A stretch of 40,096 nt of DNA from Actinomycetota bacterium. Its GTDB lineage: Bacteria; Actinomycetota; Actinomycetes; Streptosporangiales; Streptosporangiaceae. Of the stretch, positions 1 through 40,096 are shown piece by piece. The translations under genes and the position numbers were made by a program. Within the stretch, counting starts at the first letter, position 1. The number at the start of each line of letters is the position of its first letter. The notes beneath the pieces are model-generated. The model ran no database searches and had not been told where the DNA came from. It saw only the letters and a program-made list of their open reading frames with translations. The stretch spans positions 1 through 40,096 of the forward strand of contig JAJPIV010000097.1 in the NCBI GenBank assembly GCA_021324595.1, read 5' to 3'.

Positions 1-582
1 CACGATCGCCAGCGACGAGACCGCGAGCGCGACCGCCGGCAACGTGAAGTGCCGCACGTTCGACAGGAAGCCGGTGCCGTTGCCCAGCGCCGGGAACCAC
101 CCCAGCTTGACCGCGAACAGGCTGATCAGCACGATCGCGGCGACGAACGAGGGGATCGCGGCGCTGATCGCGCTGACGACCAGCGCCGAGGTGTCGATCA
201 GGCCGGGGCGCAGCCCGGCGAGCACGCCCAGCCCGATCCCGGCGACGCAGATGATCAGCGAGGCGTAGAGCACCAGCCCGGCCGTGGTCCAGATCCGCGA
301 GGCGATCAGGGTCGAGACGTCCTCCCGCAGCGTGATCGAGATGCCGAGGTTGCCGTGCAGCGCGTTGCCCAGCCAGTACCAGTACTGGGCCAGGAACGGC
401 TCGTTCAGGTGGTACCGCGCCTCCAGGACCCGCAGGCTGCCCGGCGGCAGCGAGCGGCCGCCGGACAGCGCCGCCACCGGGTTGCCCGGCGCCAGGTAGA
501 GCGCGGCGAAGATCACGAAGCTGGCGACCAGCAGGCTGGCGAGGAGCATCGCCAGCCTGCGGCCGAGGAAGCGCCAGCGCAC
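1..582 (-). CDS. Peptide/nickel-type ABC transporter permease (DppB-like), 3' end off the window
   Basis: The visible 194 residues are an integral-membrane permease of the binding-protein-dependent family that takes up peptides or similar solutes. The N-terminus has the typical DppB opening: a short basic stretch (RWRFLGRRLAML), a first membrane helix, then LAPGNPV and a loop with NEPFLAQYWYWLGNALHGNLG. Further hydrophobic segments follow around residues 95-125 and 140-165. A GTG start at 582 lies 12 bases after the stop of the binding-protein gene, so the two are surely co-transcribed; no strong ribosome site is visible, and an ATG 14 codons in is the alternative. The EAA loop that contacts the ATPase would lie beyond the left edge. 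The usual second permease and ATPases are not in the window. Family assignment is firm; substrate is unknown. Confidence 0.88.
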   Translation of the reverse strand, partial: MRWRFLGRRLAMLLASLLVASFVIFAALYLAPGNPVAALSGGRSLPPGSLRVLEARYHLNEPFLAQYWYWLGNALHGNLGISITLREDVSTLIASRIWTTAGLVLYASLIICVAGIGLGVLAGLRPGLIDTSALVVSAISAAIPSFVAAIVLISLFAVKLGWFPALGNGTGFLSNVRHFTLPAVALAVSSLAIV

Positions 583-594
583 GGCCCGCCGGCC

Positions 595-2241
595 TCAGCC
601 CGTCCCGCCCAGGCTGTCCGCCCAGGGAGCGAACATGTAGGCGAACGAGCCGACGGCGCCGGTCAGGTTCCTGCTGAGCAGGAGGATGTTGGTCGGCTGG
701 ACGTCAGGGATCCACGGCAGCTCCCTGGCGGTCAGCTCCTCCGCCTGGGCGACCAGGGCCGCCCGCCGGTCCGGGTTCGCCGTGCTCCTGGCCTGCTCCA
801 GCAGGCCCGTGATCCTCGGGTCGTTGAAGTTGTCGTAGTTCTGCGAGCCTCCGGGCAGCACCAGCGTGGCCAGCAGCGCCGCCGGGTCGGCGTAGTCGCC
901 GTAGTTCAGCGTGAGGAAGCCGTCGACCCCGGCGCGGGCCTTCGGGTCGATGAAGAAGTTGATGTAGTTCTGCGCCGAGACCGACCGCAGCACGGTCTTC
1001 AGCCCGATCGCCTGCGCGGCCTGCTGGTAGGCGCCGGTCACCGCGGCGATGTTGGAGATCTGGCTGGACGTCCCGATCGTGATCGTCTTGCCGACCGCCC
1101 CGGCCTGGCGCACCAGCTTGCGCGCGAGCGCGAGGTTCTGGGTCATCACCGGGCTGGCGTCATAGGCCTTGACGAAGACCGGCCGGCCGTAGCCGAACGT
1201 GCCCGGGTTGGACAGCCAGCGCGGCATCAGCGCCGCGCCCTTGTAGACGTTCTCGATGATCGCCTGCCGGTTCAGCGCGAGCGAGAGTGCCTCGCGGACC
1301 AGCCGGCTGCCCAGCACGCCCTTGGTGCTGCTCACGATGAAGGCGTCGGTCGCCCAGCCCGGCCCGAGGTACACCTTGACCGCGCTGCTCGACTTGAGCT
1401 GGTCGAGCGTGGCCAGGCCCATCGTGTAGGCGCCCTGGATCGCGCCGGTGATCATCCCGGAGGTGAACGTGGTGGTGTCCGGAACCCCCTTCAGCACGAT
1501 CTGCCTGACCAGCGGCGTCCGGACCGCGGGGTTCCAGTAGTGCGGGTTGGCGACGGCGGTGACCCCGGTGCCGGGCACCCACGACTTGAGCTTGTAGGCG
1601 CCGGTGCACATGATGCCCCCGGCCGGGGTGCCGTAGTTCTTGCCCTCCCGCACCGCGTAGCTCTTCTCGATCACCACCCCGGGCATGGAGGACAGCTCGC
1701 CCGGCAGCCAGTAGTCAGGCTGCTTCAGCGTGATCGTCACCTGGCCGGGCCCGGTCGCGGCGATCGAGGAGACCCGGCTGAACACGAGCGTGTAGAACCC
1801 GCCGAGCTTGGGGTTCATCGCGCGGTCGAGGCTGTAGACGACGTCCGCCGCCGTGACCGGGTGGCCGTCCCAGAACCTCGCCTTCGGGTTGATCGAGAAG
1901 ACCAGCCTCGTCGGCGACGGCGTGGACATCGTGGCCAGCCCCGGGCCGATCGAGCCGTCCGGCGACTGGCGCAGCAGCGACTCGCACATCAGGGAGATCG
2001 CCGTGTTCTCCGGGTAGTCGAACGCGAAGATCGGATCGAGCGAGTTCACGTCCCGGTAGAGCGCCCAGGTCACCGACGGCACCGCGGCGGTGCCCGCCGG
2101 GGTCGTCGCGACCAGGCCCCGGGTGGGCGACACCTGCCCCGCCGTGCCGCCGGCCCCGGCCGACCGCCCGCAGGCCGCCAGCCCGGCGGCGAGCACGGCA
2201 ACCGCGGCGGCCAGCGCCCGCGTCCTCGTTCTCCTGGCCAT
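595..2241 (-). CDS. ABC transporter substrate-binding lipoprotein, family 5 (peptide/opine type)
   Basis: This is a 548-residue extracytoplasmic solute-binding protein that delivers substrate to the permease encoded just downstream. It has a basic n-region, a hydrophobic core and a lipobox LAAC with Cys24 as the lipidation site. The SBP_bac_5 fold follows, recognisable from WALYRDVNSLDPIFAFDYPENTA-like opening text, the FWDGHPVTAADVVYSLDRAMNP block and VREALSLALNRQAIIENVYKG. Although the frame is open to 2361, ATG 2241 is chosen because it sits behind a purine-rich GGAGGGGGAAGG site and begins the signal peptide exactly. It lies between the amidohydrolase and the permease on the same strand, suggesting uptake of a compound that the hydrolase then processes. 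Function of the family is established; the ligand is not deducible. Confidence 0.93.
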   Translation of the reverse strand: MARRTRTRALAAAVAVLAAGLAACGRSAGAGGTAGQVSPTRGLVATTPAGTAAVPSVTWALYRDVNSLDPIFAFDYPENTAISLMCESLLRQSPDGSIGPGLATMSTPSPTRLVFSINPKARFWDGHPVTAADVVYSLDRAMNPKLGGFYTLVFSRVSSIAATGPGQVTITLKQPDYWLPGELSSMPGVVIEKSYAVREGKNYGTPAGGIMCTGAYKLKSWVPGTGVTAVANPHYWNPAVRTPLVRQIVLKGVPDTTTFTSGMITGAIQGAYTMGLATLDQLKSSSAVKVYLGPGWATDAFIVSSTKGVLGSRLVREALSLALNRQAIIENVYKGAALMPRWLSNPGTFGYGRPVFVKAYDASPVMTQNLALARKLVRQAGAVGKTITIGTSSQISNIAAVTGAYQQAAQAIGLKTVLRSVSAQNYINFFIDPKARAGVDGFLTLNYGDYADPAALLATLVLPGGSQNYDNFNDPRITGLLEQARSTANPDRRAALVAQAEELTARELPWIPDVQPTNILLLSRNLTGAVGSFAYMFAPWADSLGGTG

Positions 2242-2324
2242 CTGCCTTCCCCCTCCCTCGGATCGGACCCGGCCGGCTGCCGGGGTGGCGCCCGCCCGGC
2301 TGCGGGCGCCCGCCGCCCGGGCGC

Positions 2325-4130
2325 CTAGGGCCGCTCGTAGCGCGCCTCGCCGCGGACCCACGTGGCCCGCACGCGCGCCCGGCCGATGTCGCCGTCCGGA
2401 ACGCGCGCCAGGTCGGCGTCGGTGACCACGAGGTCGGCGTCCAGGCCGGGACGGATCGCGCCGGCGATCTCCTCCAGGCCGTTCACCCGGGCGCTGCCCG
2501 CCGTGTACGCGGCGAGGATGTCCTCGCGGCGCAGTGCCTGGCCGGGCAGGAACGGCTCGGCCCCGGTTCCCCCGAGGTCAGCAGGGAGCGAACGGTTCAC
2601 CGCCACGTGAGCGCCGAGCAGCGGGTCGGGGCTGGACACCGACCAGTCGCTGCCGGCGGCCAGCCGCGCGCCCGAGGCGCGCAGCGCGGCGAACGGGTAC
2701 TGCCAGCCGGAGCGCCGCTCCCCGAGGAACGGGATCGTCAGCTCGTCCATCTGCGGCTCGTGGGTCGCCCACAGCGGCTGGATGTTCGCAGTGGCGCCCA
2801 GCCTGGCGAACCGTCCGATGTCGTCCGGGTGGATGACCTGCAGGTGAGCGAGGTGGTGCCGCGGGCCGGAGGTGGCGGCCGCCGGGCCGGCCGCGGACCG
2901 GGCGGCCTCGATCGCGTCCAGGGCGTTGCGCACCGCGCGGTCGCCGAGGGCGTGGAAGTGCACCTGGAACCCCTCGCGGTCCAGGGCGGTCACGAACCGC
3001 GGCAGCTCGGCGGGGTCGATGAAGTCCAGGCCCGCGTTCCCCGTCGGGCAGCCGTGGCCGTCCAGGTACGGCTCGAGCATGGCTGCGGTGTGGTTCTCCG
3101 CGACCCCGTCCAGCATCATCTTCACGCTGGAGGCGCGGAACAGCGCCGCCGCCCCGCCCGGGCCGCCCGCGGCGCCGGGATCGGCGCCGCCCAGCTCCCT
3201 GGCGGCCCGCTCGCGCCAGCCGAGCAGCTCGGGAAGCTGGTCCAGGCCGCGGTGCCGGTCCCACCAGAGCGCGCCGACCACCCGGGCGGCCAGCGCCCCG
3301 TTCCCGGCGGCGCGCAGGTAGGCGCCGAACGGGTCGGGCAGCCCCGGGTGGCTGGCGACGATCGCGTCCTGCCACCCGGTGATGCCGAGCGAGAGCAGGT
3401 ACTCCTGGGCGGCGAGCAGGCCCTGGTACCAGTCCTCCTCGCCGGCCGGCGGCATCAGCCGGGAGACCAGCCGCGCGGCCCCCTCCTGGAGCATGCCGAC
3501 CGGCTCCCCGGCCGCGTCCCGCTCGATCCGGCCGTCCGGCGGGTCGGGCGTGGCCGCGCCGATGCCGGCCAGCTCCAGCGCGCGGCTGTTCACCCACGCC
3601 CCGTGCCCGTCCCGGTTCGGCAGGAACGCGGGCCGCCCTCCGGTCACCGGGTCCAGCAGGTCCTTCGTGGGCACCCCTCCGGGGAACGCCTCCATCGACC
3701 AGCCGCCCCCCGTGATCCACCCGGCGCCGGGGTGGGCCGCGCAGTAAGCGGCGATCCGGTCCAGGTACTCGGCGGCGGTCTTCGCGCCCGACAGGTCGCA
3801 GCGGACCATCCGCTCACCCGCCAGGACCGGATGGACGTGGGCGTCGATGAAGCCGGGCAGCAGCGTCCCGCCGGCCAGGTCGACCGGCTCAGCCCCGCGG
3901 GCATGCTCGGCGACGTCCGGGGAGTCCTGCGGCCCGATGCCGGTGATCGTGGCGCCGGCGACGGTGACCACCGTGCCCTCCGGCCAGAACCGGGCGCCGT
4001 CGAAAACCGTGCCGTTCCGGAAGACCAGCCGCCGCCTCGCCGGCCGCCGGGCCCGTGGCTCTGCCCGGCCTCGCGCCGCCCCCGGCCCCGCCTGCCCTGC
4101 CCCGGACGGCGGTCCGACATCAGCTCGCAC
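2325..4130 (-). CDS. Amidohydrolase of the YtcJ-like (Amidohydro_3) family
   Basis: A 601-residue metal-dependent hydrolase. The fold starts with the beta-sandwich segment LVFRNGTVFDGARFWPEG, followed by GFIDAHVHP with the metal-binding pair His98/His100. Later markers are VNSRALELAG, the HFHALGDRAVRNALDAIE block, HHLAHLQVIHPDD, and AAGSDWSVSSPDPL with the catalytic-type Asp. This order is that of the YtcJ group, which acts on N-acyl or cyclic-amide substrates; the exact substrate is not predictable. GTG 4130 is used because GGAGGA lies six to ten bases upstream. The stretch of about 30 Arg/Gly/Ala-rich residues before the domain is unusual but no later start codon is in frame. It heads the transcript that continues to the ABC transporter (84-base gap) and is divergent from tetR, the likely regulator. 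Confidence 0.9.
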   Translation of the reverse strand: MRADVGPPSGAGQAGPGAARGRAEPRARRPARRRLVFRNGTVFDGARFWPEGTVVTVAGATITGIGPQDSPDVAEHARGAEPVDLAGGTLLPGFIDAHVHPVLAGERMVRCDLSGAKTAAEYLDRIAAYCAAHPGAGWITGGGWSMEAFPGGVPTKDLLDPVTGGRPAFLPNRDGHGAWVNSRALELAGIGAATPDPPDGRIERDAAGEPVGMLQEGAARLVSRLMPPAGEEDWYQGLLAAQEYLLSLGITGWQDAIVASHPGLPDPFGAYLRAAGNGALAARVVGALWWDRHRGLDQLPELLGWRERAARELGGADPGAAGGPGGAAALFRASSVKMMLDGVAENHTAAMLEPYLDGHGCPTGNAGLDFIDPAELPRFVTALDREGFQVHFHALGDRAVRNALDAIEAARSAAGPAAATSGPRHHLAHLQVIHPDDIGRFARLGATANIQPLWATHEPQMDELTIPFLGERRSGWQYPFAALRASGARLAAGSDWSVSSPDPLLGAHVAVNRSLPADLGGTGAEPFLPGQALRREDILAAYTAGSARVNGLEEIAGAIRPGLDADLVVTDADLARVPDGDIGRARVRATWVRGEARYERP

Positions 4131-4163
4131 GCGGTCCTCCCGGATGAGGTAGAGATGCCCGAA

Positions 4164-4192
4164 ATTACATCACTGCCCGGGAAGCTAGTCAA
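4164..4192 (-). promoter_or_regulatory. Promoter of the amidohydrolase-ABC transporter operon
   Basis: On the minus strand TTGACT (4192-4187) is followed after exactly 17 bases by TGTAAT (4169-4164), a close match to the principal sigma-factor consensus. The expected start near 4157 leaves a leader of about 27 bases containing GGAGGA before GTG 4130. Confidence 0.7.
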
Positions 4193-4203
4193 TGCTTGTG
4201 ACA
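4187..4203. promoter_or_regulatory. Candidate TetR operator over back-to-back -35 elements
   Basis: GTCA (4188-4191) and TGAC (4199-4202) form an inverted repeat spaced by seven bases. The left half is the -35 (TTGACT) of the minus-strand promoter. The right half falls in a GTGACA (4198-4203) that could be the -35 for tetR: 17 bases later comes GATGCT (4221-4226), then six bases, then the GTG start, as for a leaderless transcript. The symmetry may therefore be partly the two -35 cores themselves rather than a true operator. Confidence 0.4.
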
Positions 4204-4232
4204 AAGGTGCTGATGCGTGCGATGCTGGCTCC

Positions 4233-5018
4233 GTGACGGGCACCAGGCGCAGCCGCGGCGACCCCGCCGGGCCGCCGGAGCGGAAGGCGCGCGCGCGCCG
4301 CACCCGGGGCAGCCTCACGCCCCAGATGATCGTCTCCGCGAGCCTGCGCCTGCTCGACGAAGGCGGCCGGGACGGGTTCAGCCTGCCCAAGCTGGGCCGC
4401 GCGCTCGGGGCCGACCCCACGGCGGTCTACCGGCACTTCGCCAGCAAGGACGACCTCATCCTGGCGATCGCCGACCGGCTGATCGAGGAGGCGATGACCG
4501 GGCTGTCCGCCGGCCCGTGCTGGGTCCAGACCGTGACCGAGTCGACGCGGCGGCTGCGTGCCACCTACCGGCGGCACCCGGCCGCGGCATCGCTGTCGGC
4601 CTGCCGCACCACCCAGCGCCCGGCCGAGATGCGGGTCGTCGACCTGCTGATCGGCGCGGTGCTGCAGGCCGGCTTCGAGGGGGCTCGGGCCGCCGTGGTG
4701 TACCGCGCGCTCGGCGACTTCGCGCTGTCCTGGGCCGGGGGGGAGGCGGCGTTCCTCGCGCTCGACGAGTCGGCGCAGCGCACGGACCGGGCTGCCTGGA
4801 CCCGCGCCTACCTGGGGGTCGACCCGGCCGAGCACCCCAACATCTGGCAGGTCAGGTCCGAGCTGCCCGGCGTGGACGACGACGACATCTTCGAGACGAT
4901 CCTCTCCCTGGTGGTCTCCGGCCTGCGGGCCGCCGCCCCCCGGCCCTGCGGCTGCCCGCGCCACGCCGTCCTGGACGGCTCGCCGGCCCGGCAGGCGGCT
5001 GCCCCGCCCGCCAGCTGA
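4233..5018 (+). CDS. TetR-family transcriptional regulator
   Basis: A 261-residue DNA-binding repressor-type protein. After a basic Arg-rich tail of about 25 residues, the TetR HTH spans roughly residues 28-75: TPQMIVSASLRLLDEGGRDGFSLPKLGRALGADPTAVYRHFASKDDLI, with the recognition helix around PTAVYRHF. The C-terminal part (from about 85) is helical and resembles the TetR_C dimerisation/ligand domain. The GTG at 4233 was chosen because it gives a normal-length N-terminus and sits six bases after GATGCT, a plausible -10 for a leaderless mRNA; the frame is open much further upstream. It is divergent from the amidohydrolase/ABC operon, which it probably controls by sensing the imported compound. 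The C-terminal Pro/Ala-rich 30 residues look disordered. Confidence 0.88.
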   Translation: MTGTRRSRGDPAGPPERKARARRTRGSLTPQMIVSASLRLLDEGGRDGFSLPKLGRALGADPTAVYRHFASKDDLILAIADRLIEEAMTGLSAGPCWVQTVTESTRRLRATYRRHPAAASLSACRTTQRPAEMRVVDLLIGAVLQAGFEGARAAVVYRALGDFALSWAGGEAAFLALDESAQRTDRAAWTRAYLGVDPAEHPNIWQVRSELPGVDDDDIFETILSLVVSGLRAAAPRPCGCPRHAVLDGSPARQAAAPPAS

Positions 5019-5071
5019 GCTGGTGCCGCCACGGCGGCCGCCAGCCTCCAAGGTCGCCGGCTCCGGCTGGC
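5011..5071. terminator. Hairpin cluster between convergent genes (possible bidirectional terminator)
   Basis: Three inverted repeats are packed here: CCAGCT-G-AGCTGG (5011-5023, over the tetR stop), GCCGC-CACG-GCGGC (5025-5038), and GCCAGCC (5040-5046) with GGCTGGC (5065-5071). There is no U-tract, as is common in actinomycetes. The position between two convergent stops supports a terminator role, but GC-rich sequence makes hairpins cheap. Confidence 0.35.
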
Positions 5072-5072
5072 C

Positions 5073-5945
5073 CTAGCCGCCTCGCCGGCCCGCTGCGCCC
5101 CCCCGTCGCGAGCCCGCGAAGTAGTCGCGGGTGCCGGGCCAGCCGGCGGAGTGGGCTCCCTCGCCGCGCCGGTACCCGGGGACCCGGAGCGCCAGCGCGG
5201 CCGTCCCGCGGGCGGGCTCACCGCCGCAGTGGTCCCGCACGGCGCCCAGCACCGTGCTCACGCACCGGGCCGCCGATGCCGCGCGCAGCCCGGCGACCAC
5301 CTGGCGAAGGCGCTCCGCGCCGAACTCCGGCTGGCCCCCGGCCCCGGGCGCGGTGACCAGGCTCCGCGTGGCCAGGACTAACCCGTCGCCCGGCCAGAGC
5401 GTGAGCCTGGCGTCGGCCAGGTGCGGATCGCGGCTCCGGCCGAGGATGGGCCCGGATGAGCCGAGCCACCGCAGGCTGCCGTCGGCCCGCCACGCCAGGG
5501 CCGGCGGGGAGCCTGCCGCGCAGACGTGCCCGCGAGCCCCGAACCGGGTCGGCCGGACGGTGACGCACGTCGCGGCCACGCCCTGGCCGTCGGCTGCGGG
5601 CCAGGCGAGCAGCGCGCGATGGAGCGCCTGCAGGATCAGGCTTGGCCGGGACTCGATGTCGACGGTGGCGCGCAGCACCGATCGCGCGAGCGCGGCGCTT
5701 CCGGCATCCGGCTGCCCGGCTCCCGCGCGCCCTGCGGGCGCGGCGCTGCCCGCCGCGACGTCGGGCTCCACGTTCCCGATGATCAGCGTGGCGCCCCCAC
5801 CGGCGAGCGGCAAGACCTCGCAGAAGTCGCCGGCCAGGCTGGGCGTCCGCGCGCCGGGCAGGCGGCCCGCCGACACCTGCAGGCCCGGGAGCGCGGCGAC
5901 CTCATTGCCCGCGCCCGGGTGCGGGCCAGTGACGTACCACGCCAT
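5073..5945 (-). CDS. PP2C/SpoIIE-type phosphatase-like protein with degenerate metal-binding motifs
   Basis: A 290-residue protein with the layout of RsbU/SpoIIE Ser/Thr phosphatases. GDFCEVLPL (residues 39-47) sits where GDFYDVFPL is expected, then LIIGNVEPD, ARSVLRATVDIESRPSLILQALHRALL, ATCVTVRP, AAGSPPALAWRADGSLRWL and LWPGDGLVLAT follow. Active members carry Asp in GDxYD, IGDVxGKG and YTDG. Here the second becomes IGNVEPD and the last LATRSLVTA, so at least two metal-ligand positions appear lost. It may be inactive or a pseudophosphatase; this is inference from motif comparison by eye. No sensor domain is present in the first 38 residues. ATG 5945 has no clear ribosome site. It is isolated between tetR (convergent) and the aminopeptidase gene. 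Confidence 0.7.
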   Translation of the reverse strand: MAWYVTGPHPGAGNEVAALPGLQVSAGRLPGARTPSLAGDFCEVLPLAGGGATLIIGNVEPDVAAGSAAPAGRAGAGQPDAGSAALARSVLRATVDIESRPSLILQALHRALLAWPAADGQGVAATCVTVRPTRFGARGHVCAAGSPPALAWRADGSLRWLGSSGPILGRSRDPHLADARLTLWPGDGLVLATRSLVTAPGAGGQPEFGAERLRQVVAGLRAASAARCVSTVLGAVRDHCGGEPARGTAALALRVPGYRRGEGAHSAGWPGTRDYFAGSRRGGAAGRRGG

Positions 5946-6068
5946 GATCTTCGCTTGCGCTCTCCGGTCTCACAGGGCCACCAGGCTGAACGTGCATCCG
6001 GGGCAGGGTCTGGGCCGCCGGCGAGCAGTCAATCACATGAACGGGCGTTCGCGCGGCTTTGGGGCGCG

Positions 6069-6135
6069 GGCGCCGGCCGGCGCCGGGAGGCGACTGCTGG
6101 GGCATGCGAGCTCACGGGGAAGGCATGCCCGTGAG
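6069..6135. terminator. Inverted repeats in the gap downstream of the DmpA gene
   Basis: The 287-base gap 5946-6232 holds no convincing gene. It contains a 16-base self-complementary GGCGCCGGCCGGCGCC (6069-6084) and a perfect 8-bp stem CTCACGGG (6111-6118)/CCCGTGAG (6128-6135) with a nine-base loop. The second lies about 100 bases past the DmpA stop on its strand, so it could be its terminator, though no U-tract follows. Confidence 0.35.
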
Positions 6136-6232
6136 GGAAGGCGGCGGGTTCTGATGCCGGGCATGAGCACGGGCCCATTCGGAAATCCTGTGGCTGCTGG
6201 ACGGCGCGCGGCAAGGCTCAGCCCGGCCGGCC

Positions 6233-7408
6233 TCACGACCCGCGCGCGGACGTGGCCCTCGCGACGAGCTCGCGCACGCGCTCGCGCGGGAGCGCGGGCG
6301 TGCGGTGACCGTCCCGGCCGGTCATCTCCTCGTTGGCGACGAGCGCGTTTGCCACCGACTCCTCCACCGCCTGCACGACGGCCTCGCAGAACGGGTCGAT
6401 GTGGCCCCACGGCACGAACTCCAGGCGGTCCAGGTGCTCCGGCGAGGGGTACAAGGTGGCGACCGATGGCGTGAACGCGCCCTCGTTGGCGGTCGAGAAC
6501 GCGAGGAACAGGTCACCGGAGAAGTGCGAGCCGCTCGTCCCGGTGCGGGCGAGGCCGAGCGTGACGCGCCGGGCCAGCGCCCGGCACTGGTGGGGCAGCA
6601 GCGGGGCGTCGGTCGCCACGACCGCGATGACCGACCCGGCGCCCGGCGGCGCGGAGAAGTGCTCGGCCATCGGGTTGTCGTCCGCGAGCGCCTCGCCGAG
6701 CGGAACGCCCGCGAGCACCAGCTCGCGCCGGTCCCCGAAGTTGGCCTGCACGAACGCGCCGACCGTGTACTCGCGCCCGGCGTAGCCGACGACCCGGGAC
6801 GCCGTCCCCGACCCTCCCTTGAACGCGTAGCAGTTCATGCCGGTCCCGCCGCCGACGGACCCCTCCTCGACCGGGCCGCCCCCCTCGGCCGCCTCAAGGG
6901 CTTCCACCACCGTCGACTCGTGGACGTGGTGGCCGTTGATGTCGTTCAGGTAGCCGTCCCAGGTCTCCGCCGCCACCGGCATGAGCCACGCCCGGGTGAG
7001 GCGGGGGTGATGCCGGTGCGTCCAGGCGACGATGCCGGCATGTCCCACGCCGACCGCGTGCGTGTTGGTGATGACGACCGGGCCGGAGAACGTGCCCGAT
7101 TCCTCGATCCACCAGGCTCCGGTCATCTCGCCGTTGCCGTTCTGGTTGTGCAGCCCGGCCGCCACCGGGTCACCCGGGCGCTCCTTGCCCCGCGGGTGGA
7201 TCGCGGTCACCCCGGTGCGCACGTCGGTGCCTTCGATCAGGGTGACGTAGCCGACCTCGACCCCCGGCACGTCGGTGATCGCGTTCCAGCGGCCCGGCCG
7301 GCCGGCGAACGGGATGCCGAGGGCGCGTGCCCGCGGCTTGCCCGACGGGGTCGACAGGTGCGGACCGGGCCCCGCCGCCCCGGGGCGCGCGCCCGGGGCC
7401 GGGCTCAC
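6233..7408 (-). CDS. P1-family (S58, DmpA-like) aminopeptidase
   Basis: A 391-residue homologue of the self-processing DmpA/BapA peptidases, which release N-terminal residues (D-amino or beta-amino acids, amides) from small peptides. Recognised from WNAITDVPGVEVGYVTL, AIHPRG, LHNQNGNGEMTGAWW, VVITNTHAVGVGHAG, VGGGTGMNCYAFKGGSGTASRVV and VIAVVATDAPLLPHQCRALARR. In the family the precursor cleaves itself before a Ser that becomes the nucleophile; Gly199-Ser200 is the candidate here, with Ser204 the alternative until aligned. The GTG start at 7408 overlaps the permease stop (GTGA), implying translational coupling. The first 25 residues are Pro/Gly-rich; there is no signal peptide, so the enzyme is cytosolic. 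With the permease it forms an import-and-hydrolysis pair. Confidence 0.9.
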   Translation of the reverse strand: MSPAPGARPGAAGPGPHLSTPSGKPRARALGIPFAGRPGRWNAITDVPGVEVGYVTLIEGTDVRTGVTAIHPRGKERPGDPVAAGLHNQNGNGEMTGAWWIEESGTFSGPVVITNTHAVGVGHAGIVAWTHRHHPRLTRAWLMPVAAETWDGYLNDINGHHVHESTVVEALEAAEGGGPVEEGSVGGGTGMNCYAFKGGSGTASRVVGYAGREYTVGAFVQANFGDRRELVLAGVPLGEALADDNPMAEHFSAPPGAGSVIAVVATDAPLLPHQCRALARRVTLGLARTGTSGSHFSGDLFLAFSTANEGAFTPSVATLYPSPEHLDRLEFVPWGHIDPFCEAVVQAVEESVANALVANEEMTGRDGHRTPALPRERVRELVARATSARGS

Positions 7409-8961
7409 CCCGACACCGCCCGGGCCGGCTCGTGCTCCTCGCCGGCCGGAGCGTCGCGCAGCGTCCAGGCCCGGCCCCGCTGGGGCAGCAGCACGATCGC
7501 CCAGTAGACCACGCCGATGCCCATCGTGATGAGCGTCACCTCCAGCAGCAGCCTGGTCTGCTGAGTGAAGACGTAGCCGAGGGCCGCCAGGGCCAGCAGC
7601 GGCGGCAGCGGCCACAACGGCATCTTGTACGGCCCGTGGCGGGTCGCGCCGGCCGGCCTGGCCACCAGCGCCGCGATGGCCACCAGGGCGTAGTCCGCCA
7701 CCAGGCTCGCGCCGGTCAGGTTGACGAGGGTGTTGAGCGAGACGGTCAGGCACAGGACGGCCCCGAGGACGCCGATGAAGATCGTGGCGATCCACGGCGA
7801 GCGGAACCTCGGGTGCAGGTCCGCCAGCCACCGGCTCACCGGGCCGGGGAACGCGCGGTCCCGGGCCGAGCTGTACAGGATGCGCCCGTAGCTCAGGATG
7901 ATCGCGATCACGGCGTTGAGGATCGCCAGGCAGATGCCGACGCTCACCACGTCGTAGAGCCCGGCGTTGGCCGTGCTCTCGATGAAGTACTGCAGCGGGA
8001 TGGCGGACCTGGTGAACGTGGCCAGGTCGGGGGCCCCGATGATGGTCGAGGCGAACGGCACCAGCTCGGCCAGGACCGTGATCACCAGCGACCAGAGGAT
8101 CGCCCGGGCGATGTTCCGCCTCGGCCCGGCCGTCTCCTCGGCGAAGTTCACCGCGTTGGCGTAGCCGTTGTAAGAGAAGATCGCGACGGCCGTCAGCGCG
8201 AGGATGCCGGAGAACGCGACCGGGACGAGCGCCCCGTGCGGTCCCCCGATCACCGGGTGGGCGAGCGCGTGCCAGTTCCTGGCGTGCGAGAGGCCGAGCA
8301 CCGTGAGGATCAGCAGCGCCGCCATCTCGATGCCGAGGAATATGCCGGTGAGCACGGCGTTGAAGCGGATCTTCAGCGTGGCGATGGCCGCCGCGATGAT
8401 CATGATCGCCGCGCCGACGTAGCGCGGGTCGATGTTGGCGACCACGGCCAGGTAGGTGCCCGCCCCGAGGGCGATCGTGGCCGGGATGAAGGCGATGAAG
8501 TCCACGTACAGGGCGTAGGTGATGAAGCTGACCGGCCCGGACAGCGGCGCGGCCCTGCCCTTGAACGAGTGGCCGACCAGCGCGTAGTCCCCGCCGGCGA
8601 TCGGGAAGGCCGCGCCGAGCTCCGCCCAGCAGAAGGCCATGAGCACGCCGACGATGGCGGCGAAGACGAACGACCAGAACGAGCCGCTCCCGGCGGCCAC
8701 GAGCGCCACCGGGGCGATGATGAAGACCGACGCCGCGGGGGTCACCCCGGACAGCGTGATGAGGATGTTGCCGAGCACGCCGATCGAGCGCGACAGCTCC
8801 TGCTTGTAGCGACCGTGCGCGTGGCCCTCGATGGCGTGCTCGGCCCGCGCGACGGCGACCGCGAATTCCTTCTCCTGCTCGCCCGTGAGCCCCTCTGGCG
8901 GTTGCATGGTGCCGGGCGCGGGCACCGGGTCCGGGGCGCCGGCCGACCTGTCGGTGTCCAT
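7405..8961 (-). CDS. APC-superfamily amino-acid permease
   Basis: A 518-residue secondary transporter. A polar N-terminal region of about 60 residues is followed by 12 or more hydrophobic helices. Helix 1 includes GNILITLSGVTPAASVFIIAP, matching the substrate-binding unwound segment of APC carriers, and helix 2-3 carries FCWAELGAAFPIAGGDYALV, the consensus glycine-rich loop. FSYNGYANAVNFAEE (helix 6 region) is also typical. ATG 8961 is preceded by GGGGAGGAG. The gene is the first of a two-gene operon with the DmpA aminopeptidase and is divergent from pucR. Substrate is probably an amino acid, amine or small peptide derivative that the peptidase handles; this is inferred from context only. Confidence 0.92.
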   Translation of the reverse strand: MDTDRSAGAPDPVPAPGTMQPPEGLTGEQEKEFAVAVARAEHAIEGHAHGRYKQELSRSIGVLGNILITLSGVTPAASVFIIAPVALVAAGSGSFWSFVFAAIVGVLMAFCWAELGAAFPIAGGDYALVGHSFKGRAAPLSGPVSFITYALYVDFIAFIPATIALGAGTYLAVVANIDPRYVGAAIMIIAAAIATLKIRFNAVLTGIFLGIEMAALLILTVLGLSHARNWHALAHPVIGGPHGALVPVAFSGILALTAVAIFSYNGYANAVNFAEETAGPRRNIARAILWSLVITVLAELVPFASTIIGAPDLATFTRSAIPLQYFIESTANAGLYDVVSVGICLAILNAVIAIILSYGRILYSSARDRAFPGPVSRWLADLHPRFRSPWIATIFIGVLGAVLCLTVSLNTLVNLTGASLVADYALVAIAALVARPAGATRHGPYKMPLWPLPPLLALAALGYVFTQQTRLLLEVTLITMGIGVVYWAIVLLPQRGRAWTLRDAPAGEEHEPARAVSG

Positions 8962-9008
8962 TCGGGTCTCCTCCCCTGCGGCCCGCCGGGGGCCTCAGCA
9001 TGGAGCCG

Positions 9009-9037
9009 ATGCTACGGATCCCGTAGAAGAGGAACAA
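9009..9037 (-). promoter_or_regulatory. Promoter of the APC permease-DmpA operon
   Basis: On the minus strand TTGTTC (9037-9032), a 17-base spacer, then TAGCAT (9014-9009). The start would be near 9002, giving a leader of about 40 bases before ATG 8961. Confidence 0.55.
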
Positions 9038-9055
9038 TGCACGTTCTGAGCATTG
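9012..9055. promoter_or_regulatory. Two inverted repeats in the shared pucR/permease regulatory region
   Basis: CAATGC (9035-9040) and GCATTG (9050-9055) form a perfect 6-9-6 inverted repeat touching both divergent -35 elements (9032-9037 minus, 9053-9058 plus). CTACGG-ATC-CCGTAG (9012-9026) is a second perfect repeat overlapping the permease -10. Both are good operator candidates for the adjacent PucR protein; which one it binds cannot be told from sequence. Confidence 0.5.
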
Positions 9056-9081
9056 ATTCACCTGCTAGCTGCACATAATGT
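9053..9081 (+). promoter_or_regulatory. pucR promoter, leaderless transcript
   Basis: TTGATT (9053-9058), 17-base spacer, TAATGT (9076-9081). The start point would fall at about 9089-9090, directly on a GTG codon in frame with PucR. This argues against the earlier ATG at 9078, which lies inside the -10. Confidence 0.55.
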
Positions 9082-9089
9082 GCGGTGCT

Positions 9090-10802
9090 GTGACGCTGAC
9101 CCTGCGCGAGATCCTGGACCTTGAGCCGCTCCGCACGGCGCGCCCGCGGGTGCTCGCCGGCCGGGGCCGTCTCGACGAGATCGTCCGGTGGGTCCACGTC
9201 ACGGAGCTGCCTGACATCGCCTACCTGCTCCGGGGCGGTGAGCTGCTGCTCACGACCGGCATGGCGATCGCCGGGAGCTCGCGCGTCCAGGAGCGGTACA
9301 TCGCCGAGCTGGCCGCGGCCCGGGTGTCCGGCCTCGTGGTCGAGCTGGGCCGCAACTTCCGCCAGCTGCCCGGCGCGATGATCGAGGCCGCGGAATCCGC
9401 GGGGCTGCCCCTCGTGGCGCTGGAACGCGAGGCGCGGTTCGTCGAGGTGACCGAGGCGGTGCACCGGGAGATCATCAACCGGCAGTACGAGCTGCTGCGC
9501 CGGGCGGAGCAGGTCAGCCGGGAGCTGACCGAGCTCATCCTGTCGGGGGCGGGCCTCGGGCGCATCGTGGACCGGCTCGCCGAGATCTTCGGCAACCACG
9601 TGGTGCTCGAGGATGACGCCCACCAGGTCGTGGAGATCGCCGGGGTGAACGACGGGCTCGGCGAGGTGCTCGTCGGGTGGGACGAGCATGCCCGCGGCGG
9701 CCACGACGAGGTCGAGCGGGGGACCGTGCACCGCCATGACGGGGCCCCGCGCTGCATGTGGGTGACGTTGTGGCTGCGGCATGAGCCGTGGGGGCGCCTG
9801 CACGTGCTGGAGACGCGGAGCCGGCTGGATGACATCACGGAGCTGCTCGTCGACCGGGCCGGCGCGTCCATCAGCCTGACGCTGCTGTCCGAGAAGGACG
9901 CCGCGCACCTGGCCGACCGGGCGCGCAGCGCCCTGGTGGGCGAGGTTGTCTCCGGCCGCTACGGGCCGACGGCGGACTTCCTGCGCCGGGCGCGCAGCCT
10001 CGGCGCCGACCTGGGAGCCGGGCGCCTGGTGGTCCTCGCCGTCGGGACCTCCTGGCCGGCGTGGGGCGCTGCCGCGGGCCACGGCGCCGGCCAGGCGGCG
10101 GCGAGCGATGAAGAGCGCCGGCTCGCCGTACGGGCAGCCGTCGCCACCGACATCCGGCAGCTGGCGGCCGACCGGGGGTGGGGGGCGCTCGTGGGCCTCA
10201 GCGGTGACCACATCCTCGCCGTCCTCGCGGTCCCGGGCGCCCGCCCGCTCCCCGGGCTGCTCGACGAGCTCATCGACCAGGCAGCGGCCCGGGCGAAGGG
10301 ACGCGGCGAGCACGTCGAGCTGACCGCGGGGGCGAGCTCGCAGACACCGCCCGACGCGCTCCCGAGGGCGGCCGACGAAGCGCTGACCGCCCTCGGCGTG
10401 GGGAACGTCGGCGCGGGGCGCGCGAGCGCCGGCCGCCACCGGGTCCGCCACTTCGCCGATCTGGGCACCTACCAGCTGCTGGCACGGCTCGCCCAGGGCC
10501 CGGAGCTGGCCCGGTTCGTCGACTCCGAGCTGCGGGCCGTGCTCGCCCACGATGCCCGGTCCCGCTCCAGGCTCCTCCCCACGCTCACCTGCTACCTGGA
10601 GAACGCCGGGCGCAAGGCGGAGACGATCCGCGCTCTCGGCATCCAGCGCCGCACGCTGTACGCCAGGCTCGAGCGGCTCGAAGCGCTCCTCGGACGGAGC
10701 CTTGAGTCGCAGGACACCCGGACCCGCCTCACCCTCGCCGTGCAGGGCCTCGCCCTGCTGCGGGACCGGCGGCCGCCCCGGGAGGGGACCGGCCCCTGGT
10801 GA
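9090..10802 (+). CDS. PucR-family transcriptional regulator
   Basis: A 570-residue regulator with the standard PucR layout. The N-terminal PucR domain (about 1-125) opens VTLTLREILDLEPLRTARPRVLAG and continues VHVTELPDIAYLLRGGELLLTTG. A central GGDEF-like/activator region follows, and the C-terminal HTH_30 is TLTCYLENAGRKAETIRALGIQRRTLYARLERLEALLG. Family members control purine, allantoin, amino-acid or GABA-type catabolism, usually as activators responding to the substrate. GTG 9090 is preferred over ATG 9078 because it begins the domain at its normal first residue and matches a leaderless promoter. It is divergent from the APC permease and peptidase genes, its likely targets. The overlapping GTG at 10799 starts the next gene. 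Confidence 0.9.
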   Translation: MTLTLREILDLEPLRTARPRVLAGRGRLDEIVRWVHVTELPDIAYLLRGGELLLTTGMAIAGSSRVQERYIAELAAARVSGLVVELGRNFRQLPGAMIEAAESAGLPLVALEREARFVEVTEAVHREIINRQYELLRRAEQVSRELTELILSGAGLGRIVDRLAEIFGNHVVLEDDAHQVVEIAGVNDGLGEVLVGWDEHARGGHDEVERGTVHRHDGAPRCMWVTLWLRHEPWGRLHVLETRSRLDDITELLVDRAGASISLTLLSEKDAAHLADRARSALVGEVVSGRYGPTADFLRRARSLGADLGAGRLVVLAVGTSWPAWGAAAGHGAGQAAASDEERRLAVRAAVATDIRQLAADRGWGALVGLSGDHILAVLAVPGARPLPGLLDELIDQAAARAKGRGEHVELTAGASSQTPPDALPRAADEALTALGVGNVGAGRASAGRHRVRHFADLGTYQLLARLAQGPELARFVDSELRAVLAHDARSRSRLLPTLTCYLENAGRKAETIRALGIQRRTLYARLERLEALLGRSLESQDTRTRLTLAVQGLALLRDRRPPREGTGPW

Positions 10803-11140
10803 GCGGCGCCGGCGGGCGGCAGGCCTGGGCGCCGGCCGCGCCGGGCATGCTCCGCCCGCCGTCCGGCCGGCTCATCCGCGGCCAGGGCCTGAGCCGCCCG
10901 CTCCCGCCAGGACCACGTGCCGAGCGGGTCGAGGTCGCCTGCCTGGGCGGGCGCGGGCGCACCGGCACCGCGCTGGCCTGCCTGGCCATCATCGACGGCG
11001 TGCCGCCCCGGGAGGCGGTCCGCTACGTCCGCGATCGCTCTCATCCGCGCGCGGTCGAGACCTTCCGGCAGCGCCGCTACGTCGCCCGGTTCGCCGCGCC
11101 TGGAGCCGGGGCGCCGGAAGTCAGGGACGACCGGGCCTGA
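10799..11140 (+). CDS. Protein-tyrosine-phosphatase-like protein with internal deletion
   Basis: A 113-residue product ending in a clear Cys-based phosphatase signature: VEVACLGGRGRTGTALACLAIIDGVPPREAVRYVRDRSHPRAVETFRQRRYVARF. CLGGRGR is the CX5R loop that holds phosphate. The N-terminal motif RLIRGQGLSRPLPPGP is also familial. As I recall the family, about 60 residues normally lie between these two blocks, including the Asp that acts as general acid; here RPLPPGPRAE runs straight into the signature. An internal in-frame deletion is therefore likely and activity doubtful. GTG 10799 overlaps the pucR stop, so it is probably co-transcribed. It may be a decaying gene still in frame. Confidence 0.6.
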   Translation: MSGAGGRQAWAPAAPGMLRPPSGRLIRGQGLSRPLPPGPRAERVEVACLGGRGRTGTALACLAIIDGVPPREAVRYVRDRSHPRAVETFRQRRYVARFAAPGAGAPEVRDDRA

Positions 11141-11176
11141 GCCGGCCGCCGGGCACGCGGAACGGAAGTCACGCCG

Positions 11177-13318
11177 TCACGTGCCAGGGCTCGTTCCGGG
11201 CAGGCCGGCCCGGTCGCCCCGGCCCGCCAGGTTCCTCCAGAGGAACTCGAAGACCAGCGCGGACTTGAGCGCCCGCTGCTCGTTGTCTGCCGCCGCTCCG
11301 TGGCCGCCCTCGATGTTCTCGTAGTAGGTCACGTCATAGCCGTGCTCGGCGAGCAGCGCGGCCATCTTCCTGGCGTGCCCCGGGTGCACCCGGTCGTCAC
11401 GCGTGGAGGTGATGAGCAGCACCGGCGGGTACGGCCGGCCAGGCGCCACGTTGTGGTACGGGGAAAACGGCCGCAGGTGCTCCCACTGCTCCGGCTCGCG
11501 CGGGTCACCGTACTCGGCGATCCACGAGGCGCCGGCGAGCAGCTCGTGGTAGCGCCGCATGTCCAGCAGCGGCACCTGGCAGGCGATCGCGCCGAACAGC
11601 TCCGGGTAGCGGGTGAGCATCACCCCCATGAGCAGGCCGCCGTTACTGGCTCCCTCGATGCCCAGGCGCTCCCGGGTGGCGATGCCGCGCGCGGCAAGAT
11701 CCCGCGCGACCGCCGCGAAGTCCTCATACACCCGGTGCCGGCGCTCCTTGACCGCGGACATGTGCCATCCGGGGCCGTACTCCCCGCCGCCGCGCAGGTT
11801 CGCAACCACGTAGGTGCCACCGCGGGCCAGCCAGGCCCGCCCGGTCACGCCGCTGTAGAACGGGGTCAGCGACACCTCGAACCCGCCGTACCCGGTCAGC
11901 AGCACCGGGCCGCCCGGGCCGCCCTCCGGGCCGGTCACGAAGTACGGCACCCGGGTGCCGTCGTCGGAGGTGGCGAAGAACTGCCGGACCGACAGGCCGT
12001 CCGCGTCGAACCACGCGGGCTCGCGCTTGAGGTCCTCCGCTGCCCCGCCGATCACCCCGCGGCGCAGGGTGGCGGGCTGGGTGAACCCGGAGCTGGTGAG
12101 CATGTACTCGTCGCTGTCGTAGGGGTCGGTGCCGGCGATGTCGGTCTGGGCGAGCTCCGGCACGCCGGGCAGCGGCGCGCGCCGCCAGCGGCTCCCCGCG
12201 TGGCCCGGGCCGTTCCCGCCCGTTTCCGGCCCGGGCCCGCCCGCATCCGGCCCGGGCCCGCCGGGCGGCGTCACAACGGCCAGCTCGCTGCGGACATCAC
12301 GCAGCGTGCCCAGGATCAGATGGTGCCGCGTCCAGGCCCAGTAGCTCAGGGCGGACCGCTCGTCGGGCTCGAACAGCACCTCCAGGTCGCGCTCCCCCGC
12401 CAGGTAGGCGTCGAACGGCGCCGCCAGCAGCGCCCCGGCCGGGTACGTCGCGCCGCCGACCGCCCACGCCGACCGGGTGCGGACCAGCAGCCACTGCCGG
12501 TGCGCGGCCGCGTCGGCGTCCTCGGGCACGTCGATCCGCACCAGGTCGCCCCCGGATCGCAGGTACAGCTCGCTGCGGTAGAAGTCGAGCGAGCGCACGA
12601 CGAAGTCCCGCTCGAACCCTGGCGTCGGGTCACGGAACGCCGAGACCGCCACGTCCTCGGGCTTGCCCTCGAAGACGACCTCCGCCTGGTCCAGCGGCGT
12701 GCCCCGCCGCCACTGCTTGACGATCCGCGGGTAGCCGGACGTGGTGAGCGATCCGGGGCCGAAGTCCGTGCCCACGTAGATGTGGTCGGCATCGATCCAG
12801 CTCACGTCGGTCTTGGCCTCGGGAAGCGCGAAGCCGTCGGTGACGAACTCCCGCTCCGCGATGTCGAACTCGCGGACGACGCTCGCGTCGGCGCCGCCAC
12901 GTGACAGGTGAACGAGGGCCTGCCGGTACCCGCCCGGCCGCAGCACGGTCGCCCCTTGCCAGACCCAGCTCTCGCCGTCCGCCGCCGCGAGCGCGTCGAC
13001 GTCGATGAGCACCTCCCACTCGGGGCGCTCCCGGCGGTACTCCTCCAGCGTGGTGCGCCGCCACAGGCCCTTCCGATGCTCCGCGTCCTGCCAGAAGTTG
13101 TACAGGTGCTCGCCCCGGCGGCTGACGTACGGGATGCGCTCATCGGCGTCGAGCACCTCGCGGACCTGAGCGCGCAGCTCCTCGAACCGCGCGCCGCCGG
13201 ACAGCCGCGCCAGGGCCTGCGCGTTCCGTTCCCGCACCCACTCCAGCGCCCGGTCCCCGGTGATCTCCTCCAGCCAGAGGTACCGGTCGTCCGATCCGGC
13301 GTCGCTCGCGAGGGTCAT
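11177..13318 (-). CDS. Prolyl oligopeptidase (S9A)
   Basis: A 713-residue serine peptidase that cuts short peptides after proline, cytosolic. The N-terminal helix block (YLWLEEITGDRALEWVRERN) leads into a beta-propeller (about 75-410) and then the alpha/beta-hydrolase domain. The catalytic triad is visible: Ser558 in GIEGASNGGLLMG, Asp641/642 in TSTRDDRVHP, and His673 in IEGGHGAA. An extra Gly/Pro-rich stretch (GGPGPDAGGPGPETGG) sits in the propeller and is encoded by a repetitive GC tract near 12220-12265. ATG 13318 begins the conserved region. No ribosome site is seen, but GATACT lies six bases upstream of the ATG, so a leaderless mRNA is possible. Length and motifs are normal, so it is probably active. 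Confidence 0.93.
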   Translation of the reverse strand: MTLASDAGSDDRYLWLEEITGDRALEWVRERNAQALARLSGGARFEELRAQVREVLDADERIPYVSRRGEHLYNFWQDAEHRKGLWRRTTLEEYRRERPEWEVLIDVDALAAADGESWVWQGATVLRPGGYRQALVHLSRGGADASVVREFDIAEREFVTDGFALPEAKTDVSWIDADHIYVGTDFGPGSLTTSGYPRIVKQWRRGTPLDQAEVVFEGKPEDVAVSAFRDPTPGFERDFVVRSLDFYRSELYLRSGGDLVRIDVPEDADAAAHRQWLLVRTRSAWAVGGATYPAGALLAAPFDAYLAGERDLEVLFEPDERSALSYWAWTRHHLILGTLRDVRSELAVVTPPGGPGPDAGGPGPETGGNGPGHAGSRWRRAPLPGVPELAQTDIAGTDPYDSDEYMLTSSGFTQPATLRRGVIGGAAEDLKREPAWFDADGLSVRQFFATSDDGTRVPYFVTGPEGGPGGPVLLTGYGGFEVSLTPFYSGVTGRAWLARGGTYVVANLRGGGEYGPGWHMSAVKERRHRVYEDFAAVARDLAARGIATRERLGIEGASNGGLLMGVMLTRYPELFGAIACQVPLLDMRRYHELLAGASWIAEYGDPREPEQWEHLRPFSPYHNVAPGRPYPPVLLITSTRDDRVHPGHARKMAALLAEHGYDVTYYENIEGGHGAAADNEQRALKSALVFEFLWRNLAGRGDRAGLPGTSPGT

Positions 13319-13411
13319 GCCGCAAGTATCGCCGCCCGCGCCGGCATCGCGGCCGGCGGGTGCCGCCGGCAGCCGGCGGCAGGCTGGCCGGCATCGCCGA
13401 CCCCGGCGGGC

Positions 13412-13500
13412 CGCGGGGCCGCGCACCCGCGGGATCACGAGGCGGCCGGACCGGCTCGCCGGCCGGGACCCACGCGGGGCCGCGCACCCGCGCGATCACG
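13412..13500. repeat. Pair of 28-bp direct repeats, 61 bp apart
   Basis: Positions 13412-13439 and 13473-13500 are identical except for one base (G versus C at the 21st position). Both contain GGGGCCGCGCACCCGCG and end GATCACG. They lie in the 221-base gap between the divergent prolyl oligopeptidase and nucleotidyltransferase-like genes. They could be paired regulator sites or a small duplication. Confidence 0.6.
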
Positions 13501-13539
13501 GCGCTCGCCCCCCCGCGGCGGGAGGAGGACAATCCGCTC

Positions 13540-14403
13540 ATGGAGCGATTCGGGCCGGCGTGGATCGACCGGCTGCCCGACGAGATGAGCGGCCAGCGGC
13601 AGATCCTGCGGCGGCTGCTGAGCGCCTGCGAGGCCGACCCCGACATCCAGTGGCTGGTCGTCGCCGCCTCCGTCGGCCGCGGCGCAGGCGACCGCCTGTC
13701 CGACCTGGACCTGGGGGTGGGCGTCGCGGACGAGCGGTTCGGCACCGCCCTGGTGCGGGTCCGCGATCTCACCGGGGCGCTTGGTGACCTGGTGGACTCT
13801 TACCAGCACCAGATCCCCGGGCTGTGCCATCCGCACGAGCGGATCTTCGCCCAGTACGCCGACCGGTGCCAGGTCGACCTGGTGGTGTTCCCCGCGTCGC
13901 AGCAGGTGGGCGGCGTCAAGGACGCGGTGGTCCTGTATGACCCGGGCCGGCGCGTCACCGGTCGCTTCGAGGACCGGGCCGTGACGCCCGGGCAGGTCCG
14001 CGAATGGGCGTTCCGCGGCTGGTGCGCACTCGCCGACATCGGCAAGTACCTGCGCCGCGGATCGCCGTGGGAGGCGCTGGGCCGGCTGGGCGAGGCGCGC
14101 GAGGCGCTGTGGCGGCTGTGGGCCGTGGCAAGCGGCGTCCCGAACCCGCAGCTCGGGGTCACCAGCGTGCTCGACTTCGCTCCCGAGGCAATGCCGGAGT
14201 GGATGGCGGACACGGTCGCGGACCTGGACCCGGGCCGGCTGCTCGCCGCGGCCAGGCAGCTGGCCGCCCGGCTCGCCGGGATCGGCGAGCACCTGACGGA
14301 CGATCACCGGGCCGCGCTCCCCGCGGCGATGGCGCGCTTCGTCGTGGCCGACCTCTCCGACCTCGCGGAGGGGCCGGGCGGTTCAGCCGCGGCGGGCCGC
14401 TGA
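13540..14403 (+). CDS. Nucleotidyltransferase-fold protein
   Basis: A 287-residue protein. Residues about 40-65 read QWLVVAASVGRGAGDRLSDLDLGVGV, the GS-x-DxD-type motif of the polymerase-beta superfamily (minimal nucleotidyltransferases, including aminoglycoside adenylyltransferases). A third acidic position is likely in CQVDLVVF. The C-terminal half is helical (WAFRGWCALADIGKYLRRGSPWEALGRLGEAREALWRLW), like the helical domain of ANT-type enzymes. The substrate is unknown; an antibiotic-modifying role is possible but unproven. ATG 13540 was chosen over earlier in-frame starts because GGAGGAGG lies at 13521-13528. It is divergent from the prolyl oligopeptidase gene and appears monocistronic. 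Confidence 0.78.
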   Translation: MERFGPAWIDRLPDEMSGQRQILRRLLSACEADPDIQWLVVAASVGRGAGDRLSDLDLGVGVADERFGTALVRVRDLTGALGDLVDSYQHQIPGLCHPHERIFAQYADRCQVDLVVFPASQQVGGVKDAVVLYDPGRRVTGRFEDRAVTPGQVREWAFRGWCALADIGKYLRRGSPWEALGRLGEAREALWRLWAVASGVPNPQLGVTSVLDFAPEAMPEWMADTVADLDPGRLLAAARQLAARLAGIGEHLTDDHRAALPAAMARFVVADLSDLAEGPGGSAAAGR

Positions 14404-14542
14404 CCGGCCCGCCGTTCCACGCCCCGCTTGCGCTCGCCGCCGACAGGCAGCCGCTCGCGGACGAGGTGGCCGCGCGTTCGCCGAGCGGTCCGCCGCGAAG
14501 ACCCGGGCACGGCGCGGCCGGGCGTAGCTCACCGGCCGGCCC

Positions 14543-15046
14543 TCACGAGCCCGGGCAGACCGCGTTGATCTCCGCGACCATCGGCGAGATCGCCTTCCGC
14601 AGGCCGGCCAGAGCGGCGCTGAGCGCCTGGACCTGCGCGGCGGTCGGAGTGCTGGTCATGCCCTGGGCGGCCGACCTGACCCTGGCGAGCGCGGCGGAGA
14701 GCTGGCCGGCCTGACTGGCGAACGGCCCCTTGGCCTGCGCCTTCAGCCCGGACAACTCGGCCTGCGCCCCGGCCAGGCGCGCCCGGATCTCGGCGGCCGA
14801 GCGGGTGCTCACGTTCATGTGCGCCAGGTCGTCCAGGGACGAGCGCAGCGCGTCGATCTGGTGGCACGGAATGGCCGGGCTGCTGGTCGCCGAGGCGTGC
14901 GGCGAGGTGGCTGCCGGGCTGCTGGGACCGCTCGAACCGCTGGGACTGCCCGAGCCGCACCCGGCCGCGAGGGCGGCGCAGGCGGCGAGGGACCCGGCAA
15001 TCACCACGGCCCGCCGGGATTGCCGGAAGCGATGGGGAACACTCAT
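14543..15046 (-). CDS. Small secreted lipoprotein, helical
   Basis: A 167-residue lipoprotein of unknown function. A signal peptide (RRAVVIAGSLAACAALAAGC) ends in the lipobox LAAGC with Cys30. A Ser/Pro/Gly linker follows (31-58), then a heptad-rich helical domain (LRSSLDDLA...IRARLAGAQAELSGLKAQAKG...AALARVRSAAQ) likely to be a coiled coil. Two Cys (in PCHQID and the near-terminal VCPGS) could form a disulfide between the ends of the domain. ATG 15046 has GGGGAA-type purines upstream. It is divergent from the rhodanese gene and the two ATACC-N6-GGTAT boxes lie in the shared gap, so it may share their control. I do not recognise a named family. Confidence 0.75.
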   Translation of the reverse strand: MSVPHRFRQSRRAVVIAGSLAACAALAAGCGSGSPSGSSGPSSPAATSPHASATSSPAIPCHQIDALRSSLDDLAHMNVSTRSAAEIRARLAGAQAELSGLKAQAKGPFASQAGQLSAALARVRSAAQGMTSTPTAAQVQALSAALAGLRKAISPMVAEINAVCPGS

Positions 15047-15135
15047 GGGCGCAGCGTTCCCCGCCCGGGCCGTGGTCCCCTCACCCGGCCAGGGTGATCT
15101 CGCCCGTGCGGCGCGGCCCCGGCACGCCCGGGGAC

Positions 15136-15151
15136 ATACCCCCGCCGGTAT
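15136..15151. promoter_or_regulatory. CsoR-family-like operator, copy 1
   Basis: ATACCCCCGCCGGTAT, an ATACC/GGTAT inverted repeat with six central bases and a C-tract. This AT-flanked, G/C-tract form resembles sites of CsoR/RcnR/CstR repressors. It ends just before a candidate -35 of the rhodanese promoter. Confidence 0.55.
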
Positions 15152-15181
15152 TTGCCTCCTGGTGCCGCGGTCGGCTATCGT
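15152..15181 (+). promoter_or_regulatory. Promoter of the rhodanese-persulfide dioxygenase-TauE operon
   Basis: TTGCCT (15152-15157), an 18-base spacer, and TATCGT (15176-15181) give a start near 15188, between operator copies 1 and 2. Binding to either copy would block initiation or clearance. Confidence 0.45.
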
Positions 15182-15192
15182 GCCGGGAGTCG

Positions 15193-15208
15193 ATACCTAC
15201 CGGGGTAT
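15193..15208. promoter_or_regulatory. CsoR-family-like operator, copy 2
   Basis: ATACCTACCGGGGTAT has the same ATACC-N6-GGTAT architecture as copy 1, 57 bases further on, close behind the predicted transcription start and 14 bases before the rhodanese ATG. Confidence 0.55.
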
Positions 15209-15222
15209 ATGAAGGGTGGAGC

Positions 15223-15591
15223 ATGATACGTGAGGTCGATGTGCGGACGTTCGCCGCGGCCCACCGGGACGGGGCGTTCGTCATCGACGTGCGCGAGGCC
15301 TACGAGTACGCCGCCGGGCACGTCCCCGGCGCGCTGCTGGTCCCCCTGGCCACCGTGCATGCCCGGATGGGCGAGTTCCCGCGCCACGAGCCGGTGTACG
15401 TGATCTGCGCATCGGGCAGCCGCAGCCTGGCCGCGGCCTCGTGGCTGGCGTCGGCGGGAATCGACGCCTGGTCCGTGGCGGGCGGGACGAGCGCCTGGGC
15501 GAGTGCGGGCGGCCCCCTGGCGAGGCGCCTTCGCGCCGCCCCGGGGCCGAACGGGCTCGGCGCCCTGCGCGAGAACGGGCTCGGCGCATGA
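15223..15591 (+). CDS. Single-domain rhodanese (sulfurtransferase)
   Basis: A 122-residue rhodanese, which carries sulfane sulfur as a cysteine persulfide. The domain runs from about 5 to 100, with VIDVREAYEYAAGHVPGALLVPL (CH2A-type motif) and the active loop CASGSRS with Cys62. The six-residue loop fits the small thiosulfate/polysulfide sulfurtransferases (GlpE/PspE/CstA-like). The tail contains a tandem duplication of 24 bases (15549-15563 and 15573-15587 identical), giving NGLGALRENGLGA. ATG 15223 has AGGGTGGAG upstream. Its stop overlaps the next start (ATGA), so translation is coupled to the persulfide dioxygenase. Two operator-like repeats precede it. Cytosolic. Confidence 0.92.
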   Translation: MIREVDVRTFAAAHRDGAFVIDVREAYEYAAGHVPGALLVPLATVHARMGEFPRHEPVYVICASGSRSLAAASWLASAGIDAWSVAGGTSAWASAGGPLARRLRAAPGPNGLGALRENGLGA

Positions 15592-16954
15592 TCGACGTCA
15601 TCGGCGTCGACACCCCGTCGCTCGGCGACCGCAGCTACCTCGCCACGGACGGCCAGGTCGCCCTGGTGATCGACCCGCAGCGGGACATCGACCGCGTGCT
15701 CGGCCTCGCGGCCGAGCACGGCGTGCGAATCACTCACGTGTTCGAGACCCACATCCACAACGACTACGTGACCGGCGGGCTGGCGCTCGCCCGCCACACC
15801 GGGGCCGCGTACCACGTGAACGCCGCCGACAAGGTGGCCTACGAGCGCACGCCCGTCTCGGACGGCGACGTGATCGCGGTCGGGGACGTGATGCGGCTCA
15901 CCGCCATCGCCACGCCCGGCCACACGTTCACGCACCTGTCCTACGCGCTCTCGGATGCCCGACCGGGAGGATCGCAGCGGCCTTCACCGGCGGGTCGCTG
16001 CTGTACGGCTCGACCGGACGGCCGGACCTGCTCGGCCCCGCGCACACCGAGGCTCTCGCCAAGGCGCAGCACGCCTCCGCCCGGCGCCTGGCCGCGCTGC
16101 CGGACCAGACCCCGGTCTGGCCCACCCACGGGTTCGGCAGCTTCTGCTCGGCCACCCAGGCGGCCGGAACCGCGTCCACGATCGGCGAGCAGAAGCGGGT
16201 CAACCCGGTGCTGCTGCTCGACCGGGAGCGGTACGTGGCCGGGCTCCTCGCCGGGCTCGACGCCTACCCTGCGTACTACGCGCACATGGCGGCGGCCAAC
16301 GCCGCCGGCCCGGCCGCCGCCGACCTCACCCCGCCCGAGCCCGCTGACGCGGCAACCCTGGCGGCGCGGATCGCGGCGGGAGAGTGGGTGGTGGACCTGC
16401 GGTCGCGGCGCGCGTTCGCCGCCGGCCACGTGCCCGGCACGCTGAGCTTCGAGCACGGCACCGACTTCACCAGCTACCTGGGCTGGCTGATCCCGTGGGG
16501 CACCCCGCTGACCCTCATCGGCGAGACCCCGGACCAGGTCGCCGCCGCCCAGCGGGACCTGGCGAGGATCGGCATCGACCGGCTCGCCGGGGCTGCGTCG
16601 GGCCGGCCGGAGGAGCTGGCCGGGGGCCGGCCGCTCGCCTCGATCGCGGTCGCCGGCTTCGCCGAGCTCGAGGCGGTCCGGCATCACCGGCCGGTGACGA
16701 TCCTCGACGTGCGCCGGGCGGCCGAGTGGGCGGACGGCCATCTCGACGGCGCGGTCCACATCCCGCTGCACGACCTGCCGGCCCGGATCGCCGCCGGGAA
16801 CGTGCCGCCAGGCGAGATCTGGGTGCACTGCCAGTCGGGGTACCGCTCGTTCATCGCCGCGTCGCTGCTCCAGGCAGCGGGCCGGACGGTGGTCGCGGTC
16901 GATGACGACTTCACCCGGGCGTCCGGCGCCGGGCTCGCGCTGGCCGCGGGGTGA
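15588..16954 (+). pseudogene. CstB-like persulfide dioxygenase-rhodanese, split by a frameshift
   Basis: Two adjacent reading frames together encode one multidomain enzyme of about 455 residues. The first frame (from ATG 15588) holds the metallo-beta-lactamase fold: LVIDPQRDIDRVL, ETHIHNDYVTGG with His55/His57/Asp59, and ATPGHTFTHLSYALSDA. It then breaks at about 15957-15968. The second frame resumes with GRIAAAFTGGSLLYGSTGRPDLLG and VWPTHGFGSFC. Next come a rhodanese-like domain without Cys (WVVDLRSRRAFAAGHVPG) and a rhodanese with VHCQSGYRS. One missing or two extra bases would explain it. This order equals that of staphylococcal CstB, which oxidises low-molecular-weight persulfides and makes thiosulfate. 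The intact downstream part argues for a recent event or a sequencing error; programmed frameshifting is less likely. Stop at 16952-16954. Confidence 0.85.
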
Positions 16955-16982
16955 GCGCCCGGCACGGCGGGGTGACCCTGCG

Positions 16983-17879
16983 GTGATCGTCCTCGCGGTC
17001 GCTGCCGGCCTGGTCATCGGCGGCAGCCTCGGCGCCCTCGGCGGGGGCGGGTCGATCCTGACCGTGCCCGCCCTGGTGTACCTGCTCCGGGAGAGCCCGC
17101 ATCAGGCCACGACCGCGTCGCTGATCGTGGTCGGGGCGGCCGCGCTCGCGGGGGCGGTGATTCACCACCGGGCCGGCCGGGTCCGGTTGCTTCCCGGCCT
17201 CGCCTTCGGCGCGGCGGGCATCGCCGGCTCCTACGCCGGGTCGCTGGCCAGCGCGGCTGTCCCGGCACCGCTGCTGCTCGCCGGATTCGGCGTGCTGATG
17301 CTGGTGGTGGCGGCGCTGATGCTGCTGCGCCGGGACCGGCCCGGCGGCCGGCGGCCGGCGGCCGGCCCTGGCCGTCCGGCGACGGCGGTGGCGGCGGCAG
17401 GCGCCGGCCCCGCCCTCGCCGGCCCCGCCCGGCCCAGCGCCGGCGCGAGCGCCGCAGCAGGCGCCGCGGGCCTTGCCCGGCTCGCCGCCAGGCGCGGGCT
17501 GTCTCGCGAGGTCCTCGTGGTGCTGGCCGCCGCCACGGGTGTCGGGCTGATCACGGGGTTCTTCGGAGTCGGCGGCGGGTTCGTGGTGGTGCCCGCCCTC
17601 GTGCTGGTCCTCCGCTTCGACCTGCCGGCGGCGGCCGGGACCTCGCTGGTGGTGATCGCGGTGAACAGCGCCGCCGCCCTCGTCGCCCGGGCCGGGCACG
17701 TCGCCCAGCAGAGCTGGCCGCTCCTGGCCGTCTTCGCCGCTGCCACCGCGGCGGGCGCGCTCACCGCGGGCGGCCTCGCCGGCCGGATCAGCCCGCGCCG
17801 CCTCAACGCCGCGTTCGTCGTCCTGATCATCCTGGTCGCCGCGTACACGCTCGCCCGCAGCGTCCCGGCGCTGGCCTGA
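16983..17879 (+). CDS. TauE/SafE-family sulfite/anion exporter
   Basis: A 298-residue membrane transporter of the TauE/SafE (DUF81) family, which moves sulfite, sulfoacetate or related anions. Two homologous halves each carry the family glycine-rich motif: GGSLGALGGGGSILTVPALVYL near the N-terminus and GLITGFFGVGGGFVVVPALVLVL in the second half. About eight hydrophobic segments are visible. A hydrophilic Ala/Pro/Gly-rich linker of some 50 residues (RPGGRRPAAGPGRPAT... to ARRG) separates the halves and is longer than usual. GTG 16983 begins directly at the first helix and follows the persulfide dioxygenase stop by 28 bases. TauE accompanies PDO-rhodanese genes in cst-type operons and would remove the sulfite that persulfide oxidation yields. 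Confidence 0.9.
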   Translation: MIVLAVAAGLVIGGSLGALGGGGSILTVPALVYLLRESPHQATTASLIVVGAAALAGAVIHHRAGRVRLLPGLAFGAAGIAGSYAGSLASAAVPAPLLLAGFGVLMLVVAALMLLRRDRPGGRRPAAGPGRPATAVAAAGAGPALAGPARPSAGASAAAGAAGLARLAARRGLSREVLVVLAAATGVGLITGFFGVGGGFVVVPALVLVLRFDLPAAAGTSLVVIAVNSAAALVARAGHVAQQSWPLLAVFAAATAAGALTAGGLAGRISPRRLNAAFVVLIILVAAYTLARSVPALA

Positions 17880-17888
17880 GGTGGCGGA

Positions 17889-17911
17889 GCCGCGGCGCAC
17901 GGCGTCGCGGC
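17889..17911 (+). terminator. Stem-loop after the sulfur operon
   Basis: GCCGCG (17889-17894) pairs with CGCGGC (17906-17911) across an 11-base loop, ten bases after the TauE stop. No U-tract; weak evidence. Confidence 0.25.
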
Positions 17912-18008
17912 GGCAGCCCGCCGGCCGCAGGTCCGCCGGCCAGGCCGGTACCGGTGCACGGGGGACGGCGAAGCCGGGATCACCTCGCGCGGCGGCCGAC
18001 CCGGAATA

Positions 18009-18024
18009 ATACCCTCTCGGGTAT
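18009..18024. promoter_or_regulatory. CsoR-family-like operator, copy 3, on the PIG-L start
   Basis: ATACCCTCTCGGGTAT is a perfect 6-4-6 inverted repeat (ATACCC/GGGTAT) and the most symmetrical of the three copies. Its last two bases are part of the ATG of the deacetylase gene, and a TAATAC (18007-18012) that could be the -10 overlaps its left arm. A bound protein would cover the promoter and start codon. Confidence 0.6.
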
Positions 18025-18754
18025 GAGGGTGACGGACGTGGGTGAACGCCGGCGGCTGCTGCCGACCTGGCGGAGCGTGCTCGCCGTCGTGGCTCATCCG
18101 GACGACGAGTCATTCGGGCTCGGCGCGGTGATCGCCGAGCTGGTCCGGCGCGGGGCTGCCGTTCACGTCCTGTGCTTCACCCACGGCGAGGCCTCCACGC
18201 TCAACGAGACGCACACCGACCTGCGGGCCACGAGGGAGGCCGAGCTCCACCGGGCCGGCACCGAGCTCGGCGTGGCTTCGGTGGCCCTGCTTGAGTACTC
18301 CGACGGCGCGCTAGCAGGCGTCGCCCGCGCCGAGCTGGCCAGCCGCGTCCTGGATGCCGCCCGCCGGGTCGGCGCCACGGGCGGCCCTGACGGCCTCCTG
18401 GTCTTCGATGACACTGGGATCACCGGTCACCCCGACCACCGCGCGGCCACGGCCGCCGCCGCCGACGCCGCAGAGCTCGCCGCTCTTCCGGTCCTGGCGT
18501 GGACGCTGCCCGCCGACGTGGCCGCCGTGCTGCGCGCCGAGACCGGTCAGCCGTTCGCCGGCCGCCCGGAGGCCGAGATCGACATGAGCATCGTGGTGGA
18601 CCGTGCCGCGCAGCGACGCGCCGCCCTGGCCCACGCCAGCCAGGTCCCTCCCGGCGCCGCGGTCTGGCGCCGCCTGGAGCTGCTCGGCGACCGCGAGCAC
18701 CTGCGCTGGCTGCGCCCGCAGACGGCTCCCTCCGGCCATGGCGCCGGCCGGTAG
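18023..18754 (+). CDS. PIG-L/LmbE-family N-deacetylase (MshB/Mca-like)
   Basis: A 243-residue zinc deacetylase/amidase of the family that includes the mycothiol enzymes MshB and Mca. The zinc site is visible in VVAHPDDESFGLG (His-x-x-Asp) and in GHPDHRAATAA. CFTHGEASTL and the RATREAELHRAGTELGV helix are also typical. Mca-type enzymes hydrolyse mycothiol S-conjugates; MshB makes the mycothiol precursor. At 243 residues it is shorter than either, so it may be a different thiol-conjugate or sugar deacetylase. ATG 18023 overlaps an operator-like repeat identical in style to those of the persulfide operon, and no ribosome site is present, so a leaderless mRNA is likely; GTG 18029 is an alternative start. 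The shared operator suggests a role in sulfur or thiol stress. Confidence 0.85.
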   Translation: MRVTDVGERRRLLPTWRSVLAVVAHPDDESFGLGAVIAELVRRGAAVHVLCFTHGEASTLNETHTDLRATREAELHRAGTELGVASVALLEYSDGALAGVARAELASRVLDAARRVGATGGPDGLLVFDDTGITGHPDHRAATAAAADAAELAALPVLAWTLPADVAAVLRAETGQPFAGRPEAEIDMSIVVDRAAQRRAALAHASQVPPGAAVWRRLELLGDREHLRWLRPQTAPSGHGAGR

Positions 18755-18765
18755 CGCGGCTGGTG

Positions 18766-18802
18766 GCCGGCCCGGTGGTCGCCGGCCCGGTGTTCGCCGG
18801 CC
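18766..18802. repeat. 15-bp tandem repeat between convergent genes
   Basis: GCCGGCCCGGTGGTC (18766-18780) is followed by GCCGGCCCGGTGTTC (18781-18795) and a partial third copy. It lies between the PIG-L stop and the stop of the secreted glycoside-hydrolase-like gene and can form GC hairpins, so it may help termination. Confidence 0.4.
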
Positions 18803-18819
18803 GGCCCGCGGCGCCGGCG

Positions 18820-19884
18820 CTACGGCGTGCGGTTGGCGTCGATCTGGTCGAAGTCCCCGTAGCCGTTGCTCGTGCCACCGCCGCCCGACCACTGCCACAT
18901 CAGCGCCTTGGCGCTCGCGCTGGTATCCCCGCCGAAGAACGCCGCGCACGTGCTCGTGCCCCTCAGGCACCAGCCGGATGGCGGGCTGGCGAGGCTGGAG
19001 GTGTCCTGCGTGTAGGTCCACTCGTAGAACGCGGCGATCTGCGACGGGGCGCCGTTGCCGAAGATCAGCGGCCAGATCGACGGGGCGGAGTAGACGCCGG
19101 GCTGGTACCGCGAATGGCTGGTCAGGTAGCTGGCGAACCCGTCGAGCACCGCGCGGTCCACCGCCGGGGCGATGTAACTGGACCTCACCTTCCCGCTGCA
19201 CGGCGCGGTGTAGACCGCGTTCCACCCGTTGTCCGGGGCGGGCGTGTAGGCCGGGGCGTGGCCCGGCAGCTCGACGTCCATCCAGACGACCGGGTAGTTC
19301 TCGCTGCCGTGGATGTCGAAGAGCGCCCGCGCTGCCTGCGCCCGGCCCCAGGCGGCGGCCTCGGCGACCGTCCCGTTGTAGCGCGGGTCCACGCCCGGTC
19401 CGGCCATGAACCAGTAGGCGGCCGTGCCGATCCCGAGGTGGTAGGTGGCGAAGTCGGCCGCGGCCTGAGCGAAGTTCACCGACGACCAGGCAAGGGCCCC
19501 GTGACAGCCCTGCCACCGCGCCCAGTTGCCGACCATGCCCACGTAGCCGCCGTACGCGCCGCCGATCACCGGCTCGTGGTACGGGCCGGTGCCGGTGACC
19601 GGCATGGCGCGGCTGTCGGTGCCGTACCAGAACCCGGCCGGGCTGTCCCCGGCGGGCCGCAGGGCCATGGCGGGCCGCTGCGCGCCTGGCAGGTCCGCGG
19701 CGCGTGAGCCGGCGGCGCGGAACCCCGCAGCGGCGGTGCTCACAGGGCCGTCCGGCAGTGCGCCCGCGGTGGCGGGCGGGACCAGCCGCGCCGCCCAGGC
19801 CGCGGCCATGGCGCAGGCAAGCAGCATCGCCAGCCTCACGCCGGGCCGCGCGCGGGCGACGGGGCGGTGCGTGGTGCGCGTCAT
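18820..19884 (-). CDS. Secreted glycoside-hydrolase-like (GH25/DUF1906-type fold) protein
   Basis: A 354-residue exported protein. ATG 19884 has a strong GGAGGT site and starts a signal peptide (basic MTRTTHRPVARARPGVR, then LAMLLACAMAAAWAARLVPPATAG). The mature part has the pattern of DUF1906/GH25-like TIM-barrel domains: GFWYGTDSRAM near the start, FATYHLGIGTAAYWFMAGPG, YPVVWMDVELPG with acidic residues at the expected strand end, and a closing ALMWQWSGGG...FDQIDANRTP. Several cysteine pairs fit an extracytoplasmic protein. It could act on peptidoglycan or another glycan; catalytic activity cannot be judged. No partner gene is evident. Confidence 0.75.
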   Translation of the reverse strand: MTRTTHRPVARARPGVRLAMLLACAMAAAWAARLVPPATAGALPDGPVSTAAAGFRAAGSRAADLPGAQRPAMALRPAGDSPAGFWYGTDSRAMPVTGTGPYHEPVIGGAYGGYVGMVGNWARWQGCHGALAWSSVNFAQAAADFATYHLGIGTAAYWFMAGPGVDPRYNGTVAEAAAWGRAQAARALFDIHGSENYPVVWMDVELPGHAPAYTPAPDNGWNAVYTAPCSGKVRSSYIAPAVDRAVLDGFASYLTSHSRYQPGVYSAPSIWPLIFGNGAPSQIAAFYEWTYTQDTSSLASPPSGWCLRGTSTCAAFFGGDTSASAKALMWQWSGGGGTSNGYGDFDQIDANRTP

Positions 19885-20198
19885 GGGAACCTCCGGCGCC
19901 AGGCGGCACAGTTCGTCCCATGCTCCTCCTGGCGCCCGGGTGGCAACAGGGCCTTCCGTCCCCGGGTCACCCGGGCGACGCGGCGCGGCCGGAGCGGTGC
20001 TCCGATTCGCTCTCGGTGCTCTCCTTACCGCAGCAGAACGCCGCCGCGGAGACGCCCTCGGCACTGGGGACCGCGCGCAAGCCAACGCGGACGACTCGCT
20101 CGGCGCGGCGGCCGAGGTCGCCTCGCCCACGGGGCCGCGGCGGCCTCACGGTGCGGTGGCCGGCCGTCCCGGCCCGCTCCGCAGGGCCGACGAGCTGC
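19885..20198. other. Gap without a supported gene
   Basis: This 314-base stretch lies upstream of the secreted protein gene and downstream of the DUF397 gene, both on the minus strand. It should contain the secreted protein's promoter, but no convincing -35/-10 pair was found. A 15-base palindrome CCCGGGT-C-ACCCGGG (19961-19975) is present. Open frames here have no family features. Confidence 0.5.
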
Positions 20199-20441
20199 TC
20201 ACAGGCGGCCGATGTCGAACCTGCCGCTCTTGATGCCGGAGGTCAGGGCGCGCCACTGCCGCGGCGTGATGCGCAGCACCGGCCCGGGGTTCTTGCTGTC
20301 GCGGATGCCGACCATCCCCCCGCCAAGGCTCGCAATCTCCACGCAATGGCTGTTAGCCTGGCTGCGCGAAGCCTTCACCCAGCGGGTGCCCGCCGCAGCC
20401 TCCACCGGAAGCCCCGCTGAATGAGGATCCGTTGATGTCAT
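20199..20441 (-). CDS. DUF397 protein
   Basis: An 80-residue protein with the DUF397 pattern: RWVKASRSQANSHCVEIASLGGGMVGIRDSKNPGPVLRITPRQWRALTSGIKSGRFDI. Such small proteins are abundant in Streptomyces and relatives and nearly always follow a helix-turn-helix DUF5753 gene, as here (78-base gap). The pairs (WhiJ-like systems) affect development and antibiotic production, and the small partner may modulate the DNA-binding protein; that role is inferred from the literature on paralogues. ATG 20441 is preceded by GGGAAGGGAG. Confidence 0.9.
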   Translation of the reverse strand: MTSTDPHSAGLPVEAAAGTRWVKASRSQANSHCVEIASLGGGMVGIRDSKNPGPVLRITPRQWRALTSGIKSGRFDIGRL

Positions 20442-20519
20442 TCCGTCTCCCTTCCCCTCCTACTGGCCAAATCCGTTCGCCTTTGAGATTTCCCTGGACC
20501 ACTCGGCACGCGCCTCTGG

Positions 20520-21395
20520 TCAAGCCCACGCGCTCCGCGCAATCCGCTCGATCAGGTCCCGCGACTCACCTGGCCCCAGCGACTTCTCGTACTGACTGTC
20601 GAAAACCCGCCTATAGAGATAGCCTTCGTCATCGCTTTCGAAATACAGCTCGCTCTTGGGAAGGTTCTCCGCGATCACCACGTCGGGCAGCAGGGCCTCG
20701 CCGTTCAGCGCACCGTAGTTGAGTACCACAAACGAGTCGCCCGGCGCAACAGTCCGGTCGGCGCTCAACGGCAAAATCCTCAGCTCGACGTTCGGCAGGT
20801 CGGCGAGCTCGGCCAGGCGCCGCAGCTGGGCGCGCATGACCGGATCGCCACCCACCTTGCGGAGCAGGACGGACTCATCCGCGACCACGGTGAGCCGGGC
20901 CGGCTCCGGCCGGGTGAGCACCTCCTGCCTGCGCATGCGGACCTGCACGCGCCGCTCCACCGCCTGGGGCGTGATGGGTACGACCCGCTGGTAACCGAGC
21001 ATGATGTGCCGGGCATAGTCCTCGGTCTGGAGCAGCCCCGGCACCACGTACGGCTGCCACTCGAGGATCTCGGAGGCCTCGGATTCCAGGCCGATCGCGT
21101 CGATGAACTCGGCGGGCAGGTCGCCGGCATACTCGTCCCACCAGCCCTTCTGACGCGCATCGTGCGCCAGGCTTGCCAGCCGCGCCCGCTCGGGCCCGCC
21201 GATGCCGTAATAGCCGAGCAGGCGGTCGACATCGGCTGGCTTGGGGGTGGTGCGCCCGGACTCGATTCGAGAGATCTTCGAGGGTGACCACGCAAGGGCC
21301 TCGGCGACGCGATCGCCGCTCAGGCCCCGTGACTCGCGGATCTGGCGCAATTCCGCGGCGAGCCGGCGGCGGCGGACCGTGGGGCTCAGCGCCAT
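20520..21395 (-). CDS. XRE-family HTH regulator with DUF5753 domain
   Basis: A 291-residue regulator. The HTH spans about residues 12-70: LAAELRQIRESRGLSGDRVAEALAWSPSKISRIESGRTTPKPADVDRLLGYYG. DUF5753 follows (about 110-285), with EWQPYVVPGLLQTEDYARHIM, VRMRRQEVLTRPEPARLTVVADESVLLRKVGG and the closing YLYRRVFDSQYEKSLGPGESRDLIERI. The architecture is that of the WhiJ-like family. It is followed by its DUF397 partner. The third gene often found with such pairs, a histidine-kinase-like ATPase or AbaA-type protein, is not adjacent. ATG 21395 has GGTGAGG upstream. Confidence 0.93.
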   Translation of the reverse strand: MALSPTVRRRRLAAELRQIRESRGLSGDRVAEALAWSPSKISRIESGRTTPKPADVDRLLGYYGIGGPERARLASLAHDARQKGWWDEYAGDLPAEFIDAIGLESEASEILEWQPYVVPGLLQTEDYARHIMLGYQRVVPITPQAVERRVQVRMRRQEVLTRPEPARLTVVADESVLLRKVGGDPVMRAQLRRLAELADLPNVELRILPLSADRTVAPGDSFVVLNYGALNGEALLPDVVIAENLPKSELYFESDDEGYLYRRVFDSQYEKSLGPGESRDLIERIARSAWA

Positions 21396-22038
21396 TCCTC
21401 ACCGCCCTTCTCCCTCGCACCGCACGCTGCGCGCCCGCCGCGGCGCCGCAACGCCCGCCACGGCGCCGCAACGCCCGGCCGGCCGGGGCCCGGAGCCCGC
21501 GCCCGGTGCCAGCCAGGAGCGACCGCAGTGGCCACCGCAGACTCCGGAGCACAGTGTGGCACGGATGGCGGAAGTCTCATGGCAAGACGCCAAGATTTAT
21601 CCAAGCGAATCTGCCTATGAAGAGTTGCCGAAAGTTTCAGCGGAAGTGACACTGAGAGTACCAGCGATCGTACGCCAGCCATCGGGAGCAAGCAATGCGG
21701 GTCCACCGGGCGAGCCGGGCAGCCTCACCCCGCCACGGCCAGCCGGCGGTCGCGCGGCGATCCCGCGCCCCGCCGGGACGCTGCACGGTGGCCCCGGCCG
21801 CGACGCGCCAGCAATGATGGCGCGGCTGACGTTGCCGCGTCAGCCGCGCCGAGCACCAGCACCAAATCCCGTTGAAGGAAGGACCAGTGAATCACCCATG
21901 GTAGCCCCCCAGCAGCCAGATGCCTAGACCGGGCTGCCACGTGGCAGGCAGACCCGGCAGCTGGCAGCTCCGGGCAGGGCGCCCGGTCACCGGTCCTCCT
22001 CGATTCCCGCGCAGGATCTGGACCCCCGAGGAGGCATC
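21396..22038. other. Long intergenic region with an AT-richer segment
   Basis: No gene is supported in these 643 bases. Positions about 21575-21680 are clearly less GC-rich than the surroundings. An open frame across them (ATG 21565 to 21927) uses codons such as AAA, ATT, TAT, TTG and TCT that real genes in the window avoid, so I regard it as noncoding promoter DNA. A minus-strand TTGCTT (21695-21690), 17-base spacer, TACGAT (21672-21667) could be a promoter of the HTH gene with a leader of about 265 bases; confidence in it is low. Confidence 0.5.
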
Positions 22039-22236
22039 GTGTTCGCCGCCCAGGCTCACCTCACGGATCCGAGTTCGGTGGCGATGCTCGCCGCCGTGGT
22101 GATCGGCATGTGCGTGGTGTTCTCACGCGCGATGCTGCGGATCGCCACGACGCTGTTCGTCGTGCTCGCCGTGATCGTCGCCATCACCGGCGTCATCGCC
22201 GTAGCCGACGTGCTGCGCCGGCTGTTCCCGGCATGA
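22039..22236 (+). CDS. Small membrane protein
   Basis: A 65-residue protein of unknown function with two hydrophobic segments (about 14-32 and 38-58: SVAMLAAVVIGMCVVF and ATTLFVVLAVIVAITGVIAVADVL) separated by the basic turn SRAMLRI. GTG 22039 is well placed behind GAGGAGG. The codon usage is typical for the window. It probably sits as a hairpin in the cytoplasmic membrane. I recognise no family, and its neighbours (HTH regulator upstream on the other strand, PhyH gene convergent) give no clue. Confidence 0.6.
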   Translation: MFAAQAHLTDPSSVAMLAAVVIGMCVVFSRAMLRIATTLFVVLAVIVAITGVIAVADVLRRLFPA

Positions 22237-22307
22237 CTGGAAGGCCTGCCGACCGTGGCGCCACGGGCGGCAGGCCGCCCGGACCGCACGCGGCGCTGAA
22301 CCGGCCG

Positions 22308-22346
22308 GTGGCACCGGCCCCGTGGCACCGGCCCCGTGGCACCGGC
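22308..22346. repeat. 14-bp tandem repeat, 2.8 copies
   Basis: GTGGCACCGGCCCC occurs at 22308-22321 and 22322-22335, with a partial copy to 22346 that reaches the PhyH stop codon. The first copy sits in an 8-1-8 palindrome (22303-22319). Located between convergent genes, so a termination role is possible. Confidence 0.55.
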
Positions 22347-23155
22347 TACTCCGGTGCGGACAGCACCCTCCTGGGATGCCGTCCGTCGACATAGCCGAGG
22401 AACGGAGGGTAGATCCCGTAGCCGAGCAACTCCTGGAGCCGGCCGGGCAGCTGGCGCACGACCGCGCGCGGCACGGCGAGGCAGTGGTTCTCCTGGGGCC
22501 GCAGCCACGCGGCCGCGTACTCCAGGATCACGCCGAGGCGGGGCCGTCCGGTGTGGTTGGCACCGCCGCCGTGCCACAGGCTCCCCAGGTAGAGCATCGC
22601 CGACCCCGGGCTCATCGTGGCGGACAGGACCGGGTCGCCCGCCGCCGGCGTGCGCCCGGGCGCCCACTCGTGGCTGCCCGGCACGAACCGCGTGGCCCCG
22701 TTGTCCGCGGTGAACTCATCCAGCGGCCACATCGTGTTCACCACGACCGTCGGGTGCGGCTGGGGCAGCGGGTAGATCGCGTCGTCGCGGTGCAGGATCT
22801 GCGCGGCCTCCCCCGGCCCGATCTGGATCCCGACCGGGGCGCTGAGCTGGTAGTGCCGCAGGACGCGGTCGAGCACGTCGAGCAGGAGCGGATGGGTGGC
22901 GGCCCGGTCGAACGTCCTGGTCTTGGCGAACAGCGCGTACACCCGCCGGGTGGAGAACCCCTCGAAGGCGTTCCGGCCGGTCCTCGTCGCCGCCAGGATC
23001 CGGTCCAGGTCGGCCCTCGCCGCCCGGATCTCCGCATCGCTCATCATGCCGGCGATGATGACGTAGCCGTCGCGGACGAGCCGCCCGGCGACGTCCTCGC
23101 CGCTGGCGCCGGCCGCGCTCACGGGGGCCGCCAGGGCGCCCGGACCGGGGCTCAT
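22346..23155 (-). CDS. Phytanoyl-CoA dioxygenase (PhyH)-family protein
   Basis: A 269-residue Fe(II)/2-oxoglutarate-dependent oxygenase. The facial triad is visible: His122-x-Asp124 in LHRDDAIYPLPQPHP and His195 in SLWHGGGANHTG. Arg206 in RPRLGVILEY would bind 2-oxoglutarate. The N-terminal LVRDGYVIIAGMMSDAEI is the usual opening of the family. Such enzymes hydroxylate diverse small molecules, including lipids and natural products; substrate unknown. ATG 23155 starts the gene, with no clear ribosome site. It is divergent from the DUF72 gene (111-base gap). Confidence 0.9.
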   Translation of the reverse strand: MSPGPGALAAPVSAAGASGEDVAGRLVRDGYVIIAGMMSDAEIRAARADLDRILAATRTGRNAFEGFSTRRVYALFAKTRTFDRAATHPLLLDVLDRVLRHYQLSAPVGIQIGPGEAAQILHRDDAIYPLPQPHPTVVVNTMWPLDEFTADNGATRFVPGSHEWAPGRTPAAGDPVLSATMSPGSAMLYLGSLWHGGGANHTGRPRLGVILEYAAAWLRPQENHCLAVPRAVVRQLPGRLQELLGYGIYPPFLGYVDGRHPRRVLSAPE

Positions 23156-23266
23156 GACCGCAATTGTGGCAGCCGTCCCGCGAGCCCGCCAGGATCGCGA
23201 TCCGCTGGCCGGGCGAGGTGGCCGCTGCGGAGCGTGACGCGCGCCGGGGCGGGGCAGGACAGCCTC

Positions 23267-24031
23267 GTGCCCCTTCTTGTCGGCACCTCCGGCTGGCAGT
23301 ACCGGGACTGGCGCGGCCTGCTCTACCCGCCGGGCCTCCCGCAGCGGCGCTGGCTGGAGCACTATGCCGGCGTGTACGCGACCGTGGAGAACGATGGCAC
23401 GTTCTACCGCCTGCCGCCGCGCGAGACGTTCGAGGACTGGCGGCAGCGCACCCCCGAGGGATTCGTGATGGCCGTCAAGGCCAGCCGGTTCCTCACCCAT
23501 GTCCGGCACCTCGCTTCCCCCGCCGAGCCGGTCGCGCGGCTGATGCACGCGGCATCGGGGCTGGGCGGCAAGCTCGGCCCGGTCCTGCTGCAGCTGCCGC
23601 CGACGCTCGCGGCCGACGCCGGGAGGCTCGCCGCGTGCCTGGCCGAGTTCACCAGGGCGGGCGCCCGGGTGGCGGTCGAGCCGCGCCATCCCTCATGGTG
23701 GTCGCCGGAGATCAGGCACGTGCTCGCCGAGCACGGCGCCGCGCTGTGCTGGGCGGACCAGCTCGGCCGGCCCGTGACCCCGCTGTGGCGCACGGCGGAC
23801 TGGGGGTACCTGCGGTTCCATCAGGGCGCGGCGCGCCCGTGGCCGCGCTACGGGGAGCGCGCGCTGCGCTCCTGGGTGGAACGGGTGGCCGGGGCGTGGC
23901 CGGACGACGCGCCGGTGCACGTGTACTTCAACAACGATCCCGGCGGGGCCGCGGTCGCCGACTCGGCGGCGTTCGCCGCGCTGGCCCGCCGGAACGGCCG
24001 GACGGTCACCCGGACGCCGGCCCGGGCGTGA
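23267..24031 (+). CDS. DUF72 (YecE-like) protein
   Basis: A 254-residue protein of the DUF72 TIM-barrel family, function unknown. Markers: LLVGTSGWQYRDWRGLLYPPGLPQRRWLEHYAGVYATVENDGTFYRLP, FVMAVKASRFLTH, LGPVLLQLPPTL, VAVEPRHPSWW, WGYLRFHQG and VHVYFNNDPGGAAVADSAAF. These are all of the family's conserved blocks in order, and the length is normal. GTG 23267 is chosen because it places the first strand directly at the N-terminus; GTG 23234 would add eleven residues. It is divergent from the PhyH gene. Confidence 0.92.
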   Translation: MPLLVGTSGWQYRDWRGLLYPPGLPQRRWLEHYAGVYATVENDGTFYRLPPRETFEDWRQRTPEGFVMAVKASRFLTHVRHLASPAEPVARLMHAASGLGGKLGPVLLQLPPTLAADAGRLAACLAEFTRAGARVAVEPRHPSWWSPEIRHVLAEHGAALCWADQLGRPVTPLWRTADWGYLRFHQGAARPWPRYGERALRSWVERVAGAWPDDAPVHVYFNNDPGGAAVADSAAFAALARRNGRTVTRTPARA

Positions 24032-24093
24032 CCGCGGGCCGTCCGGGCGGCACGGCGGGCGCGCGCTCACCGCAGTCCCGGCGCGGCCGGCGC

Positions 24094-25953
24094 TCACCGC
24101 CCGCGCAGGAACGCGTTCACGATCGGCCCCGCGGTGTCCGCGCCGTACCCGCCCCCCTCGACGATCACGGCGAACGCGAGGTCGCCCTGGTACCCGATGA
24201 ACCAGCCGTGCGCGCGGATCTTGGTCCCGTCCTGGTACTCGGCGGTCCCGGTCTTGCCGTAGACGCCGGGCGGGAAGCCGACCCCGGCTGCCGTGCCGCT
24301 GGTCACGACGGCCCGCATCAGGGGCCGGAGCGTGGCCAGGATGGCCGGGCTGATCGGATGCGGCCTGGCGGTCTGGCGCGGCGCGGGGCTGATCACCAGC
24401 AGCGGCGGGTGCCAGGCGCCGCTGTCCACCGCGGCCGCGACCGCCGCCTGGCTCAGCGGGCTGACCAGGTCCGTTCCCTGCCCGAACGCGTCGGCGGCCA
24501 GGTCCACCGGGGAGCGCGGGAGCGTGAACGAGCCGAGCACCGCCGGGATGCCGAGCGCCGGCTTGAGGTTGAACCCGTACACCCGGGCCATCGCGCCCAG
24601 CGAGCGCCCGGTGAGCCTGGTGGTCGCGAGCATGGCGAACGTGGTGTTGCAGGAGATCGCGAACGCGGCCTGCAGGCTGGTCGCCCCGAGATGCTCGTAG
24701 CCGGCGTTGTGGAAGGCCCGCCCGTCGATCGTGACCCGGCTCGGGCACTGGACCGGGCTCGCCGGGGTCATGCCCGCCATGGCCAGCGCCGACGCGGTCA
24801 CCACCTTGAACGTCGAGCCGGGCGGGAAGGTCCCTTCGAGAGCGCGGTCGAACCCGCCGGGGCGCTCGACCACGGCGAGCACCCGCCCGGTGGAGGCCTG
24901 CATCACCACCATGTCGACGGGCTTGCGGGTCCTCGCCGTCGTGACCGCCCGCGCCGCCGCGAGCTGGACCGGCATGTCGATGCTGGTGCGGACCGGCCTG
25001 CCCGGCACCGCGGCGAACCGCGCCAGCGTGGCGTCCACCCGCCGGCCCGGCCCGGTGATCCGGATGGCGAGCGAGGGCAGCCCGGCGAGCTCGCGCTGGT
25101 AGGCGCCCTCGATACCGCCGATCCCGATCACATCGCCGGCCCGGTACGGAGCGCCGAGCGCCCTCGCCTGAGCGGCGGTCGCGCGGCCGAGGTAGCCGAC
25201 GAGCAGTTGCAGCGAGCCGGACTCGGCGAGGACCGCCGGCGAGCTCAGGATCGTGCCGTCGTCGGCCAGGACCGGCGCCCTCGGCGGCCAGGTGCTGGCC
25301 AGCGAGAATCGCTCCCCGGCCCGCAGGCCGGGGTGGATCGCCCCCGGGCTCCAGTCCACCCGCCAGCGGCGGTCCCGCTTCACCAGCGCGAGCCGCCCCC
25401 GGTAGGTCCACGCGTGCCCGCTCGCCAGGTCGTCGGTCACCGTGAACCGGGCCGTGGCCCCGGTGCCGCTGACGCTGACCTCGGGCGCGGACACGCGGGT
25501 GCGGCGCACTCCCAGCTCGGCGGCCGCCCGCTGGTAGGGCCGGGCGAGGCCGCCTTGCGGAACGTTCACGCTGAGCCGCCGCATCGCCGCGTAGTCCCGG
25601 CGCTGCCAGGCGGCCAGGAAGCTCGCTGCGGTCTGCTGGGGGCTGCCGTGGGTGCGCAGCAGCAGGTACCCGCCGCCGGCCCCGCCGATCGCGAGGGCGA
25701 GCGCGAGCGCCGCGATCACGGTGAGGATGGCGCGGCGCCGCCGCCGTGGCCGGCCGGCGCGCACAGCCGCGTAGGCGCCCCGGCCGCCTGCCGCCGGGCC
25801 CGGCGGCTCCCCCGCCCGCCCGGCCGGCGCCGCCCACGCGCCGTGCCCCTCCCACCCGGCGTGCCCGGAACCGGGCACGCCGGGCCCGGGGCTGCGGAGC
25901 CCGCCGTCCCCCGGCTGGCCGGGATCCGCATGCCGTCCGCGACGTCGACGCAT
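24094..25953 (-). CDS. Class B penicillin-binding protein with MecA-like N-terminal domain
   Basis: A 619-residue peptidoglycan transpeptidase. A Pro/Gly-rich, basic cytoplasmic tail (1-74) is followed by one membrane helix (about 75-98), an NTF2-like MecA_N domain (about 103-205), a dimerisation region and the transpeptidase domain. Active-site motifs are complete: Ser380-Thr-Phe-Lys383, Ser434-Cys-Asn436 and Lys567-Thr-Gly. Asn in the second motif and the NTF2-like module are typical of actinobacterial PBPs of the PbpA/PenA group; some have low beta-lactam affinity, but that cannot be predicted here. ATG 25953 is used. It is divergent from the phosphopantetheinyl transferase and not in an obvious cell-division cluster. 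Confidence 0.93.
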   Translation of the reverse strand: MRRRRGRHADPGQPGDGGLRSPGPGVPGSGHAGWEGHGAWAAPAGRAGEPPGPAAGGRGAYAAVRAGRPRRRRRAILTVIAALALALAIGGAGGGYLLLRTHGSPQQTAASFLAAWQRRDYAAMRRLSVNVPQGGLARPYQRAAAELGVRRTRVSAPEVSVSGTGATARFTVTDDLASGHAWTYRGRLALVKRDRRWRVDWSPGAIHPGLRAGERFSLASTWPPRAPVLADDGTILSSPAVLAESGSLQLLVGYLGRATAAQARALGAPYRAGDVIGIGGIEGAYQRELAGLPSLAIRITGPGRRVDATLARFAAVPGRPVRTSIDMPVQLAAARAVTTARTRKPVDMVVMQASTGRVLAVVERPGGFDRALEGTFPPGSTFKVVTASALAMAGMTPASPVQCPSRVTIDGRAFHNAGYEHLGATSLQAAFAISCNTTFAMLATTRLTGRSLGAMARVYGFNLKPALGIPAVLGSFTLPRSPVDLAADAFGQGTDLVSPLSQAAVAAAVDSGAWHPPLLVISPAPRQTARPHPISPAILATLRPLMRAVVTSGTAAGVGFPPGVYGKTGTAEYQDGTKIRAHGWFIGYQGDLAFAVIVEGGGYGADTAGPIVNAFLRGR

Positions 25954-26187
25954 CGATCAGCCTCCCCGCCGTGGCCAGCCAGGCCGGCCGGCTTCGGGCC
26001 GTGCTCAGCGGAATCCTAGCCGCGGGCCCGCGGTCCGCGTGCCCGCCCGGCACGGGCGGCCCACTACGTGCCTGCCCGGTGCGCCGCCCGGTTCGGGGCC
26101 GCCCGCCGGCGGCGCGATCACTCCCGGCGGCCGCCGCGGGCCGGGCCGGCGGGCCGGGCCACGGGCGGGCCGGGCCGCGGGCGATCG

Positions 26188-26193
26188 TACTGT
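26188..26193 (+). promoter_or_regulatory. -10 element of a leaderless phosphopantetheinyl transferase mRNA
   Basis: TACTGT (TANNNT form) ends six bases before GTG 26200, the spacing expected when transcription begins on the start codon. No good -35 is visible and no ribosome site precedes the GTG. Confidence 0.5.
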
Positions 26194-26199
26194 GGGCGC

Positions 26200-27024
26200 G
26201 TGACCAAGGACGGCCGGTGGCCCCTGGCGATCCCGGCCCGCGGCGTGGCGCCGCCGCCTGGCCTGTGCCACCTGTGGCTGGCTCGCCTCCCCCCCGGGGG
26301 CAGCTGGCCGGGCCTGCCCTGCCTGCTCGATGCCGCCGAACGCGAGCGCGCCGGCCGGCTGCGCAGCCAGGCTGCCAGGGAGGCGTTCACCGCCTCGCGC
26401 ACGGCCCAGCGCCTCGTGCTCGCCCGCTACCTTGCCTGCCCGCCGCGGGCAGTGCCCATCTCGCGCACCTGCCGGCACTGCGGTGCCGACCACGGCCGCC
26501 CCCGCGTCGAGGGCGCGAACGTGGACTTCAGCGTCTCCCATTCTGGCCGGTGGCTGGTGATCGCGGTCACCGGGGGCGGGGTCCTCGTCGGCGCCGACCT
26601 GGAGGTGCCCCCCAGGCCGCTCCTGGAGGGCCTGGCCGACCGGGTGCTCACCGCCGCCGAGCGCACGGCGCTCGCCCAGGTGCCGCAGCCGGGCCGGGCT
26701 GGGTGGCTGCTGCGAGCCTGGACCCGCAAGGAGGCGGTCGCCAAGCTCAGCGGGCACGGCATGGCCGCCCCGTTCTCCCGCATCGACGTCCGGGGCGCCG
26801 TGGCCATCGTCGAACGCCCCCCGGCCGGCTGGCCGGCCGGCCGGATCCATCTCGCCGACGTGCCGGCCGGCCGGGCGCGGCTGCTGGCGCTGGCGACCAC
26901 CGCGCCGGTGACCGGGATCGTGCGCTGCGGCCCGCTCGGCCGGCTCGTTCACCTTGACCGCCGGGCCGAAGGCCATGGCAGGGACGCGGCAGCGACCGGC
27001 GCGGAGGCCACCGGGCGCGGCTGA
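26200..27024 (+). CDS. Sfp-type 4'-phosphopantetheinyl transferase
   Basis: A 274-residue enzyme that transfers phosphopantetheine from CoA to carrier proteins of polyketide or peptide synthases. Motifs: CRHCGADHGRPRV, then FSVSHSGRWLVIAVT, GADLE with Asp133 and Glu135 (magnesium ligands), and the WTRKEAVAKLSGHG block with Trp174, Lys177 and Glu178. The two-halved layout and length fit the Sfp/Gsp group rather than the small AcpS. The C-terminal 35 residues are low-complexity. GTG 26200 sits directly behind TACTGT, suggesting a leaderless transcript. No synthase genes are in the window, so it probably serves clusters elsewhere. Divergent from the PBP gene. Confidence 0.92.
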   Translation: MTKDGRWPLAIPARGVAPPPGLCHLWLARLPPGGSWPGLPCLLDAAERERAGRLRSQAAREAFTASRTAQRLVLARYLACPPRAVPISRTCRHCGADHGRPRVEGANVDFSVSHSGRWLVIAVTGGGVLVGADLEVPPRPLLEGLADRVLTAAERTALAQVPQPGRAGWLLRAWTRKEAVAKLSGHGMAAPFSRIDVRGAVAIVERPPAGWPAGRIHLADVPAGRARLLALATTAPVTGIVRCGPLGRLVHLDRRAEGHGRDAAATGAEATGRG

Positions 27025-27062
27025 CCCCCGCCGCACCGCGGGCCGGGCCGGCCCCGGGCCGG

Positions 27063-27590
27063 TCAGCCCGTCGCGGGGCGCGCTCCGGCCGCGTGGCGCC
27101 TGGCGAGCTCGCGGTAGACCTGCGGGTTGGTGCGCACCCACTCCAGGCCTGAGCCGGACACCTTCCCCACGACCCTGGCCGGCACGCCGACGGCGAGCAT
27201 GCCGTCGCCCACCCGCAGGCCGGGCGGCACGGTCGCGCCGGCCGCCACCAGCGCGCGGCTGCCGACCACCGCGCCGTCGAGCACCGTGGCGCCGTTGCCG
27301 ATCAGCGCCTGGGCGCCGATCACCGCGCCGTGCACCACGCACAGGTGCCCGATCGTCGCGCCCTCGCCAACCTCGGTGACCGGGTCCGCCCCGCCGTGCA
27401 GCACCGAGCCGTCCTGCACGTTCGCCCCGCGGCGCACGACGATCGGGCCGAAGTCGGCCCGCAGGACGGCGCCGTACCACACCGAGGCCCCGGCCTCGAC
27501 TCGCACGTCGCCGACGAGCGTGGCGGTCGGCGCGATCCACGCCCCCGGGCTGACCTGGGGGCTCCTGCCCTCGAAGGTGAACAACGGCAC
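27063..27590 (-). CDS. Gamma-carbonic-anhydrase-like hexapeptide-repeat protein
   Basis: A protein of about 175 residues built of left-handed beta-helix hexapeptides: GDVRVEAGASVWYGAVLRADFGPIVVRRGANVQDGSVLHG, GEGATIGHLCVVHGAVIGAQALIGNGATVLDGAVVGSRALVAAGATVPPG. His in VLHG, GHLC and VHGA are the zinc-ligand positions of the YrdA/PaaY/CaiE group. Such trimers may be carbonic anhydrases or acyl-CoA thioesterases; neither can be asserted. The opening VPLFTFEGRSPQVSPGAWIAPTA matches the family's N-terminus, so GTG 27590 is preferred. The frame also allows GTG 27605/27608 and TTG 27614. The C-terminal helix (GSGLEWVRTNPQVYRELARRH) is standard. Confidence 0.88.
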   Translation of the reverse strand: MPLFTFEGRSPQVSPGAWIAPTATLVGDVRVEAGASVWYGAVLRADFGPIVVRRGANVQDGSVLHGGADPVTEVGEGATIGHLCVVHGAVIGAQALIGNGATVLDGAVVGSRALVAAGATVPPGLRVGDGMLAVGVPARVVGKVSGSGLEWVRTNPQVYRELARRHAAGARPATG

Positions 27591-27614
27591 CCGCCCATGA
27601 TGCACCACGGCCAA

Positions 27615-28059
27615 CCCCGCGCCGGGCCGGCTGCACCCCGCCGCCCGGCCGCGGAGCTGCCGCCCGGCACCGCCGCGTGCCCGCCCGGTGTAGCCCAGAC
27701 GGGCTACTGGCCTGCTGCGGATGGCCCATATGGGTCATCTGCAGGCAGGCTCGCATGTCCTCGCGAGCCGCCCGCCGGCCGGCGCGCCCGTCCGGCGGGG
27801 CGGGCCGGGGCGCGGCGCAAGCGCCTGGCCCGCCGGCGATCCGGGACCGGGCGACAGCCGGAACCGGGGGCGGGCGGGCACCGCCGCGGCGCGTGCTGCC
27901 CGGCTTCCGATCGCATAGTCAATTTGAGTGGTTTACTGATTCTTTAGAACTATTGTCTTGCATATCCGGTTATGCTGCCGCACCGGTACTACCGTCAGGC
28001 CCTGCGAACGGCGCGGACCACTGCCTGGTAGCGGGCGAGGAACCGGCGTTGGGACATTC
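27615..28059. other. Divergent intergenic region
   Basis: No gene is supported here. The left part carries two adjacent hairpins (listed separately). Bases about 27915-27980 are AT-richer than anything nearby and probably hold the promoter of the lysozyme-like gene; TATGCT (27971-27976) is a possible -10, but no matching -35 was found. Confidence 0.45.
27690..27749. repeat. Two adjacent inverted repeats, the second a long near-palindrome
   Basis: GTAGCCC-AGAC-GGGCTAC (27690-27707) is a perfect 7-bp stem with a four-base loop. Three bases on, 27711-27749 is a near-palindrome centred on CATATG (27727-27732). Its arms match over 19 positions with one bulge and two G/T pairs that would be G-U in RNA. 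Neither falls in a gene. They could be a transcription barrier, an operator pair, or a remnant of a mobile element end. Confidence 0.6.
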
Positions 28060-28986
28060 TTGAGGCACGGCACGGCACGCGGCGGGGCGAGCAGGATCAG
28101 GTATGACGGGCGGCATGTCGGCCCCTCACGGCTTCGCCGGCTCACCCTCCGCGCGAGCCGCATCGCCCCCGCGTTCGCCCTGGCCGGCGCGCTGCTCGCG
28201 GTCCCGCAAGTCAGGGGCTTCGCGGCCACGGCCGCGATGGCCGCCGGCGGCCAGCCCGCGGCCGGGGCCCAGGCTGGCCGGCTCGCCGGCGGGCTGCCCG
28301 GCGCGGTCGCGGGCCTGTCCGATTCGCTGGCCGGCCTGCAGGCCCGGGCTGGCGCCGCCAGCCGTGCAGGCCACCCCGGCCGCCCCGCGGCCCCCGGGCG
28401 GACCGGCCCGCGGCGGCCCTCCGGACGGCCTGGCGTGACCGGTGAGCCGCCGCGCCGCGCCGTCCGCGGGCTCGCCGCCCGAGCCCAGGCCGGCCGTGCC
28501 GCTGGGCACCCAGCGGCCGGCGCGGCGCGGCGCGGCCGGCGCGGCGCGGCGCGCGGGGCCGCGCGGCCGAAGCTGGCGTGCTCGGGATCGGGAGGCATGC
28601 TCCCGGAGAATTACGCCACGATCGTCCGGTTCCTGATGGCGCACGGCTACACTCCGCTGGCCGCGGCCGGGATTGCCGGGAACATCTACCAGGAGTCGAA
28701 GGGCAACCCGGAGTCGGTCGGAACCGGCGGCGGCGGCCTGATCGGCTGGACGCCCCTGCCGGGCGGCTTCGTCACCGGCAATCCCGCCGCCGACCTGCGA
28801 ACCCAGCTCCAGGCGATCCTGGTCTACAACCAGCAGTGGGCGCAGTACCTGCCCGCGCTGAACGCCGCGGCGAGCCCGGCTCAGGCGGCGGACGTCTACA
28901 TGACCTACTTCGAGCGGCCGGGCATCCCCGCCGCGGCGAACAGGGAAGGGGCCGCCGCCGCGGTCGCCGCGGCCTGCCATCTGTAG
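28060..28986 (+). CDS. Secreted protein with C-terminal phage-tail-lysozyme-like domain
   Basis: The C-terminal 125 residues (from ENYATIVRFLMAHGYTPLAAAGIAGNIYQESKGNPESVGTGGGGLIGWTP to VYMTYFERPGIPAAANREGAA) resemble the Phage_lysozyme2 domain, with Glu in YQESKGNPES as the likely catalytic acid. It would cleave peptidoglycan outside the cell. A signal-like segment (RRLTLRASRIAPAFALAGALLAVPQVRGFA) precedes an Arg/Ala/Gly-rich low-complexity linker of about 140 residues. The start is uncertain: TTG 28060 is the nearest upstream start in frame. An ATG at 28103 with GGATCAGGT just before it is in another frame, so a small frameshift near the N-terminus is possible. The stop is at 28984-28986. 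Confidence 0.65.
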   Translation: MRHGTARGGASRIRYDGRHVGPSRLRRLTLRASRIAPAFALAGALLAVPQVRGFAATAAMAAGGQPAAGAQAGRLAGGLPGAVAGLSDSLAGLQARAGAASRAGHPGRPAAPGRTGPRRPSGRPGVTGEPPRRAVRGLAARAQAGRAAGHPAAGAARRGRRGAARGAARPKLACSGSGGMLPENYATIVRFLMAHGYTPLAAAGIAGNIYQESKGNPESVGTGGGGLIGWTPLPGGFVTGNPAADLRTQLQAILVYNQQWAQYLPALNAAASPAQAADVYMTYFERPGIPAAANREGAAAAVAAACHL

Positions 28987-29030
28987 CTCAGGCGCGGCGC
29001 CGCCGGTCGGCCGCCGCGGGCGGGCGCCGG

Positions 29031-30035
29031 TCAGGAGCCGCGGATCGCCCGCAGCGACTCGCGGAGCGAGCCGAGCGTGGCCAGCACCGCGGACGGCTCG
29101 TAGCCGCAGTGCGCCATGCAGTTCGCGCACCGGGGGTCCCGGCCGCGGCCGTAGGCGGACCAGTCGGTGGTCTCGATCAGCTCCCGGTAGGTCGCCGCGT
29201 ACCCGTCGGCCATCAGGTAGCACGGTCGCTGCCAGCCCAGCAGCGAGTACGACGGGATGCCCCACGCGGTGCAGGCGAAGTCGGCCTTCCCCTCGAGGAA
29301 GTCCAGGAACAGCGGGGTGTGGTTGAGCCGCCAGCGCCTGCGGTTCCCGCCGGCGAACGCCTTCGCGAACAGCTCCCTGGTCTCGGCGACGCCCAGGAAG
29401 TGCTCCTGGTCGGGCGCCTTCTCGTAGGCGTAGGCCGGCGAGATCTGCATCTGGTCGACGCGCAGGTCGTCGTTGAGGTAGTTGAGCACGTCGATGACGG
29501 TCTGCGGGGTGTCGGTGTTGAAGAACGTGGTGTTGGTGTTGACCCGGAAGCCGCGCCGGCGCAGCTCCCGGACCGCCGCCACGGCCTGGTCGAACACGCC
29601 CTCCTTGCAGACCGACTGGTCATGGCGCTCGCGCAGGCCGTCGATGTGGACCACCCAGGCGAACCGGGGCGACGGCTCGAACTTGTCGATCTTCCTGCCG
29701 ACCAGCAGCGCGTTCGTGCACAGGAACACGTACTTCTTGCGCCGCAGCAGCTCGCGGACGAGCACGTCGATCTGCGGGTGCATGAGCGGCTCGCCCCCGG
29801 CGATCGAGACCATGGGCGCGCCGCACTCCTCGATGGCCGCGATCGCCTGCTCCACGGGCATCCGCTGCCTGAGCACCGTGTGCGGCTGGGCGATCTTGCC
29901 GCACCCGGCGCACTTGAGGTTGCAGGCGAACAGCGGCTCCAGCTCGACCAGCAGCGGGAACCGCTCCCGCCTGGCCAGCCTCTGCCGCAGCAGGTAGGCC
30001 CCGATCCGCGCGCTCTGGCGCAGCGGCATGCTCAT
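29031..30035 (-). CDS. hpnH: Adenosyl-hopene transferase (radical SAM), last gene of the hopanoid operon
   Basis: A 334-residue radical-SAM enzyme that attaches the 5'-deoxyadenosyl group to hopene, giving adenosylhopane, the first extended hopanoid. The [4Fe-4S] motif CNLKCAGC (Cys38, Cys42, Cys45) is followed by [13 protein letters not shown] and CTNALLV. A C-terminal Cys-rich part ([15 protein letters not shown]) matches the family's SPASM-like/DUF3463 end. The opening [40 protein letters not shown] is diagnostic of HpnH. The start overlaps the HpnG-IspH stop (ATGA), so translation is coupled. Length is normal; the identification is firm. It works on the product of Shc encoded in the same operon. 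Confidence 0.95.
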
Positions 30036-31537
30036 GTCTGCCTCAGCTCCTTCGGAAGGCCGAACGAGATCGACTCGGTGGCCACGATGACCTCCCTGGC
30101 CTGGACCTCCCCCAGGCCGGACAGGGCGGCGACCACCTGGCCGACGACCGCGGGCGGCGCGGACGCGCCGGCCGTGAGCCCGACCCGGGCCGCCCCGGCC
30201 AGCCAGCCGAGATCGATGTCCTCCGGGCCGTCGATCAGGTGGGCGGGGGTCCCGGCCCGCTCGGCGGTCTCGACCAGGCGCAGCGAGTTGGAGGAATTCG
30301 CTGACCCGACGACGAGGACCACGTCGGACTCGCCCGCGATCGCGCTCACCGCGCGCTGGCGGTTGGTGGTCGCGTAGCAGATGTCGTCGCTTCCCGGCCC
30401 CCGGGCGGCCGGGAAGCGATCCCGGATCGCCTCCACCACGGCGCCCGCCTCGGCGGCCGACAGCGTGGTCTGCATCAGGTACGCGACCTTCGCCGGGTCG
30501 TCCGGGCGCAGGGCCGCGACGTCCGCCGGGGCCTGCACCAGCACGGTCGACTGCGGCGCCTCGCCGAGCGTGCCCTCGACCTCCTCGTGCCCGGCGTGGC
30601 CGATCAGCGCGACCAGGTAGCCGTCGGCGGCGAACCTGCGCGCCTCGGCGTGGACCTTGGACACCAGCGGGCAGGTGGCGTCGACGGTCGCCAGGCCGCG
30701 GCGCTGGGCCTCCCGGCGCACCTCGGGCGCGACGCCGTGGGCGGAGAACACGACCCGCGCCCCGTCGGGCACCTGGTCGAGCTCGTCAACGAAGACGGCG
30801 CCGCGCCGCTCCAGGTCGGCCACCACCGTGACGTTGTGGACGATCTGCTTGCGCACGTAGACCGGCGGCCCGTAGCGCGCCAGCGTGAGCTCGACGATCT
30901 CGATCGCCCGCTCCACCCCGGCGCAGAACGACCGCGGCCCGGCCAGCAGCAGCTCCCGTGGGCGGCACGCCCGGGCCAGGCGCTCCAGCGCCGGCGCGGC
31001 CAGCCGCAGCGACCGCAGGGCGGCGATCCCGCCCGCGACCGTCCGCGGGCTGGCCAGCGGGCGGTCCGGGGTGTCGGAGATCGCCCGGATCGCGACGGCG
31101 GGCAGGCCCGCCGCCGCGGCCAGCAGCGGCGCCGACTCCAGGTCGACCGCGATCGCGCCCGCGCCCGCGAGCGCGGCGTGGCCGCCGCGGCGCCAGGCCA
31201 GGCGCCGGGCGGTGGCGACCGGGCCGGTCACCGCGCGCAGCCCGGCCCGGCGCAGCTCCCCGGCGAGCAGCGGCGCCGCGGGGCAGGCCAGGTCCCGGTC
31301 GCCTCCGGTGACCCGCGAGGCGACCACGAGGTCACCGGGGCGCAGGCTGGGATCGATCGCCCCGGCGACCCCCGCGACCGCGACCAGGCCGGGGCGAAGG
31401 GCCGCCAGGCCCGATGCCGCGCGCGCCGACCTGCGCGGCCCGTACCCGGTGCGGACCACCTGCCCGCCCCCGCCGAGGCCCCGCCGCACGGCCCGCGCCT
31501 CGGCCCGCAGCGGCGCGCAGACCACCAGCCCGCTCAC
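30032..31537 (-). CDS. HpnG nucleosidase fused to IspH (HMBPP reductase)
   Basis: A 501-residue two-domain protein. Residues 1 to about 198 are a hopanoid-associated nucleosidase (HpnG): [40 protein letters not shown], and [28 protein letters not shown] with the catalytic-type Asp. Residues about 199-501 form a complete IspH, which makes IPP and DMAPP from HMBPP. The cluster ligands are Cys205 ([14 protein letters not shown]), Cys289 ([11 protein letters not shown]) and Cys387 ([11 protein letters not shown]). His234, His267 and His317, the TT of MQTTLS and [12 protein letters not shown] are also present. There is no stop or frame change between the halves. In known clusters HpnG and IspH are usually separate proteins. 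GTG 31537 overlaps the shc stop (GTGA). The fusion ties isoprenoid precursor supply to hopanoid side-chain processing. Confidence 0.93.
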
Positions 31538-33525
31538 CTCGCGCCTGCCAGGTACCGGCCGAGCGCGGACACCGGGAAGACCATCCGGTAGAGGTGGTAG
31601 CTGATGTAGAAGTCGCGCGGGAACCCGACCCCGGTGAACGGCTGCTCATCCCAGCCGCCGTCCGGGCGCTGCGCCCCGGCCAGCCAGCGGACGCCGCGCT
31701 CGGCGCTGCGGAGCGCCTCCTCGCCCCCGGCGGCCAGCAGCGCGAGCATCGCCCAGGCGGTCTGCGACGGCGTCGACTCGCCCCGCCCGGCCCAGCTCCG
31801 GTCCTCGTAGGAGCGCAGGTCCTCGCCCCAGCCGACGTCGGGGTTCTGGTGCTCGGTCAGCCACCGCACCGCCCGCCTGATCGGCGGCTTGCCGGGCAGC
31901 ACCCCGGCCGCGATGAGGGCGGGCACGGCCGCCCCGGTCCCGTAGATGTAGTTCGCGCCCCACCGGCCGAACCAGGAGCCGTCGGCCTCCTGGTTCCTCA
32001 GCAGCCAGGCCACCGCCCGGCGCACCGGCGCCGTGCCGCCCTGCCCGGCGGCCACCAGGGCCTCCACGACGTGCGCGGTGACGTCCGCCGACGGCGGGTC
32101 GGTGACCTCCCCGAAGTCGCAGAACGGCAGCTTGGCGATCAGCCGGGAGGTGTTGTCCGCGTCGAAGGCGCCCCAGCCGCCGTCCCGGCACTGCATGCCG
32201 AGCATCCAGCCGACCGCCCGCCGGCAGGCAGCGGCCGCGTGCCCGGCCGTGCCGCGGCCGGTCCCGGACGGCAGCCGCACCCGGCGCAGCGCGAGCACCG
32301 CCTCGGCCGTGTCGTCCACGTCGGGGTAGCCATCGTTGTCGAACTCGAACGCCCAGCCGCCGGGGGCGAGCCTGGGCCGGCGGACCTGCCAGTCCCCCGG
32401 CCCCCGGATCTCCTCGTCCAGGACCCACCGCCCGGCGCTGACCAGCGCGGGGTGGTCGGCCGGGAGCCCGGCGTCGGCCAGCGCGATCATGGCGAGCACC
32501 GTGTCCCACACCGGGGACTGGCAGGCCTCGATCCAGCGCACCGGGCCGTCCGGCGAGCCTTCCCAGACCGTGAACCGGTCGAAGCCCGCCAGGCCGCGCC
32601 GGATCACCGGGTGCTCCAGCCCGTAGCCCAGCAGGTGCAGGGCGATCAGCGAGTAGACCCAGGGCGGCTGGATGCCGCCCCAGGATCCGTCCGCCTCCTG
32701 CCGCGCGATGATCCACTCGGCGCAGCGGCGCAGCGCGGCCGTCCGGACCGCGTTCGCCGGGCCGAGCGGGCGGACCCGCCGTTCATAGCGGTGCAGCGCC
32801 CGGTCCAGGGCGAGGAAGAACCGGCCCCAGGCGTCCCGCTCCGCGCCCGCGGCCGGGCGGCCCGGCACCCGCAGCTCGTCGATGCGAAACGGCAGGGACC
32901 GCGCCGGCCGCAGCGACCCGACGACCGTGAGCGGGACGATCGTGCCGCGGGCCCAGCTCGCCCAGTCGTAGACGTTCAAGGGGGCCCACCCGGGGAGGTA
33001 GATCATCTCCGGCGGGATCACCGGCAGGTCGTCCCAGGACCATTCGCCGAACATGGCCAGCCAGATCCTGGTGAACACGCGGGTGGCCGCGATGCCGCCG
33101 CGCTCCCTGATCCAGGCGGCGGCCCGGCGCATGTGCCCGGCGCCGGGCGGGTCGCCCGCGAGCCGCAGGGCCACGTACGCCTCCACGGTCGCGGACAGGT
33201 CGCCGTCACCGCCGGGGTAGACCGCCCACGTGCCGTCGGCCCGCTGGTGCCCGCGCAGCCACCGCGCGGACGCAGCGGTCTGCTCGGCGGTGCGGATCCC
33301 GAGGAACTCGCGGAAGAGCAGGTCCTCGGCGTCCATCGTCACGTTGGTGGCCAGGTTCCCCTTCCACCATCCGGCCCCGTCCTGCAGGCTGAGCAGGTGA
33401 CCGACAGCGCGGTCGAGCGTCCGCCGTGCCAGGGTCGCCTCGGCCGGGCCGGGATCCCGCGCGCCGTCCGCGCTCCGCGCCGCGCCGGCGTGGGGCACGG
33501 CGCGCCCGCGCGCCACCCCCGTCAC
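31534..33525 (-). CDS. shc: Squalene-hopene cyclase
   Basis: A 663-residue class II terpene cyclase that converts squalene to hopene/hopanol at the membrane. The protonating motif DVDDTA is at about 402-407 in [17 protein letters not shown]-type repeats occur along the chain ([88 protein letters not shown]). Length and ends are normal. Of two adjacent GTG codons (33528, 33525) the second gives the GTGA overlap with the prenyl synthase stop seen elsewhere in this operon. The substrate comes from HpnC/D/E encoded upstream; the product goes to HpnH. Confidence 0.96.
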
Positions 33526-34562
33526 CACTGCCTCGCCGTCACGAACTCGGCGATCCCGGCGAACTCGTCGCGCACGCCCGCGGGCATCGCGGTCTTGTCC
33601 AGGCAGCTCACCGCCGACGCGAGCGCGGAATCGGCCTCTGCCTCCGCCCAGGTGCGGCCGCCCGCCTGCTCGACCAGGTCGGCGGCGCGGTTCAGGTCCT
33701 CCTCGCTGAGCGCGCCGGGTGAGGCGAGCAGCTCGGCGAGCTCACGGCCGGCCCGCGTGCCGCTGGCCAGCGCCGCCACCACGGGGAGCGACTTCTTCCT
33801 GGCCCGCAGGTCCGACCTGGCCGGCTTGCCGGTCACCTGCGGGGATCCCCAGATGCCGAGCAGGTCGTCGGTGAGCTGGAAGGCCAGCCCGGCATAGGCG
33901 CCGAACGACGCCAGGCCGGCGGCGAGCCCGGCGGGCGCGCCCACGTAGATCGCGCCGATGCTGCACGCGCAGGCCATCAGGGCGGCGGTCTTGTCCCCGG
34001 CCATGTCCAGGCACTCGGCCACGGTCACGTCGGTGCGCCGCTCGAAGGCCAGGTCCGCGCCCTGCCCGGCGATGAGCCGCTGCACGGCGGCGGACAGGCA
34101 GCGCGAGGCCCACAGCCCCTGCGGCGACGGCCCTTCGAGCAGCAGGTCCTGGGCGAGGGCGAGCAGCGCGTCGCCGGCCAGGATCGCGGCGCCGATCCCG
34201 TAGGCCTTCCACGCCGTCGGCCGGTGCCGGCGCTCGGCGTCCCCGTCCATGATGTCGTCGTGGAGCAGGGAGAAATTGTGCACGAGCTCCACGGCGACCG
34301 CCGCGGGGACCGCCCGCTCCTGCGCCACCCCGGCGGCGCGTGCCGACAGCAGCGCGAGCGCGGGGCGCAGCGCCTTGCCCGCGCCGCCCGGCGCCGTGCC
34401 GCGCGGCGCGACGCCTGCGGCTCGCGGTCCTGCCGCCGGGAGCCCGAGGTGGTAGCAGGCCACTTCCCGCACCTCCGGGCTCAGGCGCTGGACGCTCGCC
34501 GCGATCGCGGGCCCGACGAGGTCACGGGCCGTCTCCACGCCCGCCGGCATGACCGCCGTCAC
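33522..34562 (-). CDS. Polyprenyl (farnesyl-type) diphosphate synthase
   Basis: A 346-residue trans-prenyltransferase. The first Asp-rich motif is DDIMD (102-106, in FSLLHDDIMDGDAERRHRPTAW). The second is DDLLG (232-236, in FQLTDDLLGIWGSPQVTGKPARSDLRARKKSLP), where the last Asp of the classic DDxxD is Gly, a common variant in actinobacterial members. KALRPAL and GQGADLAFE are also present. Position between hpnE and shc indicates it makes farnesyl diphosphate for squalene; chain length cannot be proven from sequence. A Gly/Ala-rich stretch (about 42-62) interrupts the N-terminal region. GTG 34562 overlaps the hpnE stop (GTGA); ATG 34550 is an internal alternative. Confidence 0.93.
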   Translation of the reverse strand: MTAVMPAGVETARDLVGPAIAASVQRLSPEVREVACYHLGLPAAGPRAAGVAPRGTAPGGAGKALRPALALLSARAAGVAQERAVPAAVAVELVHNFSLLHDDIMDGDAERRHRPTAWKAYGIGAAILAGDALLALAQDLLLEGPSPQGLWASRCLSAAVQRLIAGQGADLAFERRTDVTVAECLDMAGDKTAALMACACSIGAIYVGAPAGLAAGLASFGAYAGLAFQLTDDLLGIWGSPQVTGKPARSDLRARKKSLPVVAALASGTRAGRELAELLASPGALSEEDLNRAADLVEQAGGRTWAEAEADSALASAVSCLDKTAMPAGVRDEFAGIAEFVTARQW

Positions 34563-36034
34563 GGCCGGGCCCCGGTCGCGGCGGCCGCCCGCCCCGGCGG
34601 CCCCAGCCGGCTCGCCGCCTCCCGCCCGGCGAGCTGCCGGGTCAGTTCCCCGCTGGCCTTGATCCCGCTTCGCACGGCACCCTCCATCGTGTCCGGCCAG
34701 CCCGTGTCGGTCCACGCGCCGGCGAGTGCGAGCCCGGGCACCGGGGTGGCGGTGCCCGGGCGCAGGGCACCGGTGCCCGGTCCCTGCCTGAACGTCGCCC
34801 GACGTTCCCTGGTGACGAAGAAGTCGGTGACCCGGGCGCCTGCCGCGGCCGGGAACAGCCGCTCCAGCTCGGGCAGGAACTGCCGGCGCAGCTCCCCGGC
34901 GGGCACCTGCGCCACGTCGTCGGCGGCCGACAGCGAGACCGCCAGGTACTGCCCGGAGCCCAGGCCGGCCTGCCGGGTCCGGTCGAAGACCCACTGGACC
35001 GGCGAGTCGATCGCCGCGGCGAACGGCAGGTCCGTGACCGGCCGGTCGTAGATCACGTGCACGTTGACGATCGGCGAGGCGCCGAGCCGCTCCCAGGCAG
35101 CCGCCCCGGGCACGCCCGCCGGCCCGGCCAGCCGGGCTGCCTGCGGGGCCGGCACCGCGATCACGACGCCGTCGGCCGGCAGGCAGCCGTCACCGCGGGC
35201 CAGCCCGACCTCGAATCCGCCGCCGGGGGCCGGGCGCACCCAGCTCGCCTTGGCGCCCAGCCTGACCGACGCGCCGAGCCGCGCGAGCAGCGCGGCCGGG
35301 GCCGCCGCGTGCAGCTCGCCGAGCGGGACCGTCGCCATGCCGATGTCGGCCGCGTCGCGCCGGGACAGCAGAGCGGTCCTGATGACGGTCGCGGCGAGCG
35401 GCAGGCTCGCCTCGTCGCCGGCGATGTTCAGCGCGGAGACGACGAACAGGTCCCACAGCGCCCGGCGGACGCGCTCCGGCTGCCCCCGGGAGGCCAGCCA
35501 GTCCCCGAACCTGACCGAGTCGAGCGACGGCTCCGCCGGGTCCACGAAGCGCAGCGCGAGCGCGGCCCGGCCGGCGGCGAGCCGCTGGGCGGGCGGCAGC
35601 GGGCGGTACCGGGCCAGCGCGCCGGCCAGGTGCAGCGGGGCGGGCAGCGCGGTGCGGCGCAGCCGCGCACGGCCGGCCGGGGACAGCACGGGGACGTCGA
35701 AGCGGCGCTGGATCGTGACCGAGCCGGCGACGCCGAGCCGGGCGAGCAGGTCCCGGTAGCTGGTGCAGCAGCGCAGGAACACGTGCTGGCCGTTGTCGAC
35801 CCACATCCCCGCCCGGCGGTAGGAGGACGCCGAGCCCCCGAGCCTCGGACGGGCCTCGAGCAGGGTGACGGCCAGCCCGGCCTCGCGCAGCCCGATCGCC
35901 GCCGTGATCCCTGCCAGCCCGCCGCCTATCACCACGACCCGCGCGGCGGCTCCCGCGCGCTGGCGCCCGGCTCCGCCGCCTTCCCGGCCAGCATCCGCCG
36001 CGGGCGTGGCCTGCGCCGCCGGCCTGTGGCTCAC
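34559..36034 (-). CDS. hpnE: Hydroxysqualene dehydroxylase, FAD-dependent
   Basis: A 491-residue flavoprotein of the squalene-associated amine-oxidase/desaturase family. In the HpnCDE pathway it reduces hydroxysqualene to squalene. The dinucleotide site is ARVVVIGGGLAGITAAIGLREAGLAVTLLEARPRLGGSASSYRRAGMWVDNGQHVFL (from about residue 31). The C-terminal FAD motif is VPGLALAGAWTDTGWPDTMEGAVRSGIKASGELTRQL. The first 30 residues are Ala/Gly/Arg-rich. GTG 36034 is chosen for its GTGA overlap with the hpnD stop. Order and overlap with hpnC, hpnD and shc make the assignment firm. Confidence 0.93.
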   Translation of the reverse strand: MSHRPAAQATPAADAGREGGGAGRQRAGAAARVVVIGGGLAGITAAIGLREAGLAVTLLEARPRLGGSASSYRRAGMWVDNGQHVFLRCCTSYRDLLARLGVAGSVTIQRRFDVPVLSPAGRARLRRTALPAPLHLAGALARYRPLPPAQRLAAGRAALALRFVDPAEPSLDSVRFGDWLASRGQPERVRRALWDLFVVSALNIAGDEASLPLAATVIRTALLSRRDAADIGMATVPLGELHAAAPAALLARLGASVRLGAKASWVRPAPGGGFEVGLARGDGCLPADGVVIAVPAPQAARLAGPAGVPGAAAWERLGASPIVNVHVIYDRPVTDLPFAAAIDSPVQWVFDRTRQAGLGSGQYLAVSLSAADDVAQVPAGELRRQFLPELERLFPAAAGARVTDFFVTRERRATFRQGPGTGALRPGTATPVPGLALAGAWTDTGWPDTMEGAVRSGIKASGELTRQLAGREAASRLGPPGRAAAATGARP

Positions 36035-37011
36035 CGCGGCCCCCCGTTCGCCCCGGGCCTGCCGTTCACTGGCCGTCCCCGCTCGCCGCGGCGCCCTTCG
36101 CGCCGCCCGCGGCCCGCCAGCGCGCCGAACGCGACCAGCACCTTCTCCCCGGCCGGAAGGGCCATCCGCTGCTGCAGCGCCGCCAGCGGGCGCGCCGCGA
36201 TGTGGTCCAGCAGCCGCAGGTAGATTCCGGCCATCGCGCCCGCGCAGGCCGCGCTGCGCCGGTCGAGGAGGGGCATCAGCGCCAGGCCCCTGGCGTACCA
36301 GTCCCTGGCGCGCCGCGCCTCGAACCTGATCAGCCCGGCGACGTCGCCGCTGAGCCCCTCGCCCGGCGCGAGCATGCAGCCGAACCGCTCCAGGTCCTCG
36401 GCGGGCAGGTAGAGGCGGCCGTTGCCGAGGTCCTCGCGGATGTCGCGGACGATGTTGGTCAGCTGCAGCGCGATGCCGAGGGCATCGGCGAGCGGCTCGG
36501 CGACCGCCACGTCCCGGGTGCCGAACACGCCGAGCGAGAGCCTGCCGATGGACCCGGCGACGCACCGGCAGTAGCGCTCCAGCTCGCCGAACGTCGCGTA
36601 CCTGGTGCCCCGGACATCTGCCTCGCAGCCGTCGATCAGCTCACCGAACGCGCCGAGCGGGATCGGGAAGCCCGCCGCCGCGTCCCGCAGCGCCACGAGC
36701 ACCGGATCGGCCCGGCGGTCGCGGCCCCGGTCCCCGCCGGCCGCCGGCGCCGGATGCCCGCCCGCGCCGGCGCCGCCGACCCAGGCCAGATCGGCGCGCG
36801 CCCGCTCCAGCTCGGCCAGCTTGCGGTCCGCGGGCAGGTCCCCGTCCCCGATGTCGTCGATCCGCCGGGCGAACGCGTACACGGCCGACAGCGCCCGCCG
36901 CTTCCCGGCGGGCAGCAGCGCGATCCCGTAGGCGAAGTTCTTCGCCTGCTGCCGCGTGATCAGCTCGCATGCGCGGTAGGCAGCGCGGACGTCCATGTCA
37001 CCCGGCGCCAT
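36031..37011 (-). CDS. hpnD: Presqualene diphosphate synthase
   Basis: A 326-residue member of the squalene/phytoene synthase family; HpnD condenses two farnesyl diphosphates to presqualene diphosphate. It has ACELITRQQAKNFAYGIALLP, the first Asp motif DDIGD (52-56) in YAFARRIDDIGDGDLP, and the second, NIVRDIREDLGNGRLYLP (around 187-203). QQAKNFAYG and GRLYLPAEDLERFG separate HpnD from HpnC. A Gly/Ala-rich insertion of about 20 residues (GGAGAGGHPAPAAGGDRG) lies after the first motif region, and the C-terminus has a disordered Arg/Gly tail. ATG 37011 follows the hpnC stop by four bases, with GTG 37014 directly before it. Confidence 0.93.
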   Translation of the reverse strand: MAPGDMDVRAAYRACELITRQQAKNFAYGIALLPAGKRRALSAVYAFARRIDDIGDGDLPADRKLAELERARADLAWVGGAGAGGHPAPAAGGDRGRDRRADPVLVALRDAAAGFPIPLGAFGELIDGCEADVRGTRYATFGELERYCRCVAGSIGRLSLGVFGTRDVAVAEPLADALGIALQLTNIVRDIREDLGNGRLYLPAEDLERFGCMLAPGEGLSGDVAGLIRFEARRARDWYARGLALMPLLDRRSAACAGAMAGIYLRLLDHIAARPLAALQQRMALPAGEKVLVAFGALAGRGRREGRRGERGRPVNGRPGANGGPR

Positions 37012-37015
37012 CACG

Positions 37016-37963
37016 TCACCGCCCCCGCGCCCACGCCCGGGCGAGCTCGGCCGCGACCCGGCGGCGCGCCGGGTGCGGAGCCCCGGCCAGGACGTCGCAG
37101 CCGGCCGCCTCGATCGCCGCGAGGGCGGCCCGGCCGCCCGCCACGTACCCCGCGACGGCGGCCCGCGCCGCGCCGCGCAGGTCCCCGATGAGCGGGGCAC
37201 CCGCGTCGATCAGTGACCTGGCCCTGCCCACTTCGAACGCGATCAGCCGCCGCAGCCGCTCCGGTGCCCGCCGCCCGGCCAGGTCCCGCTCGGAGCAGCC
37301 ATGCTCGAGCATGTCCCGCGCGGGCAGGTAGATCCGGCCCGCCGCGAAGTCCTCGGCGACGTCCTGCCAGTGCTCGGCCAGCTGCAGGCCGGTGCAGACC
37401 GAGTCGGAGAGAACGGCGCGCTCCGGCGAGTGGACGCCGAAAACGCGCAGCACGATGCGGCCGACCGGATTGGCGGACAGCTCGCAGTAGCCGAGCAGGT
37501 CTTCGAACGTCTGGTACCGGTTCACCGTCTGGTCCCGCCGGTTGGCCTCGATCAGGGCCAGGAACGGCTCGATCGGGACCCCGCACTCGGCGACCACCGC
37601 GGACAGGCCGGCCACGGCGGCCAGGCGCGGCGGGTCCCCGGCCCCGTCGCGGCCGAAGAGCCGCCTCAGGTCAGATTCGACATCCGCCAGCAGGCCCAGG
37701 CGCTCGCCAGGGGGTGCCGCGTCACCGATGTCGTCCACCGTCCGAGCGAACGCGTAGACCGCCATCAGGTGTCGCCGGGCGCGAGGCGGCAGCAGGCGCA
37801 GGGCGACCGGGAAGTTCTCCGCAGTCGCCTTGGCGAGCGCCTGCCCGAGCCCGCCCGGGCCCGGCGCGCCGGCTCCTGCCGCGCGGGCGGCATCCCGAGG
37901 CACGCCCGGGCGCAGTCCGGCGGCGGCGCGCGCGGCGATCATCCCCCGGCCCTGAACTGGCAT
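37016..37963 (-). CDS. hpnC: Hydroxysqualene synthase
   Basis: A 315-residue squalene/phytoene-synthase-family enzyme; HpnC turns presqualene diphosphate into hydroxysqualene. Motifs: ATAENFPVALRLLPPRARRHLMAVYAFARTVDDIGD, with DDIGD at 77-81, and LQLAEHWQDVAEDFAAGRIYLPARDMLEHGCS, where HWQDVAEDF replaces the NIxRDxxED of HpnD. ENFPVA and HWQD are the usual HpnC signatures. It is the first gene of the operon. ATG 37963 gives an Ala/Gly-rich N-terminus of 45 residues; its AGGAG lies only one base away, which is too close to work well. ATG 37942, behind GGGGG, may be the true start. Confidence 0.92.
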   Translation of the reverse strand: MPVQGRGMIAARAAAGLRPGVPRDAARAAGAGAPGPGGLGQALAKATAENFPVALRLLPPRARRHLMAVYAFARTVDDIGDAAPPGERLGLLADVESDLRRLFGRDGAGDPPRLAAVAGLSAVVAECGVPIEPFLALIEANRRDQTVNRYQTFEDLLGYCELSANPVGRIVLRVFGVHSPERAVLSDSVCTGLQLAEHWQDVAEDFAAGRIYLPARDMLEHGCSERDLAGRRAPERLRRLIAFEVGRARSLIDAGAPLIGDLRGAARAAVAGYVAGGRAALAAIEAAGCDVLAGAPHPARRRVAAELARAWARGR

Positions 37964-37964
37964 G

Positions 37965-37993
37965 CTCCTATTTCCGCACGGCCAGCAATTCAA
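37965..37993 (-). promoter_or_regulatory. Possible promoter of the hopanoid operon
   Basis: Minus-strand TTGAAT (37993-37988), 17-base spacer, TAGGAG (37970-37965). The -35 is good, the -10 poor at its last base. If used, the start near 37958 would favour ATG 37942 for hpnC. The surrounding 37980-38015 is AT-richer than its flanks. Confidence 0.3.
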
Positions 37994-38270
37994 ATGCAAA
38001 CAATGACATCGGCGTCACCTGATGCGGGCGTCGTCTTTCCCGCGCTGACCACTGAGAACGCGGCCCGCCCGCGACCGCGCCGCGACCTGCGCCGATGCTC
38101 CCGGCTCGCCGTCCGGCCCGCCGCCGGGCGGGCGGCGCCCCGGCCGGGCGCCCCGGCTCCGCGCCGCATCGCCCTTTGGGCCGCCTCGGCCTCCGGGCCG
38201 CGGCCGCCCCTGGCCCAGCCGTGACCAGCCACCCGGGCCTTCCGCGCGCCGCCGCGCCTCGTCGCGCCCC

Positions 38271-38330
38271 CCGGCGGCCCGCCATGCTCCCCGGCGGCCC
38301 GCCATGCTCCCCGGCGGCCCGCCATGCTCC
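38271..38330. repeat. Three perfect tandem copies of a 20-bp unit
   Basis: CCGGCGGCCCGCCATGCTCC is repeated exactly at 38271-38290, 38291-38310 and 38311-38330. The spacing is about two helical turns. It lies about 300 bases upstream of hpnC, outside any gene. Confidence 0.85.
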
Positions 38331-38550
38331 GGGCCGGCGGGCCTGAACATTTCCTTCGCAATGCTCGCCCGAAGCGACGAGGCGCGCATTCGGAAGAGCT
38401 GACTGACCGGGCGCCGTGGAGTGCGGGCCATTCCGCAATGGCGATGCCGAATAAGGCTGTCCCTGATGATGCGCGCCATGAAAGGGCGGGCGCCGGGAAG
38501 GTTGCCGCCGAACGGGGCGGACTGGCGCCCCGGAGCCGTGCTGCGGAGCC

Positions 38551-38730
38551 GTGCTGCCGTCCTGCTCGTTCGACGGCGGCGCGGTCCGCCTGGTCCACGA
38601 CACCGGCAGCCCGGTCACCGTCGGCTCGGTCGTGCTGCGCTTCCCCGCCGCCTGCGCCCACGACATCTGGCCGCACGATGTCGCGCTGCCGGCCAGCTTC
38701 CGCTACGCCAGCCTGAGCATCGGCCCGACA
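38551..38730 (+). pseudogene. Possible fragment of a secreted-protein gene
   Basis: The frame encodes SFDGGAVRLVHDTGSPVTVGSVVLRFPAACAHDIWPHDVALPASFRYASLSIGPTP, which reads like one beta-sandwich repeat of an actinobacterial exported protein (the DIWPHDVALPA segment is the main clue, recalled rather than searched). It has no start with a ribosome site, no signal peptide, and degenerates after about 38730. Probably a remnant. Confidence 0.3.
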
Positions 38731-38919
38731 CCGTGCAGGCGACGGTCTCCAGCCGCCGGCCCGATCGCCTCCGCTCCTGTCCAGGTGGCGTGGACCGTGC
38801 CGTTCGCGCCCGGTGGCGGCGCCTTCGTGGCTGGCGGCCAGCGCCGGCCGGCTTCAACGCGCGCGCCGCGCGCCCGGCCGGGCCGGCGGGCGGTGGTGGC
38901 CCGCCTGCCTCCCGGGGGC

Positions 38920-38925
38920 TAGTCT
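38920..38925 (+). promoter_or_regulatory. -10 element of leaderless tetR
   Basis: TAGTCT (TANNNT) ends seven bases before ATG 38933. Transcription would start on or next to the A of the start codon. No clear -35. Confidence 0.45.
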
Positions 38926-38932
38926 CGCGGAC

Positions 38933-39697
38933 ATGAGCAGGGAATCGTGCCAGGACGCGCCCGCCGAGGCCACGACCCCCGCGACCGCGGACGAAGCGCC
39001 GGCGCCCCGCCCGCAGGTGCCGCCGCAAGCCGCGCGGGGCAGGCCTGCGGGCAGGCGCCCGTCGCTGGGCGGCGGGATCCCGGCTCAGGAGCGCGAGCTC
39101 GGCGCCCAGGGCCGCCTGACGGTCCGGCGCCTGCTCGAGGCGGGCCTCGCCGAGTTCGACGAGCGCGGCTTCCAGGCGGTCAGGGTCGACGACGTCGTCC
39201 GCCGGGCCAAAACCTCGCACGGCACGTTCTACCTGTACTTCGCCAACAAGGACGACCTGTTCCGCACGCTGCTGCGGGACGCGCTGCACGACATGGAGCT
39301 GATCACCGACGAGTTCCCGGTGGTCACGGCCAACGAGGCGGGCCGGGCGGCGCTCCGCCGGTGGATCGGGAAGTTCACTGACACCTACGCTGCCCATGCC
39401 ACGGTGATCCGCATCCTCAGCCAGGCCGACATCGTCGGCGAGGAGGTCTACGGGGACGGGCTGCGGCTGCTGTTCCGGCTGTCGGAGGCGATCGCCCAGG
39501 GGATGACGGCCGGCGCCAAGGCCGGGCGCGGCGGCGCCGGCGACCAGCCCGGCCAGCACGCCGAGCTGACGGCCCTGGCCTGCCTGATGATGCTGGAGCG
39601 GATCAACTACCTGCTCAGCGTCGAGGTGCGGCTGCCGCGCGAGGAGATGATCGACCGGCTCGCCGCCATCATCTACGCGGCCTTCCACTCCTCCTGA
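38933..39697 (+). CDS. TetR-family transcriptional regulator
   Basis: A 254-residue repressor-type regulator. A disordered Pro/Ala/Arg-rich N-terminal extension of about 55 residues precedes the HTH (about 60-108): RLTVRRLLEAGLAEFDERGFQAVRVDDVVRRAKTSHGTFYLYFANKDDLF, with the recognition helix in TSHGTFYLYF. The remaining helical part has a basic break AGAKAGRGGAGDQPG. ATG 38933 sits behind a TANNNT -10, so the mRNA is probably leaderless. The frame runs further upstream without a better start. It ends 25 bases inside the convergent DoxX-like gene. Whether it controls the hopanoid operon about 1 kb away, the DoxX gene, or remote genes is not clear. Confidence 0.88.
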   Translation: MSRESCQDAPAEATTPATADEAPAPRPQVPPQAARGRPAGRRPSLGGGIPAQERELGAQGRLTVRRLLEAGLAEFDERGFQAVRVDDVVRRAKTSHGTFYLYFANKDDLFRTLLRDALHDMELITDEFPVVTANEAGRAALRRWIGKFTDTYAAHATVIRILSQADIVGEEVYGDGLRLLFRLSEAIAQGMTAGAKAGRGGAGDQPGQHAELTALACLMMLERINYLLSVEVRLPREEMIDRLAAIIYAAFHSS

Positions 39698-40096
39698 CCC
39701 CGCCCGCCGCCGCGCGGCACCCGGTCGGCGACCGCACCGGCGATCAGCCCGAGGCCGATGCCGAGCATCCACACGTCCTTGCTGATCGCGGTGCCGGCCT
39801 GGCTCGGCCAGATGCTGCCGGGCTTGCGCAGCTGCGGCGTCCGGGCGTACATGGCCAGCAGGCTCGCCGAGAACCCGGTCAGCGCGGCGCCGGCCAGCAG
39901 GCCGGGCACGACCGGCGCCAGCAGAGCCGACCCCACCGCGATCTCGCCCATGGCCAGCAGCCGGACGAACCTGGCGGGCGGAATGTCCTTCAGCGCGGGG
40001 AACGCGCGGCTGGCCATCCCGTGCAGCGCCTGCACCCTGGCCTCGTCGGCGTGCAGCTTCTCAAGGCCCGAGTGCAGGATGTAGCCCCCGGTCGCC
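39673..40096 (-). CDS. DoxX-family membrane protein, 5' end off the window
   Basis: The visible 140 residues form most of a four-helix membrane protein of the DoxX-like family: GGYILHSGLEKLHADEARVQALHGMASRAFPALKDIPPARFVRLLAMGEIAVGSALLAPVVPGLLAGAALTGFSASLLAMYARTPQLRKPGSIWPSQAGTAISKDVWMLGIGLGLIAGAVADR. The family is linked to oxidative and thiol stress in some actinobacteria. The frame is open through the right edge, so the start lies outside; the internal GTG at 40035 is unlikely to be the true start because the upstream sequence is still family-like. The 3' end overlaps the convergent tetR by 25 bases, unusual in this window. Confidence 0.8.
   Translation of the reverse strand, partial: ATGGYILHSGLEKLHADEARVQALHGMASRAFPALKDIPPARFVRLLAMGEIAVGSALLAPVVPGLLAGAALTGFSASLLAMYARTPQLRKPGSIWPSQAGTAISKDVWMLGIGLGLIAGAVADRVPRGGGRGQEEWKAA

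Follow-up and report, generated by a model that had tools for sequence, protein, structure and literature searches.

The 40,096-nucleotide stretch of actinomycete DNA analysed here, referred to as the window (contig C44 of the assembly), carries three copies of the palindrome ATACC-N6-GGTAT. Judged from sequence and from analogy with a published circuit, these are very probably operators of a CstR-type repressor acting in trans, and four transcription units including a PIG-L gene would be induced together. The sequences themselves show the sites, how rare they are and where they lie; they also show CstR-type residues in the regulator and, in Actinomycetota, motif and sulfur genes recurring around the PIG-L clade. 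Repressor binding, persulfide sensing and co-induction of the units we infer by analogy.

In the proposed mechanism, the repressor would be the CsoR domain at the C-terminus of a methyltransferase::CsoR-domain protein, encoded on contig C28 and acting in trans. Persulfide or polysulfide would modify its two cysteines, the repressor would leave its five sites, and the four transcription units would be switched on together. With the rhodanese, persulfide dioxygenase (PDO) and TauE unit, sulfane sulfur would be oxidised to sulfite, which would then be exported. The other co-induced units would be thioredoxin–methyltransferase::CstR–DUF302, the rhodanese/OsmC-aminotransferase pair, and the PIG-L hydrolase. 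The latter is most likely a zinc hydrolase whose induction accompanies that of persulfide detoxification; its fold and context suggest that it would cleave an amide bond in some small compound that is formed or altered under reactive-sulfur stress.

Proposed operator sites and genes of the window

The features of the region are collected in Table 1. A pattern scan of the whole window found the motif at the three operators (mean of 0.00 in 100 shuffles), and the same three sites alone were recovered with up to two mismatches, a tolerance at which shuffles gave about two. Both scans confirm the original prediction that the window holds no further copy. The gene content is also as first described. 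Operator 3 ends in the first two bases of the PIG-L ATG, so the placement of this site on the start codon was correct. A consensus scan of positions 15050-18800 for sigma-70 promoters and terminators found none.

Table 1. Features of the operator-bearing region, in window positions
Feature	Position	Strand	Remarks
Operator 1, ATACCCCCGCCGGTAT	15136..15151	.	Exact motif; precedes rhodanese promoter
Possible promoter, TTGCCT (15152-15157), 18 b, TATCGT (15176-15181)	15152..15181	+	Between operators 1 and 2; read by eye
Operator 2, ATACCTACCGGGGTAT	15193..15208	.	Exact motif; identical 16 bases in congener G055
Rhodanese	15223..15591	+	PF00581, 58.5 bits
Type III persulfide dioxygenase with C-terminal rhodanese domain	15588..16954	+	PF00753 in first part, PF00581 in second; two frames
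TauE/SafE sulfite exporter	16983..17879	+	PF01925, 137.6 bits
Possible -10 element, TAATAC	18007..18012	+	Overlaps operator 3; near-leaderless transcript; by eye, without scan support
Operator 3, ATACCCTCTCGGGTAT	18009..18024	.	Exact motif; overlaps PIG-L start codon; relatives have upstream sites
PIG-L/LmbE-fold hydrolase, distinct clade	18023..18754	+	PF02585, 98.8 bits; signature AHPDDESFGLG ... THGEAST

Paired operators also precede rhodanese-PDO genes in three other genomes (G055, G024 and G047). As a side observation, the reading frame of the window's PDO gene is broken near 15965, a frameshift missed in the original prediction; the two frame pieces match separate parts of a single G055 frame at 77% and 76% identity.

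The whole genome (4,086,512 bases, 168 contigs), for which a motif scan had been proposed, contains five exact sites versus none for the reversed pattern. They mark four promoters, that of rhodanese-PDO-TauE having two of them. One further site (L008:7083-7098) lies upstream of the regulator's own operon, thioredoxin–methyltransferase::CsoR-domain–DUF302, and the fifth at a divergent rhodanese/OsmC-aminotransferase pair. Besides sulfur genes, the exact sites thus mark the operon of the regulator itself, and at five in 4.09 Mb a common or chance motif was rejected for them in this genome. Scanning for ATACCC-N4-GGGTAT with up to two mismatches gave 19 genome sites versus 2 for the control; the known five had 0-1 mismatch and the other 14 had two.

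The PIG-L hydrolase and its candidate substrates

The HPDDE and HPDH zinc/catalytic motifs, the PF02585 match and the fold place the protein in the PIG-L superfamily. Its AlphaFold2 model had a pLDDT of 90.4. The motif residues H25, D27, D28, H136, D138 and H139 were 100% conserved in 85 PIG-L sequences, a set from which duplicates and non-clade rows were left out. The fold and zinc motif are shared with MshB and Mca, and MshB (1q74, Z 22.8) was one of several best fold matches that tied. Unlike these enzymes, the protein belongs to a clade apart from the MshB and Mca groups in a quick tree of 126 rows (L016, L018, L019, L066, L106, L137, L145, L152, L154 and L174 were omitted, no PIG-L frame having been cut there). 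Identity with MshB was rejected at 40.6 of the 224.35 bits of the TIGR03445 cut-off, and identity with Mca at 34.1 of 277.15 bits (TIGR03446). BshB1 and BshB2 were rejected as well (TIGR04001, 57.1 of 182.5 bits; TIGR04000, 51.2 of 195.25 bits). The genome encodes its own MshB and Mca elsewhere, both without a motif site.

Within the regulon, the enzyme may act on a substrate unrelated to mycothiol, for example an acetylated cell-wall amino-sugar, a secondary metabolite or another acylated thiol, and we regard this as nearly an even prospect. Among solved structures, diacetylchitobiose deacetylases and LnmX come nearest in sequence. The fold search left several substrate classes tied, even the hydratase GalB, and the protein has a match in a Chloroflexota MAG where no MshC is visible. 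Against this stand the neighbouring genes, which are thiol and sulfur genes, and none of the observations points positively to such a substrate.

Alternatively, the protein would be a mycothiol-type enzyme, cleaving the amide bond in the persulfide, polysulfide or S-conjugates of mycothiol; Mca-like conjugate cleavage would release N-acetylcysteine persulfide or recycle the sugar part. An MshC-like protein was found in 36 of the 39 genomes with a match, scoring above the TIGR03447 cut-off in 21 of them and at 370-433 bits in the other 15, but mycothiol is general in actinobacteria. The tied MshB fold and the invariant zinc and catalytic residues are also in keeping with such a role. However, the low MshB and Mca scores and the separate MshB and Mca of this genome speak against it, as does the lack of an MshC-like protein in Dormibacterota MAG G080, Chloroflexota MAG G081 and G029 (84% complete). 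The mycothiol-persulfide role originally proposed is weakened by these scores and by the site-free MshB and Mca, even with the MshC co-occurrence, and we hold it only tentatively. A mycothiol-type compound would still be our leading guess for the substrate.

A more specific version, which we consider rather unlikely, would make the clade a third, persulfide-inducible low-molecular-weight thiol amidase that dismantles persulfidated or S-conjugated mycothiol-like compounds; the fusion of repressor and S-methyltransferase may then link sensing to H2S methylation. If true, such an amidase would give cells a further way to dispose of sulfane sulfur, in addition to PDO, thioredoxin and methylation.

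Recurrence of the motif around PIG-L relatives

For the PIG-L relatives, 80 of 555 were kept; from 65 PIG-L matches in ten genomes, 40 were fetched. Alignment A1 had 42 rows, L028 and L041 being left out because stop codons interrupt their matched region. The 88 loci around PIG-L relatives contained 75 motif copies, versus none for the reversed control and at most two for each of 29 permuted palindromes, and a chance motif at these loci was rejected on these counts. In 33 of the 88 loci, all from Actinomycetota, a site lies within 1.2 kb upstream of the PIG-L gene (no permuted palindrome did so in more than 1 of 88). Rarity and recurrence of the motif together support the membership of the PIG-L gene in the regulon. 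Operator 3 could also match by chance or in passing, with PIG-L regulated apart from the sulfur genes. The 43 of 88 loci that had no site in the DNA scanned are consistent with this, but the upstream sites of the 33 relatives and a total of only five sites in the genome make it very improbable.

In 11 genomes, chosen with knowledge of the site-bearing loci, 7 of 12 PIG-L genes of the clade had such an upstream site versus 0 of 60 other PIG-L genes. Recurrent neighbours were thioredoxin, CstR-type, DUF302, PDO, rhodanese and SQR-like genes, counted without matched control genes. Neighbour clusters comprised ORFs with relatives in at least three loci joined by single linkage, by which shadow ORFs can be merged, and tblastn matches to the aminotransferase or methyltransferase may represent different members of these large enzyme families where identity falls below about 35%. 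Any match to the PIG-L clade gene at 1e-20 was found in 6 of 61 family genomes.

Lone copies across the family numbered 120 versus 36 for the control, not far above it. Among 29 further single-site family loci (L177-L205, about one per genome, 2-3 kb each), three showed any gene of the query set and 26 none. In congener G055, 4 of 11 sites examined had no known regulon gene in the surrounding 4-7.6 kb. For the PIG-L clade, which has no known function, the analysis points repeatedly to reactive sulfur stress as the physiological setting and names a candidate regulator, and its substrate question becomes directly testable. The findings also bear on the clearance of persulfidated thiols in mycothiol organisms.

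The candidate regulator and related circuits

Two CsoR-family genes are present in the genome, on contigs C28 and C133, in agreement with the original prediction that the window lacks a csoR/cstR gene and that the regulator acts in trans. The CstR two-cysteine pattern it had named was found in the C28 protein, whose exactly two cysteines are C282 and C311. Asn307 occupies the place of the copper-binding His; this Asn also occurs in 7mq1, which we take to be CstR, and the best-scoring chain, 6ahx, retains His.

The sites could instead be operators of the genome's copper-sensing CsoR, the sulfur link being secondary. CsoR-family operators resemble each other and C133 does encode a copper-type CsoR, but the 18 kb around this gene and its P-type ATPase (L009) contain no exact site, matches with three mismatches there are at chance level (12 versus 14 expected), and a site precedes the operon of the CstR-type regulator itself. 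A copper CsoR regulon was rejected on the lack of an exact site at the copper genes of L009, and we give this reading hardly any credence.

A CstR-type repressor has a close precedent in ScCsoR of Streptomyces coelicolor, described in the accessible part of PMC7533328 with the motif ATACCn6GGTAT, a PDO promoter holding two sites, and Cys37 and Cys66. The motif found here is identical. Because it equals the published one, including the two-site PDO promoter, the regulon core is known biology. Shared with that circuit (sco0618-sco0621) are also the PDO with C-terminal rhodanese, TauE, rhodanese, and a CsoR-like repressor whose two cysteines are separated by the same 29-residue interval. In contrast to the present case, the S. 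coelicolor repressor gene adjoins the PDO gene as far as that text describes it; here it is on another contig and fused to a methyltransferase. Site spacing is 57 b here versus 39 b there. The boundary genes sco0622/0623 are given as outside control, whereas four units including PIG-L would be controlled here (PMC7533328). The PIG-L gene is new relative to the published circuit, and the four-gene actinobacterial persulfide circuit would be widened to thioredoxin, methyltransferase, DUF302, OsmC and aminotransferase.

CstR of Staphylococcus aureus is a CsoR-family persulfide sensor over such sulfur genes in the cst operon. The original prediction of a cst-like regulon in an actinomycete is supported by the rare motif, the sulfur genes, the regulator's own operon and the published ScCsoR motif, but the S. 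coelicolor circuit and not the cst operon is the closest precedent. In the Bacillus licheniformis YrkD cluster, a CsoR-family persulfide sensor likewise governs PDO, rhodanese, TauE, thioredoxin-like and DsrE-like genes, as given in the accessible text of PMC9918477. As far as that text goes, the S. aureus and B. licheniformis systems belong to bacillithiol organisms, have an unfused regulator and genes in one cluster, and a PIG-L gene was not seen there. Literature searches, with subscription journals mostly outside coverage, found nothing on DUF302 together with thioredoxin and rhodanese, and nothing relevant among the matches listed on PIG-L or LmbE with persulfide, CsoR or CstR.

The methyltransferase domain of the regulon is similar in size to MddM1, an H2S-induced H2S/MeSH S-methyltransferase of Actinomycetota (SAM methyltransferase, about 210 residues; accessible part of PMC12904073), a likeness drawn by description alone. 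Unlike MddM1 as described there, it is fused to a CsoR domain.

The motif and a known sulfane-sulfur circuit

The original prediction had claimed three exact ATACC-N6-GGTAT sites in the window and no further copy there, and both claims were borne out (100 shuffles, mean 0.00). The genome-wide scan that it had asked for revealed a rare motif, with five exact sites in the whole assembly (4,086,512 bases) and 0 for the reversed-pattern control. A tighter pattern, allowing up to two mismatches, recovered the same five sites at 0–1 mismatch and 14 additional sites, each with two mismatches (control, 2). The non-window sites lie at sulfur genes. Because they adjoin a thioredoxin operon on contig C28 and a rhodanese/OsmC pair on contig C146, the motif is tied to sulfur.

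Coordinates of the sites and associated features (L008 and L010, loci on C28 and C146)
Feature	Position	Context
Site	15136-15151	before rhodanese-PDO
Site	15193-15208	before rhodanese-PDO
PDO-rhodanese frame	15588-16954	broken near 15965
-10-like TAATAC	18007-18012	chosen by eye
Site	18009-18024	PIG-L start
Site on C28	L008:7083-7098	just 5' of thioredoxin gene, then methyltransferase::CsoR-domain frame, then DUF302 gene
Methyltransferase::CsoR-domain frame	L008:7536-8531	331 residues
DUF302 gene	L008:8528-8932
Second CysS/MshC-like protein	G000:C28:68415-69437	~8.6 kb ahead of thioredoxin-CstR operon
Site on C146	L010:8337-8352	between rhodanese gene and divergent OsmC gene
OsmC and class V aminotransferase	L010:8366-10305	under one site

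The core of the window regulon is already known biology, as described in a study on Streptomyces coelicolor (PMC7533328). There, ScCsoR represses the persulfide dioxygenase (PDO), TauE, a rhodanese and its own gene. Its published motif, ATACCn6GGTAT, equals that of the window, and the PDO operon promoter carries two sites in both organisms. Cys37 of ScCsoR is modified by sulfane sulfur, and Cys66 is required too. Before rhodanese-PDO, the site starts are 57 bases apart in the window, 58 in the one congener sampled (G055), where one site has the identical 16 bases, and 61 in each of two further genomes (G024 and G047). The window PDO is split into two frames, both parts being well conserved; in the congener they sit in a single frame. 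The break is either an assembly error or recent gene loss.

CsoR-family proteins of the genome

Two CsoR-family genes were found. The one on contig C133 is of the copper type, with S. lividans CsoR (4adz) as top match and the His retained, and adjoins an apparent copper P-type ATPase (read from the sequence). A role of this protein as owner of the sites is not supported: the surrounding 18 kb contain no exact site, and 3-mismatch matches are at chance level. The second gene, on C28 and thus in trans to the window, has the CstR two-cysteine pattern that the prediction had proposed to search for. C282 and C311 are its only cysteines, and Asn307 occupies the place of the His in copper CsoR. The same Asn is present in PDB 7mq1, which we take to be a CstR; the top-scoring chain for the domain is 6ahx, which keeps the His. 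Because of the two cysteines, Asn307 and the site ahead of its own operon, and since the C133 protein is of the copper type and without an exact site nearby, the C28 protein is the predicted regulator absent from the window, with a persulfide-sensing pattern and a putative operator of its own.

With ScCsoR as the model for binding, sensing and co-induction, the repressor would occupy both sites flanking the rhodanese promoter and the site over the PIG-L start, blocking RNA polymerase. Persulfide would alter its two cysteines and release it from the sites. From the -10-like TAATAC, PIG-L would be transcribed with almost no leader and entirely under the predicted operator; a promoter scan found nothing in support of this element.

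Within one frame, a linker of Ala/Glu-rich repeats connects the repressor domain to a SAM methyltransferase. A search of the other 60 family genomes for this fusion yielded no hit that covered the two parts together; in the congener, methyltransferase and CstR have a gene each, encoded in different frames, with DUF302 next in line. The methyltransferase may be related to MddM1, an enzyme induced by H2S in Mycolicibacterium (PMC12904073).

The site upstream of PIG-L genes

Among the matches listed in our literature search, no report of a PIG-L gene within a persulfide/CsoR/CstR regulon was found; this predicted membership is the new part within the literature searched. Conservation of the site ahead of PIG-L orthologues, as the prediction had suggested checking, was analyzed in 88 loci, comprising family-sample relatives (at 1e-20, 6 of 61 genomes gave a match) and loci from a genome collection (best 80 of 555). 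Together these loci span 884,589 bases and contain 75 copies of the motif, 0 of the reversed motif and no more than two of any of 29 permuted half-site palindromes. Sites are present in 45 loci and absent from 43. They lie within 320 bases upstream of the PIG-L match, on the same strand, in 17 loci and 320–1200 bases upstream in 16 more. This gives 33 of 88 within 1.2 kb, the independent count being slightly lower because L050/L051 and L074/L087 are near-copies; any permuted palindrome is so placed in at most one locus. By record titles and family loci, all 33 are Actinomycetota, from at least the window's family, Intrasporangiaceae, Actinomycetaceae, Dietziaceae, Pseudonocardiaceae, Micromonosporaceae, Propionibacteriaceae and Acidimicrobiaceae. 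Two of four Dormibacterota loci (L083, L098) have nearby sites, none upstream of PIG-L, and the 4.7-kb Chloroflexota locus (L032) has zero. An Acidimicrobiaceae MAG (G076) carries two clade copies (L138, L140), each with its own upstream site. In mycobacterial L037 and same-cluster loci, a peroxiredoxin gene lies between an operator-like site (~-816) and PIG-L.

A quick tree placed the window PIG-L together with its relatives, and with 8 of 40 other-PIG-L rows, in one group of 94 rows (SH-aLRT 98), set apart from groups containing the genome's own MshB and Mca. Eleven genomes with complete site lists hold 72 PIG-L matches; the 7 with a site within 1.2 kb upstream all belong to this group (12 genes there), against 0 of the other 60 (Fisher 5e-7), a test biased because these genomes were chosen after the site-bearing loci were known. 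The tree includes 32 of these 60; the remaining 28, not fetched or without a usable frame, were counted as outside solely because another match to the query ranked above them. The 88 loci, unlike these genomes, were not chosen by site status. In the window's genome one of seven PIG-L matches has a site ahead, and neither MshB (365.5 bits) nor Mca (471.3 bits) has one.

In the clade alignment, no variation is seen at the zinc and catalytic motif residues. A confident model (pLDDT 90.4, pTM 0.88) matched the PIG-L superfamily, with ties between diacetylchitobiose deacetylase (4xm2, Z 22.9), MshB (1q74, 22.8), LnmX (5bmo, 22.1), BshB (6ull, 21.6) and the hydratase GalB (5cgz, 21.4), so that the fold does not fix the substrate. 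A mycothiol-type role is plausible, because 36 of 39 genomes with a PIG-L match have an MshC-like protein (21 over the cut-off); the three in which none was found are the 84%-complete G029, the Dormibacterota genome G080 and the Chloroflexota genome G081. The sole PIG-L match of G052, which is among the 39, is one of 39% and absent from the tree.

Neighbourhoods and the family sample

Regulon proteins encoded by the window's genome served as tblastn queries (1e-6) against the 88 loci. Neighbours were thioredoxin (33 loci), DUF302 (25), CstR-type domain (24), methyltransferase (23), aminotransferase (21), two rhodaneses (20 and 9), the PDO C-terminal part (13), TauE (12), OsmC (7) and DsrE (7). 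ORF clustering added SQR-like flavoprotein (26), ArsR-rhodanese (12), CoA-disulfide-reductase-rhodanese (7) and peroxiredoxin (6), names being read from the sequences. These predicted neighbourhoods agree with a sulfur regulon, as counts without matched control in which thioredoxin and methyltransferase are common genes. The order site-thioredoxin-DUF302-PIG-L recurs in L046, L052, L056, L074, L087 and L090. DUF302, found beside CstR-type genes, thioredoxin and PIG-L, is a candidate sulfane-sulfur protein.

Five family genomes with a clade gene have 5, 12, 8, 6 and 2 sites, versus a mean of 1.55 in the remaining 56 (Mann-Whitney 0.0007). Across all 61 the motif occurs 120 times and the control 36 times, so lone copies are often chance. 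Eleven of the congener's 12 sites were fetched; 4 lie by none of the query genes and 7 by regulon genes: two at rhodanese-PDO-TauE and one each at CstR, thioredoxin-methyltransferase-CstR-DUF302, OsmC-aminotransferase, PIG-L and a rhodanese. On C146, OsmC is followed by the class V aminotransferase (named from its sequence, cysteine-desulfurase-like) and, further on, a convergent DsrE-type gene. The OsmC-aminotransferase pair with its site is also present in the congener (L215).
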